A DNA stretch of 64,000 nt from Rhabdaerophilum sp. SD176 (GTDB lineage: Bacteria > Pseudomonadota > Alphaproteobacteria > Rhizobiales > Beijerinckiaceae): contig NZ_JARJNS010000007.1 of the NCBI RefSeq assembly GCF_030143245.1, forward strand, positions 62,001 through 126,000. Reading direction: 5' to 3'. Positions 1 through 64,000 of the stretch are shown in pieces. The position numbers were made by a program, and so were the translations under genes. How positions within the stretch are numbered: position 1 is the stretch's first letter; the number at the start of each line of letters is the position of its first letter. A model generated the notes under the pieces. That model saw nothing but the letters and a program-made list of their open reading frames with translations, did no database searches and was not told where the DNA came from.

Positions 1-2273
1 AGATCATCGCGCTCACGCACGCTGTTGCGGTAGATCTGGTCTTTCCCCGGGCGATACTGCACCGGCTGGTGGATATCCGCCTGATACCAGGCCGCCGCCC
101 GCAACGTGAAAGCGGGGTCGGCCAGATGCGGCCGCCCAAGCGCGACGAGATCGGCCCGCCCCGCCGCGATGATCGTGTTCATCTGGTCGGCACTGGTAAT
201 CGCGCCAACGCACATCGTGGCGATGCGCGCCTCGTTGCGGATCCGGTCGGAGAACGGCGTCTGGAACATGCGGCCGTAATTCGGCTTTGCATCATGAACC
301 GTCTGCCCGGTGGAAACGTCGATCAGGTCACAGCCCTCGGCCGCGAAAGCCTCGGCGATCGCCACTGAATCCGCGCCCGAAAGCCCACCTTCCTTCCAGT
401 CTGTCGCAGAGATGCGCACCGACATCGGCTTCTCCGCAGGCCAGGCCCGGCGCAGGGCGCGGAACACCTCCAGCGGGAAGCGCAGCCGGTTCTCGAGGCT
501 GCCGCCATAGACATCCTTCCGGTGGTTGGTCAGCGGCGAGAGGAAGCTGGCCAGCAGGTAACCATGGGCCGCATGCATTTCCAGCATGTCGAATCCGGCG
601 CGATGGCCCCGCTCGGCTGCCGCGACGAACTCGGCGATCACCCGGTCCATCCCGGCGCGGTCCAGCTCGGCCGGCACCTGGCTGTCGGGGTAATAGGGCA
701 AGGGCGAGGCCGAGACGATCGGCCAGGCGCCGCCCGGCAACGGCCGGTCCATGCCCTCCCACATCAGCTTGGTCGCGCCCTTCTGGCCGGCATGGCCGAG
801 TTGCAGCGCGATCTTCGCCGCCGAATTCGCATGCACGAAATCAACGATGCGCTTCCACGCGGCTTCCTGCCCGTCCGTGTAGAGGCCGGCACAGCCCGGG
901 GTGATCCGCGCATCCTCGGCCACGCAGACCATCTCGGTGAAGACAAGACCGGCCCCGCCCACGGCGCGGGAGCCGTAATGCATCAGGTGCCAGTCCTGCG
1001 GCAGGCCATCGACCGCCGAATACTGGCACATGGGCGAGACCACCGCACGGTTCTCCAGCTTCATCTCGCGCAGCCGGAACGGCTGGAACAGCGGTGGCAC
1101 CGGCGAGCCATCACGGCGGCCCTTCGCATCCGGCCTGATGGCGTCCGCCACCATCCGGTCAACGGCGGCCACCATTTCCGGGGCACGCAGCGCAAGGTTG
1201 TCATAGGTGATCGCCTTGGAGCGCGTCATCAGCCCGAAGGCGAAGCGCAAGGGCTCGAAATGCCAGAAGCGCCGCACATCCTCGAACCAGACGAGGCTGA
1301 CATCCGCCGCATGCTGGGTCTTCTCGACATCCTCGCGCCGCGCCGTCTCGAAATGGGCGAGTGCCGCCGGCACGTCCAGCCCCTTGGCATGAAACGCCTC
1401 GTGCAGCGCGATCGAATCCTCCATGGCGAGCTTGGTGCCCGAGCCGATGGAGAAATGCGCCGTTGCCTTCGCGTCGCCGAGCAGGACGATATTGTCCTTC
1501 ACCCAGCGCGCGCAACGGATCATCGGGAAGTTCCGCCACATCGACCGGTTGGTGATCAGCCGGTGGCCCTGCAACTCCTCAGCGAAGACGCCCTCGAGGA
1601 ATGCGGCGGATTGCGCCTCGTCCATCCGGTCGAGGCCGGCCTTGCGGAAGGTTGCCGGGTCGGTTTCCAGCACCCAGGTCGAATGGCCGGGCTCGTACTG
1701 GTAGCAATGCGCGATGAAGATGCCTTGCTCGGTCTCCTTGAAGAAGAAGGTGAAGGCATCGAACGGCCGGGTGGAGCCCATCCAGGTGAAATGGTTGGGG
1801 CGCAGGTCGGTTTCCGGCTGGAAATGGCCGCGATGCGTTTCGCGGATCCGGCTGTTGATGCCATCCGCCGCCACGACGAGGTCGTGAGTCGCGGCAAGCG
1901 CGTCGCCGTCGACCACCTCTTCCGAAAAGACCAGCTTCACGCCGAGTTCCCGCGCCCGGGCCTGCAGCAGCATCAGCAGGGTCCGCCGCGAGCAGCCGCA
2001 GAAGCCGTTGCCGCCGACGCGGTGGACAGCGCCCTTGAAATGGATTTCGATGTCATCCCAATAGGCGAAGCTGTCGGCGATGGCCCGGTAGCTCGGGGCA
2101 TCTGTCGCGCGGAACGTGTCGAGGGTCTGGTCGGAAAAGACGACGCCGAAGCCGAATGTATCGTCGGGACGGTTGCGCTCGTAGACCGTGATGTCAAGCG
2201 CGGGCCAGTCCCGCTTCATCAGGAGCGCGTAATACAAACCGGCAGGCCCACCGCCGACAACCGCAATGCGCAT
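1..2273 (-). CDS. Fused 2-aminobenzoyl-CoA / salicylyl-CoA monooxygenase-reductase (3' end beyond window)
   Basis: The minus-strand frame is open from the ATG at 2271-2273 to the left edge (about 757 residues visible). The N-terminal ~380 residues form an FAD aromatic hydroxylase that begins [20 protein letters not shown] (dinucleotide-binding GxGxxG) and carries a later GD motif ([17 protein letters not shown]). The C-terminal half is an old-yellow-enzyme FMN domain, with the [14 protein letters not shown] and YGGSLENR signatures. This fusion is the architecture of 2-aminobenzoyl-CoA monooxygenase/reductase and of the related salicylyl-CoA 5-hydroxylase. It would hydroxylate and dearomatise the CoA-activated ring in the cytoplasm. 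Family members are about 770-790 residues, so only a short C-terminus is missing. It is divergent from the SDR-ligase operon. Choosing between aminobenzoyl- and salicylyl-CoA is inference; the adjacent RidA favours an amino substrate. Confidence 0.85.
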
Positions 2274-2300
2274 GGCACCCTCCCGCGATCGAGTGCAAGC

Positions 2301-2317
2301 ATTTTAAGCTTGAAATA
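2301..2317. promoter_or_regulatory. Putative MarR operator, copy 1
   Basis: ATTTTAAGCTTGAAATA is a near-palindrome (TTTnAAGCTTnAAA) 28 bp upstream of the monooxygenase start. The identical 17-mer occurs at 14628-14644 upstream of the transporter binding-protein gene. Symmetry, AT-richness within GC-rich DNA and position suggest an operator, probably for the MarR at 3258-3788. A weaker related element, TTTGAATATGAAA, lies about 150 bp further into the divergent region, nearer the SDR start. The regulator assignment is inference. Confidence 0.6.
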
Positions 2318-2508
2318 TTTTTGTGGCAAGCGGCATCCGTGCCGCAGCCTTCCCTTTCGGGTGATGCCCCGGAAATGAGGATCACAAGTTGTTGATTTAT
2401 AGTCCATACCGTCGGCAATGGTGGCGCGTTTGCATCGCAAGAGGCGCCTGACTGGACAATTAGTTTGAATATGAAATAATAACCCTCATCCTTGCATGAG
2501 GGGGCGAA

Positions 2509-3258
2509 ATGCCAAGCCTGACGGGCCAACACGCGCTGGTGACCGGCGGCAGCCGAGGGATCGGGCAGGCCGTGGCGGCAGCCCTGAAGGGCGCCGGGGC
2601 CCGCGTCACGATTACCGGGCGGGACCGGGCGCGCCTCGAATCGGCTTTGGCCGAGGGCTGGGCGGATGCCGCCTTCCCGCTCGACCTGACCGATGAAGCC
2701 GGCACCGCCCCCGCCATCGCCGCCCTTGGCCCGCTCGACATCGTCGTGGCCAATGCCGGTGGCGCCGAAACGCAAGCCTTCCTCAAGGCCGATGCCGCGC
2801 ATTGGCGACGGATGCTCGATCTCAACCTCATCGGCACGATGCTGACCTTCCAGGCGGCGCTGCCGGCGATGATCGAGCGCCGGCGCGGGCGGCTGATCAC
2901 CATCGCCTCCACCGCCGCCCATCGCGGCTATGCCTACACCGCCGCCTATGCTGCCTCGAAACATGCCGTGCTCGGCATGGTCCGCTCACTGGCGCTCGAG
3001 GTGGCGCGGCATGGCATCACCGTCAATGCCGTCTCGCCCGGCTTCACCGATACCGATCTTGTCGCCGGCGCCGTGGATCGCCTGCAGGACAAGGGCGGGC
3101 TCGACCGCGATGCCGCCAAGGCGAAGCTGGCCGCGGAAAACCCGCTCGGCCGGCTGATCCGCCCGGAAGAGGTTGCCGCCAGCGTGCTCTTCCTCGCCGG
3201 GGAAGGCGCAACCGGACTCTCGGGCCAGTCCATTCTCGTCAATGGCGGGGAATTCTGA
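2509..3258 (+). CDS. SDR-family NAD(P)-dependent oxidoreductase
   Basis: This is a 249-residue classical short-chain dehydrogenase. It has TGGSRGIG at residues ~11-18 (cofactor binding), a NAGG motif, a catalytic serine in ITIAST and a YAASK catalytic Tyr-Lys pair. The first gene of the plus-strand catabolic operon, it is preceded by a GAGGGGG ribosome site and its stop overlaps the next start (TGATG). Within a CoA-ester pathway it is a plausible hydroxyacyl/oxo-intermediate dehydrogenase acting after dearomatisation. The exact substrate is not visible from sequence. Confidence 0.88.
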   Translation: MPSLTGQHALVTGGSRGIGQAVAAALKGAGARVTITGRDRARLESALAEGWADAAFPLDLTDEAGTAPAIAALGPLDIVVANAGGAETQAFLKADAAHWRRMLDLNLIGTMLTFQAALPAMIERRRGRLITIASTAAHRGYAYTAAYAASKHAVLGMVRSLALEVARHGITVNAVSPGFTDTDLVAGAVDRLQDKGGLDRDAAKAKLAAENPLGRLIRPEEVAASVLFLAGEGATGLSGQSILVNGGEF

Positions 3259-3788
3259 TGGAAACGCCGGATGCCTTCCGCCCGCTCGACCGCGAGACGA
3301 AGGCCAGCGAGCGCCCGGGCGACCACAAGGATGAGCTGCGCCTCTGGCTGCGGCTCCTCACCTGCTCGACCATGATCGAGCGCGAGATCCGCCGCCGCCT
3401 GCGCGAGGAATTCCGCACCACCCTGCCCCGCTTCGACCTGATGGCGCAGCTCGAGAAATCCGCCACCGGCATGACGGTGGGCGAGGTTTCGCAGCGTCTC
3501 ATGGTCTCGAACGGCAATGTGACGACCGTCGTGGCCGGCCTCGTCGAGGAAGGGCTGGTCGACAAGCGACCGGCCCCGCATGACCGCCGCGTGCAGGTCC
3601 TCTCGCTGACAGCGTCGGGCCGCCGCCAGTTCCGCATCATGGCGGAACGGCACGAGGAATGGATCGCCGATCTCTTCGCCGGCCTCGGCGGTGCCGACCT
3701 GCCGGCGCTGATGCGGCTGCTGGGCACCACGAAACAATCGATCCAGGGCGCCATCCGTCGGGCCGGCGCCGAAGCGGAGGAAGCATGA
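3258..3788 (+). CDS. MarR-family transcriptional regulator of the aromatic-CoA operon
   Basis: A 176-residue protein with a MarR winged helix. The stretch [35 protein letters not shown] leads into the recognition helix, followed by the wing [11 protein letters not shown]. Its ATG overlaps the SDR stop (TGATG) and the next gene begins inside its last codons, so it is translated as part of the operon. MarR regulators inside aryl-CoA clusters commonly respond to the CoA thioester. The shared palindromes at 2301 and 14628 are its best candidate binding sites. The ligand and site assignment are inferred. Confidence 0.85.
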
Positions 3789-4618
3789 GCGTCGCCAATG
3801 CCACCATCCTGCCGGTCGCGGCGGCGATACCGGCGCATTTCCGCCTCTCGGTTTCCGGCAAGCGGGCGACGATCACGCTTGACCGGCCGGACAAGAAGAA
3901 CCCGCTCACCTTCGAGAGCTATCGCGAACTGACGGATCTCTTCCTCGCCCTGCAGAAGGAAGAGACGGTGAAGGCCATCGTCGTCACCGGTGCCGGCGGC
4001 AATTTCTGCTCCGGCGGCGACGTCTTCGAGATCATCGGCCCGCTTGTCGAGATGGACACCGCCAACCTCCTGAAATTCACCCGGATGACCGGCGAGCTGG
4101 TCAAGGCGATGCGCGCCTGCCCGCAGCCGGTCATCGCTGCGATTGACGGAATCTGCGCCGGGGCCGGCGCGATCATCGCCATGGCCTCCGATATCCGCCT
4201 CGGTACGACCGGCGCCAAGATCGCCTTCCTCTTCAACCGCGTCGGCCTTGCCGGCTGCGATATGGGCGCCTGCGCCATGCTCCCCCGTATCATCGGGCAG
4301 GGCCGCGCGGCGGAACTGCTCTATACCGGCCGCGTCCTGCGCGGCGAGGAGGCGGAACGCTGGGGCTTCCTCAACCGTCTCGTCGCGCCTGAAACACTGC
4401 TGGCCGAGGCCGAGGCTCTGGCCCAGGAACTGGCCGATGGGCCGACCTTCGCCAATGCCATGACCAAGCGCATGCTGGAAATGGAATGGGCGATGTCGGT
4501 CGAGAGCGCCATCGAGGCCGAGGCGGTGGCGCAGGCGCTCTGCATGCAGACCGAGGATTTCGCCCGCGCCTACCGCGCCTTCGCTGCCAAGCAGAAACCG
4601 GCTTTCGAGGGGAATTGA
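3785..4618 (+). CDS. Enoyl-CoA hydratase/isomerase family protein
   Basis: A 277-residue crotonase-fold protein. Oxyanion-hole segments are visible at GNFCSGGDV (~residues 70-78) and [15 protein letters not shown], followed by [17 protein letters not shown]. The ATG at 3785 has a strong GGAGGAAG ribosome site and overlaps the MarR stop. It would hydrate or hydrolyse a CoA-bound intermediate in the beta-oxidation-like lower part of the aminobenzoyl/salicylyl-CoA route. It could also be a ring-opening crotonase; sequence alone does not decide this. Confidence 0.88.
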
Positions 4619-4621
4619 CGG

Positions 4622-5803
4622 ATGATCTCCCTCGGCGACACGCTCGACTGGCCCTTCTTTGCCACCCATCATCGCGAACACGCGCAGGCCCTGACGGCCT
4701 GGGCGGATGCGACGCTGCCCGCCCTGCCGCATGACGACGTGGATGAGGCCTGCCGCGCCCGCGTCGCCGCGCTCGGCAAGGCCGGTTTCCTCCGGGCTTG
4801 CGTGCCGTCGGCCTATGGCGGGCTGCATCCCGGCTTTGATGTCCGCACGCTCTGTCTCACGCGCGAGATCCTCGCGGCCCGCGATGGCCTCGCCGATTTC
4901 GCCTTCGCGATGCAGGGCCTCGGGACCGGCTCGATCACGCTGGCCGGCTCGGAGGCGCTGAAGCAGCGCTACCTCCCGGCCATCGCCCGGGGCGAGACCA
5001 TCGCCGCCTTTGCCCTGTCGGAGAAGGAAGCCGGCTCGGACGTCGCGGCTCTGGCGACAATGGCTGTTCCGGACGGCAATGATCATGTCCGGATCGACGG
5101 GAACAAGACCTGGATCTCGAATGGCGGTATTGCCGATCATTACGTCGTCTTCGCCCGCACCGGCGAGGCCCCCGGCGCGAAGGGCCTCTCGGCTTTTGTG
5201 GTCGAGGCGGGAATGCCGGGCCTGACCATCGCGGAGCGCATCGAGGTCATCGCCCCGCATCCGCTGGCCACGCTGCATTTCGACGGCTGCCGCGTGCCCG
5301 TGGCAAACCGGCTCGGTGCCCCGGGCGATGGCTTCCGCATCGCCATGGCAACGCTCGATATCTTCCGTTCCACGGTCGGAGCCGCCGCGCTGGGTTTCGC
5401 CCGACGGGCACAGCACGAGGCGCTGGAACGCGCCACGAACCGCAAGCTCTTCGGCGGCGTCCTCGGCGACCTGCAACTCGCCCAGGCCTCGCTCGCGGAG
5501 AACGAGGCCGAAATCGAGGCTGCGGCCCTGCTGGTCTACCGCGCGGCCTGGGCGAAGGACCGCGGCGCGGCCCGCGTCACCCGCGAGGCGGCGCTCGCCA
5601 AGATGGTCGCCACCGAGAATGCCCAGCGCGTAATCGACCGGTCCCTGCAATTGCATGGCGGCCTCGGCGTCACGAAGGGCGTCAAGGTCGAGGAACTCTA
5701 TCGCGAGATCCGCGCCCTCAGGATCTACGAGGGCGCAACCGATGTGCAGAAGATCGTCATCGCCCGCGAGGCCCTCAAGGCCCACGGGTCCCGGAAAGGC
5801 TAG
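4622..5803 (+). CDS. Acyl-CoA dehydrogenase family protein
   Basis: A 393-residue flavoprotein with the acyl-CoA dehydrogenase signatures [11 protein letters not shown] (~residues 135-145), KTWISNG, and a C-terminal [11 protein letters not shown] that holds the catalytic-base glutamate position and the nucleotide-contact region. It starts 3 bp after the hydratase stop. It would oxidise a cyclic or ring-opened acyl-CoA intermediate and pass electrons to ETF. Length and motifs are typical of the family and nothing is truncated. Confidence 0.9.
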
Positions 5804-5812
5804 GAGAGCGCC

Positions 5813-7459
5813 ATGTTCAGATCGGGGCATGTGGACAGTTTCTGCCGGGACAGCCTGCCGCCGCCGGATCAATGGCCCGATCTCCGCCTCGCCGAGGCCG
5901 GCCTCGCCTATCCCGAACGGCTGAATGTCGTCACCGAACTGGTTGATTCCCACATCGCTGCCGGGCGCGGGGACCGCATTGCGATTCTCGCCGAGGGAGT
6001 CCGCTGGACTTATGCCGAGCTGGCCGGACGGATCAACCGCATCGCCAATGTGCTCGTCCGCGATCTCGGGCTGGTGCCGGGCCAGCGCGTCCTGCTGCGC
6101 GCGCCGAACAACCCAATGCTGGTCGCTGCCTATTTCGCCGTATTGAAGGCCGGTGGTGTCGCCGTGGCCACCATGCCCATGTTGCGGGCCCGCGAACTGG
6201 CCTATCCGCTGATGAAGGCGCGCATTGCGCTTGCCCTGTGCGATCACCGCCTGATGGAGGATCTCGAGGCGGCCTGCGAACTCGCGCCGGTGCTCGAGCG
6301 GATCGTCACCTTCGGGGGCGGCGAGCTTGAAGCGCTGATGGACCAGCCGGGCTACGAAACCTTCACGGCCGCCGATACCGCGCAGGACGATGTCTGCCTG
6401 ATCGGCTTCACCTCGGGCACGACCGGCGAGCCCAAGGGCACGATGCATTTCCACCGCGACCTGCTGGCCATCTGCGATGGCTACGGCGCGCGGGTCCTCG
6501 CCGCCGATCCGGACGATCGCTTCATCGGTTCGCCGCCCCTCGCCTTCACCTTCGGCCTTGGCGGGCTGGTGCTCTTCCCGTTCCGGATCGGTGCGGCCAC
6601 CATCCTGCTCGAGAAAGCCGGCCCGCCCGACCTGCTGCCCGCCATCGCGGCCCACCGCGCGACCGTTTGCTTCACCGCGCCGACGGCCTATCGCGCCATG
6701 CTCGACAAGCTGGGCGAACAGGATGTCTCCAGCCTGCGCATCTGCGTCTCGGCCGGCGAGGCCCTGCCGAAAGCCACCTTCGAGGCCTGGCAGGCGAAAA
6801 CCGGCATTCCGCTGATGGATGGGATCGGCGCGACGGAGATGCTGCATATCTTCATCGCCGCGCCGCGCGGGCAGATCCGCCCCGGCGCGACCGGCCTGCC
6901 GGTGCCCGGCTACGAGGCGCGGATCCTCGACGAGGCCGGCAACCCGGTCCCTGACGGCACGCCCGGCCGCCTCGCCGTGCGCGGCCCGACCGGCTGCCGG
7001 TATCTCGCCGATCCGCGCCAGGCGAAATATGTCGCCGGTGGCTGGAACATCACCGGCGATACCTATCTGCGCGATGCGGATGGCTATTTCTGGTATCGGG
7101 CGCGCTCGGACGACATGATCATCTCCGCCGGCTACAATATTGCCGGCCCGGAAGTCGAGGCGAGCCTGCTGACCCATCCCGCCGTGGCCGAATGCGGGGT
7201 GGTCGGCGTGCCCGATGCCGAGCGCGGCATGATCGTCCGGGCCTATATCGTGCTGCGCGAGGGAAATTCCGGCGATGCGGCGATGACCAAGCGCCTGCAG
7301 GACCATGTGAAGGCGGATATTGCTCCCTACAAATACCCGCGCGACATCATCTATCTCGCCAGCCTGCCGAAAACCCAGACCGGCAAGTTGCAACGATTCG
7401 AATTGCGGCGCATGGCTCTCGAACAGGCCAGGCCCGCCGAGGCAAAGCAGGCGAGCTGA
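5813..7459 (+). CDS. Benzoate/2-aminobenzoate-CoA ligase family protein (AMP-forming)
   Basis: A 548-residue ANL-superfamily acyl-CoA synthetase. It shows the P-loop-like motif GFTSGTTGEPKGTMH (~residues 200-214), GIGATEMLH, GDTYLRDADGYFWYRARSDDMI and the C-terminal catalytic lysine in KTQTGKLQR. Its overall pattern matches the benzoate-CoA ligase subgroup. It would activate the aromatic acid to its CoA thioester with ATP, which is the entry step of the operon. The link to the adjacent aminobenzoyl/salicylyl-CoA monooxygenase points to anthranilate or salicylate as substrate. Confidence 0.88.
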   Translation: MFRSGHVDSFCRDSLPPPDQWPDLRLAEAGLAYPERLNVVTELVDSHIAAGRGDRIAILAEGVRWTYAELAGRINRIANVLVRDLGLVPGQRVLLRAPNNPMLVAAYFAVLKAGGVAVATMPMLRARELAYPLMKARIALALCDHRLMEDLEAACELAPVLERIVTFGGGELEALMDQPGYETFTAADTAQDDVCLIGFTSGTTGEPKGTMHFHRDLLAICDGYGARVLAADPDDRFIGSPPLAFTFGLGGLVLFPFRIGAATILLEKAGPPDLLPAIAAHRATVCFTAPTAYRAMLDKLGEQDVSSLRICVSAGEALPKATFEAWQAKTGIPLMDGIGATEMLHIFIAAPRGQIRPGATGLPVPGYEARILDEAGNPVPDGTPGRLAVRGPTGCRYLADPRQAKYVAGGWNITGDTYLRDADGYFWYRARSDDMIISAGYNIAGPEVEASLLTHPAVAECGVVGVPDAERGMIVRAYIVLREGNSGDAAMTKRLQDHVKADIAPYKYPRDIIYLASLPKTQTGKLQRFELRRMALEQARPAEAKQAS

Positions 7460-7502
7460 GGCCACGAGAAACAAGGCGCAACCGCGCCACACGGAGGAAG
7501 AC

Positions 7503-7937
7503 ATGTCGATTTCGGCGCTGAAAGCAGCCGTCCTGCAGGGCGGCGGGCCCGTGCCCATCCAGCCGGAAGGCTGGCCGCGCCCGCGCGGCTATGCCAATGG
7601 CATGATGGCGCGCGGCACGCTGGTCCTGACCGGCGGGGTCGTCGGCTGGGATGCGGAAGAGCGCTTCCCCGAGGGCCTTGTTGCGCAGACGCGGCAGGCC
7701 CTCGCCAATATCGTCGCGATCCTCGAAGCCGGCGGAGCCCGGCCTGACCAGCTCATGCGCATGACCTGGTATGTCACCGATTTGGCAGCCTATCGCGCCA
7801 GCCTGCCGGAGATCGGTGCGGCCTATCGCGAGACGATCGGCCGGCATTTCCCGGCCATGGCGCTTGTGCAGGTGGTTTCGCTGGTCGAGCCGCAGGCCGT
7901 GGTCGAGATCGAGGCCACGGCTGTCATCCCGGATTGA
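7503..7937 (+). CDS. RidA family protein
   Basis: A 144-residue YjgF/YER057c/UK114 (RidA) domain protein. It has the core motif TRQALANIVAILEAGGARPDQLMRMTWYV and a C-terminal EIEATAVIPD. The ATG at 7503 follows a GGAGGAAG site. RidA enzymes hydrolyse reactive enamine/imine intermediates. Within this operon it could release the amino group from the cyclic amino-oxo intermediate made from 2-aminobenzoyl-CoA; this is inference. Its stop (TGA at 7935-7937) overlaps a possible upstream start of the next gene. Confidence 0.88.
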   Translation: MSISALKAAVLQGGGPVPIQPEGWPRPRGYANGMMARGTLVLTGGVVGWDAEERFPEGLVAQTRQALANIVAILEAGGARPDQLMRMTWYVTDLAAYRASLPEIGAAYRETIGRHFPAMALVQVVSLVEPQAVVEIEATAVIPD

Positions 7938-7972
7938 TGGCACGGAACGGACGCGAAAGGCGGGAGCAGGAC

Positions 7973-9394
7973 ATGGCGAAGGCAGGATCCTCGGGAACCG
8001 GCAAATCCGGAACGGGCAAGGAAAAGGCGGGCAAATCCAAAACGGGCAAGGACAAGGGTGGCAAGGACAAGACAAACAAGCCGAAATCCGTGAAGCCGAA
8101 CCGCGCCATGGTCGTGGTCACGCATCCCTCGGCCCAGCCGTTCCGATCAGCGCCCAAGGTGCTGATCGCCGGCGCCGGCGTCGGCGGCCTGACCCTTGCG
8201 CTGATGCTGCATGCCCGCGGCGTCTCCTGCCGGATTTACGAACAGGCCAGCACGATCCGCGAGGTCGGCGCCGGCATCAACGCCCTGCCCCATGCGATCA
8301 AGGAACTCGCCCAGCTCGGCCTGCTCCCGGCTCTGGATGCGATCGCCGTGCGCACGAGCGAGCTCTACTACATGAACCGCACCGGGCAGGTGGTCTGGCG
8401 CGAGCCGCGCGGCATCGCCGCCGGCTTCGATGTGCCGCAATTCTCGATCCATCGCGGCCGTCTTCAGAAGGTGCTGCATGACGCCGTGATCGAACGCATG
8501 GGGCCCGGCGCCATCGTCACCGGCCGCAAGCTCACCGGCTTCGTCCAGGACGAGGGCGGCGTCACCGCCTGGTTCACCGACAGCATCGATGGCTCCGGCA
8601 GCGAGACCGTGCGCGGCGAAGTGCTGGTCGGGGCCGACGGCATCCATTCGGTGATCCGCGGCCATTACTATCCCGATCAGGGCCTGCCGCGCTGGAACGG
8701 TGTGCAGATGTGGCGCGGCTGCGCCGATTTCCCGGCCTTCATGGATGGCCGCAGCATGATCATCGCCGGCGGCATGAGCGGCAAGCTGGTGCTCTATCCG
8801 ATCGGCGAGGGCCAGAATCCGGAGACGCGCCTGACCAATTGGGTCGTCAATGTCCGCGTTTCCGACACGCCCCATCCGCCGGGCAAGGAAAGCTGGTCGC
8901 GCCGGGGACGGCTGGACGAGGTGCTGCCGCATGCCGCGCGCTTCGCCATTCCCGGCTTCGACGTGCTCGGCCTGATCCGCTCGACCGACGCGTTCTTCGA
9001 ATATCCGATGTGCGACCGCGATCCCCTGCCCCGCTGGACGCATGGCCGCGTCACCCTTCTGGGGGATGCCGCCCATCCGATGTATCCGGTCGGCTCGAAT
9101 GGCGCCGGCCAGGCCATTCTCGATGCGCGCTGCTTCGCGGATTGCTGGGTCAAGGCCGAGCATCCCTGGCAGGCTTTGCTTGCCTATGAGGCCGAGCGCC
9201 TGCCGAAAACTGCCGAAATCGTGACGCTCAACCGAAAGGGCGGGCCGGAACGCGTCATCGACGAGGTCGAGAAACTCGCGCCGGCCGGCTTCACGGATGT
9301 CGACCGCGTGCTGGGCTACGACGAGCGCAAGGCCATCGTGCGCGGCTATGCCGGCAAGGCCGGCTTCACGGTGCAGCAGCTGACGAAGATGTGA
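7973..9394 (+). CDS. FAD-dependent monooxygenase with Lys-rich N-terminal tail
   Basis: This is a flavin-dependent aromatic hydroxylase-type protein. The catalytic core starts near KVLIAGAGVGGLTLALML (GxGxxG) and has GADGIHSVIRG and GDAAHPMYPVGSNGAGQ. Similar proteins are annotated as PhzS-like or salicylate-hydroxylase-like. The ATG at 7973 has a GGGAGCAGG site and gives 473 residues; an ATG at 7937 overlaps the RidA stop. The first ~45 residues are a Gly-Lys-Ser-Thr tail with repeated GK/SK/DK units, unusual for this enzyme class. A start at 8108 (MVVVTH) would remove it. The substrate is unknown; it may hydroxylate the parent acid or a pathway by-product. Confidence 0.8.
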   Translation: MAKAGSSGTGKSGTGKEKAGKSKTGKDKGGKDKTNKPKSVKPNRAMVVVTHPSAQPFRSAPKVLIAGAGVGGLTLALMLHARGVSCRIYEQASTIREVGAGINALPHAIKELAQLGLLPALDAIAVRTSELYYMNRTGQVVWREPRGIAAGFDVPQFSIHRGRLQKVLHDAVIERMGPGAIVTGRKLTGFVQDEGGVTAWFTDSIDGSGSETVRGEVLVGADGIHSVIRGHYYPDQGLPRWNGVQMWRGCADFPAFMDGRSMIIAGGMSGKLVLYPIGEGQNPETRLTNWVVNVRVSDTPHPPGKESWSRRGRLDEVLPHAARFAIPGFDVLGLIRSTDAFFEYPMCDRDPLPRWTHGRVTLLGDAAHPMYPVGSNGAGQAILDARCFADCWVKAEHPWQALLAYEAERLPKTAEIVTLNRKGGPERVIDEVEKLAPAGFTDVDRVLGYDERKAIVRGYAGKAGFTVQQLTKM

Positions 9395-9407
9395 GGCACG
9401 GAGCGCC

Positions 9408-9857
9408 TCACGCATCCGGCGGCGGCAGGAAATCCACCTCGTGCTTGGCCGAGAGCGCCACCACCTCGGCCGGGTTCTGGTCCTTCATCGAATGAATGGC
9501 CCAGAAGAGATCATAGAGGCGACGGGTCGGCGAGACCCAGAAGAAGCATTTCACCACCTGGTCCGACTTGTTGAAAATGCCATGCGGCAGGCCCATCGGC
9601 AGGCGGATCAGGTCGCCCGGGCCGGCCTTGACCTCGCGTCCATCCAGCAGAAGCTCGAAATTGCCCTCGAGCATGTAGATGAATTCATCCTGCGTGACAT
9701 GGATATGCGGCGGCACGAACGTGCCGGGCGGGAAGGTCGCATGCCAGGAGAACGCGCTCTCGCAGACCTGCTTCGGCACATAGGTCTGCCCGAGAATGTT
9801 CCAGGAGATCCCGTCTATGCCTTCGCCGGCACGGGTGATTCCGGGGGTGAGCTTCAT
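9408..9857 (-). CDS. Cupin-domain protein
   Basis: A 149-residue single-cupin protein with the metal-binding motif PPHIHVTQDEFIYMLEG (two His and a Glu) and the second motif GLPHGIFN. The start at 9857 is chosen because GGGAGGA lies 6 nt upstream; the ATG at 9863 would touch that site. It is the last gene of the minus-strand transporter unit and is convergent with the flavin monooxygenase. Cupins of this size include dioxygenases, isomerases and sensors; no specific function can be assigned. The location suggests a role in the same aromatic pathway. Confidence 0.8.
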   Translation of the reverse strand: MKLTPGITRAGEGIDGISWNILGQTYVPKQVCESAFSWHATFPPGTFVPPHIHVTQDEFIYMLEGNFELLLDGREVKAGPGDLIRLPMGLPHGIFNKSDQVVKCFFWVSPTRRLYDLFWAIHSMKDQNPAEVVALSAKHEVDFLPPPDA

Positions 9858-9899
9858 GACCATTCCTCCCTTGGATTGTCGCGGCCAAACGTGCTGAAG

Positions 9900-10597
<698 letters not shown>

Positions 10598-10598
<1 letters not shown>

Positions 10599-11350
10599 CA
10601 GCCGCCCTCCTCGCCGAGATAGGCTGTCCGAACTTCCGGATCGTCGCGCACGGCGGCCGGCGGGCCGGAGGCGATGATCCGGCCATAGACCAGCACGGAT
10701 ACCCGCTCCGCCAGAGCGAAAACTGCTTCCATGTCATGCTCGATCAACAGAATGGTCATCCGCCCGCGCAGGCGCTGCATCAGCGCGATCAGCACCGCGC
10801 TTTCCTCCGGCCCGGTGCCGGCCAGCGGCTCGTCGAGCAGCAGAACGCGGGGGCGGGCCGCAAGCGCGATGGCGATTTCCAGCTGCCGTTTCTCGCCATG
10901 GGAAAGGAGCCCGGCCCGGATACCGGCCCGCTTGCCGAGCCCGACTTCCTCGAGCGCCTGCATCGCCTGATCGTTCAGGCGGGCCTCGTCCCGCGCTCGG
11001 CCGAAAAAGCGGAAACTCGATCCCTCACGGGCCTGCACCGCCAGTGCCACGTTCTCCAGCGCGGAGAAGCCCGGCAGGATCGAGGTGATCTGGAACGAGC
11101 GCACCAACCCGCGATGGACGCGATCGGGCAGCGAAAGCCCGGTCACGTCGTGCCCGCCAAGCCAGACCGAGCCGGTATCCGACGGCACGACCCCGGAAAT
11201 CTGGTGGATCAGCGTGGTCTTGCCAGCGCCGTTTGGCCCGATGATCGCGTGGAACTCGCCATCGGGCAGTGCCAGCGAGACATGGTCCGTCACCGTCAGC
11301 GCGCCATAGGCCTTGTTGAGATCGCGGAGTTCCAGCGCCGGCTCAGCCAT
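10598..11350 (-). CDS. livG: Branched-chain-type ABC transporter ATP-binding protein LivG-like
   Basis: A 250-residue ABC ATPase with Walker A GPNGAGKTT, signature LSHGEKRQLEIAIAL (the LivG-type SHGE variant) and Walker B VLLLDEPLAGTGPEE. It overlaps livF at its 3' end and livM at its 5' end. It is the partner ATPase of LivF in the Liv/HAAT family importer. Confidence 0.9.
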
Positions 11351-12320
11351 GGCCGCCTCCCCCGCCGATCCGCCGGATCGCGCCCATCAGCCCGCCCCGG
11401 GCGAACAGCACGACCAGAACGAGGAAGGGCCCGAAGATCATCTTCCAGTGCTCGGTGAAGCCGGAGAGCCATTCCTCCAGCAGCAGGAAGGCCGCAGCGC
11501 CGATGATCGCACCATGCAGGGTGCCGAGCCCGCCGAGCACCACCATGACGATCAGCTCCCCCGAGCGCTGCCATGTCATGTAGGCGGGGCTGACAAATTC
11601 AGCCTGGTTGGCCAGCAGGAACCCGGCCAGCCCGCATAGCGTGCCGGCGATGACATAGCCGACGAGCTGGTAGCGGAAGAGCGGGAACCCGATCGCCGCC
11701 ATGCGCTGCGGGTTCTCGCGCGCGCCGCGGATCACCCGGCCGAAGCGCGAGACGACGATCGACCGGCAGAGTCCGTAGGCCCCGAGCAGGGCCAGCAGCA
11801 CGGCATAGTAGAAGGCGCGATCACTCTTCAGGAGATCGAACCCGAACAGCTTCGACCGGCCCGGCAGCGTCATGCCGTCATCGCCACCATAGGCCGCAAG
11901 CGAGACGGCGAGGAAAAAGGCCATCTGCCCGAAGGCCAGCGTGATCATGATGAAATAGACGCCCTTGGTCCGGAGCGAGAGCGCGCCGGTGATCAGCGCG
12001 AACAGCGCCGAGACGGCCAGGGCCACCGGCAGCTGGACCAGCGCGTCGGTCTGGCCATGCGCCGAGAGGATCCCGACCGCGTAGCCGCCCAGCCCGAGAA
12101 AGGCGGCATGGCCGAAGGAGACCAGCGCGCCATAGCCGAGGATGAGATCCAGCGACAGGGCGGCGATGGCGAAGATCATGACGCGCGTCACCAGCGACAG
12201 CAGGTAGCTCTCCGCCCCGAGAGCTGCGACGAATGGCACCAGGGCCAGCAGGACGAAGAGGAGGACCGGAACGGCCTCGCGCTTCAGGAATCCGGGGCCA
12301 TTCTCGGGAAGCATGATCAT
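11343..12320 (-). CDS. livM: Branched-chain-type ABC transporter permease LivM-like
   Basis: A 325-residue hydrophobic inner-membrane protein. It contains the LivM-type motifs GYGALVSFGHAAFLGLGGYAVG and RFGRVIRGARENPQRMAAIGF (the cytoplasmic coupling region). It overlaps both livG and livH by a few bases, consistent with translational coupling. It is one of two permease subunits forming the channel. Confidence 0.9.
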   Translation of the reverse strand: MIMLPENGPGFLKREAVPVLLFVLLALVPFVAALGAESYLLSLVTRVMIFAIAALSLDLILGYGALVSFGHAAFLGLGGYAVGILSAHGQTDALVQLPVALAVSALFALITGALSLRTKGVYFIMITLAFGQMAFFLAVSLAAYGGDDGMTLPGRSKLFGFDLLKSDRAFYYAVLLALLGAYGLCRSIVVSRFGRVIRGARENPQRMAAIGFPLFRYQLVGYVIAGTLCGLAGFLLANQAEFVSPAYMTWQRSGELIVMVVLGGLGTLHGAIIGAAAFLLLEEWLSGFTEHWKMIFGPFLVLVVLFARGGLMGAIRRIGGGGGHG

Positions 12321-13237
12321 TTCTTCGCCGGGAACAGGCCACCGGGCCGGAAGAACAGGATCGCGGCCATGAGGATATAGGTCAGCATCGGGGCCAGCGC
12401 GCGGCCTGCCTGCGAGGCGGCGGAGGGGTCCATCAGCGCCCGCAGCACCTGCGGTCCGAAGACGCGGCCGAGCGTATCCACAAGCCCGACCAGGATGGCC
12501 GCGATGAAGGCGCCACGCACCGAGCCGATGCCGCCGATCACGATGACGACGAAGGTCAGGATCAGCAGGTTGTCGCCCATGCCCGGCTCGACCGAGAGGA
12601 TCGGCGCCACCATCGCCCCGGCAAAGCCCGCAAGCATGGCCCCGAATCCGAAGACGATCATGAAGAGCTTGCCGATATCGACGCCGAGCGCCGAGACCAT
12701 CGGCGCATTGCTCGCCCCGGCACGGACCAGCATGCCGATCCGGGTGCGGCTGACGAGGATGCCGAGCAGCACGGCAATGGCGAGGCCGGATCCGATGATC
12801 GCCAGCCGGTAGACCGGATAGAGCAGCCCGTCCATCAGCCGGATCGAGCCGCTCAGCACATCCGGGATCGGCACGGAAAGCGGCGCGGCGCCCCAGACCA
12901 CCTTCACCGCCTGGTTGAGGAACAGGATGATGCCAAACGTCGCGAGCACCTGGTCGAGATGGTCGCGGTCATAGAGGTGGCGGAAGATCAGGAATTCCAG
13001 CAGCAGCCCGAAGGCGAGCGCCGAGGGCAGCGCCAGCGCGAGCCCGTAGAAGAAATTGCCGGTCAGGGCGGTGAACATCGCCGCCAGATAGGCGCCGATC
13101 ATATATTGCACGCCATGGGCGAGGTTGATGAAATCCATCACCCCGAAGACCAGCGTCAGGCCGGCGGCAATGAGGAACAGCAACACGCCCAGTTGCAGGC
13201 CGTTCAGGGTCTGCACGTAGAGGAGCGTCATCGACAT
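12317..13237 (-). CDS. livH: Branched-chain-type ABC transporter permease LivH-like
   Basis: A 306-residue multi-spanning membrane protein with GVMDFINLAHG, the conserved LivH motif, at ~residues 35-45, and RTRIGMLVRAGASNAPMVSALG in the coupling loop. The start at 13237 (MSMTLLYVQ) fits the usual LivH N-terminus, although no strong ribosome site is visible; a longer open frame continues upstream without family resemblance. It is separated from the binding-protein gene by two hairpins. Confidence 0.87.
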   Translation of the reverse strand: MSMTLLYVQTLNGLQLGVLLFLIAAGLTLVFGVMDFINLAHGVQYMIGAYLAAMFTALTGNFFYGLALALPSALAFGLLLEFLIFRHLYDRDHLDQVLATFGIILFLNQAVKVVWGAAPLSVPIPDVLSGSIRLMDGLLYPVYRLAIIGSGLAIAVLLGILVSRTRIGMLVRAGASNAPMVSALGVDIGKLFMIVFGFGAMLAGFAGAMVAPILSVEPGMGDNLLILTFVVIVIGGIGSVRGAFIAAILVGLVDTLGRVFGPQVLRALMDPSAASQAGRALAPMLTYILMAAILFFRPGGLFPAKK

Positions 13238-13285
13238 GGCGGACCCGCAAGTCTGAACCGGGGGGGAAAGGGCGACCCGTCTGTC

Positions 13286-13336
13286 CGCCAGACCGCGTCT
13301 GGCGACCCGGTCGCTCCGGCATTTCGGAGCGACCGG
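13286..13336 (-). terminator. Two tandem hairpins between binding-protein gene and livH
   Basis: CGCCAGAC/GTCTGGCG (13286-13304, 3-nt loop) and a perfect 12-bp stem CCGGTCGCTCCG/CGGAGCGACCGG (13307-13336, 6-nt loop) lie in the 127-bp gap. Neither has a clear U-run. They more likely protect or attenuate the message, so that the binding protein is made in excess over the membrane subunits, than terminate it fully. Confidence 0.55.
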
Positions 13337-13364
13337 CATCAGCGCCGGGAGGCCGGCGGACGCA

Positions 13365-14540
13365 TTACTTCGGCAGCTTGCAGTCCTTCGCGTACACGTC
13401 GACGTAGTTTTCGAAGATCTTCTGCCGGATCGAGGTCTGGAACTTGCCATCCGGCCGGGGAACGGCCTGGACCAGGTAGAAGTCCTGGATCGGGTAGCCG
13501 TTATGGCCCATCTTGAAATTGCCGCGAAGCGACTTGAAATCCGCCTTGCGGAGGCCGGCGCGGATGGCATCCTTGTTGCCCAGCTTCCCGCCGGCGCTGC
13601 GGATGGCCGCATCGATCAGCATCGCGGCATCATAGGCCTGCATCGCATAGGTGCCCGGAACCGAGTTGTAGGCCGCCTCATAGGCCTTCACGAAGGCTTC
13701 CGATTGCGGGTTCTTCATATCCGGCGCCCAGTTGGCCCCGCCGAAGAAGCCGACCGCTGCTTCCTTCTGCGCCGGCAGCGTGGATTCATCCACGGTGAAG
13801 GCCGAGAGGAACGGGATGGCATCGGCAAGACCCGCCTGGCGATACTGCCTGACGAGGTTCACGCCCATGCCACCCGGCATGAAGGTGAAGAGCGCATCCG
13901 GCTTGGCGGCGGCGATCTGCGCCAGTTCGGCCGAGAAATCGAGCTGTCCGAGCGGAGTGTAGACCTCGGCGACGATCTCGCCCTTGAAGTGGCGCTTCAC
14001 GCCGGCCAGCGCATCACGGCCGGCCTGGTAGTTCGGCGCCATCAGGAACAGCTTCTTGAAGCCCTTGTCCTGTGCATACTTGCCAAGCACTTCGTGGTTC
14101 TGGTCGTTCTGGTAGGAGGTCACGTAGAAATTCGCGTTGCATTGTGCCCCGGCGAAATTCGACGTGCCGGCATTCGGGCTGATCAGGAACGCGTTGGAAT
14201 CGACAACCGGCTTGTGGATCGCCTGCAGGACGTTCGAGAAAATCGGGCCAACCACGAAATTGACCTGGTCACGCTCGAGAAGGCCCTTGACCTTGCCCAC
14301 CGCGACATCCGGCTTCAGCTCGTCATCGACGACAATCACCTCGGCATTGATACCGCCGAGCTTGCCGCCCAGCGTCTTCACGGCAAGGTTGAACCCGTCG
14401 CGCGCCTGCTGGCCCAGCACGGCCGGCGGGCCGGACAAGGTCACCATGATCCCCACCTTGACCTTCTCCTGCGCCATCAGGGCGCCGGAAGAGAGGGCCA
14501 GCAAGGCTGCCGGCAAGAGCATTTTCGTCTTGGCAAACAT
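13365..14540 (-). CDS. ABC transporter substrate-binding protein (Liv-type, periplasmic)
   Basis: A 391-residue periplasmic binding protein with a Sec signal (MFAKTKMLLPAALLALSSGALMAQ) and the type I binding fold typical of LivK-like proteins (VKVGIMVTLSGPPAVLGQQARDGFNLAV). The start at 14540 is preceded by AGCGGAGGTGG at good spacing; a longer frame to 14576 is unlikely. It is the first gene of the transporter set. The ligand is not readable from sequence. The shared operator with the aryl-CoA monooxygenase suggests an aromatic acid. Confidence 0.88.
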   Translation of the reverse strand: MFAKTKMLLPAALLALSSGALMAQEKVKVGIMVTLSGPPAVLGQQARDGFNLAVKTLGGKLGGINAEVIVVDDELKPDVAVGKVKGLLERDQVNFVVGPIFSNVLQAIHKPVVDSNAFLISPNAGTSNFAGAQCNANFYVTSYQNDQNHEVLGKYAQDKGFKKLFLMAPNYQAGRDALAGVKRHFKGEIVAEVYTPLGQLDFSAELAQIAAAKPDALFTFMPGGMGVNLVRQYRQAGLADAIPFLSAFTVDESTLPAQKEAAVGFFGGANWAPDMKNPQSEAFVKAYEAAYNSVPGTYAMQAYDAAMLIDAAIRSAGGKLGNKDAIRAGLRKADFKSLRGNFKMGHNGYPIQDFYLVQAVPRPDGKFQTSIRQKIFENYVDVYAKDCKLPK

Positions 14541-14627
14541 CGTTCCACCTCCGCTGACGAGGGCTAAGCCCCGCATGAAACTTGGTTTTTGTGGCCGGCT
14601 TGACGCCTGGTCTCGTTCCTGAATTTT

Positions 14628-14644
14628 ATTTTAAGCTTGAAATA
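14628..14644. promoter_or_regulatory. Putative MarR operator, copy 2
   Basis: An exact copy of the 17-mer ATTTTAAGCTTGAAATA found at 2301-2317. Here it lies 88 bp upstream of the transporter binding-protein start, in the gap between that gene and the DUF3830 gene. It implies that the transporter has its own promoter, controlled together with the catabolic genes. Confidence 0.6.
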
Positions 14645-14678
14645 AATCGCTTGTGAAGCCCCCTCCCGCGCGATTCTT

Positions 14679-15092
14679 TCAGGCCTTCTCGAAACGGATC
14701 GGCTGCGCCCCTTCCCAGAGCGTCTTGCGGCCGAGCGTGTAGAGATTCTCGAGGCCCGATGTCAGCGTCAGGAAATGGTTCCCGGAGAGCTGGCCGGCCC
14801 TCGACGCGAAATTCACATTGCCATAGGCGAGCAGGATCTCCGTCTCGCTGACACCGCCCGGATAGAGGATGATCTGCCCCGGCGAGGGATAGCAGGTGTT
14901 GTTCTCGTAGCCGACGCCGAAATCCATGTCGCCCAGCGGAATCCAGACGCCCTCGCCCGACCAGCGGACATGCACGATCTTGCCCTCGAACGGCAGGTGA
15001 CGAAGGAAAGCCTCGCAGGTCTTTGGCGCCATCTCGCGCTCGAGGCGCGCGGCGAAGCGGAACGGGCCGGCGGTGACGATCAGGTCGGACAT
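14679..15092 (-). CDS. DUF3830 family protein (cyclophilin-like fold)
   Basis: A 137-residue protein (MSDLIVTAGPFRFAARLERE, then CEAFLRHLPFEGKIVHVRWSGEGVW and GQIILYPGGVSETEILLAYG) matching the DUF3830 family as I know it. The start at 15092 has AAGGAG upstream; the frame continues further without family resemblance. It lies 5' of the transporter operon on the same strand. DUF3830 proteins are often found beside transporters and amidohydrolases. No activity is established to my knowledge, and none is claimed here. Confidence 0.7.
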   Translation of the reverse strand: MSDLIVTAGPFRFAARLEREMAPKTCEAFLRHLPFEGKIVHVRWSGEGVWIPLGDMDFGVGYENNTCYPSPGQIILYPGGVSETEILLAYGNVNFASRAGQLSGNHFLTLTSGLENLYTLGRKTLWEGAQPIRFEKA

Positions 15093-15183
15093 AGGCAGGT
15101 CAACTCCTTGAGGAAAGCGGCATCGTAGCCGCTGGTTCGGCACAGGCCAGCAAAAAACATTCCGGAGCCAGGGCGGAGCATTC

Positions 15184-15975
15184 TCAGCGCCGCCCCATCG
15201 CCATGGCGATGGCCTGGGCAGCTTCCTGCAGGGCCGGAAGGAATTCGGAAAGCATCTGCGCCTCGCTGACGCGGGCAGCCTGCGCGCTGACATTGACGGC
15301 ATAGCGTGTGCGGGTTCCGAGATCCGCCACGGCAACCGCGATCGAGCGCAGCCCGAGTTCGAGTTCCTCCGAGACAATGGCATGGCCGTCCTTCCGGATC
15401 TGGGCCAGCCGCTGGCGCAAGGCGGGCTCGGTCGTCAGCGTACTGGGCGTGAAGGCATCCAGCTTCGCCTGGGCAAGATAGCGCTCGAGTTCCCTGATAT
15501 GCAGCCCGGCCAGCAGCATCTGGCCCATCGAGGTCGCATGGGCAGGCAGCCGCGTGCCGACCGAAAGCCCGATCGCCATGATGCGGTGCAGCGCCGGCGA
15601 CCGCGCGACATAGACGATCTCGGTTCCGTCGAGCATCGCCGCCGAGGCGGATTCGCCCGTCCGCCTTGTGACCTCGACCAGAACGTCGCGCACGATCTCC
15701 AGCTCGGAGAGCCCGGACAGGAAAGCCTGCCCGATCCCGAGAATGGCCGGCGTGAGCTGGAAATACTTGCCGTCCGTCCGTGCGAGCCCCAGATCGGTCA
15801 GGGTCAGCAGGAAACGGCGCGCGGCGGCACGGGTCAGGCCGGTATGGGCAGCAACATCGGTGATGGTCTGGCTTTTCCGCCCGTCGAAACTCCGGATGAC
15901 ATCCAGCCCGCGGCGAAAGGATTCAACGGTCTCGTCTCTCGGCAAGCAGGCCTCGTTCGACTCTCGAACAAACAC
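15184..15975 (-). CDS. IclR-family regulator divergent from pobA (PobR/PcaR type)
   Basis: A 263-residue IclR-type regulator: N-terminal winged helix (TITDVAAHTGLTRAAARRFLLTLTDLG, residues ~37-62) and C-terminal effector domain (GTRLPAHATSMGQMLLAG, EELELGLRSIAVAV). It resembles PobR/PcaR-type regulators of 4-hydroxybenzoate and protocatechuate genes. It is divergent from pobA across 116 bp, the usual arrangement for activation of pobA by 4-hydroxybenzoate. The start is uncertain: the frame opens at a GTG at 15975 without a clear ribosome site, and no in-frame ATG follows closely. Confidence 0.87.
   Translation of the reverse strand: MFVRESNEACLPRDETVESFRRGLDVIRSFDGRKSQTITDVAAHTGLTRAAARRFLLTLTDLGLARTDGKYFQLTPAILGIGQAFLSGLSELEIVRDVLVEVTRRTGESASAAMLDGTEIVYVARSPALHRIMAIGLSVGTRLPAHATSMGQMLLAGLHIRELERYLAQAKLDAFTPSTLTTEPALRQRLAQIRKDGHAIVSEELELGLRSIAVAVADLGTRTRYAVNVSAQAARVSEAQMLSEFLPALQEAAQAIAMAMGRR
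15955..15969. promoter_or_regulatory. Inverted repeat in the IclR/pobA divergent region
   Basis: GTTCGA-ctc-TCGAAC is a perfect 6-bp inverted repeat at the 5' end of the IclR gene. It is a candidate operator for autoregulation or pobA activation, and its position adds doubt to the annotated GTG start. Confidence 0.3.
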
Positions 15976-16025
15976 GGTCGATGCGAACCAAGGATTGACC
16001 CTTTCCCGAGCGGGCGCAACAGTAA

Positions 16026-17264
<1,239 letters not shown>

Positions 17265-17408
17265 CGGCGCATATCCGGGCAAAAGGCTTTGTCTGACCGG
17301 ACCAGGACCTCAGATCAGGGACTTGCCGCCCCGGATCGTTATGCATTATGAGCGCATTCCGCGCTGCCGCCGATTTGGGGATTATCCTCCTGCGCGCAGT
17401 TTAGAATC

Positions 17409-17451
17409 GTTCAATTTGTCAATAATTTCAATGCATTCACATGATTGAATT
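17409..17451. promoter_or_regulatory. AT-rich inverted repeats upstream of MarR gene
   Basis: This AT-rich patch in GC-rich DNA contains GTTCAATT (17409), ATTTCAAT (17425-17432) and the opposing ATTGAATT (17444-17451, 7 of 8 bases complementary to ATTTCAAT). It lies ~75-115 bp before the MarR start and is a candidate promoter/operator for autoregulation. The rest of the 259-bp pobA-MarR gap shows nothing else. Confidence 0.4.
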
Positions 17452-17523
17452 TGTTTGCAGTGCCGCAAGGTTTTTCTTGCATGGCAGTGTATTTAGTGAA
17501 AGTCTCCGCGCCGCGAGGGACAC

Positions 17524-18042
17524 ATGATGAACCGAAGCGAGCCGAAGGGCCCCTTCCCCGGATCAGAACAGACCGAAACCGAAGCCTCTGCGGCGGCCGG
17601 ACTCAACAACGAGGCGCTGGACTCGATCCTGCTTTTCACCCTGCGCAAGACGCAGGCCGTGATCATGCAGGACTTCGTCAGCCGTTTCGACGCGCTCGAC
17701 CTCCGGCCAATCCAGCTCGGCGCGCTTCTGCTGATCCGCAGCAATCCGGGCAGCCGGCAATCCGATATCGCGGCAGCGCTCGGCATCCAGCGTCCGAATT
17801 TCGTGACGATGATGGACGAACTCGACCGGCGCGGCCTGACCCAGCGCACGACCTCGAACAATGACCGCCGCTCCTATTCCCTCGGGCTGACGCCGCAGGG
17901 CGAAGCGCTGGTCAACAGGGCGCTCCAGTTGCTGGCCGAGCACGAAGCCTTCGTGTCGTCGAGGCTCGACCCCAACGAGCGGCGCCAGCTTTTCGCCAAT
18001 CTCAACCGCATTGAATCCGGCCTGACATCCGGCGGTCGCTGA
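17524..18042 (+). CDS. MarR-family transcriptional regulator
   Basis: A 172-residue MarR protein: helices around LRPIQLGALLLIRSNPGSRQSDIAAALGIQRPNFVTMMDELDRRGLTQR (winged helix) and the wing SNNDRRSYSLGLTPQG. Two consecutive ATGs follow a weak GAGGG site. It lies downstream of pobA on the same strand but is separated by 259 bp with its own AT-rich promoter region. The target is unknown; it could sense phenolic acids, given the neighbours. Confidence 0.85.
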   Translation: MMNRSEPKGPFPGSEQTETEASAAAGLNNEALDSILLFTLRKTQAVIMQDFVSRFDALDLRPIQLGALLLIRSNPGSRQSDIAAALGIQRPNFVTMMDELDRRGLTQRTTSNNDRRSYSLGLTPQGEALVNRALQLLAEHEAFVSSRLDPNERRQLFANLNRIESGLTSGGR

Positions 18043-18051
18043 GCGACCGCC

Positions 18052-18564
18052 CTATCCGGCGAAGCGGGCAAAGGCCCGGACCACGGATTCGTAGACGCCG
18101 CGCTTGAACGGGATGATCAGTCCGGGCAGGTTTTCCAGCGGCTCCCAGCGCCAGTCGATGAATTCCGGCTTGTGCTGGCCCTCGCCGGGCGCGCGGACAT
18201 TGATCTCGCTCTCCTCCCCCACAAAGCGCAGGGCGAACCATTTCTGCGTCTGCCCGCGATAGCGGCCCTTGAGGGCCCGCCCCATCGTTTCAGGGGGAAG
18301 ATCGTAATTGTACCAGTCCGGCGCCTCGGCCAGCAATTTGGTCGAGCGGATATTGGTTTCCTCGTAAAGCTCGCGCAAGGCAGCGGGATAGGGGTCCTCG
18401 CCAGGGTCGATTCCGCCTTGCGGCATCTGCCACTCATAGATCGCATCGCGGTATTCCGGCCCCTTGTCCGGCCGGCGACGGGCGATGAACACCTTGCCCT
18501 CGGCATTGAACAGGGCCACGCCGACACAGGGGCGATACGGCATGCTGGCTAGATCACGCGCCAT
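18052..18564 (-). CDS. rppH: RNA 5'-pyrophosphohydrolase RppH (Nudix)
   Basis: A 170-residue Nudix hydrolase with [23 protein letters not shown] at the N-terminus and the Nudix box [21 protein letters not shown] (Gly, Glu and REx2EE pattern complete), followed by [10 protein letters not shown] as in RppH/IalA. It removes pyrophosphate from 5'-triphosphorylated RNAs, starting mRNA decay. The start at 18564 has GAGGA upstream. It ends 10 bp from the convergent MarR gene. It is the distal gene of the conserved envC-ctpA-deacetylase-rppH group. Confidence 0.93.
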
Positions 18565-18671
18565 TCGGATCCTCGTTTCCGGCGGACCGGGCGGAGCCGG
18601 ACAAGCTCGACACCGGGATCCGCCTGATAGTTTTCAAGGTGATGCCGCTACCGGGAAGAAGCCGGCGCGAT

Positions 18672-19862
18672 TCACCGCGTCTTGTCGATGATGGCGGAAA
18701 CAGGCGCCAAGACAAGGCCGCGGGACCGAATTTCGCGTGACCAGGCAACAACCTTGTCGACATTGGCCGGAACCGTCGGGATGGTGATGATCGCCTGGCC
18801 TTTTCGCTTGGCAACGGCTTCAACCTCGGCGAGCACAGCCTCCAGCGAGCGGCCGGCCGAGGCATCATAGACGTGGTCGCCGATCGCAGCCGGCAGGTTG
18901 GCCGCACGCGCAAGCTCGCGGGTCCGCGATGTCGGGTTCGAGCCGTCATCGAGGTAAAGCAGGCCGCGCCGGCCCATCTCCTCCAGCAGCGCTGCATAGG
19001 GGCCGGGCGTGCTCATCAGCTTGCCGCCCATGAAATTCGCGAGCCCGACATAGCCGCCGAGCCGGGACATCAGCCAGTGGAGCTTCTCGAGATTCTCGCG
19101 CGGGTCCGCACCGGCCCTGAGCGTATGCGGCCCGGGATCGCTCTCGGGGTAATCATGCGGCTCCATCGGCACCTGGAGCAGGATCTCGTGCCCCTCACGG
19201 CGGGCCCGCACGACCTGGTTCTCGAGGTCTCGACCATAGGGCGCGAAGGCCAACGTCACATCGCGCGGCAGCTTGGACAGCGCATCGGCCGTTCCCCGCG
19301 CCCCGACACCGACGCCGGTCATGACCACGGCAACCATCGGCTTGCCATTCGGCGTGAAGGCGCGCGCATAAAGCTTGCGGGGCGTAAGCCCGCTTTCCCC
19401 GATCCGCGGGATGAAGCCGGACTGGCCGCGCTCGACAACCCGCGCATCCATGCTCGCCATCATCCGGTCGCTGGAATCCGGCACGCGGATCACCATGCCT
19501 GTCGAGCCGGCCGGTCCGCCATTCTGGCGGATAACGTTCACGCCATGCCGGCCATCGCCACCGCGGTTCGGCGCCATCGCGGAATCGGCCGGCGGAACCG
19601 GAGCGCGTTCGATATTGGTCGAGACATGCCGCTCGATCACGGCAACGGTTCCCGGTTCACTCCGGTCACGCAGCAGATAGGATTGTGCGGTCACACCGCC
19701 CAGCAGCAGGAACCCCAGGCCGACGAGGCCCCAGCGCCGGAGCGGGGACAATCCCCGCCGGCTCGGCCCTGGTTTCATACCCAGGGGCGTGGCCATGCCG
19801 TCGAACGCCATTCCGCCTGCTTCCTCATCGGAGTCTCGCGCGGCAATCGCCACGAAATCCAT
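18672..19862 (-). CDS. Divergent polysaccharide deacetylase family protein (YibQ-like)
   Basis: A 396-residue protein with a short cytoplasmic N-terminus, one membrane anchor (WGLVGLGFLLLGGVTAQSYLL, ~residues 45-65) and an exported domain of the divergent polysaccharide deacetylase family (PMVAVVMTGVGVGARGTADALSKLP, LLQVPMEPHDYPESDPGPHTL). The family sits beside EnvC and CtpA in alphaproteobacteria and is presumed to act on the cell wall. Enzymatic activity is not proven for it. A start further in (19811 or 19796) is possible because the first ATG has no ribosome site. Confidence 0.82.
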   Translation of the reverse strand: MDFVAIAARDSDEEAGGMAFDGMATPLGMKPGPSRRGLSPLRRWGLVGLGFLLLGGVTAQSYLLRDRSEPGTVAVIERHVSTNIERAPVPPADSAMAPNRGGDGRHGVNVIRQNGGPAGSTGMVIRVPDSSDRMMASMDARVVERGQSGFIPRIGESGLTPRKLYARAFTPNGKPMVAVVMTGVGVGARGTADALSKLPRDVTLAFAPYGRDLENQVVRARREGHEILLQVPMEPHDYPESDPGPHTLRAGADPRENLEKLHWLMSRLGGYVGLANFMGGKLMSTPGPYAALLEEMGRRGLLYLDDGSNPTSRTRELARAANLPAAIGDHVYDASAGRSLEAVLAEVEAVAKRKGQAIITIPTVPANVDKVVAWSREIRSRGLVLAPVSAIIDKTR

Positions 19863-19931
19863 GACAAACCGTAAACAGGCTTGGTTAAGGCGTTGTTAAA
19901 CGAACCGGGAAACTGCACCTCACGGATGTAA

Positions 19932-19958
19932 AAAACCCGCCGGATCGCGGCGGGTTTT
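19932..19958 (-). terminator. Rho-independent terminator of ctpA
   Basis: An 11-bp perfect stem, AAAACCCGCCG/CGGCGGGTTTT, with a 5-nt loop, lies 60 bp beyond the ctpA stop. On the minus strand the stem ends in a T-run (TTTTTAC). It separates ctpA from the deacetylase gene. Confidence 0.8.
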
Positions 19959-20017
19959 CCGAAAGTGCGGCAGGTCGGTCACACGCCTTGTCTGAAAGGC
20001 GCGCGCGGTCCCGTCGC

Positions 20018-21388
20018 TCAGTTCTTGGCGCTGGCCGGCTTGCCCGTATTGGCCTTGGCTTCCGGCTTCGGTGCGCGCGGCTGCAGCGTGGCGCCTTCAC
20101 CCGGATTGTCGCGGCTGACGGTTCCGTTGAGGAAGTTCACGGCCCAGATCAATTGCTTGTCCTTGGCCCGATCGGCGGGAACATAGCCGGACGAACCGCC
20201 GCCCTGCTCTTCCTCGTTGACCTTGATATGGCCGCGGATCGAGGCTTCGCCCTTGATCTCGTCCTTGCCCTTCAGTTCGTCCGGAATGTCCTGCGGAACC
20301 AGGAGGTCCGGGTTGATGCCCCGGCCCTGGATGGAGCGGCCGGACGGCGTGTAATAGAGCTGCGTCGTCAGCTTCAGGGCATAGGAGCCGCGGAGCTGGA
20401 AGATCGACTGGACAGAGCCCTTGCCGAAGGAGCGCGAGCCGACAATCGTCGCGCGCTCGTGGTCCTGCAGGGCGCCGGCCACGATTTCCGAGGCCGAGGC
20501 CGAACCGCCATTGATCAGGACCACCAGCGGCTTGCCACCGGTGATATCGCCCGGCCGCGCCAGCGCGCGGTTGGTCTGGTCCGCACTCTTGCCGCGGGTC
20601 GAGACAATCTCGCCCGATTCAAGGAACGCATCGGCGACATAGATCGCCTGGTCAAGCAGCCCGCCCGGATTGTTGCGGAGATCCAGCACGAAGCCCTTGA
20701 GCTTGTCCTTGCCGATCTCGCTGGTCAGCTTGTCGACTTCCTTCTTCAGCCCCTCGAAGGTCTGCTCGTTGAACGAGCCGATCCGGAGGTAACCCACGGA
20801 GTCGCCCTCTTTCTGGGCGCGCACCACCGGCGGGCGGATCGTGTCGCGGGTGATCTCGACCTCGACCGTATCCTTCTTGTTGCGGAGCAGCTTCAGCTTC
20901 ACCTTGGTGCCGCGCGGGCCCTTCATCTTGTCGACGGCCTGCGACAGGGTGAGTCCCTGAACCTGCTCACCGTCAATGGCGGTGACAAGGTCATTCGCCT
21001 GTACGCCAGCCTTGGCAGCGGGCGAATCATCGAACGGCGTCACGACCTTGACCAGCCCCTCTTCCATCTGGACCTCGATGCCCAGCCCGCCGAACTCGCC
21101 GCGGGTCTGCTGCTGCATCTCCTGGTTCGACTTCTGGTCGAGGAAGCTGGAATGCGGATCAAGCGACTGCACCATACCGTTGATCGCGGATTCGATCAGC
21201 TTGGCCTCGTCAGGCTTGTCGACGTAATCGGAGCGGATCTTGTCGAACACATCGCCGAACAGCGTCAGGCGACGGTAAGTATCGGACGCCGCGGCATTGG
21301 CCCCGGCTGTCAGGCGCATATGGTCGATCGCGACGAGCGCGAGGGCGCCGAGCGCCACACCGGAGAGGAAAACAGGAACCTTGCGCAT
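20018..21388 (-). CDS. ctpA: C-terminal processing peptidase CtpA (S41 family)
   Basis: A 456-residue periplasmic serine protease. It has an N-terminal signal-anchor (VPVFLSGVALGALALVAI), a PDZ domain around FGGLGIEVQMEEGLVKVVTPFDDSPAAKAG, and the S41 catalytic core with the nucleophile in GGSASASEIVAGAL and the lysine in VGSRSFGKGSVQ. The C-terminus is Ala/Lys/Pro-rich. It processes envelope proteins and peptidoglycan enzymes. It overlaps the envC stop (TAATG), so the two are translationally coupled. Confidence 0.94.
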   Translation of the reverse strand: MRKVPVFLSGVALGALALVAIDHMRLTAGANAAASDTYRRLTLFGDVFDKIRSDYVDKPDEAKLIESAINGMVQSLDPHSSFLDQKSNQEMQQQTRGEFGGLGIEVQMEEGLVKVVTPFDDSPAAKAGVQANDLVTAIDGEQVQGLTLSQAVDKMKGPRGTKVKLKLLRNKKDTVEVEITRDTIRPPVVRAQKEGDSVGYLRIGSFNEQTFEGLKKEVDKLTSEIGKDKLKGFVLDLRNNPGGLLDQAIYVADAFLESGEIVSTRGKSADQTNRALARPGDITGGKPLVVLINGGSASASEIVAGALQDHERATIVGSRSFGKGSVQSIFQLRGSYALKLTTQLYYTPSGRSIQGRGINPDLLVPQDIPDELKGKDEIKGEASIRGHIKVNEEEQGGGSSGYVPADRAKDKQLIWAVNFLNGTVSRDNPGEGATLQPRAPKPEAKANTGKPASAKN

Positions 21389-22782
21389 TATCCACGTGCC
21401 TTCTCGGCCGATTGGGTTGACCAGAACGGAGATGGATCGACCGGAGATCCATCCTTCCTGAACTCGACATAGAGCGCCGGCCCGGACGCTCCAAGACTTC
21501 CCCCCGAAGCAGCACCGTTCGGCGCCGCAGCAGGAGATTGGGCATTTCCCGGCCCCGTGGCAAGGGGGGCGCCCTGCCCGTCCCCGCGAGATCCGGAGCC
21601 ATCCCTGCCGTCAGGAAGGAAGCCGACAGGCTCGCCAGCCAGCACGAACTGGCCCATTTCGACCGCGAGTCGCTCCATTCCGGCGAGGACGACATGGTAG
21701 CCGTTGCCCGCGTTGATGATCAAGAGCTGTCCATAGCCACGATAGGGCGCGGCAAAATGCACCCAGCCATCCGCCGGGGCCGTGACAACAGCGCCCGGAT
21801 TTGACGCGATTGTGATCCCGCGCTCGGTGCCGCCCAGCCCGTCCGGCGCTCCGAAGGTGCGGGCCACGATGCCCGAGGCCGGCATCGCCATCTGGCCACG
21901 CCGCTCGGCAAAACCCTGCCGTGGCTGCAGGCGCGGCGCTTCCCGCCCGGCATCCGGCCGCAGGGTCGCAACCTGCTGTCCGGCCCGGGCCGGCGCCGGC
22001 GCCCGCCTTGCAATTTCCACGGCGCGCGGATCTCCCAGCATGTCATTCTCGTTCCGGGCAATGAGATCCCGCAGGGATCGTGCTTCACGCGCCAGCAGGG
22101 CCACGCGTTGCTTTTCGGAATCAAGCTGCGCCTGGGAGACGGAAAGCTGGGATTGCCGGGTCTCGACCAGGTCGGCGAGCCGCGTGCGCTCGACAGTCAG
22201 CCGGTCGCGCCGGTCCCGCATCTGGTCGACCAGCTCCGCATTCTGCCGCCGCAATTCGGAGAGCGTCTTCAGGTCAGCCACGAGGATCAGCGCCTCGTCA
22301 CGCATATCCGGCAGCACGCCACCGAGCAGGATCGCGGCCCGCATCGCCGAAAGCACGTCCTCCGGCGCGACCAGCAAGGCCGGCGGCGGCTTTCGTCCGA
22401 TCCGCTGCATGGCCGCCAGCACTTCGGCCGTCACGCGCTCGCGGGACTGAAGCGAGCGGCGCAGGGTCTGTTCCTGCCGGGTCAGGCCATCCAGCTTCTG
22501 TTGCTGTTCGGCGAGCGCCTGTTCTGAATCCTGGATGCGCCGCGCCACCTCGATCATCGATTGCCGGAGCTTCTGGGCTTCCGTGGAGAGGTTCTCGATC
22601 TCGTAGGCAAGCCGCCGCTGTTCGAAGCCGGATTTCTCGATCTCCGACTCGACACCCCGCAACTGGTCGGCCGAGGGCCTGGCCTCGCCGGCCGGCGGAG
22701 GCGTCTGGGCCTGAAGGCCGGAGGCAGCCAGCAGCGCCAGCACACCGGCCATGCTCCTCAGCCTTTTCTGCCCTGCTGCCAC
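21388..22782 (-). CDS. envC: Murein hydrolase activator EnvC-like protein
   Basis: A 464-residue exported protein: signal peptide, a long coiled coil (~residues 40-250) and a C-terminal LytM-like (M23) domain. The metal-binding first motif is degenerate (RGITIAS where active peptidases have GxDxx), so it is probably an amidase activator and not a peptidase. The C-terminal LYVEFRKDGSPVDP segment is conserved. FtsEX normally controls such proteins at division. A Gly/Ala/Pro-rich insert (~residues 400-440) interrupts the LytM domain. Next to ctpA and rlmH. Confidence 0.88.
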   Translation of the reverse strand: MAAGQKRLRSMAGVLALLAASGLQAQTPPPAGEARPSADQLRGVESEIEKSGFEQRRLAYEIENLSTEAQKLRQSMIEVARRIQDSEQALAEQQQKLDGLTRQEQTLRRSLQSRERVTAEVLAAMQRIGRKPPPALLVAPEDVLSAMRAAILLGGVLPDMRDEALILVADLKTLSELRRQNAELVDQMRDRRDRLTVERTRLADLVETRQSQLSVSQAQLDSEKQRVALLAREARSLRDLIARNENDMLGDPRAVEIARRAPAPARAGQQVATLRPDAGREAPRLQPRQGFAERRGQMAMPASGIVARTFGAPDGLGGTERGITIASNPGAVVTAPADGWVHFAAPYRGYGQLLIINAGNGYHVVLAGMERLAVEMGQFVLAGEPVGFLPDGRDGSGSRGDGQGAPLATGPGNAQSPAAAPNGAASGGSLGASGPALYVEFRKDGSPVDPSPFWSTQSAEKARG

Positions 22783-22791
22783 GCCTTGCCC

Positions 22792-23274
22792 CTAGTTGCG
22801 GTGATAGGGATGACCGGACAGGATCGTTCCCGCCCGGTAGATCTGTTCCAGCACCAGCACGCGAACCAGCTGATGCGGCAAGGTCATGGCCCCGAAGGCC
22901 AGGATCTTGGCGGCCCGCTCGCGCAAGGCCGGATCAAGCCCGTCGGCGCCTCCGATGACGAAGCTCGCCCCCGGCACGCCCGAATCGCGCCATTCCCCCA
23001 GCATGGCGGCAAACTGGCCGGAATCCAGCGCCGCACCCCGTTCGTCGAACAAGACCAGCCGGTAGCCTTCGCGAAATTCCGCAACGAGGGCCCGCGCCTC
23101 TTCCTGCTTGCGATCAAGGTCGCGCCGGGCCGGGCTCTCCGCCAGTTCGACCAGCCGTGGCCCGTCAAGGCCGATCCCCCGTCCGAGCCCCTTCAGGCGC
23201 TCGGCATAGCGCATCACGAGGTCACGCTCGGGCCCGGCCTTGAGCCGGCCGATCGCAAGGACATCCAGCTTCAC
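22792..23274 (-). CDS. rlmH: 23S rRNA (pseudouridine1915-N3)-methyltransferase RlmH
   Basis: A 160-residue SPOUT methyltransferase with the SAM-binding knot FVIGGADGLDPAL and the C-terminal HQLVRVLVLEQIYRAGTIL...HPYHRN typical of RlmH. The start is a GTG at 23274 (MKLDVLAIGRLKAGPE); upstream codons do not fit the family. It methylates pseudouridine 1915 in helix 69 of 23S rRNA. It follows rsfS by 7 bp. Confidence 0.93.
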   Translation of the reverse strand: MKLDVLAIGRLKAGPERDLVMRYAERLKGLGRGIGLDGPRLVELAESPARRDLDRKQEEARALVAEFREGYRLVLFDERGAALDSGQFAAMLGEWRDSGVPGASFVIGGADGLDPALRERAAKILAFGAMTLPHQLVRVLVLEQIYRAGTILSGHPYHRN

Positions 23275-23281
23275 GCCGGCC

Positions 23282-23734
23282 CTATTCGGCCGCGTTGCGG
23301 GTCCGGACGACGCGCCTTTTCGGCTTCTCGGCGGGGGCTTCGGCAGCCCCTTCCTGCGGCCGCCCGAGGCCCCAGAGCTTCTCGAGATTGTAGAAGCCCC
23401 GGACTTCCGGGCGGAACAGGTGGACGATGATATCGCCGGCATCGATCAGCACCCAGTCACAGACCGGTGTGCCCTCGATCCGCGGCGGTGGCAGCCCTCT
23501 TTCCTTCAGGGCGAAGGCCACGCGGTCGGCAATGGCGCCGACATGGCGATCCGACCGGCCCGACGCGATGATCATCGCATCCGCCAGCGAGGTCTTGCCT
23601 TCAAGGTCGAGGGAAACGATGTCTTCGGCCTTGGCGTCATCCAGTACAATGCGCAGGGCCTCGACGAGCGAACCGGCAGGCGGGGCACCATGGCCCTGGC
23701 CGGCTTGGGACGGCGCAGGAGCCGTCCGGTTCAT
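23282..23734 (-). CDS. rsfS: Ribosome silencing factor RsfS
   Basis: A 150-residue RsfS/Iojap protein: SLVEALRIVLDDAKAEDIVSLDLEGKTSLADAMIIASGRSDRHVGAIAD and VCDWVLIDAGDIIVHLFRPEVRGFYNLEKLW. It binds L14 and blocks subunit joining under starvation. The C-terminal ~25 residues are basic and variable. It sits directly upstream of rlmH, as in most proteobacteria. Confidence 0.93.
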   Translation of the reverse strand: MNRTAPAPSQAGQGHGAPPAGSLVEALRIVLDDAKAEDIVSLDLEGKTSLADAMIIASGRSDRHVGAIADRVAFALKERGLPPPRIEGTPVCDWVLIDAGDIIVHLFRPEVRGFYNLEKLWGLGRPQEGAAEAPAEKPKRRVVRTRNAAE

Positions 23735-23914
23735 GGGGGTCGTGATCAGTGTCGCTGTTCCTTCCGGTTGCGCTTCACGATCCCGAATCTAACCGCAAAT
23801 CGGAAAAAACACCAGCCATTCCCGCTAACGGGCCTCGCATTGGCGGATGCGGGATGGCGAGCCGGCAACCCTTCAGGCAGGCCGGAATATGCCTTCAGGC
23901 ATGCAGGGAGCGGA

Positions 23915-24646
23915 TCAGGCGAACATGCCCAGCAGGCCGTCGGACTGGCTCTGCATGTTCTGGACATCCTTGAGGACGAGATACCGTTCGACAAGCTTGC
24001 GCGTGTAGGTCGCGTCCGACAGCTTTTCCATGTCCAGCTTGGACTCGATCGTGACTTTAAGCCGTTCAACCTTTGTCGCGGCCGCCGAACGCGGAAGATT
24101 CAGGGCGGTGAGAGCCACATCGAACAGGACCGGGTCTCCGATGATCTCATAGCCATTTTTGACAGACGAGATCTTGCGCTGGAAATACATCGCATCCGAG
24201 ACCGCAGGATTGAGTTCCCCGAGACTGATCTCGTACCGGGCATTTTTGTATTTCTCGATCACGCCATCGATGAAGGACGTATCCTTCAGCTTTTCCGTCC
24301 CTTTGGAGAAGAAGGAAAAATCGGCATTGATCGTCCGGTAGCCGGCATTCGTCATGCGGTTGACCAGGGCGTTCGAATTCGACGGGTCATCCCGGAGGAT
24401 TTGCTTGATCCGCGCGGGATATTCGAGCTGGTCTTCCATGTCATAGGCGGTCAGCACGAATTTCAGCAGGCGATAATCCTTGAGGAAATCCTCGGGCGTG
24501 GCCATGTTGCCGACGCGCTCGCGGAAATACTCGATCTCCTTCTCGACCGTGGCACTCTTGGCAAAGCGGGCCGTATTCACGGCAACCTTGTCGGTGCTGA
24601 GGCTCTTGAAGAGCGCATAGCCCGAGATGATGTTTCCTGCCAACAT
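23915..24646 (-). CDS. DUF1217 domain-containing protein
   Basis: A 243-residue protein that I match to DUF1217 by the pattern FRERVGNMATPEDFLKDYRLLKFVLTAYDMEDQ and the repeated KIxxDPLxxALPxxx-like segment. It is mostly helical and has no signal peptide. DUF1217 genes usually lie in flagellar gene clusters of alphaproteobacteria, but no other flagellar gene is visible here. It separates nadD from rsfS, which are normally adjacent, with its own gaps on both sides (180 bp to rsfS, 104 bp to nadD), and has lower GC than its neighbours. Confidence 0.7.
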   Translation of the reverse strand: MLAGNIISGYALFKSLSTDKVAVNTARFAKSATVEKEIEYFRERVGNMATPEDFLKDYRLLKFVLTAYDMEDQLEYPARIKQILRDDPSNSNALVNRMTNAGYRTINADFSFFSKGTEKLKDTSFIDGVIEKYKNARYEISLGELNPAVSDAMYFQRKISSVKNGYEIIGDPVLFDVALTALNLPRSAAATKVERLKVTIESKLDMEKLSDATYTRKLVERYLVLKDVQNMQSQSDGLLGMFA

Positions 24647-24750
24647 GCCAATCTATCCTCGATTGGAGACGCGATACTGGCGAGAACCCTGGCACGGTCG
24701 GAGTTAAAACACCGTTAGCCCTGCCACTTAAGAAATTCTTGAAATGTCGG

Positions 24751-25359
24751 CTAGAAATGCCGCTTTCTCTCTGTCCGCAGCCGCGTCGAGGATTCATCCG
24801 AACGCCGCCCGTGCAGGAACAGCCAGGCTGGCGGCTTCAGGCTTGCCAGCCGGGATGCATCCCGCTCGGCCACGCGGTATGGCGCAAGGCTCCGCGCCGC
24901 CGGGCAGGCCACGGCTCGCAGGGTGGCGCCCGGCCGGTCAATGATCGCCATCGGCACGGACGCGGCGATGGCCTGCCACTTCTGCCAGCGATGGAAGCCG
25001 GCGAGGTTGTCCGCCCCCATAAGCCAGACGAAGGAGACCCCGCGGCAGCGTGCGCGGAGATAGCGGATCGTCTCCTCCGTGTAGCGGGTGCCGATCGAGG
25101 CTTCGAGCCCGGTCACGACAATGCGGGGATCGGCGCCGATGAGGCGGCTGCAGGCCGCCATCCGTTCCTCCTGCGAAGGCAGGCCCCGGACATCCTTCAG
25201 CGGGTTGCCCGGTGTGACGAGCCACCAGACCCGGTCGAGGCGCAAACGCCGCAAGGCGGTTTCCGCCACCAGCAGATGCCCTTCATGCGGCGGGTTGAAC
25301 GAACCACCGAACAGGCCGATCCGCTGGCCAATCTCGAAACGAGGCAGAAAGCGCGTCAA
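24751..25359 (-). CDS. nadD: Nicotinate-nucleotide adenylyltransferase NadD
   Basis: A 202-residue nucleotidyltransferase with GLFGGSFNPPHEGHLLVAE (the HxGH-class active site), WWLVTPGNPLK, and the C-terminal SSTRLR motif of NadD. It adenylates nicotinate mononucleotide in NAD synthesis. Its start lies 1 bp after the proA stop, so they share a transcript. Confidence 0.93.
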   Translation of the reverse strand: MTRFLPRFEIGQRIGLFGGSFNPPHEGHLLVAETALRRLRLDRVWWLVTPGNPLKDVRGLPSQEERMAACSRLIGADPRIVVTGLEASIGTRYTEETIRYLRARCRGVSFVWLMGADNLAGFHRWQKWQAIAASVPMAIIDRPGATLRAVACPAARSLAPYRVAERDASRLASLKPPAWLFLHGRRSDESSTRLRTERKRHF

Positions 25360-25360
25360 A

Positions 25361-26656
25361 TCAGGGCCTCACCGTCCCCTGCCCGCGAACAACATATTTG
25401 AAACTTGTCAGCTGCTCGACACCGACCGGCCCGCGGGCATGCATCCGCCCGGTGGCAATGCCGATTTCGGCACCGAAGCCGAATTCGCCGCCATCGGCGA
25501 ATTGCGTCGAGGCATTATGCAGGACAATCGCCGAATCCACCTCCCCCAGGAAGCGCATCGCCACGGCCTCGTCGGCGGTGATGATGCAATCCGTATGGTG
25601 CGAGCCATAGCGCCCGATATGGGCGATGGCCTCGTCCGGCCCCGAAACCACTTTCGCGGCGATGATCGCGTCGATATATTCGGTCGACCAATCCTCATCG
25701 CCGGCTTCCGTCACCCGCGGGTCCGCCGCCCGGCAGGCCGCATCGCCGCGCACAGCGCAGCCGGCATCGAGCAAAGCCACGAGCAGCGGCTTCAGATGTG
25801 TTCCCGCCAGGGCAGCATCGACCAGCAGCGTCTCGGCCGCGCCGCAAACCCCTGTCCGGCGGAGCTTGGCATTGAGCAGTACCGCCTGCGCCATCGCGAG
25901 ATCGGCCTTCTCATGCACATAGACATGGTTGTTGCCGTCGAGATGCGCGAAGACCGGCACCCGGGCCTCCTGCTGCACCCGGGCGACAAGGCTTTTCCCG
26001 CCACGCGGCACGATGACGTCGATCGCTCCGTCAAGGCCGGCCAGCATCTGCCCTACCGCCTCGCGATCGCCGAAGGGCACGAGTTGCACCGCCGCTTCCG
26101 GCACGCCCCCGGCCACAAGGCCGCGTTGCATGGCGGCATGGATCGCCAGCGCTGAACGCAACGCGCCCGAGCCGGTGCGGAGGATGACGGCATTGCCCGC
26201 CTTGAGGCAGAGCGCACCGGCATCGGCCGTCACATTCGGCCGACTCTCGAAGATGACGCCGATCACGCCCAGCGGCGTCCGGACACGCGAAATTCGCAAC
26301 CCGTTCGGACGGGTCCATTCCTCCATGATCGCCCCGACCGGATCCGGAAGGCCGGCAATATCCTCGATCGAGGCCGCGATCGCCTCGATACGCGTTTCGT
26401 TCAGCAGCAGCCGGTCCAGGAAGGCCGCGCTCTGGCCCTCGGCTTTCGCCTCGGCGCAATCCAGTGCATTCGCCTCGAGAATCGCCGGAACGGCACCGCG
26501 CACGGCAGCGGCGGCCGCGCGCAATGCCTGCGCCTTCTGCTCGGCTGGCATCAGCCCGAGCAAACCCGCTGCCTCGCGCGCCTTGCGGCCCATGGCGCGC
26601 ATCTCGGCCGTCAGCCGGGCCTTGTCAGCCGGGTTGGGCACATGCCGGTTCATCAT
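25361..26656 (-). CDS. proA: Glutamate-5-semialdehyde dehydrogenase ProA
   Basis: A 431-residue gamma-glutamyl phosphate reductase. The catalytic cysteine lies in [15 protein letters not shown], with [23 protein letters not shown] and [12 protein letters not shown] as further signatures. It reduces glutamyl-5-phosphate to the semialdehyde in proline synthesis. It overlaps proB by 4 bp. The C-terminal [20 protein letters not shown] is as in other ProA proteins. Confidence 0.95.
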
Positions 26657-27795
26657 TCGTCTCCGTTGACCCCCATCGCCCCGTCGCTCGAAAGCACGAG
26701 ATCATCGCGATGGATGATTTCCTTTCTCCCTGCATAGCCGAGAACCGGCTCGATGTCGCGGGTGCCGCGCCCGGCGATCCGGATGGCATCGACAGCGTCA
26801 TAGGCCACAAGCCCACGCGCCACCTCTCCCCCGTCAGGCCCGCGCACCACGACGCAATCGCCCCGTGCGAACGACCCTTCGACACGATGGACGCCGGCCG
26901 GAAGCAGGCTCTTCCCGGCCTGGATCGCCTTAACGGCCCCGTCATCGATCACCAGCATGCCGCGGGGCTCCAGCGTGCCGGCGATCCAGCGCTTCCGCGC
27001 CGTGACGGGGCTCGAAGGCGAGAGGAACCAGGTGCAGCGCGCGCCCTCGATCACCGACTGCAGCGGGTTGAGGCGCAGCCCGTTCGCGATCAGCATCGTG
27101 GCGCCGCCGGCCGTGGCGATCTTCGCGGCTTCGATCTTGGTCATCATACCGCCGCGCGAGAGTTCCGAGGCGGCCCCGCCGGCCATCGCCTCGATCCGGG
27201 CGGTGATGCGCGGCACCACCGGCACGAATTCCGCCTGCGGGTCCTTCTGCGGCGGCGCGGTGAACAGCCCGTCAATGTCTGAAAGCAGCACGACGCAATC
27301 GGCAGAGGCCATGGAGCCGACCCGCGCCGCAAGCCGGTCATTGTCGCCATAGCGGATCTCGGTTGTGGCGACCGTGTCATTCTCGTTGATCACGGGGATG
27401 GCCCGGTGATGCAGCAAGGTGCCAAGCGTCGCGCGGGCATTGAGATAACGGCGGCGCTCCTCGGTATCGCCATAGGTCAGCAGGATCTGGGCGGCCGTGA
27501 TGCCATGGCGGGCAAGGCTCTCGGCCCAGACCCGGGCGAGCGCGATCTGCCCGACAGCGGCCGCCGCCTGCGCCTCCTCGAGTTCCAGCGCCGGCTTCTT
27601 CAGGCCCAGAACCGTGCGCCCCATGGCGATGGCGCCGGAGGAAACGACCAGCACATCCGCGCCGCCGGCATGAAGCGCGGCGATGTCGTCCGTCAGGGCT
27701 TCGAGCCAGGCCTTCTTCAGGCCGCCTTTCCGCTCGACGAGCAGCGATGAGCCCACCTTGATGACGATACGGCGAAAGCCGGAGAGCGAGGGCAT
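26653..27795 (-). CDS. proB: Glutamate 5-kinase ProB
   Basis: A 380-residue kinase with an amino-acid-kinase domain ([11 protein letters not shown] at the start, [36 protein letters not shown]) and a C-terminal PUA domain (~residues 280-370). It phosphorylates glutamate as the first step of proline synthesis. The ATG at 27795 (MPSLSGFRR) is preferred to an in-frame start 36 bp upstream. In many relatives obgE lies directly upstream; here two other genes intervene. Confidence 0.94.
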
Positions 27796-27847
27796 TGACA
27801 AAATTAACGCTTTCTTAACTTTTCCGATCATGCCGTCACAATCCGGA

Positions 27848-27853
27848 TATAAT
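27848..27853 (+). promoter_or_regulatory. Possible -10 box for the coiled-coil gene
   Basis: TATAAT stands in the 158-bp gap between the divergent proB and coiled-coil genes, ~100 bp before the latter's ATG. The -35 at 17-bp spacing (CGATCA) is poor. A TTGACA at 27795 has no well-spaced -10. Confidence 0.3.
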
Positions 27854-27953
27854 GCTGGTATGCCATGTTCGTCGGATTGTGGGGATAGCCGAGTTTTGCT
27901 AACTAGCAGCCTCTCTGGAAACCTGCCACCCGCCGTTTGCGACAGGATGCGCC

Positions 27954-29396
27954 ATGAATTGGGAATTCCTCAAGATTCACCGTGAAGGCCGAAACCGTCA
28001 GGATTCGGCCGCGCAATCCGGCAATGACCGCCAGGCCGGGCAGCCCGGTGGTGTACAGCTGCTGAAGCCCTTCGATTCCCGTGCTCTTGGCACGGCACGC
28101 GAGGCCGTGCGCGGCAATCTCGACGAGTTCGAGGCCACGCTGCAGACCGTCTCCCGCCTGCCGGAGCAGTTCCGGCTGGTGATGGCGCCGATCGAGAATG
28201 CCGTGAACACCATGGCCCTCCTGCGCAACCGGCTGGAAATCGCCGAGGAGAACCTCGCCTCCGAACAGCGTCGCGCTGGCAATCTGCTGACCGATTCCGC
28301 CCGCCTCGAGGCCGAGCTTGACCGGCTGACCGCCGCGTTGAAGGCCGAGGAAAGCAATTCGTCCGCCCTGCGCGAGAAGAATTCCGCGGTCGAGACGGCC
28401 GTGGCCCAGTTCCGGCAGGACAATGCGGAATTGCTGGCCAAGGTGAACCGCCTCGAGCCGCAGCTGCGCGAACTCACCGCCCTGCGCGATACGCATGAGA
28501 ACGAGCTCGCCGATCTGCGCCGCGCCAAGGCGCAGGCGGATGACCTGATCGTCGGGTACAAGGCGGAACTGACGGCAGCGGCGGACGAGATCGCCAACCG
28601 CGACAACCTGCATGCCACGTTGCAGCTCGCCCATACCAAGAACCAGGAGCGTCTGGACGAGGCAACGAAATCGATCGCCGAGCTGGAAGCGGCCCTCAAG
28701 CAGACGGAGGACAAGTTCTCCTTCGCCAGCGCAGCCCTTGTGCGCGAGCGGAACGCCGCCCGTGCGCTCCGCACCGAGAACGAACAGCTCTACAAGGAGC
28801 GCGACGAAACCAAGAACCAGTTCGAAAGCCAGATCGAGGCGGCCAAGGCCCGCTACGATTTCGTCGAGAAGATGCTGACCGAGGCCCGCGCCCGCTTCCA
28901 CGAGGAAACGCGGCAACTCTCGGTTGCCCGCCGCGAGCGCGCCGAGCGCGACCGCGAGATCGGTCGCCTGACCCTCGCGCTCGAAGCCGCCCAGCGCGAC
29001 GCCACCGAATTGCGCAGCCAGATTGCGGCGGCGAATGAATCGGTCGCGGCGACGAGCCAGCTCCTGGCATCGGAGATCGAGCAGCGGCGCAAGCTCGAGC
29101 TGGAAATCGACATGATCCGCTCGGAAAACTCGACGCTGCTGCTCAAGCAGAAGACGCTGAGCGATTCCGCCCGGTCGATCGAGGCCACGGTGGCCGATGC
29201 CACGCAGAAGTTCCAGGCAAAGGTCTCGCAGCTCAGCGCCGAGAACGAGCAGCTCCGCGCCGCCGTCAACGCGATGCAGAACCGCGGCGAGAAGACCTAC
29301 GACGATGAATTCGCCTTCCTGTTCGACCGGAAGGAAGGGGACGGGGCCACCGATCCGAAGGACGGCGGCGACGACAATATCATTCCCCTGCGCTGA
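27954..29396 (+). CDS. Large coiled-coil protein, crescentin-like
   Basis: A 480-residue protein made almost entirely of heptad-rich coiled coil (~residues 50-455, with segments such as [20 protein letters not shown] and [20 protein letters not shown]). It is flanked by a short basic head ([14 protein letters not shown]) and an acidic tail ([15 protein letters not shown]). It has no signal peptide, membrane span or enzyme motif. Head, continuous rod and tail resemble the bacterial intermediate-filament-like protein crescentin, so a cytoskeletal or cell-shape role is the best guess, but coiled coils resemble one another by composition. AGGA precedes the ATG. Its 3' end overlaps the convergent TetR gene by 17 bp. 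Confidence 0.75.
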
Positions 29397-29970
29397 GCCG
29401 GGAACGCCGCGCGGCCTCGATCACCCGGATCGCCAGCCGCGCGCCGTCCTGCGCATAGCCGGGTTCGTCGTGATAGAGCACCTGCGCCAGCGTGCCATCC
29501 AGAATGACTGCCAGTTCGCGTGCATAGGGCTTGGGATCCGGATGCCCGTCTTCCGCGAGCACGCCCTCGAACAGCGCCTCGACCGTTTTCTTGAAGCCTG
29601 ACACCACAAGGCGAAGCGGGTGGTCGCGCCGGTTGCCGAGGCTCGCGCCGACGCGCATCACGCCGCATCCGGTGAAGTCCGGCCCACGCGCCACCCGTTC
29701 CAGAACGTCGTACACGGCGAGAATGCGCTCATGCGTGCTGATCGGCCGGCCGAGGATGCTGCGATAGATTGTCAGGATCTCGCCGGCATAGACGAGATAG
29801 CACTCGACAACGAAATCTTCCTTCTTGCGAAAAAACTTATAGAATATTTTCTTCGTGACACCAGCTTCCCGAACAATATCTTCGACGAGAACTTCATGAA
29901 TAGATAATTTATTGAAGAGCCGTAGCCCGGCAGCAAGAATGCCGGCCCGCGTTGCCTGGTCGAAATCCAC
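29380..29970 (-). CDS. TetR-family transcriptional regulator
   Basis: A 196-residue TetR-type regulator with the N-terminal HTH RAGILAAGLRLFNKLSIHEVLVEDIVREAGVTKKIFYKFFRKKEDF and a divergent ligand domain. The DNA-binding part is notably AT-richer than its surroundings. It sits between the crescentin-like gene (convergent, 17-bp overlap) and obgE. The target and ligand are unknown. Confidence 0.82.
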   Translation of the reverse strand: MDFDQATRAGILAAGLRLFNKLSIHEVLVEDIVREAGVTKKIFYKFFRKKEDFVVECYLVYAGEILTIYRSILGRPISTHERILAVYDVLERVARGPDFTGCGVMRVGASLGNRRDHPLRLVVSGFKKTVEALFEGVLAEDGHPDPKPYARELAVILDGTLAQVLYHDEPGYAQDGARLAIRVIEAARRSRLSAGE

Positions 29971-30072
29971 AGATACACCGGAAAAACATAAAAAAAGAAT
30001 CCGGTGATCTTAGCAGAGCGCCGGGAGGGCACAAGTCCGCTCCGACCCTCGCGGTAATCCGCGCCCGCGGCC

Positions 30073-31188
<1,116 letters not shown>

Positions 31189-31222
31189 TCAAAGCCCCAG
31201 CGGGGTCAAAGCCCCCGCACCA

Positions 31223-31762
31223 TCAATGGCCAGGCCGGATAGCCCGCGCGGCAGGTTCGGTCCGGGCAAAATTCACCTTCACCCGGGCAACGGGAATGAA
31301 AAACTTCGACACCCAGGCCGTGTTTCGCAACGTCCCGTCGGCTTCCAGCAGCAGCGTGTCGGAGAAGCGCACGATATTCGGCTCACCCTTCGGGTTGAGA
31401 TTCACATCATAGGCAAAATCCGCGCGGTTGCCGGAAACCGTCACCAACGTCTCGCCGATCACATCCTCGCGCGTCCCGATATAGGTGGTCGGGCTGGTCT
31501 TGCGGAACACCCAGGTCTTCGTGTCCCGCTCGCCATCGGTATAGACGAAATCCTCACGCAGCCGCAGCACCTTGCCGTCCCAGCGCCCGGTAAGATCCAC
31601 CCGGAAGCTGCGCGACGTGCCGTTGATCGCCGTGAACTGGCCATAGGCATAGGTCTTGCCGCGGAAGAAATCCTCCAGCTTCAGCGTGGCACTCTGGGCC
31701 GCAGCCGGGCTGGCTTGCAGCGCTGCCAGTCCGAGAGCGAGGGTGAAATGGCGAACCGGCAT
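31223..31762 (-). CDS. DUF3833 family protein, exported
   Basis: A 179-residue protein with a Sec signal (cleavage expected near ASPAAAQ, residues ~18-24) and a lipocalin-like beta domain: LEDFFRGKTYAYGQFTAINGTSRSFRVDLTGRWDG and REDFVYTDGERDTKTWVFRKTSPTTYIGTREDV. This is the DUF3833 pattern. No lipobox cysteine is seen, although some relatives are lipoproteins. Located between obgE and a GNAT gene; function unknown. Confidence 0.72.
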   Translation of the reverse strand: MPVRHFTLALGLAALQASPAAAQSATLKLEDFFRGKTYAYGQFTAINGTSRSFRVDLTGRWDGKVLRLREDFVYTDGERDTKTWVFRKTSPTTYIGTREDVIGETLVTVSGNRADFAYDVNLNPKGEPNIVRFSDTLLLEADGTLRNTAWVSKFFIPVARVKVNFARTEPAARAIRPGH

Positions 31763-31810
31763 TCTCTTCTCCTGTTGTCCGGAAAGATACGCCTGCCGGC
31801 CCGCGCCGGA

Positions 31811-32440
31811 TCAGCCCAGTGCGGTCATCGGGGCGGGCCGGCTGGGCACCGGCGTCCGCCAGCCTTTCAGGCTGCGCCAGAGGTTCCGGGTCAGCCGGTA
31901 GGTTTCCACCGGCACCGCGCCATTCCAGGCCGGCAGGCTCAGAAAATCGCTGCCGGTGGGCTGGAAGCCGCAGCATTCCAGCACGCGCCGGGAGGCCGGG
32001 TTGACCACCCGCACCGACGCAACCAGCCTGTCGAGCCGGGTGAACATGAAGGCCATATCGACAAGCCCCTGCGCCGCCTCGGTTGCATAACCACGGCCCC
32101 AGTGGGGCTTGCCGAGCCAATAGCCGAGAGAGGCTTCTCCCGGCTCGGTCAGGCGCAGGCCGATCATGCCGATCAGCAATTCCGGCTCGTGACGCTCGAC
32201 AATGGCCAGCTTGAGCTTGGAGCCCTCGCTGTTCCATTGCCGGGCATCGCCGACATACCGGGCGGCCATGTCCTGCGAATAGGGATGCGGGATGATCCCC
32301 GTCATGTCGGAGATCACGCGGTCGCCGGCAAGGCGGGCCAGCTGGGCGACATCCTCGACCGTCGGCCAGCGCAGGAACAGCCGGGGGGTCTCGAGGGTCA
32401 GCACGTCATCGCGGAACAAATCGGGCATCATGGCTATCAT
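31811..32440 (-). CDS. GNAT-family N-acetyltransferase (RimJ/RimL-like)
   Basis: A 209-residue acetyltransferase (TPRLFLRWPTVEDVAQLARLAGD; the acetyl-CoA loop in LGKPHWGRGYATEAAQGLVDMAF; RVVNPASRRVLECCGF). This RimJ-like subgroup acetylates protein N-termini or small molecules. A GNAT gene between rpmA and obgE is common in Hyphomicrobiales. AAGGA lies 4 nt before the ATG at 32440; starts at 32431 or 32428 are also possible. Confidence 0.85.
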   Translation of the reverse strand: MIAMMPDLFRDDVLTLETPRLFLRWPTVEDVAQLARLAGDRVISDMTGIIPHPYSQDMAARYVGDARQWNSEGSKLKLAIVERHEPELLIGMIGLRLTEPGEASLGYWLGKPHWGRGYATEAAQGLVDMAFMFTRLDRLVASVRVVNPASRRVLECCGFQPTGSDFLSLPAWNGAVPVETYRLTRNLWRSLKGWRTPVPSRPAPMTALG

Positions 32441-32494
32441 CCGGTCCTTGCCCGGCCAGGAACCTCGAAGGCATTCCCGCCGGGTATTTCAGAC

Positions 32495-32518
32495 TTTCCG
32501 GCCTTCCGGGGCCGGAAA
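32495..32518. repeat. Hairpin downstream of rpmA
   Basis: A 9-bp perfect stem, TTTCCGGCC/GGCCGGAAA, with a 6-nt loop lies in the 219-bp gap after rpmA. There is no U-run in the minus direction, so it is a weak terminator or processing signal at best. Nothing else is seen in the gap. Confidence 0.35.
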
Positions 32519-32659
32519 AAGCGAAAGGAGGCTCGGTTCCCCGGCCTCCCCGATCAGTTTCGCTTCGAATGGGGCGTTCTGGTGCCGCCCGATGCTCTGC
32601 TCGCCGCCGGTTCGGTTCCCTGGGAACCACCGGCGGGGAGGATCATGCTCTTCCGCCGG

Positions 32660-32929
32660 TTATTCTGCTGCTTCGGCCGTAGCCGGAACGACGTTGACGT
32701 ATTGACGCGGGCCTTTCTGTTTGAAGACCACGACACCGTCACAGGTCGCAAAGAGCGTATGATCGACGCCGATGCCGACATTGGTGCCGGGATGCCACTT
32801 GGTCCCGCGCTGACGCACGATGATGTTGCCGGCGAGGACAGCCTCGTTGCCGAACTTCTTCACGCCCAGGCGCTTTGAATGCGAATCGCGACCGTTGCGC
32901 GACGAACCGCCAGCTTTTTTGTGAGCCAT
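32660..32929 (-). CDS. rpmA: 50S ribosomal protein L27
   Basis: An 89-residue L27 with [27 protein letters not shown] at the N-terminus and [28 protein letters not shown]. The N-terminal tail reaches the peptidyl-transferase centre. It is encoded 129 bp after rplU, as is nearly universal in bacteria. Confidence 0.97.
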
Positions 32930-33058
32930 GGTGGTGCTCCTTCAATCCCTCAGCGGGAAAGACCAAATCCGTTGGATTGATCCTTACCCGAAAACAGTTT
33001 CCATTTCACCCGGAAAATGACAGCGGGGCTGACCTTTGTCGCCCGCTGTCTCCCGGCC

Positions 33059-33694
33059 TCAGCGATCTTCGCCCGAAGCGAGCTCGGCCTGGTCGGCCTT
33101 GGCGCGCGGCGGCTTTCCGGCGAGCAGTTCCTTCGCCTGCTCAACCCATTCCTCGCGCGTGGCACGGCCACGCAGCTTGAGTTCCTCGTCCCACTTCGTG
33201 ATGTCGGCTTCACCCCAGGCCGCGATCTGCGACCAGGACGTGATGCCCGCCGCGCGGAGCTTCTTCTCGATGGTCGGGCCGATACCGGCGATCAGCGAGA
33301 GGTTCGATTCGTCGCGGGCCTCGCCGGCAGCAGCGGCAGCGAGCGCGACCGGCTTGGCAGCCTTGGCGCCGCTGGGCTTCTGGCCATCAGTGAGGATCTC
33401 GGTGATCCGCACGATGGTCAGGTCTTGCCGGTGGCCCTTCTTGCGCTTGGAATTCTGGCGGCGGCGCTTCTTGAACGAAATGACCTTCGGGCCACGGGCC
33501 TGCTCGACCAGCTCGCCTGCAACGGTGGCGCCGGCAACGGTCGGCGAGCCGATCACCGCCTTCTCGCCACCCAGCATCAGCACGGTTTCGAAAGCGATCA
33601 CGTCACCCGGGGTGCCTTCGAGGCGCTCGACAGTGATGACGTCATTGGCAGCAACAGTATACTGCTTGCCGCCTGTCTTGATGACAGCGAACAT
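33059..33694 (-). CDS. rplU: 50S ribosomal protein L21 with C-terminal HhH extension
   Basis: The first ~100 residues are L21 ([25 protein letters not shown], then [25 protein letters not shown]). A further ~110 residues follow, with a helix-hairpin-helix-like segment ([29 protein letters not shown]) and an acidic end. Total length is 211, against ~103 for E. coli L21. Such extensions occur in several Hyphomicrobiales. The start at 33694 has AGAAGGA at 8-nt spacing; an ATG at 33700 is too close to that site. Confidence 0.95.
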
Positions 33695-34191
33695 ATCCAT
33701 CTTCCTTCTTCACTGCCCTGAGATGGAACGAGCCACCCGGCAGTCTTTTTGCCTGTCTGCGCCCTTGCCAGGTGGACCTGATCCCGGCGCAAGACGAAAA
33801 GCGCGGTTCTTCCGCCGCGCTGCTGCGGGTTCCTTGACCTCAAGTGCAGGCAAAGTCAAGTCCGGGCGAGATGAGCGCCTGCCGGGATCTGACCGGGGGC
33901 ACGTCAGGCGAACGAAAAGCCAGCTCCCGGCAGGATCGGCTATTCAAGCAACAAGGCCTCACCGCAGCCAGCCCGCGCCGGAACCTGCCCCGTCGCCAAC
34001 ATCCTTTCCCAGTACAGCCCCCGATCGCCAACGCCCCGGTCCCTGCCCGGTGCCGCAGCATCGGAAGGCGCTCGGCACAGCGGCCCGCCGGAGGTCACTT
34101 CGAGGATCCGCCGGAACCGCTGAAATCAGCCTTGCATTGCGCCGCAGGCTTCTGTATTTCCCGGCGCCTGACCACGCGTTCGCGCGTCCAC
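33695..34191. other. Gap between rplU and tRNA-Ser
   Basis: About 500 bp that must hold the rplU-rpmA promoter (minus strand) and the tRNA-Ser promoter (plus strand). I see no convincing open frame, no clear consensus boxes and no repeat in it. Confidence 0.5.
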
Positions 34192-34281
34192 GGAGAGGTG
34201 GCAGAGTGGTCGATCGCGCCGCACTCGAAATGCGGAGTACGTGCAAGCGTACCGGGGGTTCGAATCCCTCCCTCTCCGCCA
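34192..34281 (+). tRNA. tRNA-Ser(CGA)
   Basis: A 90-nt class II tRNA. The acceptor stem GGAGAGG pairs with CCTCTCC, followed by discriminator G and an encoded CCA. The anticodon stem CCGCA/TGCGG holds the loop CTCGAAA with anticodon CGA, and there are a long variable arm (GTACGTGCAAGCGTAC) and a T-arm with GGTTCGAAT. Its 3' end is the left attachment site of the island that follows. Confidence 0.96.
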
Positions 34282-34456
34282 TTAACTTATTGATAACTTT
34301 TTTATATTTTCGACGCCAGCATCAATATGACGGCCTTGTGGATCGGTTGAGCACCACCCGCCTCGGCGCCCTGCCCCAGGGCGCCTGTTCACCCGGAAAC
34401 GATAGAGCGGCATGACGTGCCAACGCCCGAGCCAATGTTGCGATGGCAGCTTGGGG
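34265..34456. repeat. attL core and extended direct repeat, left copy
   Basis: The last 17 bases of tRNA-Ser plus ATTAACT form a 24-bp sequence (34265-34288) repeated exactly at 54663-54686. Imperfect similarity continues for ~190 bp (to 34456 here, 54849 there), including the hairpin-forming GGCGCC...GGCGCC segment. The 24-mer at a tRNA 3' end is typical of a tyrosine-recombinase attachment site. The extended similarity is unusual. Confidence 0.85.
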
Positions 34457-34600
34457 GCCGGAAGCGGAAGGGCGGGTTCGGGCGAAAGGACGCAGGACAG
34501 CAGCCATCGAGAGGAAGCAAATCTGCTGGGCCGCAAACGATGCCGTTTGGCACGGCTTTTCGATCTCTCGTTGCGCCGATTTCGGCGATGTTCATCAAGC

Positions 34601-34978
34601 TCAGGCGCGAAGTGGTCGCTGCGTGCACGCGCGCCGACGATGCTCCAGGATCGCGGGATAGTTCGCAACGACCCATTGTTCCATGGTGCGGGCCAGATCG
34701 CTCAGAGACCGTCCCAAATCCGTAAGTCGGTATTCGACACGGGGCGGCACTTCAGGGTGGCTGATGCGTTCAACGAAGCCGTCGCGCTCCAGGTCACGTA
34801 GGGTCTGTGTCAGCATTTTCTGTGAAATTCCGCCGATCTGCCGCATCAAGGTTCCGGTACGCACCGGCCCCTGCTGAAGACAGCACAGGATCAGGATCGC
34901 CCATTTGCCCCCGATCAGGTCCAGCATATCGCGCGACGGACAGTTCATATTGTAGGGGTCAGCGGGAAGGAACATCAT
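34601..34978 (-). CDS. HxlR-family transcriptional regulator
   Basis: A 125-residue HxlR winged-helix protein: [60 protein letters not shown], then [16 protein letters not shown] cysteine precedes the DNA-binding domain, as in redox- or aldehyde-sensing members. It is divergent from the YdhR-like/AhpD-like pair across 86 bp and probably controls them. Confidence 0.88.
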
Positions 34979-35064
34979 TTATTACCTGAAGGTGCGTACT
35001 TTTCTGATAGTGATTTTTAGATCATGGCTATCCCGGCAGCAAGTCATGCCCTGAGGAGATCACC

Positions 35065-35385
35065 ATGCAGAGCCCAAGCCGCGTTTACCTCTATGCCGAG
35101 TTCCAGAATTCCGCTCCTTTCACGGAAGCGGTATGGAAAGACGCCAACCCGATGATGCATACCGTTCCCGGCCTGATCAGCAAGACTTGGCTCAGTGGCA
35201 TTGGCACGCATTCCGTCGGCGGCTTCTATGCCTTCGATAGCCTCGAGAATGCCCATGCCTATGCCAACGGGATGCTGGCCGACTTTGCCCGCGGTGCAGG
35301 CGCCAGTCTGACGGTCAAGCTGTTTGACGGTGATGTCGTGGCAGAGGCCAGCCGCGGCATGCACTCGCCCTACTACACCGCGTGA
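35065..35385 (+). CDS. YdhR-like small monooxygenase-fold protein
   Basis: A 106-residue single-domain protein of the dimeric alpha/beta-barrel type. VYLYAEFQNSAPFTEAVWKDANPMMHTVPGLISKTWLSG and GGFYAFDSLENAHAYANGM match the YdhR family of putative monooxygenases. It is the first gene after the divergent HxlR promoter, 35 bp from the AhpD-like gene. A role in oxidant or quinone detoxification is plausible; the substrate is unknown. Confidence 0.75.
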   Translation: MQSPSRVYLYAEFQNSAPFTEAVWKDANPMMHTVPGLISKTWLSGIGTHSVGGFYAFDSLENAHAYANGMLADFARGAGASLTVKLFDGDVVAEASRGMHSPYYTA

Positions 35386-35420
35386 CTGCAATCTGACCGA
35401 GGCGAGAATAGGAGCATCCC

Positions 35421-35999
35421 ATGCAGGACCAGCCGGCAATCAGCAGATTTCCCGTCCCCGACATTGCGGACATGCCTGAGGACATCCGGGCGCGCATCCT
35501 CGCAGTGCAGGAGAAATCCGGCTTCGTACCGAATGTGTTCCTCGTTCTCGCCCACCGGCCGGAAGAGTTCCGGGCCTTCTTCGCCTATCATGATGCTTTG
35601 ATGGATAAGCCTGGCACCCTCACCAAAGCCGAGCGAGAAATGATCGTCGTGGCAACCAGCGCACTAAACCAGTGCCAGTATTGCGTGGTGGCGCATGGCG
35701 CGATTCTCCGCATCCGCGCAAAGAACGCGCTCATCGCCGACCAGGTGGCAACGAATTATCGCAAGGCCGATATCAGCAACCGCCAGAAGGCGATGATCGA
35801 ATTCGGAATCAAGGTTTCAACGGAAGCCCAAAAGGTCGGTGAAGCGGATATCGATGCCCTGAAGGCGCATGGATTTAACGAGGAAGATGCCTGGGATATC
35901 GCTGCGATTGCCGCGTTCTTTGGCCTCTCCAACCGCCTTGCCAATGTCACAAACATGCGGCCGAATGACGAATTCTACGCCCTTGGCCGAAAAATATAG
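35421..35999 (+). CDS. AhpD-like peroxidase-related / carboxymuconolactone decarboxylase family protein
   Basis: A 192-residue alkylhydroperoxidase-like protein with the redox motif NQCQYCVVAHGAIL (CxxC followed by His, ~residues 83-90), as in AhpD. The subgroup is annotated as peroxidase-related enzyme. With the YdhR-like gene it forms a two-gene unit opposite HxlR. It probably reduces peroxides or reactive electrophiles. Confidence 0.85.
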   Translation: MQDQPAISRFPVPDIADMPEDIRARILAVQEKSGFVPNVFLVLAHRPEEFRAFFAYHDALMDKPGTLTKAEREMIVVATSALNQCQYCVVAHGAILRIRAKNALIADQVATNYRKADISNRQKAMIEFGIKVSTEAQKVGEADIDALKAHGFNEEDAWDIAAIAAFFGLSNRLANVTNMRPNDEFYALGRKI

Positions 36000-36064
36000 C
36001 GCAAGGTGATAAAGTGTCCTGCGCGTTGTCAGAACCTCATGGCGTGTGATGACACGCCTGCCGG

Positions 36065-36205
36065 GACAACGTGTTCGTCGAGCGTTTGTGGTGCACGATC
36101 AAATACAATGAGGTCTACTTGCGGGCCTATGCCTGCGCCTCGGTGGCGCGCGCCTCGCTGGGCCGCTACCTCCAATGCTCCTACAAGTCCCCTCGACCTC
36201 ACTAG
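36065..36205 (+). pseudogene. IS3-family transposase (OrfB) fragment
   Basis: One frame, with no start of its own, reads DNVFVERLWCTIKYNEVYLRAYACASVARASLGRYL and then runs out of homology before a stop at 36203-36205. This is the DD(35)E C-terminal region (DNxFVERLW...KYEEVYL) of IS3-type OrfB. The upstream catalytic domain, OrfA and inverted repeats are absent. It marks past IS activity in the island. The rest of the 36000-36373 gap shows no gene. Confidence 0.85.
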
Positions 36206-36373
36206 AGTCTCGGCCGATTGACCTCCAGCGAGGCATACTTCAATGCGCTGCCATGCACCCTAGCGGCGGCCAGCCCAAAACAGGAATCCACGACACAACG
36301 GCCCGAAACAGTTCAAACAAGCCAAGCCAGCGCTTTCCGAGGCTATCCCGGTTTGTATGCCAGCACACCGCGA

Positions 36374-37069
36374 CTATTGTTGGAGGCGGCAAGCGAACTC
36401 AACGGAAGCCCGCGCCAAACAAGCGGTGGCATCGAGGCAGCGGGTCTCGTGGATCGAGCCCTTTGCCGCAACTGGAAGTTCGGTGCAAGCCAGCAGAAGC
36501 CGGCCCGCGCCTAGGGCCAAAAGGCCAGCTGCGGCAGTATCGAAACTGGCCCGCGCGCGCTCGATTTCTCCGCATTTCACGGCTGCAATGGCGTCGACGA
36601 TATGCGCTTGATCCTGCCCTTCGGGGACCAGCGCCTGCCATCCGGCCTTCTCAAAATAGCGCTGGTAGATACCGGCCCGAAGCGTGCCGACTGTTGCCAG
36701 CACTGCAATAGGCCCTGTGTCCTGCGACGCAGCATCGATAACAGCCTGCGCCATGTGGATGATCGGCACTTTGGTCGAAGCAGCAAGCTGATCATACCAA
36801 GCATGCGCTGTGTTGCACGCAATTGCGATGGCTTCGACACCGGCTTGCTCGAGTGTCTTTATCCCGGTGAGCATGGCAGGCAAGGGCTCGTCGGTTCCTG
36901 CCACAGCGGCACCGACCCGGTCAGGAATCTGCGGAACAGAATACACGATCAGAGGAACGTGATCCTGATCGTGAATGGCAGGTGTCGCTTCGATCACTTT
37001 CTGCATGAAATCAACCGTGGCTAGCGGCCCCATGCCGCCCAGTACCCCGATGAGTCGGCGTTCTGCCAT
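36374..37069 (-). CDS. Aspartate/glutamate racemase family protein
   Basis: A 231-residue cofactor-independent racemase: MAERRLIGVLGGMGPLATVDFMQKV at the start, one catalytic cysteine in AIACNTAHAWYD (~residue 86) and the second in LLACTELPVA (~residue 195). It interconverts L/D aspartate, glutamate or a related amino acid. The start at 37069 is chosen because AAAGGA lies 7 nt upstream; the ATG at 37075 is too close. An 18-bp tandem duplication lies just upstream. It follows the amidase gene by 69 bp, probably in one transcript. Confidence 0.9.
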   Translation of the reverse strand: MAERRLIGVLGGMGPLATVDFMQKVIEATPAIHDQDHVPLIVYSVPQIPDRVGAAVAGTDEPLPAMLTGIKTLEQAGVEAIAIACNTAHAWYDQLAASTKVPIIHMAQAVIDAASQDTGPIAVLATVGTLRAGIYQRYFEKAGWQALVPEGQDQAHIVDAIAAVKCGEIERARASFDTAAAGLLALGAGRLLLACTELPVAAKGSIHETRCLDATACLARASVEFACRLQQ

Positions 37070-37075
37070 GCCCAT

Positions 37076-37111
37076 GTCCTTTGCAGATCGAACGTCCTTT
37101 GCAGATCGAAC
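37076..37111. repeat. 18-bp tandem duplication upstream of the racemase
   Basis: GTCCTTTGCAGATCGAAC occurs twice in tandem. The copy nearer the gene supplies the AAAGGA ribosome site on the minus strand, so the duplication creates a second Shine-Dalgarno-like element 18 nt upstream. Confidence 0.85.
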
Positions 37112-37138
37112 GCGGCACGCCCTGCCTGCATACAAGCG

Positions 37139-38461
37139 TTAGCCATCGATACCCTGAGCAACCTGCTCCGCAAAATCCAGTAGTTTCGCATCTGCGCCGC
37201 TCCAGGACATCAGTTGCAGGCCTGTCGGCAAGCCCGCCGGTGTGACACCGTTCGGAATACTGATCCCGCACAGATCAAGGCAATTGCCTGCTCTGGTGTA
37301 AAGCGACATCGGGATCTTGGACTCATCAACAGCTTTGACAGGAACTGCCGGCAAAGGTGTGCCCGGCAGGGCGATGATATCGAAATGGCTATATTCCGCA
37401 TTGAACTCCGCGATCGCTTCATCGCGTTCAAGCAACAGCAAAGCATAGTGCCTCTCGTCAATGTTGCGCCCGGCTAGCACGCGTTGGCGGACATGCGGAT
37501 CGAGCGGGGTTGCTGGGTCCTCTGCAAGTGCTTTGTGCTGCCGATAGGCATCATAGGCGACGATCTTGCCATTCAGCGCCTGATACGCCGTCAGCGCCTT
37601 CGGGAATGAGAAAATCTCGACCTTGTGGCCAGCCGAGCGCAATGATCTGATCGAGCGTTCAAAGTTTGAAAGCACATCCGGGTCGCATGGCAAAAGTTGA
37701 TCCCGTGCTGGCACCCCGACAAGCAGCGGTTTTCGAGTGAGATTTTCTGGCAATTGCAAACCAGCCATTACACAGAACAGCAAGCGCGCATCGGCGACGT
37801 TTCGGGTGATGGGGCCGAGCGTGTCGAAAGCCGGGCCGAGGGGAGCAATGCCGTCAAGGGGGATAGCACCAAAGCTTGGCTTGAACCCGATAACGCCACA
37901 GAGCGAAGCCGGAATGCGGATGGATCCGCCCGTGTCCGAACCGATTGCGGCAGGCACCATCCTGGCAGCAACAGCGACCGCCGAACCACTGCTCGAACCT
38001 CCGGGAACACGATGCACATTGCGATCGACTGGGTTCCATGGCGTACCCATGGCATGGTTGGTGCCCCAGCCGCCGATGGCGAACTCGACCATATGCGTCA
38101 TGCCGATGATGACAGCCCCGGCGTCGATCAGGCGCTGAATGGCCGTGGCGGTGGTCGTCCCGGGGCGCGACGGGTAGCATTTCGAGCCAAACCCGGCGGC
38201 ACGGCCTCCTATTTCCGCGAGGTCCTTGACCGCGATCGGCACGCCGTGCAGCGGCCCCAAAGCTCCCGAGCGGGATGCGGCCTGATCGAGCTCTTCAGCC
38301 CGATGCATGGCGGCATCGGCGAAGACCTCGACAAAGGCATGAAGCTTCTCGTTCTCAACGGCGACGGTGTCGAGAACGCGTTTGACAAGCGAGCGTGTTG
38401 ACAACTCCCCAGTAGTCGTCAATCGGGCAATGTTCTGCACAGATAGTTCTGGAATCAACAT
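37139..38461 (-). CDS. Amidase signature family protein (GatA-like)
   Basis: A 440-residue amidase with the Ser-cisSer-Lys triad: lysine in GVPIAVKDLAEIGG, the bridging serine in VPGGSSSGSAVAVAARMVP and the nucleophile in IGSDTGGSIRIPASLCG. It hydrolyses a C-N amide bond in the cytoplasm. The start at 38461 (MLIPELSVQNIARLT) matches the family N-terminus and has GAGG upstream; an ATG at 38551 would add 30 residues. It probably works on a substrate brought in by the adjacent peptide ABC transporter. No gatB/gatC is present, so it is not the tRNA amidotransferase. Confidence 0.88.
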   Translation of the reverse strand: MLIPELSVQNIARLTTTGELSTRSLVKRVLDTVAVENEKLHAFVEVFADAAMHRAEELDQAASRSGALGPLHGVPIAVKDLAEIGGRAAGFGSKCYPSRPGTTTATAIQRLIDAGAVIIGMTHMVEFAIGGWGTNHAMGTPWNPVDRNVHRVPGGSSSGSAVAVAARMVPAAIGSDTGGSIRIPASLCGVIGFKPSFGAIPLDGIAPLGPAFDTLGPITRNVADARLLFCVMAGLQLPENLTRKPLLVGVPARDQLLPCDPDVLSNFERSIRSLRSAGHKVEIFSFPKALTAYQALNGKIVAYDAYRQHKALAEDPATPLDPHVRQRVLAGRNIDERHYALLLLERDEAIAEFNAEYSHFDIIALPGTPLPAVPVKAVDESKIPMSLYTRAGNCLDLCGISIPNGVTPAGLPTGLQLMSWSGADAKLLDFAEQVAQGIDG

Positions 38462-38566
38462 AGGGCCTCGCTGCTTGCCTTCGCGCGACGCCAGAATGAG
38501 AGCATTTGCCCCTGCAAATAAAGCAGGCAGCCTGTCGCGAAGTGTCGCCATCTGCGCTCATAAAAT

Positions 38567-39412
38567 CTACATCAGTGGCGGAACCTGTAAGGCGCGGGTC
38601 ACATCAGCGGCAGGTGATCGGCGGAGTGCGTCCAGAATTGGTGCCGGCAACTCTGCCGACCCGCTTTCATAAATCCGGCAACCTTCAATCGCCTCGCGAA
38701 GCCTGATGCCGCGCCCGATATATTCGAGAACTGTGGGAGAGGCGGAAATCAGGCGCTGGTCCGAGCCTGAAACACCCATCGTGAGGCCCGTGAGCGTCGT
38801 GACGCGGTTGCGGTAGCTCGGGTAAATGATCGTATGGGTCAACTCATGGCCGGTTATCGATTCCTGATCGATGAAGTGTAGGCGATCTCCAACCGTCGCG
38901 AGAATGCCAACATATTTGTACACGTCCGGAGCAGAGCCATCACTTTCAAGCTTGAGCCGCTCAAGGCGCTTGTACATAGTATAATCTTGCCAATTATAAA
39001 CAATTATCAATGACCTTAGTATGAAACCCGCACGTGAAAATGAATTATAGTATTGGTAATAATAACCAACATACTTCCCTAAAGCATTTTTTTGTCTCTT
39101 TGCCGTTGTCAGCAAATTCACAAAATATGTCGGGATCTGTATATCTTTTGCGCTTTCTATGGGTTTGAGTCGGACAATATTGCGGAACTGATCGTGCGGC
39201 ATAAGCATCTCATACTCGTCAAACCCAAAAAAATCACATAATCTTCGAAACGTGTATCTTGAAGGAAACGACGATCCGGCCAGATACTTCATGAATTGCT
39301 GCCGATTTATTTGAAGCTTCCTACATATTACTGAAACTGAGCTATGGTAGCTGCAAACAAATTTGAGATTTGCGACGAAATTCGCAATCGTATAATCCTT
39401 GATGGACTGCAT
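38567..39412 (-). CDS. AT-rich HTH regulator with uncharacterised sensor-like domain
   Basis: A 281-residue protein. The N-terminal ~70 residues form an XRE-like helix-turn-helix (SVSVICRKLQINRQQFMKYLAGSSFPSRYTFRRLCDFFGFDE). The remainder has no domain I can name; it is rich in Tyr/Phe (YVGYYYQYYNSFSRAGFILRSLIIVYNW). Its DNA is far more AT-rich than its neighbours. It lies between the amidase gene and the divergent peptide transporter and is the likely local regulator. Similar proteins beside dipeptide transporters are known to me from rhizobia, without a defined ligand. Confidence 0.72.
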   Translation of the reverse strand: MQSIKDYTIANFVANLKFVCSYHSSVSVICRKLQINRQQFMKYLAGSSFPSRYTFRRLCDFFGFDEYEMLMPHDQFRNIVRLKPIESAKDIQIPTYFVNLLTTAKRQKNALGKYVGYYYQYYNSFSRAGFILRSLIIVYNWQDYTMYKRLERLKLESDGSAPDVYKYVGILATVGDRLHFIDQESITGHELTHTIIYPSYRNRVTTLTGLTMGVSGSDQRLISASPTVLEYIGRGIRLREAIEGCRIYESGSAELPAPILDALRRSPAADVTRALQVPPLM

Positions 39413-39586
39413 CGAGATGTAGCCTTGATAGCGTCAGATCGCGACAGAATGTGAATGGTTTCTCCATTGCCCGCAAGCAAAACGTGATTCTACTCTTCTC
39501 TCCGGAACGGGAAGGTTCCATCCGGGGGCTGAAGAGCAATTGGCATCGAAGTTGCCGGGGGAAAAGTGAAAACAGGAGAGGGTCAC

Positions 39587-41170
39587 ATGAATAGACGTAT
39601 TGTTCTTGCGCTGGCTTTGGCGACGACGGCTCTTTCGAGCCTGCCTGCGATGGCGCAGAAATCCGGTGGCACTCTGGTGCAGATCACCCAGCCCGAGCCG
39701 CCGAATCTCGCCCCCTATATCTCGACCTCAGCCCCGATTGGCCAGGTCACGGCGAAAGTGTTCGACGGATTGCTCGAATACGGGTTCGACCTCAAGCCAA
39801 AACCTTCTCTGGCCGAGAGTTTTGAGGTCGCGCCGGATGGCAAGGCCATCACTTTCAAGCTGCGCAAGGATGTGAAGTTCCACGATGGCAAACCCTTCAC
39901 GTCGGCAGATGTTCAGTTCACCATCATGGAAGTGCTGAAGAAGAACCACCCGCGCGGTATCGCCACGTTTCGCGATGTGACTGCGGTCGAAACCCCGGAT
40001 GCGCATACCGCAATCTTGCGGCTCGCGATCCCGGCACCTTACATCCTGAAGGCGCTGTCATCCTATGAAAGCCCGATGTTGCCCAAGCATGTCTACGGAC
40101 AGGGCGATATCAAGACGCACGCCAATGCGAACACGCCGATTGGCTCCGGCCCGTTCAAGTTCGGCGAATGGCGTCGTGGCGAGTTTGTCCGCCTGGATAA
40201 GAACCCCAGCTATTGGCGCGCCGGTCTTCCTTATCTCGACCGGATTGTCGTGCGCTTCATCGCCGACGCTTCGACCCGCACGGCGGTTCTAGAAAAGGGC
40301 GAGGCCCATGTCGCAGGCCTCGGCGCTGTGCCCTACAACGATGCGAAAAAGCTGGCACTGCGCCCCAATATCGAAGTGAGCACCAAGGGCACAGAGATGA
40401 TCTCGCCCATCGTCGAATTGCTCTTCAACACCAAGCAGGCGCCTTTCGACAACCCGAAAGTTCGTCAGGCCATTTCCTACGCTGTGGATCGGAAATTCGT
40501 CATCGAGAATGTCTGGTTTGGCTTCGGCAAGCCGGCTATGGGCATCATCAGCTCGAACTTCCAGCCCTCGGGTCTCTTTGCACCGGGCATCGACTTCACC
40601 GTGGCCGATCGTATCGAGCGCGCCAACAAGCTGCTCGACGAGGCTGGTTTCCCGAGGAAGGCCGATGGCACGCGCTTCGAATTCACGCATGACATCACGC
40701 CCTATGGCGAGGAATGGCAGCGCTTTGGTGAGACGGTTCAGCAAAATCTTGCGCAGATCGGTGTCAAGGCAACGCTGCGCTACGAGGATCTGCCGAAATG
40801 GTTGAAGCGTACGTACACAGACTATGATTTTGCGATCACATCAAACTTCCTCTTCAACCTCGCGGATCCTGTGCTCGGCGTTCATCGTGGCGTCCATTCG
40901 GATCGTATACGTCCCGGCACCGTCTTCGTGAATGGATCGCGCTGGTCCAGCCCGGAAACGGACGCCTTGATGGACAAGGCGGCTGTTGAGACCAACGACG
41001 CAACACGTGGCAAACTCTATGCCGAGTTTGTACAAAGAGTCTCCGAAGCAAGTCCCGTTGCTTACATTCTAGAAGTGCAGTTTCCGACTGTTATTAACAA
41101 GCAATTCAAGAACGTGATCGATACCCCACTGGGCATCTATGGCAATTTTGCGACCGTACACCGGCAGTAA
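39587..41170 (+). CDS. Peptide ABC transporter substrate-binding protein (DppA/OppA-like)
   Basis: A 527-residue solute-binding protein family 5 member with a Sec signal (MNRRIVLALALATTALSSLPAMAQ), GLLEYGFDLKPKPSLAESFEVAPDGKAITFKLRKDVKFHDGKPFTSADV and VRQAISYAVDRKF, which are hallmarks of the Dpp/Opp class. The start at 39587 follows AGGAGAGGG; the frame is open 21 bp further. It opens the transporter operon, and a terminator-like hairpin follows it. The ligand is unknown; the amidase and racemase suggest an amino-acid amide or peptide-like compound. Confidence 0.92.
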   Translation: MNRRIVLALALATTALSSLPAMAQKSGGTLVQITQPEPPNLAPYISTSAPIGQVTAKVFDGLLEYGFDLKPKPSLAESFEVAPDGKAITFKLRKDVKFHDGKPFTSADVQFTIMEVLKKNHPRGIATFRDVTAVETPDAHTAILRLAIPAPYILKALSSYESPMLPKHVYGQGDIKTHANANTPIGSGPFKFGEWRRGEFVRLDKNPSYWRAGLPYLDRIVVRFIADASTRTAVLEKGEAHVAGLGAVPYNDAKKLALRPNIEVSTKGTEMISPIVELLFNTKQAPFDNPKVRQAISYAVDRKFVIENVWFGFGKPAMGIISSNFQPSGLFAPGIDFTVADRIERANKLLDEAGFPRKADGTRFEFTHDITPYGEEWQRFGETVQQNLAQIGVKATLRYEDLPKWLKRTYTDYDFAITSNFLFNLADPVLGVHRGVHSDRIRPGTVFVNGSRWSSPETDALMDKAAVETNDATRGKLYAEFVQRVSEASPVAYILEVQFPTVINKQFKNVIDTPLGIYGNFATVHRQ

Positions 41171-41191
41171 GAACGCACGACAATAGCCTGC

Positions 41192-41231
41192 GGGTGGCCT
41201 TCATTACTTGTTGGCCGCCCTCTTTATTTTT
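41192..41231 (+). terminator. Hairpin with U-rich tail between binding protein and permease
   Basis: GGGTGGCC pairs with GGCCGCCC (8 bp including one G-T pair, 13-nt loop) and is followed by TCTTTATTTTT. It probably gives partial termination, so that the binding protein exceeds the membrane parts. Confidence 0.65.
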
Positions 41232-41245
41232 GCTGGAGAGTTGGC

Positions 41246-42229
41246 ATGAAATCCGGTTCGTTGGGAAGTTACATCGTACGGCGCCTCTTGCAGACGATAC
41301 CTGTTATCCTGGGCGTTGTTGTTGTTAATTTCCTTCTGCTCCAGCTTGCGCCCGGTGATCTCGCAACGGTGCTTGCCGGTGAAGCCGGCGGTGCGCCAAA
41401 GGAATACATTGATCAGCTGCGCGCCCGGTTCGGCCACGATCAACCCGTTTACGTACAGCTTTTCAATTACATAAAAAATCTTCTGGTTCTCGATCTCGGC
41501 TATTCCTTCCGCCAGAGTGCGCCGGTTCTGGAACTCCTGCTCATGCGATTGGGACCGACCCTCTTGCTGATGGGATCGACGCTGGTGGTTTCGCTCGGAC
41601 TCGGCGTCCTTATGGGTCTTCTGGCCGCGCTTTGGGTCCGCACGTGGAAGGATCATGTGATTTCGGTGGCGGCCGTCATCGTCTACGCGACACCGCTCTT
41701 CTGGGTCGGCCTGATGCTGGTCCTGGTCTTCTCGATCTGGCTCGACTGGTTCCCGACATCAGGCATGGAGAATGTTGTCGCGTTTCACGAGGGCTGGAAC
41801 CGTGTCGTTGACATTGCCCACCATCTGGTCTTGCCGACAATCACACTCTCGCTCTTCTACCTCGCGCTTTACGCGCGGTTGATGCGTGCCTCGATGCTGG
41901 AGCAACGCGGCCTCGACTATGTCACCACTGCCCGTGCAAAAGGGCAGACGGACCGGAAGATCACAACCCGGCACGTCTTCCGCAACGCATTGCTGCCGGT
42001 CGTGACCATGGCAGGCGTTCAGACGGGTGGTCTGCTGGGAGGCTCTGTAGTGGTTGAAGCCATCTTTGCCTGGCCAGGCCTCGGGCAGCTCGCATATCAG
42101 TCGCTTTTCGCGCGCGATTACAATCTGCTTCTCGGCATCTTTTTCATGTCGGCAGTGCTTGTCGTCATCGTCAATCTGATCGTCGATGTCATCTATGTCT
42201 TCCTAGACCCACGCATCCGGATTGGGTGA
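41246..42229 (+). CDS. Peptide ABC transporter permease (DppB-like)
   Basis: A 327-residue inner-membrane permease with six predicted spans. The N-terminus YIVRRLLQTIPVILGVVVVNFLLLQLAPGD is typical of DppB, and the EAA loop is RASMLEQRGLDYVTTARAKGQTDRKI. GGAGAG precedes the ATG. It is the second gene of a complete dpp-type operon. Confidence 0.93.
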   Translation: MKSGSLGSYIVRRLLQTIPVILGVVVVNFLLLQLAPGDLATVLAGEAGGAPKEYIDQLRARFGHDQPVYVQLFNYIKNLLVLDLGYSFRQSAPVLELLLMRLGPTLLLMGSTLVVSLGLGVLMGLLAALWVRTWKDHVISVAAVIVYATPLFWVGLMLVLVFSIWLDWFPTSGMENVVAFHEGWNRVVDIAHHLVLPTITLSLFYLALYARLMRASMLEQRGLDYVTTARAKGQTDRKITTRHVFRNALLPVVTMAGVQTGGLLGGSVVVEAIFAWPGLGQLAYQSLFARDYNLLLGIFFMSAVLVVIVNLIVDVIYVFLDPRIRIG

Positions 42230-42234
42230 GCGCC

Positions 42235-43058
42235 ATGAAAAAGTTCTGGTCCCGGTTTCTTGGCAATCCCCGCGTCTATCTCGGTCTTATCTGGCTGGGA
42301 TTGCTGCTCCTCGTTGCAATTTCTGCGAATGTGCTGGCTCCAACCGACCCCTTTGCCATCGTTGGAAAGCCAATGGCCCCGCCCGGAGGTGAATTCTGGC
42401 TTGGCACGGATAGTCTCGGGCGCAATGTTCTGGCTGGCCTCATTCATGGTTCCCGCGCAACAATCCTCATTGCTGTTCTCGCGACACTGTTTGCTGTCGC
42501 CTTCGGTACCTTGATCGGGGCTATTGCCGGATACTATGGCGGCTTGATCGACAATGTTCTCATGCGCTTTACCGAATTCTTTCAAACTATACCCTCGTTC
42601 CTTTTTGCCATTGTGCTGATCGCAATCCTGTCACCCTCGGCACTCAATCTCGTGGTTGCGATTGCTACAGTGAGTTGGCCTCCCATTGCACGGGTCGTTC
42701 GCGGCGAGGTCCTGACCGTCAAGTCGCGGGAGTTTGTGCAGGCCGCAGTCGTTGCAGGTCAAGGCGATGCCGCGATTCTGCTGAAACAGGTTCTGCCAAA
42801 CACGTTGTCACCGCTCATCGTCACCGGGTCGCTACTGATCGCGACGGCAATTCTGGTTGAGAGTGCGTTGTCCTTTCTTGGACTTGGCGCCCCCAATTTG
42901 ATGAGCTGGGGCTTCATGATCGGGGCCGGCCGCTCATTCATGCGCGAGGCGTGGTGGCTCGTCACCGTTCCGGGCATCGCCATCCTGCTCACTGTTCTGG
43001 CCATCAACCTGGTGGGTGAAGGCCTGAACGATGCACTCAACCCGAGGCTCGCGGATCT

Positions 43059-43062
<4 letters not shown>
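42235..43062 (+). CDS. Peptide ABC transporter permease (DppC-like)
   Basis: A 275-residue permease: N-terminal span, then LGTDSLGRNVLAGLIHGSRATI (DppC signature) and the EAA region VVRGEVLTVKSREFVQAAVVAGQGD. The ATG at 42235 or a GTG at 42226, which overlaps the dppB stop, could be the start; neither has a clear ribosome site. It overlaps the ATPase gene by 4 bp (ATGA). Confidence 0.92.
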
Positions 43063-44681
<1,619 letters not shown>

Positions 44682-44953
44682 ATCGTTCATTGGTGTGGCG
44701 GTGTCGTTGCTTGGCATATCCGCGTAAGGAAGCAATCGATGCCCCCGGATGTCAGCCAAACCAAGCCGAAGCCTATTGACCGAATACAATCGGCGTTGGT
44801 TTTCCAGACGCCTTGAACATCCGGTTTCGGTCAACCTCCCAGACACCACGAACGGCCCCTCTGGCGGCGCTTCCCTGCCACTGCATGCCGAAGACGGCTT
44901 GCCAAGGTTGAAATTGACGCGAGAGTGGTCTCCTCGTCCCGAAGAGTTTCCTC
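44682..44953. other. Gap before the XRE-cupin gene
   Basis: About 270 bp after the peptide transporter operon. No convincing gene is seen. It probably holds the promoter of the XRE-cupin regulator, but no clear -35/-10 pair is visible. Confidence 0.4.
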
Positions 44954-45589
44954 ATGACCTCCAAAGCCACGATTGTTGATCTCCCGGCCGGTGTCCGCCG
45001 CACCCCAAAAAAAGGGATGCGGACGGATGTCGAAAAATCGGTCGGAGTCGAAATCCGGACGCTGCGGCAAGCAGCAGGTCTCTCCGCCATCGAACTGGCC
45101 AACCGGACCGGCCTGTCGAATGCCATGCTGTCCCGCATCGAACGCGGCAATGTTTCGCCGTCGCTGGCCTCTCTCGCCAAGATCGCCGGGGCTTTGCAGG
45201 TGCCGGTCGGGCGGCTCTTCGCGAATGTGGAGAGCCGAAGTGATTGCTCCATCGTCCGGGCCGGGCAGGGCATCGTCGTCAAGCGTTTCGGGACCAAGGC
45301 CGATCAGGAATACCAGCTCCTTGGCAATCTGCTCTCCGGCCATCTCTTCGTGGAGCCCTACCTCATCACCATCACCGCGCCGATCCGCGAGAAGGCGGCC
45401 TTCCAGCATACGGGCGTCGAATTCATCCATGTCATCAGCGGTTCGATGGTCTACAAATATGGCGAGACCACGCAGACCCTCTCGCAAGGGGATTCCATGC
45501 TGTTCGACTGCAACGGAACCCATGGCCCTCAGGAAGCCATCCTCCTTCCCATTCGTTATCTTTCGGTGCTGGTGAACCTCCGGACGTGA
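44954..45589 (+). CDS. XRE-family regulator with C-terminal cupin domain
   Basis: A 211-residue regulator. The helix-turn-helix at residues ~30-90 (VEIRTLRQAAGLSAIELANRTGLSNAMLSRIERGNVSPSLASLAKIAGAL) is followed by a cupin effector domain (FQHTGVEFIHVISGSMVYKYGE; GDSMLFDCNGTHGPQ). This layout is common in regulators of amino-acid and polyamine catabolism and uptake (PuuR-like). Located just upstream of the amino-acid transporter genes, which it probably controls. No clear ribosome site precedes the ATG. Confidence 0.9.
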   Translation: MTSKATIVDLPAGVRRTPKKGMRTDVEKSVGVEIRTLRQAAGLSAIELANRTGLSNAMLSRIERGNVSPSLASLAKIAGALQVPVGRLFANVESRSDCSIVRAGQGIVVKRFGTKADQEYQLLGNLLSGHLFVEPYLITITAPIREKAAFQHTGVEFIHVISGSMVYKYGETTQTLSQGDSMLFDCNGTHGPQEAILLPIRYLSVLVNLRT

Positions 45590-45736
45590 TGGAAGGTCCT
45601 AACGGGCTGATTTTCGTAGAAGTTTACTGATGGTTAATTCAACGCTCCCGCGATTGACGATGAAAATGAGCAGGTTAGCCTCACTCTGAATACAAAAAGC
45701 CAACGCAACGGGATTGGCTGGATCAGGGAGGACACC

Positions 45737-46561
45737 ATGACACCGCAGAAAAAGGCGCGCAGCATTTGGCAGCGCGGCAGGTCCGCAATTCTGGTAGCCG
45801 CCGCTCTTGCCTTCTGTAGCCTCGCGCCGACGGGCGCCACCGCACAGCAGAGTTGCCCCAAGACCATCAAAGTCGCAACCGAAGGCGCCTTTCCTCCCTG
45901 GAACTATGTGGATGCGAATGGCAAGCTTGCAGGCTGGGATATCGAGATCACCGCCGCCCTGTGCAAGGCCATCGGTGCGGATTGCCCGATTGCGGCCCAG
46001 GCTTGGGACGGCATCATTCCCGGGCTTCAGGCCGGGAAGTTCGACGCCATCATCGCCCAGATGTCGATGACGCCGAAACGGATGGAACAGGTCGATTTCA
46101 CGATCAAATACAAGGAAAGCTCCAGCCGTTTTGTGGCCAAGAAGGGCGCGGTCACCAACGTTACACCCGCGGCGCTGAAATCGAAGACGATCGGTGTCCA
46201 GCGCGGTGCTGCCCAGCGCACCTGGCTCGAGGAGCAAGGCTATTCCAACATCCGCCACTATGAGACCACACAGGCCGTGGAACTCGACCTGATCGCCGGG
46301 CGCATCGATCTGCTGATCCAGAATACGGCGACTTCGTCGCTGGTGTTCTTCAAGCGCCCGGAATCCAAGGATTTCGAGTTCGTCGGCCCCGAGTTCAAGG
46401 GTGGCACGCTGGGTGCCGGACAGGCGATCGCCATCCGGAAAGGCGACAACACGTTGCGGGAATGCTTCAACACGGCCATCCGCGCCATCCGCAAAAGCGG
46501 CGAGTACGATGCGATCAGCGCGAAGTACGTTCCGTTCAAGCTGCTGACCGAAGACCAGTAA
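45737..46561 (+). CDS. Polar amino-acid ABC transporter substrate-binding protein
   Basis: A 274-residue family 3 solute-binding protein with a signal peptide (SAILVAAALAFCSLAPTGATAQ, residues ~14-35) and IKVATEGAFPPWNYVDANGKLAGWDIEITAALCKAIGADC, the classic lysine/arginine/ornithine-type fold. GGGAGG precedes the ATG. Two cysteines (in QQSCPKT and ADCPIA) may form a disulfide. It is the first gene of a three-component uptake unit under the XRE-cupin regulator. Confidence 0.92.
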   Translation: MTPQKKARSIWQRGRSAILVAAALAFCSLAPTGATAQQSCPKTIKVATEGAFPPWNYVDANGKLAGWDIEITAALCKAIGADCPIAAQAWDGIIPGLQAGKFDAIIAQMSMTPKRMEQVDFTIKYKESSSRFVAKKGAVTNVTPAALKSKTIGVQRGAAQRTWLEEQGYSNIRHYETTQAVELDLIAGRIDLLIQNTATSSLVFFKRPESKDFEFVGPEFKGGTLGAGQAIAIRKGDNTLRECFNTAIRAIRKSGEYDAISAKYVPFKLLTEDQ

Positions 46562-46585
46562 GGCCTCGGTTGATCGGCGCCCGGT

Positions 46586-47260
46586 ATGTTTGACGCCCTG
46601 ATCACCTATCGCGTTCAACTGCTGACGGGGGCCGGGCTGACAATCCTCGTGGCGGTGGCAAGCCTTATGCTTGCCACCGGAATTGGCCTGCTGGGCGCCA
46701 TGGCCAAGCTCTATGGCCCGCGAGTCACGAAAATTGCACTCGGTGCCTACACGACCGTGATGCGCGGAATCCCCGACCTTGTGGTGATCCTGCTCATCTA
46801 TTTCGGCGGAACGGTCACACTTTCGAAGTTGCGCGGTTCCTATTTCGAGGTCGAGCCCTTCACTGCCGGCGTGGTGGCCCTCGGGATCATTTCCGGCGCC
46901 TACATGACGGAAGTGTTCCGTGGCGCCATTCAGGCCGTGCCGAAGGGACAGATCGAGGCCGCGCGCGCCCTTGGCCTGCGGCCGTTTCCGCTCTTCACCC
47001 TCGTAATCCTGCCCCAGGCCTGGCGGATCGCGCTGCCCGGCTTTGGCAATCAATGGCTGATCCTGCTGAAACATACATCGCTGATTTCAGTCGTGGGCCT
47101 TGAGGAACTGATGCGGAAGTCGGTCATTGTCGCCGGAGCCACGCAGCAGCCCTTCACGATCTACAGCGCGACGGCCGTTTCCTACCTCGTGATGACGATC
47201 CTCTCCATGCAGGCACTGAAGCGGTTCGAGCGACGGCTCGAGCGCAGTTACCAGAGATAA
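46586..47260 (+). CDS. Amino-acid ABC transporter permease (HisQ/GlnP type)
   Basis: A 224-residue membrane protein with the EAA loop AVPKGQIEAARALGLRPFPLFTLVILPQAWRIALPGFGNQW of the His/Glu/Gln/Arg permease family and TVMRGIPDLVVILLIYFGG. It lies 24 bp after the binding-protein gene and pairs with the next gene as the channel heterodimer. Confidence 0.92.
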   Translation: MFDALITYRVQLLTGAGLTILVAVASLMLATGIGLLGAMAKLYGPRVTKIALGAYTTVMRGIPDLVVILLIYFGGTVTLSKLRGSYFEVEPFTAGVVALGIISGAYMTEVFRGAIQAVPKGQIEAARALGLRPFPLFTLVILPQAWRIALPGFGNQWLILLKHTSLISVVGLEELMRKSVIVAGATQQPFTIYSATAVSYLVMTILSMQALKRFERRLERSYQR

Positions 47261-47266
47261 GGCGCC

Positions 47267-47989
47267 ATGCTGGATCTGCGGATTTCCGTTGAAAGCCTGC
47301 CAAAACTCGCCAAAGGAGCAACCCTGACGCTGGAGCTTGCCGCTCTCGTTCTTGTTACGGCGGCGATCCTGTCGATCCCCGTCGCCTTTGCGCTGAATGC
47401 CCGACGCAGCTGGGTCTCCCGGGCGGCGGAAGCCTATGTGATGCTGTTCCGTGGCACGCCGGCGATGATCCAGATCTTCCTGGTCTATTATGGCACCAGC
47501 CAGTTTGCGTGGTTTCGCGAGTCGGTCTTCTGGCCGATTTTCCGCGAGCCCTATTGGTGCGCAGTGGTTGCGCTGGGGCTGAATGGCGCTGCTTATACCG
47601 GCAATATCCTGGCGGGCGCGATCCGCGCTGTCCCGCAGGGAACCATTGAGGCGGGCCGTGCGCTGGGCCTGGATTGGTTCAAGCTCCAGCGCTTCATCGT
47701 CATCCCGCAAGCCGTGCGGATCGGCTTTCCCGCCTACACGAATGAGGTCATACAGACCGTGAAGGCGACCTCGCTTGCCAGCACCATCACGCTGATTGAA
47801 CTCACCGGTTCCGCCCAGATGCTCGTGAACGACACCTATGCGCCCTACGAGGTCTTCCTTGCTGCGGCTGCCATGTATCTCGCGATCACTTTCGTTCTCG
47901 CTGTCCTTTTCCGCCACATCGAGAACCACCTCTATCGCGCTGGCCGCGACCCGGCCGCCCAAAACCTGAAAACGGCTGTTGAAGCCTGA
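47267..47989 (+). CDS. Amino-acid ABC transporter permease (HisM/GlnP type)
   Basis: A 240-residue permease with VMLFRGTPAMIQIFLVYYG and the EAA loop AVPQGTIEAGRALGLDWFKLQRFIVIPQAVRIGFPAYTNE. It starts 6 bp after the previous permease. No HisP/GlnQ-type ATPase gene follows; the next gene encodes a soluble prephenate-dehydratase-like protein. Confidence 0.92.
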   Translation: MLDLRISVESLPKLAKGATLTLELAALVLVTAAILSIPVAFALNARRSWVSRAAEAYVMLFRGTPAMIQIFLVYYGTSQFAWFRESVFWPIFREPYWCAVVALGLNGAAYTGNILAGAIRAVPQGTIEAGRALGLDWFKLQRFIVIPQAVRIGFPAYTNEVIQTVKATSLASTITLIELTGSAQMLVNDTYAPYEVFLAAAAMYLAITFVLAVLFRHIENHLYRAGRDPAAQNLKTAVEA

Positions 47990-48008
47990 AGCCGAAGGAC
48001 CGCCCGGA

Positions 48009-48599
48009 ATGACAACGCCACTTCGATTTGGAACCCTCGGAACCGAAGGCAGCAATCATTCAATGATTGTCCGGAAATACGTTGCCTTCCGGAATCTCGA
48101 AGATGCAGAGATCGTGCTGTATACCGATTTTCGCGACGCTTTCGAGGCGCTGGTGGCAGGCGATCTCGATTTCATTCTGCAGGTCTCGGTGCATCCCTCT
48201 CATACGGAAATGTCAGCGCGATACGTGCATCGCGTTCATGTCGTCGATACCTTCATCGCACCGAGCAAATCACTGGCGATCATCTCGCGGCTAGATGTCG
48301 AGCAACCACGATCCATCGCCTTCCAGCCCGCCACGAAGCACTACGCCGATCTTAGCGCTTGGCCCTACCAGATCGACGAAGTGTCCATCATGACGGTTGC
48401 GGAAGGGCTGCAAGCCGGGCGGTTTGATTCAGGCATCACATCGGTGGAGCTGGTTGAACAGGCCCCGGATCGTTTTCGGATCGACCAACTCTTCGGCCCC
48501 ATCACCGATGTCTGGGTACTTTTTGGCCGGAGACCGCTGGATATCCGCTCGCTTTCGGTCTGGCCCGACGCACCCGTATGCAGGTATTTCCATGAGTGA
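48009..48599 (+). CDS. Prephenate dehydratase/decarboxylase-fold protein (BacA-like)
   Basis: A 196-residue protein. RFGTLGTEGSNHSMIVRKYVAF resembles the GxxGxxS/T start of prephenate dehydratase and of the bacilysin-pathway prephenate decarboxylase BacA. A two-lobed type 2 periplasmic-binding-like fold is implied (FRDAFEALVAGDLDFILQVSVHPSHTEM; GITSVELVEQAPDRF). It has no signal peptide, so it acts in the cytoplasm. There is no ACT domain and the dehydratase TRF motif is not evident. Annotation as an enzyme is uncertain; it could bind or convert a chorismate-derived or amino-acid-like compound brought in by the transporter. GAAGGA lies before the ATG at 48009. Confidence 0.62.
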   Translation: MTTPLRFGTLGTEGSNHSMIVRKYVAFRNLEDAEIVLYTDFRDAFEALVAGDLDFILQVSVHPSHTEMSARYVHRVHVVDTFIAPSKSLAIISRLDVEQPRSIAFQPATKHYADLSAWPYQIDEVSIMTVAEGLQAGRFDSGITSVELVEQAPDRFRIDQLFGPITDVWVLFGRRPLDIRSLSVWPDAPVCRYFHE

Positions 48600-48656
48600 A
48601 GACGCTTTGACTGCGGCATACCAGCCAGTCAATTCAGGAGGCCTCGGCACTTACCC

Positions 48657-49289
48657 TCAAATCTCCACGCCCTCTGCGAGCATCAGGGCATCCTCGACAT
48701 CAACGCCGAGATATCGGGCTGTCGTCTCGATCTTGGGGTGCCCCAGCAAGATTCGAACGGCGCGCAGATTGCCGGTTCGCTTGTAGATGAGGGATGCCTT
48801 CGTCCAGCGTGGCGAATACGTGCCGTAATCCAGCGGGCGCAAACCGATCGCCGTCACCCACTCATCGGCCAGCCTTGCATATTGCCGCGTGCTGAGGTGC
48901 GCGGATGGATCGCAGCGGCTGGGGAAGACGAAATCATCGAGCGTCCCGCCCCTCCGTTCGAGCCAGGCGAGCAGGCTTGAGCGCGCGGGTTCAACGATCT
49001 CGAACTGAACAGTTTTTCCAGTCTTCTGCTGGACGATGATGGCGCGTGCCTTCACAGAGCCACCGCTGATAACATCACCGATCTTCAGTTGCACCAGATC
49101 GCAGCCACGCACCTTGCTGTCGATGGCGAGATCGAGCAACGCGCGATCCCTGAGCCTTTGTTCGTGGTCGAGGTGAAACCGGATTGCCCAGATCTGCTTC
49201 ACCTTGAAGGAGCGCTTCGCGCCCACGAGGCGACCGCCATTCCAGGGTCTATGGTTGTCATATCCGGGGTCAAAGCGGGCTCGTCCCAT
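48657..49289 (-). CDS. Small tyrosine recombinase/integrase
   Basis: A 210-residue tyrosine recombinase of the short catalytic-domain type (GRARFDPGYDNHRPWNGGRLVGAKR, RLRDRALLDLAIDSKVRGCDLVQLKIGDV). The first catalytic Arg (KVRG), the second Arg, the LLGHPK histidine and the nucleophile Tyr (ARYLGV) are present. The HxxR box reads YSPR, with tyrosine for the usual histidine. The ATG at 49289 has GGAG 6 nt upstream. It is the only recombinase in the island, yet lies ~5.4 kb from the right end. It may have lost or altered activity. Confidence 0.88.
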   Translation of the reverse strand: MGRARFDPGYDNHRPWNGGRLVGAKRSFKVKQIWAIRFHLDHEQRLRDRALLDLAIDSKVRGCDLVQLKIGDVISGGSVKARAIIVQQKTGKTVQFEIVEPARSSLLAWLERRGGTLDDFVFPSRCDPSAHLSTRQYARLADEWVTAIGLRPLDYGTYSPRWTKASLIYKRTGNLRAVRILLGHPKIETTARYLGVDVEDALMLAEGVEI

Positions 49290-49301
49290 GATGCTCTCCA
49301 T

Positions 49302-49510
49302 CCTGGAACCCCCGCCCGGAGCGTTGAGCGCCTGGAATTTGACCGGCCGGTTTCACGCGACGCTCGAATTGAATTGGCTTGGGAGAGTGTCGGCTTCCGG
49401 AATTTGCCTTGCGCGGCATAAGTGACCGCCTTGGCGGCACTTGGCCGTCATTGCATTCAATGATCCCTAAAGAACGTGAGAAGCCTCACAACCAAGCGCT
49501 TGCGCCCTCC
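49302..49510. other. Gap between integrase and nitroreductase promoter
   Basis: About 210 bp between divergent genes. No additional gene or repeat is seen. It should contain the integrase promoter. Confidence 0.4.
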
Positions 49511-49552
49511 TATAATGTTAGATATCAAACTATATATCGTTTGATATCTAAC
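49511..49552 (+). promoter_or_regulatory. -10 box and perfect 14-bp inverted-repeat operator
   Basis: TATAAT (49511-49516) is followed at once by GTTAGATATCAAAC (49517-49530), an 8-bp spacer and the exact complement GTTTGATATCTAAC (49539-49552). The operator covers the expected transcription start and ends 14 bp before the ATG at 49567. MarR repressors commonly bind such sites, and a MarR gene is the second gene of the operon, so autorepression is likely. The -35 region is poor. Confidence 0.8.
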
Positions 49553-49566
49553 CAATGGAGAGAGCC

Positions 49567-50718
49567 ATGGTCAGTCGTCGTAATGTTATTCTAGGCGTGG
49601 GGGGAACGCTCGCGCTTGTCGGCGCTGGAGCCGCCTGGCGCGTTATGCGCGTTCCGCAGAAGGCCTATCTGCCCTGGGCTCAAGCAGGCAGGACAGAGCA
49701 CGATCCGCGGCTTGACGTATTCCGCCATGCGATCCTCGCTCCCAATCCGCACAATATGCAGCCCTGGCAGATCCGCCTTATCGGCACCGATCAGGCGGAG
49801 ATCTCCTGCGATCTGGCGCGCCGGTTGCCACAGACAGATCCCTTCGACCGGCAGATCGTTATCGGCTTTGGCTGTTTCGTTGAGCTTGCTGTCATCGCTG
49901 CCTCGCGTCACGGCATGAAAATCGATGTCGAGACGTTTCCGGAAGGCGCAGGCGAAGAACGGCTGGATGACCGCCCCGTCGCTCGTTTGCGCTTTGTCGC
50001 TGTGCCGGGATTGGAAGCCGATCCACTGGCTGGATTCATCCGCGATCGACGTTCGGCCAAGGTCCCTTTCGATCTCAAGCGGCCGGTTCCGTCAGAAACC
50101 CTTGCAGCCCTCCAGGCCGCAGGGTCTGATCTCGTCCGCTTCGATTGCACAAGGACTGAAAGTGAGGTTCAGGCCCTGATTGCCATGGCCTCGACCGCCT
50201 TCGAACGTGAAATGCGCACACCGCACACCCTGCGCGAGAGCATCGATGTGCTGCGAGTGGGAGCAAGCGAAATCGAAGCAAATCCGGATGGGATTTCCCT
50301 TCGCGGTCCGTTGTTCGAGGCCTTGAGCATCTTGGGCGCCGACAAAGTGCGTGCGGATGCGATGGATTCTCAGTCGGAAACGACAACCAATCAGATCGCA
50401 CGCTATCGGCAGATTTTCACGCAGACGCCGAGTTTTGTCTGGCTGACGGGACTGGGAAACAGCCGCGCGCACCAACTCGCCGCTGGCAGAAGCTATTTGC
50501 GGCTCAACCTCCTCGCAACAAAGCTTGGTCTCGGCCTGCATCCCATCAGCCAAGCCCTGCAGGAATATCCGGAAATGACGCCCCTTTTTGCCGAGGCGCG
50601 GCGATTGTGCAGGGTTGAAACGGGCGAAACACTTCAAATGCTCGCTCGCCTCGGCTACGCAGATCCAGTTGCGCCAACGCCACGTTGGCCGTTGGAGGCA
50701 AAGCTGATCCGCGCATGA
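49567..50718 (+). CDS. Nitroreductase-family protein with twin-arginine-like N-terminus
   Basis: A 383-residue protein of the Acg-like nitroreductase group. The N-terminus MVSRRNVILGVGGTLALVGAGAAW contains a twin-arginine pair and a hydrophobic stretch, suggesting Tat export or membrane attachment. The nitroreductase core follows: HAILAPNPHNMQPWQIRLIG and a second half with GRSYLRLNLLATKLGLGLHPISQAL. GGAGAG supports the 49567 start. It would bind FMN and reduce nitro or quinone compounds. It is translationally coupled to the MarR gene (ATGA). Confidence 0.82.
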   Translation: MVSRRNVILGVGGTLALVGAGAAWRVMRVPQKAYLPWAQAGRTEHDPRLDVFRHAILAPNPHNMQPWQIRLIGTDQAEISCDLARRLPQTDPFDRQIVIGFGCFVELAVIAASRHGMKIDVETFPEGAGEERLDDRPVARLRFVAVPGLEADPLAGFIRDRRSAKVPFDLKRPVPSETLAALQAAGSDLVRFDCTRTESEVQALIAMASTAFEREMRTPHTLRESIDVLRVGASEIEANPDGISLRGPLFEALSILGADKVRADAMDSQSETTTNQIARYRQIFTQTPSFVWLTGLGNSRAHQLAAGRSYLRLNLLATKLGLGLHPISQALQEYPEMTPLFAEARRLCRVETGETLQMLARLGYADPVAPTPRWPLEAKLIRA

Positions 50719-51155
50719 CCAATCCGGATGCCTTCTTCGCATTCTTCACAGAAGTCGGCATCCTTGCGCAGCTGTCTCAGACACAGTTCGAGCGCTTGAT
50801 GCCGGCGGGGATGACCCTCGCGCAGTTCACCGTCCTGAACCATTGCGTGCGCGTTTCGGACGGGAGATCTCCCGCAACACTCGCACGCGCCTTTCAGGTG
50901 ACGAAAGGAACGATGACAAGCACGTTGCAACGATTGGAGCAGAAAGGTCTGGTCGTCATCCACGCCGACCCCAAAGATGGCCGCTCGAAGATCGTGCGCA
51001 TCACAGAGGCGGGCCGTGCCATGCGGGAGGCCTGCATTGCCACGACATACCCATGGGCCGAAGACCTGCTTGCGAAATTCGATGCAAAAGAGATCTCGGA
51101 ACTCATCCCGCGACTCGCTGCGTTGCGCAGTATTTTGGATGCGGAGCGGGATTGA
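50715..51155 (+). CDS. MarR-family transcriptional regulator
   Basis: A 146-residue MarR protein: LMPAGMTLAQFTVLNHCV, SPATLARAFQVTKGTMTSTLQRLEQKGLVVIHADPKDGRSKIVRITEAG (winged helix with DxR wing). The ATG overlaps the nitroreductase stop, so the pair is one operon under the palindrome at 49517-49552, the likely binding site. A redox-active or nitro/quinone ligand is a guess from the partner enzyme. Confidence 0.9.
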   Translation: MTNPDAFFAFFTEVGILAQLSQTQFERLMPAGMTLAQFTVLNHCVRVSDGRSPATLARAFQVTKGTMTSTLQRLEQKGLVVIHADPKDGRSKIVRITEAGRAMREACIATTYPWAEDLLAKFDAKEISELIPRLAALRSILDAERD

Positions 51156-51255
51156 GCGTTCTTACCCAGCCATTCCCCAGAATGTATTTGCAATAGCGGC
51201 TGGTTTTGGTGATCCGCAACGAAGCACCGGAACGACTGAAACGGGGGCGCGAAGC

Positions 51256-51280
51256 TGACGACTCCAAAAAGCAGTCGTCA
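51256..51280. terminator. Hairpin between convergent MarR and methyltransferase genes
   Basis: A perfect 8-bp stem TGACGACT/AGTCGTCA with a 9-nt loop lies in the 141-bp gap between convergent genes. It has no long U-run. A bidirectional terminator is plausible from position. Confidence 0.4.
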
Positions 51281-51296
51281 AGGCTGGCAGACTACA

Positions 51297-52256
51297 TCAT
51301 GCCCTGACGAGGCTGTCGCCTGCGACCTTGCGGAAGCGCCGCAGCGCATCAACCGCCCAACGCCCGGAGAGCAGGAAGCGCACCGGCGAGGATGGCTCGA
51401 AATGTCCTGCGACCCACGGGCCTTGCCCTTCGCCCCAGGCCGGAATTGCCGCGCCCTCCTTTCGCTTGCGGAAAATGATGGTTGTGCCGTCACTCCGAAA
51501 GCGTGGATCGGGCTCGAGCCCCGCGACCATGCCGGCCCAGATGAGCGCCTGCGGCGTGAAGTTATAGACATGCGCGAAATGGAAATGCTGGAAGCTGTGC
51601 CGGCGCTTGCCCAGCGCGTTCGGCACGGACACGAATAGCACGCCATCTTCCGCTAACCATTCAGCCATGCGCTTCAGCGCGCACACCGGTTCGCGCAGAT
51701 GCTCCAGCACGTGGTTCGAGGTGATGACATCGAAGCTGCCGGGCGCGAAATCCACCTGCTGCCAAACCGCACTTTGAACGGGTACGCCATACTCTTCGCG
51801 CGCGAAGTCTGCGAAGCTCTCGCCTGGCTCGATGCCCTGAACCTGGTGCCCCGCCTTGGCCGCGAGCGCGAGAAACTCGCCGGAGCCTGAGCCGAAATCA
51901 AGCAGCCGCTTTTGGCCGGGAAGTGCGGGTTCAAGCAGCCGAAGCCGCGTCTCGGCATCCCGCTGGCTGCGGGTGATATGAAAGCGCGGCGGCTTCTTCG
52001 AGAACGCGAACTGGTAATCAAGCCGGTATTCGCCCGCGTAATAGGCGTTGAGCTCCGCATCCGTGGGCATCGGATCGGTGCGGATCAGCCCGCATTGTTC
52101 GCACGCCACGGTTTTCAACGTCTTCAGCCGCCGATCGGTCTGGCTGATCGTGAGTTTGTGATGCGAGCCGCAGAGATTGCACGGCACGTCCTCGCCGCGA
52201 TAGGCGTAGGGCGTAAGCGGGATCTGGTTGCGGATGGTGGCGAGAAGCTTCGGCAT
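51297..52256 (-). CDS. Class I SAM methyltransferase with N-terminal zinc ribbon
   Basis: A 319-residue protein. Residues ~25-65 form a Cys4 zinc-ribbon (CNLCGSHH...CEQCGLIRTDP). A class I methyltransferase domain follows (LLDFGSGSGEFLALAAKAGHQVQGIEPG; FDVITSNHVLEHLREP). The arrangement is typical of sugar or surface-polysaccharide methyltransferases (Methyltransf_13/23-like). The substrate is unknown, with no glycan genes nearby. It is divergent from the two-component system across 63 bp. Confidence 0.85.
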   Translation of the reverse strand: MPKLLATIRNQIPLTPYAYRGEDVPCNLCGSHHKLTISQTDRRLKTLKTVACEQCGLIRTDPMPTDAELNAYYAGEYRLDYQFAFSKKPPRFHITRSQRDAETRLRLLEPALPGQKRLLDFGSGSGEFLALAAKAGHQVQGIEPGESFADFAREEYGVPVQSAVWQQVDFAPGSFDVITSNHVLEHLREPVCALKRMAEWLAEDGVLFVSVPNALGKRRHSFQHFHFAHVYNFTPQALIWAGMVAGLEPDPRFRSDGTTIIFRKRKEGAAIPAWGEGQGPWVAGHFEPSSPVRFLLSGRWAVDALRRFRKVAGDSLVRA

Positions 52257-52319
52257 CGACTTGACCTCGCGAGGATGAGCCCCGAGCTATAGGGACCGAG
52301 CCTGACGGGAACCTGATGG

Positions 52320-53000
52320 ATGAAACTGCTGCTGATCGAGGATGTGCCGCCACTGGCCCATCTCACCCGCGAGGCTCTGGAAACGGAGGGTTTCACCGTG
52401 GACCATGCGGCCAATCTAGAATCCGCGCGCGCCATCGTCTCCGTTGCCCCACCGGATGTGATCGTTCTTGATCTCGGACTGCCGGATGGCGACGGGCTCG
52501 ACCTGCTCCATGGCCTGCGGAATGCGGGCAATGCGATTCCGGTGCTCGTTGTCACCGCGCGAGCAGGCCTCAATGACCGGATCGACGGGCTCGATCGCGG
52601 CGCAGATGATTACATCGTGAAGCCTGCGGCTCCGGCCGAGATTGCCGCGCGTTGCAGGGCGCTTCTTCGCCGCCCCGGCGGGTTGCTGGGACGGAAATTG
52701 CAGCTCGGGAATCTCGCCTTTGACACGGCATCACGGAGCGTGACGGCTGCCGGACGACCGGTTGCGCTCGCGCGCCGCGAAATCGATGTGCTTGAAGTGC
52801 TCTTGCGCAAGCTCGGGCAATCCGTCCCGCGACGGGTGATCGAAGATGCGATCTACACCCTGGATGAAGCGCCCGGCCCCAACGCTCTCGAGGCGTCCGT
52901 GTCGCGCCTTCGGCGGCAACTGGCCGATGTCGGCGCGAATGTAGAAATCCATACCATCCGGGGCATTGGCTATCTCATCACCGAGGCGGGCGGAGCATGA
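52320..53000 (+). CDS. OmpR-family response regulator
   Basis: A 226-residue response regulator. The receiver has phospho-acceptor D51 (DVIVLDLGLPDGDG), an acidic pair near residues 7-8 and the lysine in DDYIVKPAAP; an OmpR winged helix follows at ~residues 130-225 (VSRLRRQLADVGANVEIHTIRGIGYLI). It resembles QseB/TctD-type regulators. It overlaps the kinase gene by 4 bp (ATGA). Confidence 0.94.
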   Translation: MKLLLIEDVPPLAHLTREALETEGFTVDHAANLESARAIVSVAPPDVIVLDLGLPDGDGLDLLHGLRNAGNAIPVLVVTARAGLNDRIDGLDRGADDYIVKPAAPAEIAARCRALLRRPGGLLGRKLQLGNLAFDTASRSVTAAGRPVALARREIDVLEVLLRKLGQSVPRRVIEDAIYTLDEAPGPNALEASVSRLRRQLADVGANVEIHTIRGIGYLITEAGGA

Positions 53001-54352
53001 GCCAATCACTGGTTACTACGCTCATCCGCCGGCTTCTGCTGGCCGGCGGGCTGCTCACCCTGCTCAATATCGTCTTTGTCACGGCCTATTACAGCGCCGA
53101 CCCCGAGGGTTTGCGGCGCGAAAAGGTGAGCCACCAGATCGATCGCCTTGCCGAGGCGCTGAAGGTGGGGCCGGATGGCCGTCTTGCCTTCACGCCTTCG
53201 GAACGGCTGAAAGGCACCTTCACGCGCCATCCGGATGCCTATGCCTTCCGCATCGAGGACAGCGCGGGCGGCGTTCTGGGCGAGGCGAATGTCTCGCTTG
53301 TGCCCGCCGAACGCTGGAACGTGCCCAACGGTCCGGATGCGTGGTGGAGCGATGTGCAGGTCAACGGCCGATCCGTTCTCGTGGGTTCACGTCGGGCGAA
53401 TGTCGCGGGCGAGCCGGTGCGCATTGCCTTCGCGGCAGCGGGAGACCCCTCGAACCTGCTGCTCTTCGTCTATTTCGACGAGCTTTTCGTGCATGTCGTC
53501 GTCTCGCTCCTACCCTTCGCCATCTGTCTGATGATCGTGAATGCAGTGACCGTGCGCCAGTCTCTGCGCTCGCTGGTTCATGCCGCGGACGCCGCGCGGA
53601 AGGCCGGCCCCAGCCATGGCATTGCCACCCTGCCCACGCGCGGGCTACCGACAGAAGTGTTGATCCTCGTCGAGGCCATCAACGACGCGCTTCGGCGGTT
53701 GGGCGAGGCGCTTGAAGCCGAGCGCGCTTTCACCGCCGAAGCCGCGCATGCCTTGCGCTCGCCACTCGCTGTGCTGTCGGCACGCATCGAAACGCTGCCG
53801 AAAAGCGGCGAAATTGATGCTGTTCGCGCTGATATCGCGGCCTGGCGGCGCCTTGTGAACCAGCTTCTTTCGGCTGCTCAGGCCGATACGCTTGTGGTCG
53901 ATCCAGCGCGGCAATGCGATCTCACTGCGATCGCGGAGGGGGTCGTCAGCGCGATGGCGCCGCTGGCGATCCGCGAGGGGCGCGGTCTTGCGCTGGAGGG
54001 CGCTGCGCCGGGCATGGTCCGTGGCGATGCCGACGGTATCGCACATGCCCTTCGCAATCTCGTCGAAAACGCCCTGCGCTTCTCTCCGCCCGGCGAGGAG
54101 GTTCTCGTGCGCGTTACGGAGCCTGGGCTTCTCGCGGTACTCGATCGTGGGCCGGGCATTCCGGATGAGCAGAAACCTCTGGTTACGAAGCGGTTCTGGC
54201 GCGCCAGTGCATCGGATCTGGGCGGCACCGGCCTTGGTCTTGCGATTGTCCAGCGGATTGCCGAGGCGCATGGCTCGACGCTGGAGATCCGGGACCGGCA
54301 AGACGGCGGCACAGTGATTTCGCTTCAGTTTTTACCGCCCTCTACGCGATGA
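52997..54352 (+). CDS. Sensor histidine kinase (QseC/TctE-like)
   Basis: A 451-residue membrane kinase: TM1 at ~residues 12-32, a ~125-residue periplasmic domain, TM2 at ~residues 160-185, then DHp with H-box AEAAHALRSPLAVL (His ~ residue 250), N-box LRNLVENALRF, and G-boxes VLDRGPGIPDEQ and GGTGLGLAIVQRIAEAHG. The periplasmic sensor matches no domain I can name. It pairs with the upstream response regulator. Targets are not evident; genes of the island or the neighbouring methyltransferase are possible. Confidence 0.93.
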   Translation: MSQSLVTTLIRRLLLAGGLLTLLNIVFVTAYYSADPEGLRREKVSHQIDRLAEALKVGPDGRLAFTPSERLKGTFTRHPDAYAFRIEDSAGGVLGEANVSLVPAERWNVPNGPDAWWSDVQVNGRSVLVGSRRANVAGEPVRIAFAAAGDPSNLLLFVYFDELFVHVVVSLLPFAICLMIVNAVTVRQSLRSLVHAADAARKAGPSHGIATLPTRGLPTEVLILVEAINDALRRLGEALEAERAFTAEAAHALRSPLAVLSARIETLPKSGEIDAVRADIAAWRRLVNQLLSAAQADTLVVDPARQCDLTAIAEGVVSAMAPLAIREGRGLALEGAAPGMVRGDADGIAHALRNLVENALRFSPPGEEVLVRVTEPGLLAVLDRGPGIPDEQKPLVTKRFWRASASDLGGTGLGLAIVQRIAEAHGSTLEIRDRQDGGTVISLQFLPPSTR

Positions 54353-54962
54353 GTTCACTCAAGGCACGGCAGAACAATGTCTGCTACTGGGATATCAGTT
54401 GATCGATTTTTACGACCGAAACGGGCGCGCGGAGCGGTCGATCAAAGCAGTGTTGATTTATCTAGAGAGTCGGGTTGGCCGCGTCCCATAGCCGTTCTTC
54501 TGTGACCCTCCGGCGTAGCTGTGGCCCTTGCCGGATGGTTGCTTCGGAACTGAGCCATCCCGAAAAATCGGCTGTGGACAACTTCAATTCCGTGGGAAAT
54601 CTCGTGGGAAATATCGTCGGCAATAGGCGTCTAAACCATTGATTTGTATAGAGCGCTGAGAGTCCCTCCCTCTCCGCCATTAACTTCTTGTTAATATTTA
54701 TTTTGACGCCCGCATCAATGCGACGGCCTTGCGGATCGGTTGAGCACCACCCGCCTCGGCGCCTTGCCCCAGGGCGCCTGTTCAACCGGAACCGATAGAG
54801 CGGCATGACATGCCAACGCCCGGGTCAATGTTGCGATGGCAGCTTGGGGCTTTGCGGAATGCCCGGTTCCTCACGCATGATGTGAAGAACCTTCCGCTCG
54901 TAGATTTGACAAGACGTCCAAGTGCCAGGTCGTCAGTTCTGCCCGGCAACCCAGCCCATGAG
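54353..54962. other. Right end of island and flank
   Basis: About 610 bp without a convincing gene. It contains the right repeat (54663-54849). A 114-residue minus-strand frame across the repeat has no recognisable family and is probably not coding. Confidence 0.5.
54663..54849. repeat. attR core and extended direct repeat, right copy
   Basis: An exact copy of the 24-bp tRNA-Ser end (54663-54686), followed by ~160 bp of imperfect repeat of 34289-34456. It marks the right junction of the island. It carries no complete tRNA: the similarity starts within the T-arm. Confidence 0.85.
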
Positions 54963-55598
54963 TTACAGAACTGGATTGACGCGGGGTTTGCTGGCGATGA
55001 TGTAGGGGTTCTGTGGATAGGCTCCCAGAATGCGCTGCTCAACGATCTCCAGACCGGCGGCACCGATCATGGCCCGCAGGTCTGCAATCGTCAGTCGGTG
55101 CGCCGGCGGGAACAGGCCGACCATGCCCATGGCACGAAACAGAAAGCGCAGCTTGCGGCTCAGATCCCCGAAACACCATGTCTTGCTGATCAGAAGGCCG
55201 CCGGGCTTAAGATGATCGTGAATGTCAGCAAGCAAGCCCGCCGGATCATCGACCAGGTGCAGCACATTGAAGGCACAGATCGCGTCAAACGGGCCGGATG
55301 AAAAGCTCGCTTCGGCATCGGCAACGCGGAACTCAAGATTGCCCGGTGCCGGCTTCGCCCTGGCAATCCGGATCATCTCGGCAGAAAAGTCCGTTGCGAT
55401 GAATTGCGCGACATTCGGCGCCAGCCGGATCGCGGCACCCCCGGTTCCACAGCCCAGTTCGAGCACCGTATCGTCCGGTGTCAGCAGCGAGGCCGCATCG
55501 GCAATCAGGGCTTCGTAAGCAGCGACGTCCTTGATCTGGCGAGCGGCGTAACGTTCCGCGAAGCGGTTCCAGAACAACTGCCCCTTCGGGTTTGTCAT
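54963..55598 (-). CDS. Class I SAM-dependent methyltransferase
   Basis: A 211-residue methyltransferase with VLELGCGTGGAAIRLAPNVAQFIATDFSAEMIRIAR (motif I and acidic loop) and FDAICAFNVLHLVDDPAGLLADIHDHLKPGGLLISKT (post-motif). It resembles small UbiE/Methyltransf_11-type enzymes. The substrate is unknown. It lies just outside the island's right repeat and downstream of the sulfur genes, separated from them by a large stem-loop. Confidence 0.88.
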   Translation of the reverse strand: MTNPKGQLFWNRFAERYAARQIKDVAAYEALIADAASLLTPDDTVLELGCGTGGAAIRLAPNVAQFIATDFSAEMIRIARAKPAPGNLEFRVADAEASFSSGPFDAICAFNVLHLVDDPAGLLADIHDHLKPGGLLISKTWCFGDLSRKLRFLFRAMGMVGLFPPAHRLTIADLRAMIGAAGLEIVEQRILGAYPQNPYIIASKPRVNPVL

Positions 55599-55640
55599 GG
55601 GCCATCCGTCCGTTGGGCTGTGGAGAGGAGCGCTGGAGAA

Positions 55641-55696
55641 CCTCCCCCGCCCTGATCGCTCGATACTGGGGGTATGGACGATCCTGGCGGGGGAGG
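55641..55696. repeat. Long stem-loop between methyltransferase and DsrE-like genes
   Basis: CCTCCCCCGCC (55641-55651) pairs perfectly with GGCGGGGGAGG (55686-55696). After two mismatches GATCG/CGATC extends the stem. The loop is ~20 nt. It stands in a 138-bp gap at the end of the sulfur operon and could be a terminator without a U-run, a 3' stabiliser or an attenuator for the methyltransferase gene. Confidence 0.6.
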
Positions 55697-55736
55697 AATG
55701 CAGCCGCGAGAAATGGCTGCACGCTCGATATCCAAC

Positions 55737-56168
55737 TTATTGGCCAATCACCCGGATCGCCGGATTCGCCACCTTGTCGGCCATTTCCTTCGGGTTGGCC
55801 ACGGCCACGCCTTCGATCAGCGCGTCTGGCGTCAGCTTGCGATTGGGCAGGTAGATCGCACAAACACTGATCTTCCCGCCCTGCTTCAGAAAGCGTTCCG
55901 CAAGGGCCTTGACCGAGGCCCCTTGCGGCGTGACCGGGGCCATCTGCGCAGCCGGTGCGGCTTTCAGGACGATATCACCCGCCTGGCCACAGAGGAGCAC
56001 TTCAACCGCATTCCCGCTTCCCTGCATCTGATTGGCGAGAACAAACGAGAAGGCCTGCGATTCTGCCGTTTCAGCAGAAAGGAGCGACAAAATGGACTGG
56101 CCAGCAAAGGCGGGTGTGGAACCGAGCAGGACAAGACCGGCAAGAAAAGACTTGAGAGTGATGGTCAT
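55737..56168 (-). CDS. Exported DsrE-like protein
   Basis: A 143-residue protein with a signal peptide (MTITLKSFLAGLVLLGSTPAFA) and a DsrE/YchN-type domain containing two cysteines in family-like positions (VEVLLCGQAGD; GKISVCAIYLPNRKL). DsrE-like proteins carry or transfer sulfane sulfur. The start at 56168 has AAGGA at 8 nt; the ATG at 56174 is too close. It is the last gene of the sulfur operon, 20 bp after the rhodanese gene. Confidence 0.75.
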   Translation of the reverse strand: MTITLKSFLAGLVLLGSTPAFAGQSILSLLSAETAESQAFSFVLANQMQGSGNAVEVLLCGQAGDIVLKAAPAAQMAPVTPQGASVKALAERFLKQGGKISVCAIYLPNRKLTPDALIEGVAVANPKEMADKVANPAIRVIGQ

Positions 56169-56188
56169 GGTCATGATCCTTACCTGGA

Positions 56189-56776
56189 TTACTGCTGAGC
56201 CATCGGGAACTTGGCCTTGTCGAGCTTGTAGCCCCACGGAAGGCCGGCGTTTTTCCAGCCATCGACCAGGCGCCAGTTCTGCTTGTCGCCCGCTTTTACG
56301 GTGTCGCCTTCAAAGCCGTCCGTCACGACGTAGACCTTCGAATAGCCCTTGCCCCAGAGTTCCTTCGCAGAAGGGGCTCCGCGCTCACCGCCAGACCGGC
56401 ACATGAGAAGGATCGGCGTATCTTTGGAGAGGCCTCTTGCGGCTAGGGCCTTGGCAAGATTGGCCTCGAAGTTCGGATCTTTCTCGACCTGATAGACCGA
56501 GCGCTGCTCGTTCCATTTGCCGCGATTGGCGACCATGAAGGGCACCACCACATCCACAGCCGGAGCAAAGCCGGTGAACATGATCTCGATCGGATCCCGC
56601 ACATCCACGAGCAGAACCTTGTCGCCCTGCGCCTGCTTCATGGCGAAGGCTTCCCTTGAATCGACATAGAGTTTCCAAGGCGTCTGGCGATCAGGATTGG
56701 CGGGCTCGGGAGCAGCCAGCGCGGAGACTGTGCCGAGAGCCAACGCGCCTAGAACGGTTATGTGTCGAAGTTTCAT
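56189..56776 (-). CDS. Exported rhodanese-like protein
   Basis: A 195-residue protein with a signal peptide (MKLRHITVLGALALGTVSALA) and one rhodanese domain: DKVLLVDVRDPIEIMFTGFAP and the active-site loop ILLMCRSGGERGAPSA with the catalytic cysteine. It would move sulfane sulfur in the periplasm, for example from the persulfide or thiosulfate product of the adjacent sulfide oxidoreductase. It starts 49 bp after the DUF5368-like gene. Confidence 0.87.
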   Translation of the reverse strand: MKLRHITVLGALALGTVSALAAPEPANPDRQTPWKLYVDSREAFAMKQAQGDKVLLVDVRDPIEIMFTGFAPAVDVVVPFMVANRGKWNEQRSVYQVEKDPNFEANLAKALAARGLSKDTPILLMCRSGGERGAPSAKELWGKGYSKVYVVTDGFEGDTVKAGDKQNWRLVDGWKNAGLPWGYKLDKAKFPMAQQ

Positions 56777-56825
56777 GATGATCACCTTGGTCAAGGAATG
56801 TTGGAAGGATGGAGGAAGGCGAGGT

Positions 56826-57200
56826 TCAGCGCCGGAAGGCGCGTGAGTGATCGGAATTGTCGCGGACGATCAGGCTGAGCCCGACATAGGCCACCATGGT
56901 GGCGCCGATCACTCCGGCCACCCAGATCGCGATCGTCAGCAGCCAGTCGATCGGCCCGCCGAGGAGATCGCCCGGGCTTGAAGCCGTCACCCACATCATC
57001 AACGCGACGGCCGCAAAACCACCGAGGAGGCCGATCAGCTCGGCACGGATCAGGCGCCGAGAATGCACGCCACCATCACGGATGAGGACAACGAGGAGGG
57101 CCAAGGCCCCCACTAGAATGAACGCGATGAGCGGCCAGAAGAGCGGTCCCAGCATCTCCTGGAACACGACAACAAAAACCATGGGATCTAGCTGTTTCAT
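56826..57200 (-). CDS. Small membrane protein, DUF5368-like
   Basis: A 124-residue protein with three predicted membrane spans (FWPLIAFILVGALALLVVLI; ELIGLLGGFAAVALMMWV; WLLTIAIWVAGVIGATMVAYVGLSLI) joined by short loops. The pattern FQEMLGPLFWPLIAF...HSRRLIRAELIGLLGG...GPIDWLL resembles DUF5368 as I recall it, a family often beside sulfide/flavocytochrome genes. It lies 12 bp after the sulfide:quinone oxidoreductase gene and may anchor it or link it to the quinone pool; this is inference. Confidence 0.65.
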   Translation of the reverse strand: MKQLDPMVFVVVFQEMLGPLFWPLIAFILVGALALLVVLIRDGGVHSRRLIRAELIGLLGGFAAVALMMWVTASSPGDLLGGPIDWLLTIAIWVAGVIGATMVAYVGLSLIVRDNSDHSRAFRR

Positions 57201-57212
57201 GGGCGTTGCTCC

Positions 57213-58532
57213 TCAGGCCTGTCCGCGCAACATGGCGAGATAGGTGGGTTTCAGGGCGATCTCCTTCATGACCCAGGAAATCCAGAGCTCCTCAAGCGGC
57301 GCGATGATCCCCGGGAACGAAGGCGTCAGATTGTTCTCGTAATCGAACTCGACGAGCATCGCCCGGCCGATCCGGGTAATGAGCGGGCAGGATGTGTAGC
57401 CGTTATACGCCTCGCTGGACGTGCCGCCGGAGAGGCTCGCCACCAGATGATCGACGGCAACCGGCACCTGCCATTTCACGCTCGCAGCGGTCTTGCCCTT
57501 GGGCACGCCGGCGACATCGCCGACCCCGAATACATTCGGAAAGCGCTTGTGGCGGAGCGTTTTCATGTCAACTTCCATCCAGCCATCGGCTGCAAACGCG
57601 CCGGTTTGCCAGGCCAGAGCGCTTTCGCGCACAGCCTTGGGTGCCCGCATCGGCGGAATGACATTCACGAAGTCGTAGCGGATCTCCTGGCTACCGGCCG
57701 GCGTCCTGAACGTGGCAATCTTTCGGCCGGGATCGATGGCGGTCATCACATGGTCGTGGACCATTCTCACGTTCCGGTCCTGGAACAGCATCCTGACCTT
57801 TTCGGAGACGATCGGCACGGAAAACAGTGCCTTGTTCTGCGCGGCATAAATCAGTTCGGTCTTGCCGCGCGTGCCGGCACGACGCAGGCGATCATCGGTG
57901 ATGAAGGCATATTTCAGGGGCGCGCCGGCGCATTTCATTTCCGTATCAGGGCGGTGGAACAGGCCCACCCCACCCGTGTCGGTAAAGCGCGCCATTTCCC
58001 GCCAGGTCGCCTCGGCCGCTTCCGGCCCTGCATAGACCGAACCGATCCCGTTCTTGCCGATCAGCCCGGTTTCCATGCCGGAAATCGCGCCGTAATCGAG
58101 CTGAAGTCCGGTGGCGACAATCAGGAAATCATACGGAATGGTCTGCCCGCCTGTCGTCTTCACCCGGTTCTGTTCGGGTTCGAAGGCGGCCACGCTGTCC
58201 TCGATTAGGGTTGCACCGGCAGGGATGTAATCCCGCGTCTGGGAGATCGCGTAATCCTTCGGCTTGAGGCCTGCGGCGACGAGTGTGAAGCCGGGCTGAT
58301 AGAAATGCGCCTTACGGGCATCGATCAGGGTGATCGCGGCCCCATCGAGGCGCTGTACCAGCCGCGATGCGCTCGCAAGCCCGGCCGCCCCGGCACCGAC
58401 AATGACAATCCGGGCTTTTGTCGCGAGCCGAGCCTGCGCGGAGGCCGGACGGCTCAGGATGCCAGCCGTCGCGGCCGCTCCCAGGGACAGAAGTGACCGG
58501 CGCGAAAGTGAATTGATTGACTTCGAAGCCAT
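57213..58532 (-). CDS. sqr: Type II sulfide:quinone oxidoreductase-like flavoprotein, Tat-exported
   Basis: A 439-residue FAD protein. The N-terminal twin-arginine signal (LSRRSLLSLGAAATAGILSRPASAQ) is followed by VIVGAGAAGLASASRL. Two redox cysteines sit in the sequences known from human SQOR: MKCAGAPLKY (C201) and GYTSCPLIT (C382). A later FGVGDVAGVPKGKTAASV binds FAD. Type II SQRs oxidise sulfide to a sulfane-sulfur acceptor and reduce quinone. The start at 58532 matches the signal; an in-frame extension to 58643 does not. It heads the operon with DUF5368-like, rhodanese and DsrE-like genes, all encoding membrane or exported proteins. Confidence 0.88.
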   Translation of the reverse strand: MASKSINSLSRRSLLSLGAAATAGILSRPASAQARLATKARIVIVGAGAAGLASASRLVQRLDGAAITLIDARKAHFYQPGFTLVAAGLKPKDYAISQTRDYIPAGATLIEDSVAAFEPEQNRVKTTGGQTIPYDFLIVATGLQLDYGAISGMETGLIGKNGIGSVYAGPEAAEATWREMARFTDTGGVGLFHRPDTEMKCAGAPLKYAFITDDRLRRAGTRGKTELIYAAQNKALFSVPIVSEKVRMLFQDRNVRMVHDHVMTAIDPGRKIATFRTPAGSQEIRYDFVNVIPPMRAPKAVRESALAWQTGAFAADGWMEVDMKTLRHKRFPNVFGVGDVAGVPKGKTAASVKWQVPVAVDHLVASLSGGTSSEAYNGYTSCPLITRIGRAMLVEFDYENNLTPSFPGIIAPLEELWISWVMKEIALKPTYLAMLRGQA

Positions 58533-58602
58533 GCGTGAACCTCCCCGCCTGCCGCGATGTTCCGGCCCGACTTGATCGGTGCCCGGCGGCGAACGGAGAG
58601 AT

Positions 58603-58642
58603 ACATGCGATTTATCGCATGTGATCGAAATGCGAATTCGCA
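58603..58642. promoter_or_regulatory. Two adjacent palindromes upstream of sqr
   Basis: ACATGCGA-ttta-TCGCATGT (58603-58622, perfect 8-bp arms) and the 12-bp palindrome TGCGAATTCGCA (58631-58642) share the half-site TGCGA. They lie 70-110 bp before the sqr start in the 162-bp gap after the Crp/Fnr gene. They are likely operators of a dimeric regulator; neither looks like an FNR box (TTGAT-N4-ATCAA). Confidence 0.6.
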
Positions 58643-58694
58643 ATGGAAGAACGAACCAGTCTTCAGAAGGCTGCCAACGCCATTGAACTTTCGA

Positions 58695-59399
58695 TCAAGC
58701 GTCGATCAGACGACGAAGATTGGGCACATCGCACAGGAAGTGATTGGTGCGCGGTTCGGAGATGAAACCCTGCCGCTTCAGCTCCGCCATGGTCCGGCTG
58801 GCCGTCTCGGTGGTCAGCCCCAGAACGGCACCGAGATCTTCGCGGCTGAAAAGATCGCAGCGCTCTCCGTCGTGCCGTTCCGTCAGCCAGAGCAGCAGAC
58901 GCACGACACGATCGCGCGATGAGCCGGTCGAGAATTCGGTGATCCAGCGATCGGCATTGCTGAGCGCCTTGTGCCAGCGTGCCATCAATTCATGGAAGAG
59001 CTGGGCGTTGCTCTGCGAGAGCATGCGGACGAAATCCACCGGCAGCCGGCAGATCTCCGTATCCTGGAGCGTTGTCGCTGTATGGGGATATTCCGGTTCG
59101 ATCAGGGCTTCGAGACCGATGAGATCGGTCTTTCCCATCAGGCGGACAATCCGTTGCGTCCCGTCGGGCAGGAACTGGGTAAGCTTCACAAGCCCGTTCC
59201 GAATGGTGAAAAGCGAACCAGCAGGATCGCCGGCGGAATAGATCACGGCGCCGGCAGGGAAAACCGACTGATCGATCGGCCGGTGAAACCGCTCGAAATC
59301 ATCTTCCTTCAGCCCGGCGAACAACACTGAGTTCCGGATCATGCAATTCCGGCAATCCGCCGTTCCGCTCCAGGCCTCATGCAATCCGATACGCTTCAC
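58695..59399 (-). CDS. Crp/Fnr-family transcriptional regulator
   Basis: A 234-residue regulator: cyclic-nucleotide-type sensor (GAVIYSAGDPAGSLFTIRNGLVKLTQFLPDGTQRIVRLMGKTDLIG) and C-terminal HTH (FSREDLGAVLGLTTETASRTMAELKRQGFI). Cysteines at 16 and 19 (DCRNC) and one near 113 (TEICRLP) recall FNR, which needs four for its 4Fe-4S cluster; the third N-terminal cysteine is missing. It starts 12 bp after cydC, on the same strand. Oxygen or sulfur sensing for the cyd and sqr genes is plausible. Confidence 0.88.
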   Translation of the reverse strand: MKRIGLHEAWSGTADCRNCMIRNSVLFAGLKEDDFERFHRPIDQSVFPAGAVIYSAGDPAGSLFTIRNGLVKLTQFLPDGTQRIVRLMGKTDLIGLEALIEPEYPHTATTLQDTEICRLPVDFVRMLSQSNAQLFHELMARWHKALSNADRWITEFSTGSSRDRVVRLLLWLTERHDGERCDLFSREDLGAVLGLTTETASRTMAELKRQGFISEPRTNHFLCDVPNLRRLIDA

Positions 59400-59411
59400 A
59401 ACATCTCCCCC

Positions 59412-61127
59412 TTAATCGGCGCGAGAGTGTCTGGGCCCCTCGGGGATTGCAAGGCTGTGCTTGCTTATCGCGACAAGTTGACCGGCTTCCAGCCGGAAGA
59501 TCTCGTCCATCTCGGCAAGCCCGGCCAGCCGATGCGTAAGCAGGAGCAGGCTTGCTTCTGGATGATCCGCGAGGACAGCTACCATGACGGCGGATTCGGT
59601 TTCTGCATCAAGCCCCTCGGTTGGCTCGTCAAGGATCAGGATGGCGGGCCTCCGCAACAGCGTTCTCGCCAGAAGCAGGCGCCGCGCCTCGCCGCCGGAC
59701 AAGGCCCGGCCATGCGCACCGACCCAGGTGTCGAAACCTTCCGGCAGGCTTTCGATCAGCGGAAGAATCTGCGCCGTCCGACAAGCCTGTTCCAGGGCCA
59801 CGTCCGATGCATCAGGATCGGCAAAGAGCAGGTTGCCGCGAATCGTCCCGCTGAAGATGTGATCGTTCTGGGCCAGCAACGCGATATGCTTCCTGAGATG
59901 TTCGCCGGAGAGCTGCCGGTAGTCATGCCCGTTCAGGACAAGGGCACCGTGTTGCGGGGCGAGGAACCGAAGGGCCAGTGCTGCCAGCGTGGATTTGCCG
60001 GAGCCGCTGGCCCCCAGAATGGCGATGCGCTGCCCTGGTTTCAGCACAAGGTCGAGATCACGCAAGCCTTCACCCGCCGCTCCGGGATATCGGAAACACA
60101 TATTGCTGAAATGCAGGGTCAGAGGTGCGAAAACCGGTTCGGGTTGAGCCGGCTCCGGGACCGCTTGCTCACGATCGGCGATCCCGAAAACACGTCTTGC
60201 CGAAGCCAGCACGACCGGAACGGACTGGACCGCCAGCGGCCATCCGGCGACGGCGTCGAACAGAGCCACTGTCATGAGCAGAAGCATCGGCAATTCGGCC
60301 GGCGGCAAGCCCCCAGCCTGTACAGCGGGTATGCCAATCACCAGAAGAATGACAACGCCGAGATGCGCGAAAAGCGGGATCGCGGCATTGCCGAACGCTT
60401 GCCCGCGCGCGAGCCGATCTTCCGCAGCGAGCAAGCGATCCGAATGGCCGATCAGGCTTTTCCGATGGAGGCCCTCCGGATCGTAGATTGCAAGTTCCGC
60501 CTGCCCTTCGATCGCCTCGACCGATGCGGAATTCAGATCGGCCGTCGCCTCGGCTGCGATTGCGGCATCGCGTCGGTGGATCGCGAGGAGCACGATCGGA
60601 ACGCCCATGCCGGCACAGGCGAGGAGCGCGCCAAGCACGAAGGCGACAAGCGGTTGGCTGATCGCAAGCCAGATCAGCACCGGAAGGATGACCAGCATAC
60701 CGGCCAATATGGGCGCCACGATCCTCAGGAAGGCGAGTTCCATGCGGTCAATATCGACACGCAGGCGCGTCAGCAGATCGCCCGCCGAAATGCCTTCGAG
60801 CGAAGCCGGGGCTGCCCGCTCGATACGGCCAAAGAGCCAGGCGCGCAGGCGGGCAACAAACCGCAAGGTTGCCTCGTGGCCAACCAGCCGCTCGGCATAG
60901 CGGCCCGCCGTTCGAAGGATGGAGAATCCCCGGATCATCGCGGCCGGCGTGAAGTAGTTCATGGAAAGACCGGCCAGTCCGGCGAGAGCCATGGACGTAA
61001 TGAACCAGCCCGATGTCGCCATCAGCGCCACATGGGCCGCAGTCGCCACGGCCGAGACAAAGACCGCCAGCACCATCCAGCCCGCATGGGGCCGCATGAG
61101 CGAGAGAAGACGCCAGAACGTCATCAT
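59412..61127 (-). CDS. cydC: Heme/thiol ABC exporter CydC
   Basis: A 571-residue ABC half-transporter: six-span membrane domain (~residues 15-310), then an ATPase domain with GASGSGKSTL, LSGGEARRLLLARTL and AILILDEPTEGLD. FWRLLSLMRPHAGWMVLAVFVSAVATAAHVALMATSGWFIT is the CydC-type N-terminus. With CydD it is needed for cytochrome bd assembly, exporting cysteine/glutathione or loading heme. It overlaps cydD by 4 bp. Confidence 0.93.
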   Translation of the reverse strand: MMTFWRLLSLMRPHAGWMVLAVFVSAVATAAHVALMATSGWFITSMALAGLAGLSMNYFTPAAMIRGFSILRTAGRYAERLVGHEATLRFVARLRAWLFGRIERAAPASLEGISAGDLLTRLRVDIDRMELAFLRIVAPILAGMLVILPVLIWLAISQPLVAFVLGALLACAGMGVPIVLLAIHRRDAAIAAEATADLNSASVEAIEGQAELAIYDPEGLHRKSLIGHSDRLLAAEDRLARGQAFGNAAIPLFAHLGVVILLVIGIPAVQAGGLPPAELPMLLLMTVALFDAVAGWPLAVQSVPVVLASARRVFGIADREQAVPEPAQPEPVFAPLTLHFSNMCFRYPGAAGEGLRDLDLVLKPGQRIAILGASGSGKSTLAALALRFLAPQHGALVLNGHDYRQLSGEHLRKHIALLAQNDHIFSGTIRGNLLFADPDASDVALEQACRTAQILPLIESLPEGFDTWVGAHGRALSGGEARRLLLARTLLRRPAILILDEPTEGLDAETESAVMVAVLADHPEASLLLLTHRLAGLAEMDEIFRLEAGQLVAISKHSLAIPEGPRHSRAD

Positions 61128-62824
61128 GCCGATGCATCCGCCGGCGCCAGCCCGACCCGGCCCGCGTCGAGCCAGATTGTCCGATCCGCCAATGCCCGCG
61201 TTTCTCCACGATGGGCAATGATCAGGAGGGTCCGGCCCGGCTTCAGGGCTCTGATGGACCCGTGGATCAAGGCTTCGGTTTCCGGATCGAGATGGGCCGT
61301 CGGCTCATCCAGCAGCACGAGCGGCGCATTGCGATAGAAGGCGCGTGCGAGCCCAATCCGTTGCGCCTCACCGCCCGACAAGGCATGGCCGCTGGCACCG
61401 ATGACGGTGGAAAAGCCCTTGGGCAGTCCAGCGATCCGTTGATCAATCCGGGCCTGCTCAGCGGCCCGGCGCACTCGATCCGCGTCGGGGTTTCCATCAC
61501 CGAGTGCGATATTGGACGCGACAGTTCCGGTGAACAGTGTCGGCTGCTGGGGGATATAGGCAATCGAGCGCCGGAGTGCCGCCAGCGGGATCGTTTCCAG
61601 CGCCTGCCCATCGATCCGGATAGCACCTGAATCCGGCATCACGAAGCCCATGAGAAGGCTGAAAAGGCTGGATTTTCCGGCACCGGATGGGCCCGCAATC
61701 GCCACGCATTCGCCAGCGGCGACAGCAAGGGTGATGCCCGTCAGGCCTGTTCGCTCGCCGGGATAGGCAAGGTGCACATCCTCGATCGTGAGCGCCGGTG
61801 CATGACGGAGCAGCGGGCCTGTCATGCTTGCCGGCATTTCATCCGGCCGCGCCAGTTCAGGCATGGTCTCCAGTGCAGCCAGCCGCTCAGCGGCTCCCAA
61901 AGCCTCCATGCGGGCGTGATAGGCCGTGCCCATCGCGCGCAGGGGCAGATAGAATTCCGGCGCCAGCAGCAGGATGAAGAGCCCGTGCTGGTAGCTCATC
62001 TCGCCCCAGAGCAAACGGAACCCGATCAGCACAGCAATGATGGCGATCGAAACGGTAGCAAAGAATTCAAGCGTCAGTGCGGAGAGAAAAGCGATCCGCA
62101 GGACCCTCATCGTTTCCAGGCGGTAGGAATCCGCCGCTTCGGCCACGGCCTGCTGCATGCGCGGACCGGCGTTGAAGGCCTTGATGGTCGCCAGTCCCTG
62201 CATCGCATCCAGGAAATGGCCGGACATACGCTGGAGCTTCAGCCATTGCCGCTGGTTCAGGGCCTCGGCGCCCTTGCCAATCAGCACCATGAAGAACGGG
62301 ATCAATGGAGCCGTGATCAGGAAGGCGAGGCCGGAGATCCAATCGAGCGGCGCAACGACAGCCAGAATGCCGAGGGGCAGCATCGCGGCTTGTGCAGTTG
62401 CAGGCAAATATCGGGAGAAAAAAGGCTCAACGCCACGCACGCCTTCAGCGAGAGCGGAGACGACCTCGCCAGTCGGGCGCGTGGAGAGACCAACAGGCCC
62501 GACCCGATCCACCTTCTCCAGCAGGGCCGATCGCAGCTTCGGCAGAATGGCGAGTGCTGCGGCAAAACCGGAGCGTTCGGCGATGTAGCTCGCCAAAATT
62601 CGCGCCAGGACTGTCAGTGCAAGCAGGACGATCAGGCCAAGCACAGTGTCCAGCGCCTGCTTCTCGACCAGCACCCGATGCAGGATCATCGCCAGCAGCC
62701 AGGCCTGCCCGACAATCATGATGCCGGAGATGCCACCGGCAATCATCGCGCGGGTCAACGGCTTCCGCGCGCGGGGCCGCCAGCGTTTCAGGAAGTCCAG
62801 CGCCTGAGGAGAGGAACTCGCCAC
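61124..62824 (-). CDS. cydD: Heme/thiol ABC exporter CydD
   Basis: A 566-residue ABC half-transporter with the CydD-type segment GFAAALAILPKLRSALLEKVDRVGPVGLSTRPTGEV, and an ATPase domain with GPSGAGKSSLF, LSGGEAQRIGLARAF and LVLLDEPTAHLD. It is the partner of CydC. The gene follows cydX by 55 bp, so the order on the minus strand is cydB-cydX-cydD-cydC. Confidence 0.93.
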   Translation of the reverse strand: MASSSPQALDFLKRWRPRARKPLTRAMIAGGISGIMIVGQAWLLAMILHRVLVEKQALDTVLGLIVLLALTVLARILASYIAERSGFAAALAILPKLRSALLEKVDRVGPVGLSTRPTGEVVSALAEGVRGVEPFFSRYLPATAQAAMLPLGILAVVAPLDWISGLAFLITAPLIPFFMVLIGKGAEALNQRQWLKLQRMSGHFLDAMQGLATIKAFNAGPRMQQAVAEAADSYRLETMRVLRIAFLSALTLEFFATVSIAIIAVLIGFRLLWGEMSYQHGLFILLLAPEFYLPLRAMGTAYHARMEALGAAERLAALETMPELARPDEMPASMTGPLLRHAPALTIEDVHLAYPGERTGLTGITLAVAAGECVAIAGPSGAGKSSLFSLLMGFVMPDSGAIRIDGQALETIPLAALRRSIAYIPQQPTLFTGTVASNIALGDGNPDADRVRRAAEQARIDQRIAGLPKGFSTVIGASGHALSGGEAQRIGLARAFYRNAPLVLLDEPTAHLDPETEALIHGSIRALKPGRTLLIIAHRGETRALADRTIWLDAGRVGLAPADASA

Positions 62825-62879
62825 GAGATGTCCGTTTCAACAGTCGCTGGGCCGCCTTGAACGCGCTTTCCTATCGTTC

Positions 62880-63029
62880 TCAGCCATGCACCTTGCGGCT
62901 GCCTGCCGATGCCGCCTCCGTCGCGGCCTCTTCGCTCTCGAACTCGTTCTGGAACTCATACCACATCACATTGATGACACCGAAGGCGAGAGCAGCCGTG
63001 ACACCAAGAATCCACGCAAAATACCACAT
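62880..63029 (-). CDS. cydX: Cytochrome bd oxidase small subunit CydX
   Basis: A 49-residue protein beginning MWYFAWILGVTAALAFGVIN, the diagnostic CydX/YbgT sequence, with one membrane span and then a charged tail (NEFESEEAATEA). The gene starts 22 bp after the cydB stop. CydX stabilises the CydAB complex and its hemes. The tail is longer than in E. coli CydX (37 residues). Confidence 0.92.
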   Translation of the reverse strand: MWYFAWILGVTAALAFGVINVMWYEFQNEFESEEAATEAASAGSRKVHG

Positions 63030-63051
63030 GATTTCAATCCTTTTCCGAGGT

Positions 63052-64000
63052 TCAGTAAGCGGAGTGCTTGTTCGCTTCGATCTGCGCGAGCGTGACCCGG
63101 CCCCACATCGCGCGATACGCCCAGAGCGTGTAAGCGAGCACGATGGGCAGGAAGATCAACACCGCAAAAAACATGATCTTCAGCGTGAGGTGACTTGAGG
63201 CGGCGTCCCAGACCGTCAGGCTGGCATTCGGCTGCGTGCTCGAGGGCAGGAGGAAGGGAAACATGGCAGCGCCCGCTGTTCCGATGATCCCGGTCATGCC
63301 GAGGCTCGAGGCAACAAAACCGATGCCCGGTCGGCCCGCCCTCGACAGTTGACGCGCGGCAAGCGGCATCAGAAGGCCCGTGATCGGCAGGAGCATGGCG
63401 ACGGGAAGTTTCGCATAGATATCGAACCACGCGCCGGCCGCGCGTACCACTTCCTTTGCCAGCGGGTTCGGCAGTGCTGAATGCGCCGGCTCGGAGACGA
63501 TGCGATAGCCATCAATGCCCAGCCACAGCCAGATCCCGCCCAGTGCGAAAGCCGCCGGAACGACAAGCCCGAGGCTGCCGATCGCGGAACGTGCCCGGTC
63601 AGCAATCACGGTATCCGCCCGCATCTGCAACCAGAGCGCGCCGTGCAAGGCCAGCATCGCGACGCTGATCGCACCGGCGAGCAGCGCAAACGGATTGAGC
63701 AGCGGCAGAAGCGCCCAGATAAAGCTGCCCTCGAAATGCGGCTTCAGGAAGCGATCCAGATGGAACGGCACCCCCTGAAGCAGGTTGCCGAACGCTACGC
63801 CAAAGATCAGCGCCGGCACGAGCCCGCCGACGAACAGGCCCCAATCCCACGCATTGCGCCATTTCGGATTCTCGAGCTTCGAGCGGTAGTCAAAGCCGAC
63901 CGGCCGGAAGAAAAGCGCAACGAGCACGAGCAGCATCGCGAGATAGAAGCCCGAAAAGGCTGCCGCATACACCGCTGGCCAGGCCGCGAAGATCGCCCCG
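63052..64000 (-). CDS. cydB: Cytochrome bd ubiquinol oxidase subunit II CydB (5' end beyond window)
   Basis: The C-terminal ~316 residues of CydB are visible. The frame is open to the right edge, and GAIFAAWPAVYAAAFSGFYLAML at its beginning corresponds to CydB residues ~60-80 of ~380. Further signatures are NPKWRNAWDWGLFVGGLVPALIFGVAFGNLLQG and the multiple membrane helices. CydB and CydA form the high-affinity, sulfide- and cyanide-tolerant quinol oxidase. cydA is expected just beyond the right edge. Confidence 0.93.
   Translation of the reverse strand, partial: GAIFAAWPAVYAAAFSGFYLAMLLVLVALFFRPVGFDYRSKLENPKWRNAWDWGLFVGGLVPALIFGVAFGNLLQGVPFHLDRFLKPHFEGSFIWALLPLLNPFALLAGAISVAMLALHGALWLQMRADTVIADRARSAIGSLGLVVPAAFALGGIWLWLGIDGYRIVSEPAHSALPNPLAKEVVRAAGAWFDIYAKLPVAMLLPITGLLMPLAARQLSRAGRPGIGFVASSLGMTGIIGTAGAAMFPFLLPSSTQPNASLTVWDAASSHLTLKIMFFAVLIFLPIVLAYTLWAYRAMWGRVTLAQIEANKHSAY

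Follow-up and report, generated by a model that had tools for sequence, protein, structure and literature searches.

A predicted Tat-exported, type II-like sulfide:quinone oxidoreductase and its constant DUF5368 neighbour beside cytochrome bd genes in Rhabdaerophilum sp. SD176

The window analysed here is a stretch of 64,000 nucleotides from Rhabdaerophilum sp. SD176. Its last part carries, on the minus strand, cydBXDC and a Crp/Fnr-family gene upstream, followed downstream by genes for a putative sulfide:quinone oxidoreductase (SQR), a DUF5368 protein, a rhodanese and a DsrE-like protein. The cydB gene (63052–64000; Pfam Cyt_bd_oxida_II, NCBIfam over the cut-off) has its 5′ end past the window edge, and beyond this edge, upstream and on the same strand, lie cydA, DUF6858 and a SLAC1/TDT channel. 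Then come cydX (YbgT_YccB, 62880–63029), cydD (61124–62824, TIGR02857 over the cut-off) and cydC (59412–61127, TIGR02868 over the cut-off). The Crp/Fnr-family regulator (58695–59399; Pfam cNMP_binding and HTH_Crp_2) is located 12 bp past cydC and 162 bp ahead of the SQR gene (57213–58532), and an operator-like palindrome (58603–58622, with no strand assigned) is positioned 90 bp upstream of where the SQR starts. The DUF5368 gene (56826–57200) begins 12 bp beyond the SQR stop codon and is followed by those for the rhodanese (56189–56776; Pfam Rhodanese 1.1e-6, active site CRSGGER) and the DsrE-like protein (55737–56174; two cysteines), whose Pfam DsrE match of 1.2e-4 is exactly at the family cut-off. 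A sequence-only reading of the same DNA had named an SQR, a rhodanese, a DsrE-like protein, a small membrane protein, a Crp/Fnr gene and the cyd genes, and all of them are present on the minus strand; the small membrane protein among the sulfur genes turned out to be DUF5368 (Pfam PF17336, 5.8e-34). No RNA elements were found in 54000–64000, and sigma-70 promoters and terminators in 54900–59500 do not rise above the shuffled-sequence level.

The best relative of the window SQR among solved structures is human SQOR (1.3e-66, 228 bits), whereas the structures of other-type bacterial SQRs and of FCSD give 44–70 bits only. Both redox cysteines, Cys201 and Cys382, align with those of human SQOR (MKCAGAP and YTSCPL), as the earlier reading had claimed. 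The FCSD central and flavin-binding domains are absent from the protein according to Pfam. Typing by NCBIfam was dropped because the sole SQR model that matches the protein, far below its cut-off, also matches ordinary type II SQRs. Judged from its sequence, the gene probably encodes an SQR of the type II-like family.

The N-terminus of this protein, MASKSINSLSRRSLLSLGAAATAGILSRPASAQA, displays the features of a Tat substrate, with a twin arginine (R11 and R12), a hydrophobic stretch and a signal-peptidase-like site. The rhodanese and the DsrE-like protein carry predicted Sec-type signals, MKLRHITVLGALALGTVSALAA and MTMTITLKSFLAGLVLLGSTPAFA, with hydrophobicity peaks of 2.22 and 2.24, respectively; two cytoplasmic controls peak at 1.27 and 0.57. 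All three signals, that of the SQR included, were assigned with a simple hydrophobicity criterion and visual inspection. Export signals had been proposed for all three proteins, and they are now predicted to be of Tat type on the SQR and of Sec type on the other two. A twin arginine is present in all 51 exported SQRs compared here; the Tat pattern including the hydrophobic residue was found in 49 of them, and the remaining two were recognised by eye. The SQRs of 30 outgroup loci revealed no Tat signal. The redox cysteines C201 and C382 are kept in 51/51 exported sequences, and R194, M199 and T380, which lie near the cysteines, as well as K353, E415 and W417, are fixed and specific to the clade. 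In a tree built without a known type III reference, the 51 exported SQRs appeared as one clade set apart by a single branch (SH-aLRT 100, or 97 for the same branch with a wider outgroup), being sister to 16 type II-like sequences and lying outside them. Plasmid records annotate the exported SQR merely as an FAD- or NAD(P)/FAD-dependent oxidoreductase. The SQR–DUF5368 pair is also carried by Paracoccus denitrificans PD1222 (PDEN_RS23370 and PDEN_RS23375) and by Cereibacter sphaeroides EBL0706.

The strongest feature of the locus is the constant DUF5368 partner, which the earlier reading had not mentioned as such. At all 33 usable loci, which include the window and were gathered by SQR similarity and not via DUF5368, a small membrane-protein ORF lies directly 3′ of the SQR; three helices are predicted for this neighbour at 32 loci and two at one (L049). 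DUF5368 exceeds its cut-off in 20 distinct genomes, the window's included (117.2 bits vs. a curated cut-off of 25), and an SQR stands immediately upstream in 20/20. The neighbour of the Acinetobacter SQR, at one of the 33 loci, is a borderline DUF5368 match (HMM E 0.0023; hhalign 0.79), and that of the Salinivibrio SQR is a better one (HMM E 2.8e-6; hhalign 0.074). The DUF5368 HMM run over the 30 outgroup SQR loci gave a best E of only 0.012, on the opposite strand. Since the exported SQR and its neighbour are conserved over 51 loci, a chance arrangement is excluded. The AlphaFold2 model of the window protein (pLDDT 87.2) has helices at 6–42, 47–72 and 83–111. Over 51 sequences of the membrane protein, loop 1 and the C-terminus hold on average 4.1 and 2.8 K+R, respectively, vs. 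0.6 for the N-terminus and 0.3 for loop 2, and the acidic residues D85 and E15 occur in 51/51 and 49/51, respectively. The predicted orientation is N-out, with E15 and D85 each on a periplasm-facing segment. No published work naming DUF5368 was found, and no paper on the SQR–DUF5368 pair appeared among the matches listed (by title or start of abstract), many subscription papers being outside the literature search.

The length of the SQR C-terminus was also considered. The protein ends 2 residues past the last conserved Gly in 51/51 exported SQRs vs. 10–21 residues in the first 18 outgroups. According to the accessible text of one source, one SQR became soluble and lost its activity when its C-terminus was truncated, and another truncated SQR stayed membrane-bound and active (PMC9666304). 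The short tail as proof that DUF5368 replaces a lost membrane helix was abandoned: it is no argument for a partner because the same 2-residue tail past that Gly, without DUF5368, is found in the SQRs of four further outgroups, Staphylococcus, Priestia, Rhodococcus and Rubrobacter.

The palindrome ACATGC-N8-GCATGT precedes the SQR in the window and in three other genomes (4/51; 0 in 200 shuffles), the pattern having been defined after two of its four exact copies had been seen; the window copy is the sole exact one in its genome. A looser form, CAT[GT]C-N8-G[AC]ATG, was found before 8/51 SQRs vs. 0.095 in shuffles and is absent at 43/51 loci, while half-sites at other spacings are at or below chance. 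The reported SqrR site, as given in the accessible part of PMC9774250, is ATTC-N8-GAAT; the window has the variant ATGC-N8-GCAT, and the exact site precedes 3/51 SQRs vs. 0.3 in shuffles. No sequence of the site is given in the accessible text of PMC10451225 or PMC9995734. The best BigR-like gene of the window's genome scores 101 bits, whereas the family cut-off is 155. The site before the SQR is closer to the SqrR (ArsR-family) box than to the FNR box, so the neighbouring Crp/Fnr protein may not be the regulator of the SQR. FNR-like boxes precede 7/51 exported SQRs vs. 0.03 in shuffles. FNR control of the window genes was rejected, there being no FNR-like box anywhere in the window locus; the loci of Bosea, G398, L039 and L052 likewise have none.

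We think it fairly probable that the pair constitutes a two-part SQR at the periplasmic surface of the inner membrane, in which DUF5368 serves the exported flavoprotein as a docking or quinone-site partner. As the signal suggests, the flavoprotein would fold with FAD in the cytoplasm and then be exported by Tat. By homology with human SQOR, its two cysteines would oxidise sulfide to sulfane sulfur with reduction of quinone. DUF5368 would most likely dock the flavoprotein and line or feed its quinone site. Outside the cytoplasm, the SQR may hand its sulfane sulfur to the exported rhodanese and DsrE-like protein, and this sulfur would perhaps be passed towards the Sox system of the same genome. 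The quinol would go to whichever oxidase is available, here with the neighbouring cytochrome bd as the likely sink, and the operator-like site suggests that an SqrR-type repressor probably lets sulfide induce the genes. SQRs are known as one-protein enzymes on the membrane surface. The stronger form of the proposal, put forward only tentatively, is that the flavoprotein and the integral DUF5368 jointly form the periplasmic-face quinone site and would represent the first two-subunit SQR, with sulfide oxidised and its sulfur passed on wholly outside the cytoplasm.

It is possible, although we regard it as rather unlikely, that DUF5368 is an accessory and not a subunit, acting either as a channel for HS−/polysulfide or quinol or as an assembly/insertion factor for the exported SQR. 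A small three-helix protein in which no catalytic motif was recognised is consistent with such a role, as are the short-tailed SQRs elsewhere that do without DUF5368, and SLAC1/TDT, a second transporter type, recurs at 9/51 loci, so that transport belongs to the setting. However, DUF5368 adjoins the SQR at every usable locus, whereas the transporter neighbours vary, and the prediction puts its conserved acidic residues on that side of the membrane where the exported SQR would be.

The sequence-only reading had proposed a dedicated route from sulfide via quinone to cytochrome bd, taken here to have cyd as an obligate part. What stood of this is that an SQR-like enzyme and sulfane-sulfur proteins, all predicted to be exported, are encoded close to cyd. 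The cydAB genes adjoin the exported SQR at four loci: that of the window, those of Bosea sp. TND4EK4 and of G398 from the same class, and one on an Acinetobacter plasmid which also carries tatABC, rhodanese and DsrE genes. The accessible text of PMC8148161 describes the bd oxidase as sulfide-resistant and reports that SQR and bd genes of Acinetobacter baumannii are jointly upregulated by sulfide. Among genomes of the class, cydA occurs in 9/13 with DUF5368 vs. 152/372 without, a weak co-occurrence (Fisher one-sided p 0.041, two-sided 0.049, uncorrected for relatedness). As a rule, however, the route did not stand. Genes for cyd lie near the exported SQR at 4/51 loci, which scatter over three lineages of the SQR tree, and were not seen at the other 47 in the flanking DNA covered (at most 10 kb, and less than 2 kb at some loci); 4 of the 13 class genomes with DUF5368 had no cydA match. 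Besides a second cydA, the window's genome holds two genes for haem-copper oxidases. The association with bd is real, although optional, and an obligate bd route is unlikely.

That the exported flavoprotein reduces quinone by oxidising a periplasmic thiol, persulfide or selenide instead of sulfide appears improbable. Sulfide as the substrate is assigned by homology alone, and the clade's own fixed residues, some of them near the cysteines, would suit another substrate, but both SQR redox cysteines are invariant and sulfane-sulfur proteins occur as neighbours (a rhodanese gene near 4/51 exported SQRs, a DsrE gene near 6/51); the SqrR-like site before some members has lowered our estimate a little further. 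It is very improbable that the locus serves lithotrophy as part of the Sox pathway: the window's genome does have soxB (824.6 bits) and, in its sox cluster, a SoxF/FCSD flavoprotein with FCSD domains and a DsrE-like gene alongside, but soxB is over the cut-off in 2/13 class genomes with DUF5368 vs. 37/372 without (p 0.63), and the Sox link was rejected.

The two-part periplasmic SQR, if correct, would change the site of sulfide capture and sulfane-sulfur handling in these proteobacteria. In general, these data indicate that a probable sulfide oxidase predicted to work outside the cytoplasm is widespread, and they offer a testable role for DUF5368, a family without known function.

Several known systems resemble this one in part. 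FCSD (SoxF/FccB) is likewise an exported sulfide-oxidising flavoprotein, as the window SQR is predicted to be, but it hands electrons to cytochrome c, not to quinone, and the window SQR lacks FCSD domains, with 58–69 bits against FCSD structures vs. 228 against SQOR. The type I SQR of Rhodobacter capsulatus is reported to act on the periplasmic side; its sequence is of type I, whereas the window SQR is type II-like. According to the accessible part of PMC9995734, that enzyme is regulated by SqrR. The Aquifex and Acidithiobacillus SQR structures are within the 44–70 bit range given above. A flavoprotein with a fixed neighbour is also found where SQR-like proteins are followed by DUF1641 (in haloarchaea, and in Priestia below the Pfam cut-off), but these neighbours have zero to one predicted helix and match another Pfam family. 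Tat motifs on type II SQRs have already been reported in Sulfurimonas and other Epsilonproteobacteria (Han and Perner 2015, PMC4584964); compared by description only, these proteins share the type II sequence and the Tat motif, and the accessible text of that report mentions no membrane partner. With type II SQRs such as human SQOR and Staphylococcus Sqr, the window protein shares the sequence family, the two redox cysteines and the FAD fold, and its clade is sister to theirs in the tree, but its group differs from them in the predicted Tat export, the constant DUF5368 neighbour and a clade of its own.

At the right end of the window the minus strand carries, listed as transcribed, cydB, cydX, cydD, cydC, a Crp/Fnr gene, the sulfide:quinone oxidoreductase gene (SQR, 57213-58532), a membrane-protein gene (56826-57200), a rhodanese gene and a DsrE-like gene. 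A spacer of 162 bp separates Crp/Fnr from SQR, the membrane-protein gene lies 12 bp past SQR, and the rhodanese and DsrE-like genes follow after a further 49 and 14 bp, respectively; a methyltransferase gene that lies 138 bp past DsrE was excluded from the gene set. Upstream, beyond the window and on the same strand, are cydA, a DUF6858 gene and a SLAC1/TDT channel gene. The DUF6858 gene (L076:15911-16423) is flanked by the SLAC1/TDT gene and cydA, and DUF6858 also adjoins TDT in L039 and L040. Human SQOR is the best solved-structure relative of the window SQR (1.3e-66, 228 bits), and both of its cysteines are aligned there; the Aquifex and Acidithiobacillus SQRs and FCSD structures score lower (44-70 bits). 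A domain search revealed no FCSD domain in the window SQR, and the FCSD/SoxF of this genome is located in its sox cluster. In that cluster (L095:4514-6340), the gene directly upstream of SoxF is DsrE-like, with twin arginines at its start. The window SQR has a Tat signal at its N-terminus, and a simple rule assigns Sec-type signals to the rhodanese and DsrE-like proteins, the hydrophobic peaks being lower in two cytoplasmic controls. The features from which the sequence-only reading derived a periplasmic sulfide-oxidation module, namely these exported proteins adjoining cyd, are real in the window. What is new is a clade of exported SQRs constantly paired with an uncharacterised membrane partner; some of its members also have an SqrR-like site.

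The clade was sampled as 51 SQR genes with at least 44% identity to the window SQR: the window itself, 20 named genome contigs (kept from 22 loci, L058 and L060 being cut by contig ends), 6 same-family genomes, 18 loci derived from DUF5368 and 6 plasmid loci. L082, whose sequence starts with the twin arginine at the edge of its contig, is included, and duplicates L009, L010 and L102 were left uncounted. The window membrane protein is DUF5368, a family named in no paper of the literature searched. In all 33 loci collected without use of DUF5368, a small membrane-protein ORF directly follows SQR, with three predicted helices in 32 and two in L049. BLAST matches 25 of these ORFs, the window included, to the window DUF5368. 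Six have diverged from it, among them those of L079 (Pfam DUF5368 match, 8.8e-11) and L077 (hhalign 2.6e-8; HMM 1.1e-27, L077 itself being a row of that HMM). The remaining two are more distant: the Salinivibrio ORF gives 2.8e-6 by HMM and 0.074 by hhalign, and the Acinetobacter ORF is borderline (0.0023 and 0.79). In the reverse direction, a search of 385 genomes of the class gave 13 with DUF5368 above the cut-off, and one of 398 genomes of the phylum gave 9; these make 20 distinct genomes, the window genome counted, and SQR lies directly upstream in all 20. Two sub-cut-off matches, L075 and L074, were excluded from the 20; around L075 (locus L111) no SQR was found nearby. The charge pattern of 51 rows, including the two distant ones, predicts an outside N-terminus and an inside C-terminus, which places the conserved E15 (49/51) and D85 (51/51) on the periplasmic side. 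An AlphaFold2 model from 20 sequences (pLDDT 87.2, pTM 0.72) has helices at 6-42, 47-72 and 83-111.

A twin arginine occupies the aligned position in 51/51 clade SQRs, whose start codons were picked with this motif in view; the automatic Tat pattern found 49, missing L081 and L089, where it is visible by eye. None of the 30 outgroup SQRs (18 + 12; L138, without an annotated SQR gene, was dropped) has a Tat signal. Two haloarchaeal proteins flagged by a loose pattern were rejected, their arginines being part of the FAD domain. Across the 30 outgroup loci, the best match of a DUF5368 HMM from which the two distant rows had been left out was E 0.012, in L118 on the opposite strand. One branch splits off the exported clade with a support of 100, or 97 in a second tree of 18/51 clade and 20/30 outgroup SQRs, in which type II-like SQRs are the sister group. 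All 51 clade proteins end 2 residues past the last conserved glycine; since four outgroup SQRs end likewise, the short C-terminus was set aside as evidence for the DUF5368 partner. A 178-aa ORF (L130:3604-4140), predicted to have three helices and without a match in Pfam, overlaps by 4 bp the end of an outgroup SQR, from Rhodococcus, that lacks a Tat signal; the ORF is possibly another SQR membrane partner. A DUF1641 gene lies within 2 bp after each of three haloarchaeal SQR-like genes (L129, L132, L136), and a Rubrobacter SQR (L127:2330-3694) has a hydrophobic N-terminal stretch ahead of the FAD domain, perhaps a signal anchor.

In the proposed route from sulfide via quinone to cytochrome bd, the bd link is optional: it recurs, with cydA and cydB at 4/51 loci within the flanks covered, but it is not a rule. 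In these flanks, which reach at most 10 kb and are in many cases shorter, SLAC1/TDT genes occur at 9/51 loci (L039, L040, L050, L055, L076, L088, L106, L107, L109), DsrE at 6, rhodanese at 4 and Crp/Fnr at 3; three broad control families occur at 5, 5 and 2, in part by chance. The SLAC1/TDT anion channel may move sulfide or sulfite; one genome (L109) has SQR, DUF5368, TDT and DsrE in a row. With the class counts treated as one 385-genome sample (same number and identifiers) and kinship ignored throughout, cydA is present in 9/13 genomes with DUF5368 vs. 152/372 without (one-sided p 0.041), and soxB in 2/13 vs. 37/372. The mobilizable Acinetobacter haemolyticus plasmid p4 (L125, 9586-23067) carries, within ~12 kb, cydAB together with the exported SQR and its small membrane neighbour on one strand and, beyond an IS element, tatABC, peroxiredoxin, rhodanese and DsrE on the other. 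It also carries a sulfur-dioxygenase-like MBL gene. Here ingredients like those of the window were put together separately, with their own Tat exporter.

Cytochrome bd is reported to resist sulfide, which induces bd and SQR in Acinetobacter baumannii (PMC8148161). In Epsilonproteobacteria, type II SQRs bearing Tat motifs had already been noted (PMC4584964). Most SQRs are described with two amphipathic C-terminal helices, and of two truncated SQRs one became soluble and inactive and another remained bound and active (PMC9666304). The location of SQR is a live question, as illustrated by a 2026 study that reassigned the cable-bacteria SQR from periplasm to cytoplasm on the ground that it lacks a signal peptide (PMC13047784).

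FNR-like boxes lie 70-121 bp before SQR in 7/51 loci (L049, L059, L091, L093, L106, L107, L109) vs. 0.03 in shuffles; the window has none. It has an operator-like 20-bp palindrome, ACATGC-N8-GCATGT (58603-58622), 90 bp before SQR. At distances of 37-46 bp from the chosen SQR start, exact copies are also found upstream in L055 (Cereibacter ovatus), in L109 and in L078, which is of the same family as the window, making 4/51 loci vs. 0 in 200 shuffles; because the pattern was set after the window and L078 had been seen, only L055 and L109 count as independent. The looser CAT[GT]C-N8-G[AC]ATG precedes SQR in 8/51 loci vs. 0.095 in shuffles, and the core half-sites at spacings 6, 7, 9 and 10 occur no more often than by chance. 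The window genome and that of L078 each hold a single exact copy, the one before SQR; G020, from the genus of the L078 genome, has none. The best BigR-like gene of the window genome, located close to the sox cluster, scores 101 of 155 bits, under the family cut-off. The palindrome is likely an operator. It shares its layout with the reported SqrR site, ATTC-N8-GAAT (PMC9774250), from which it differs by one base in each half.
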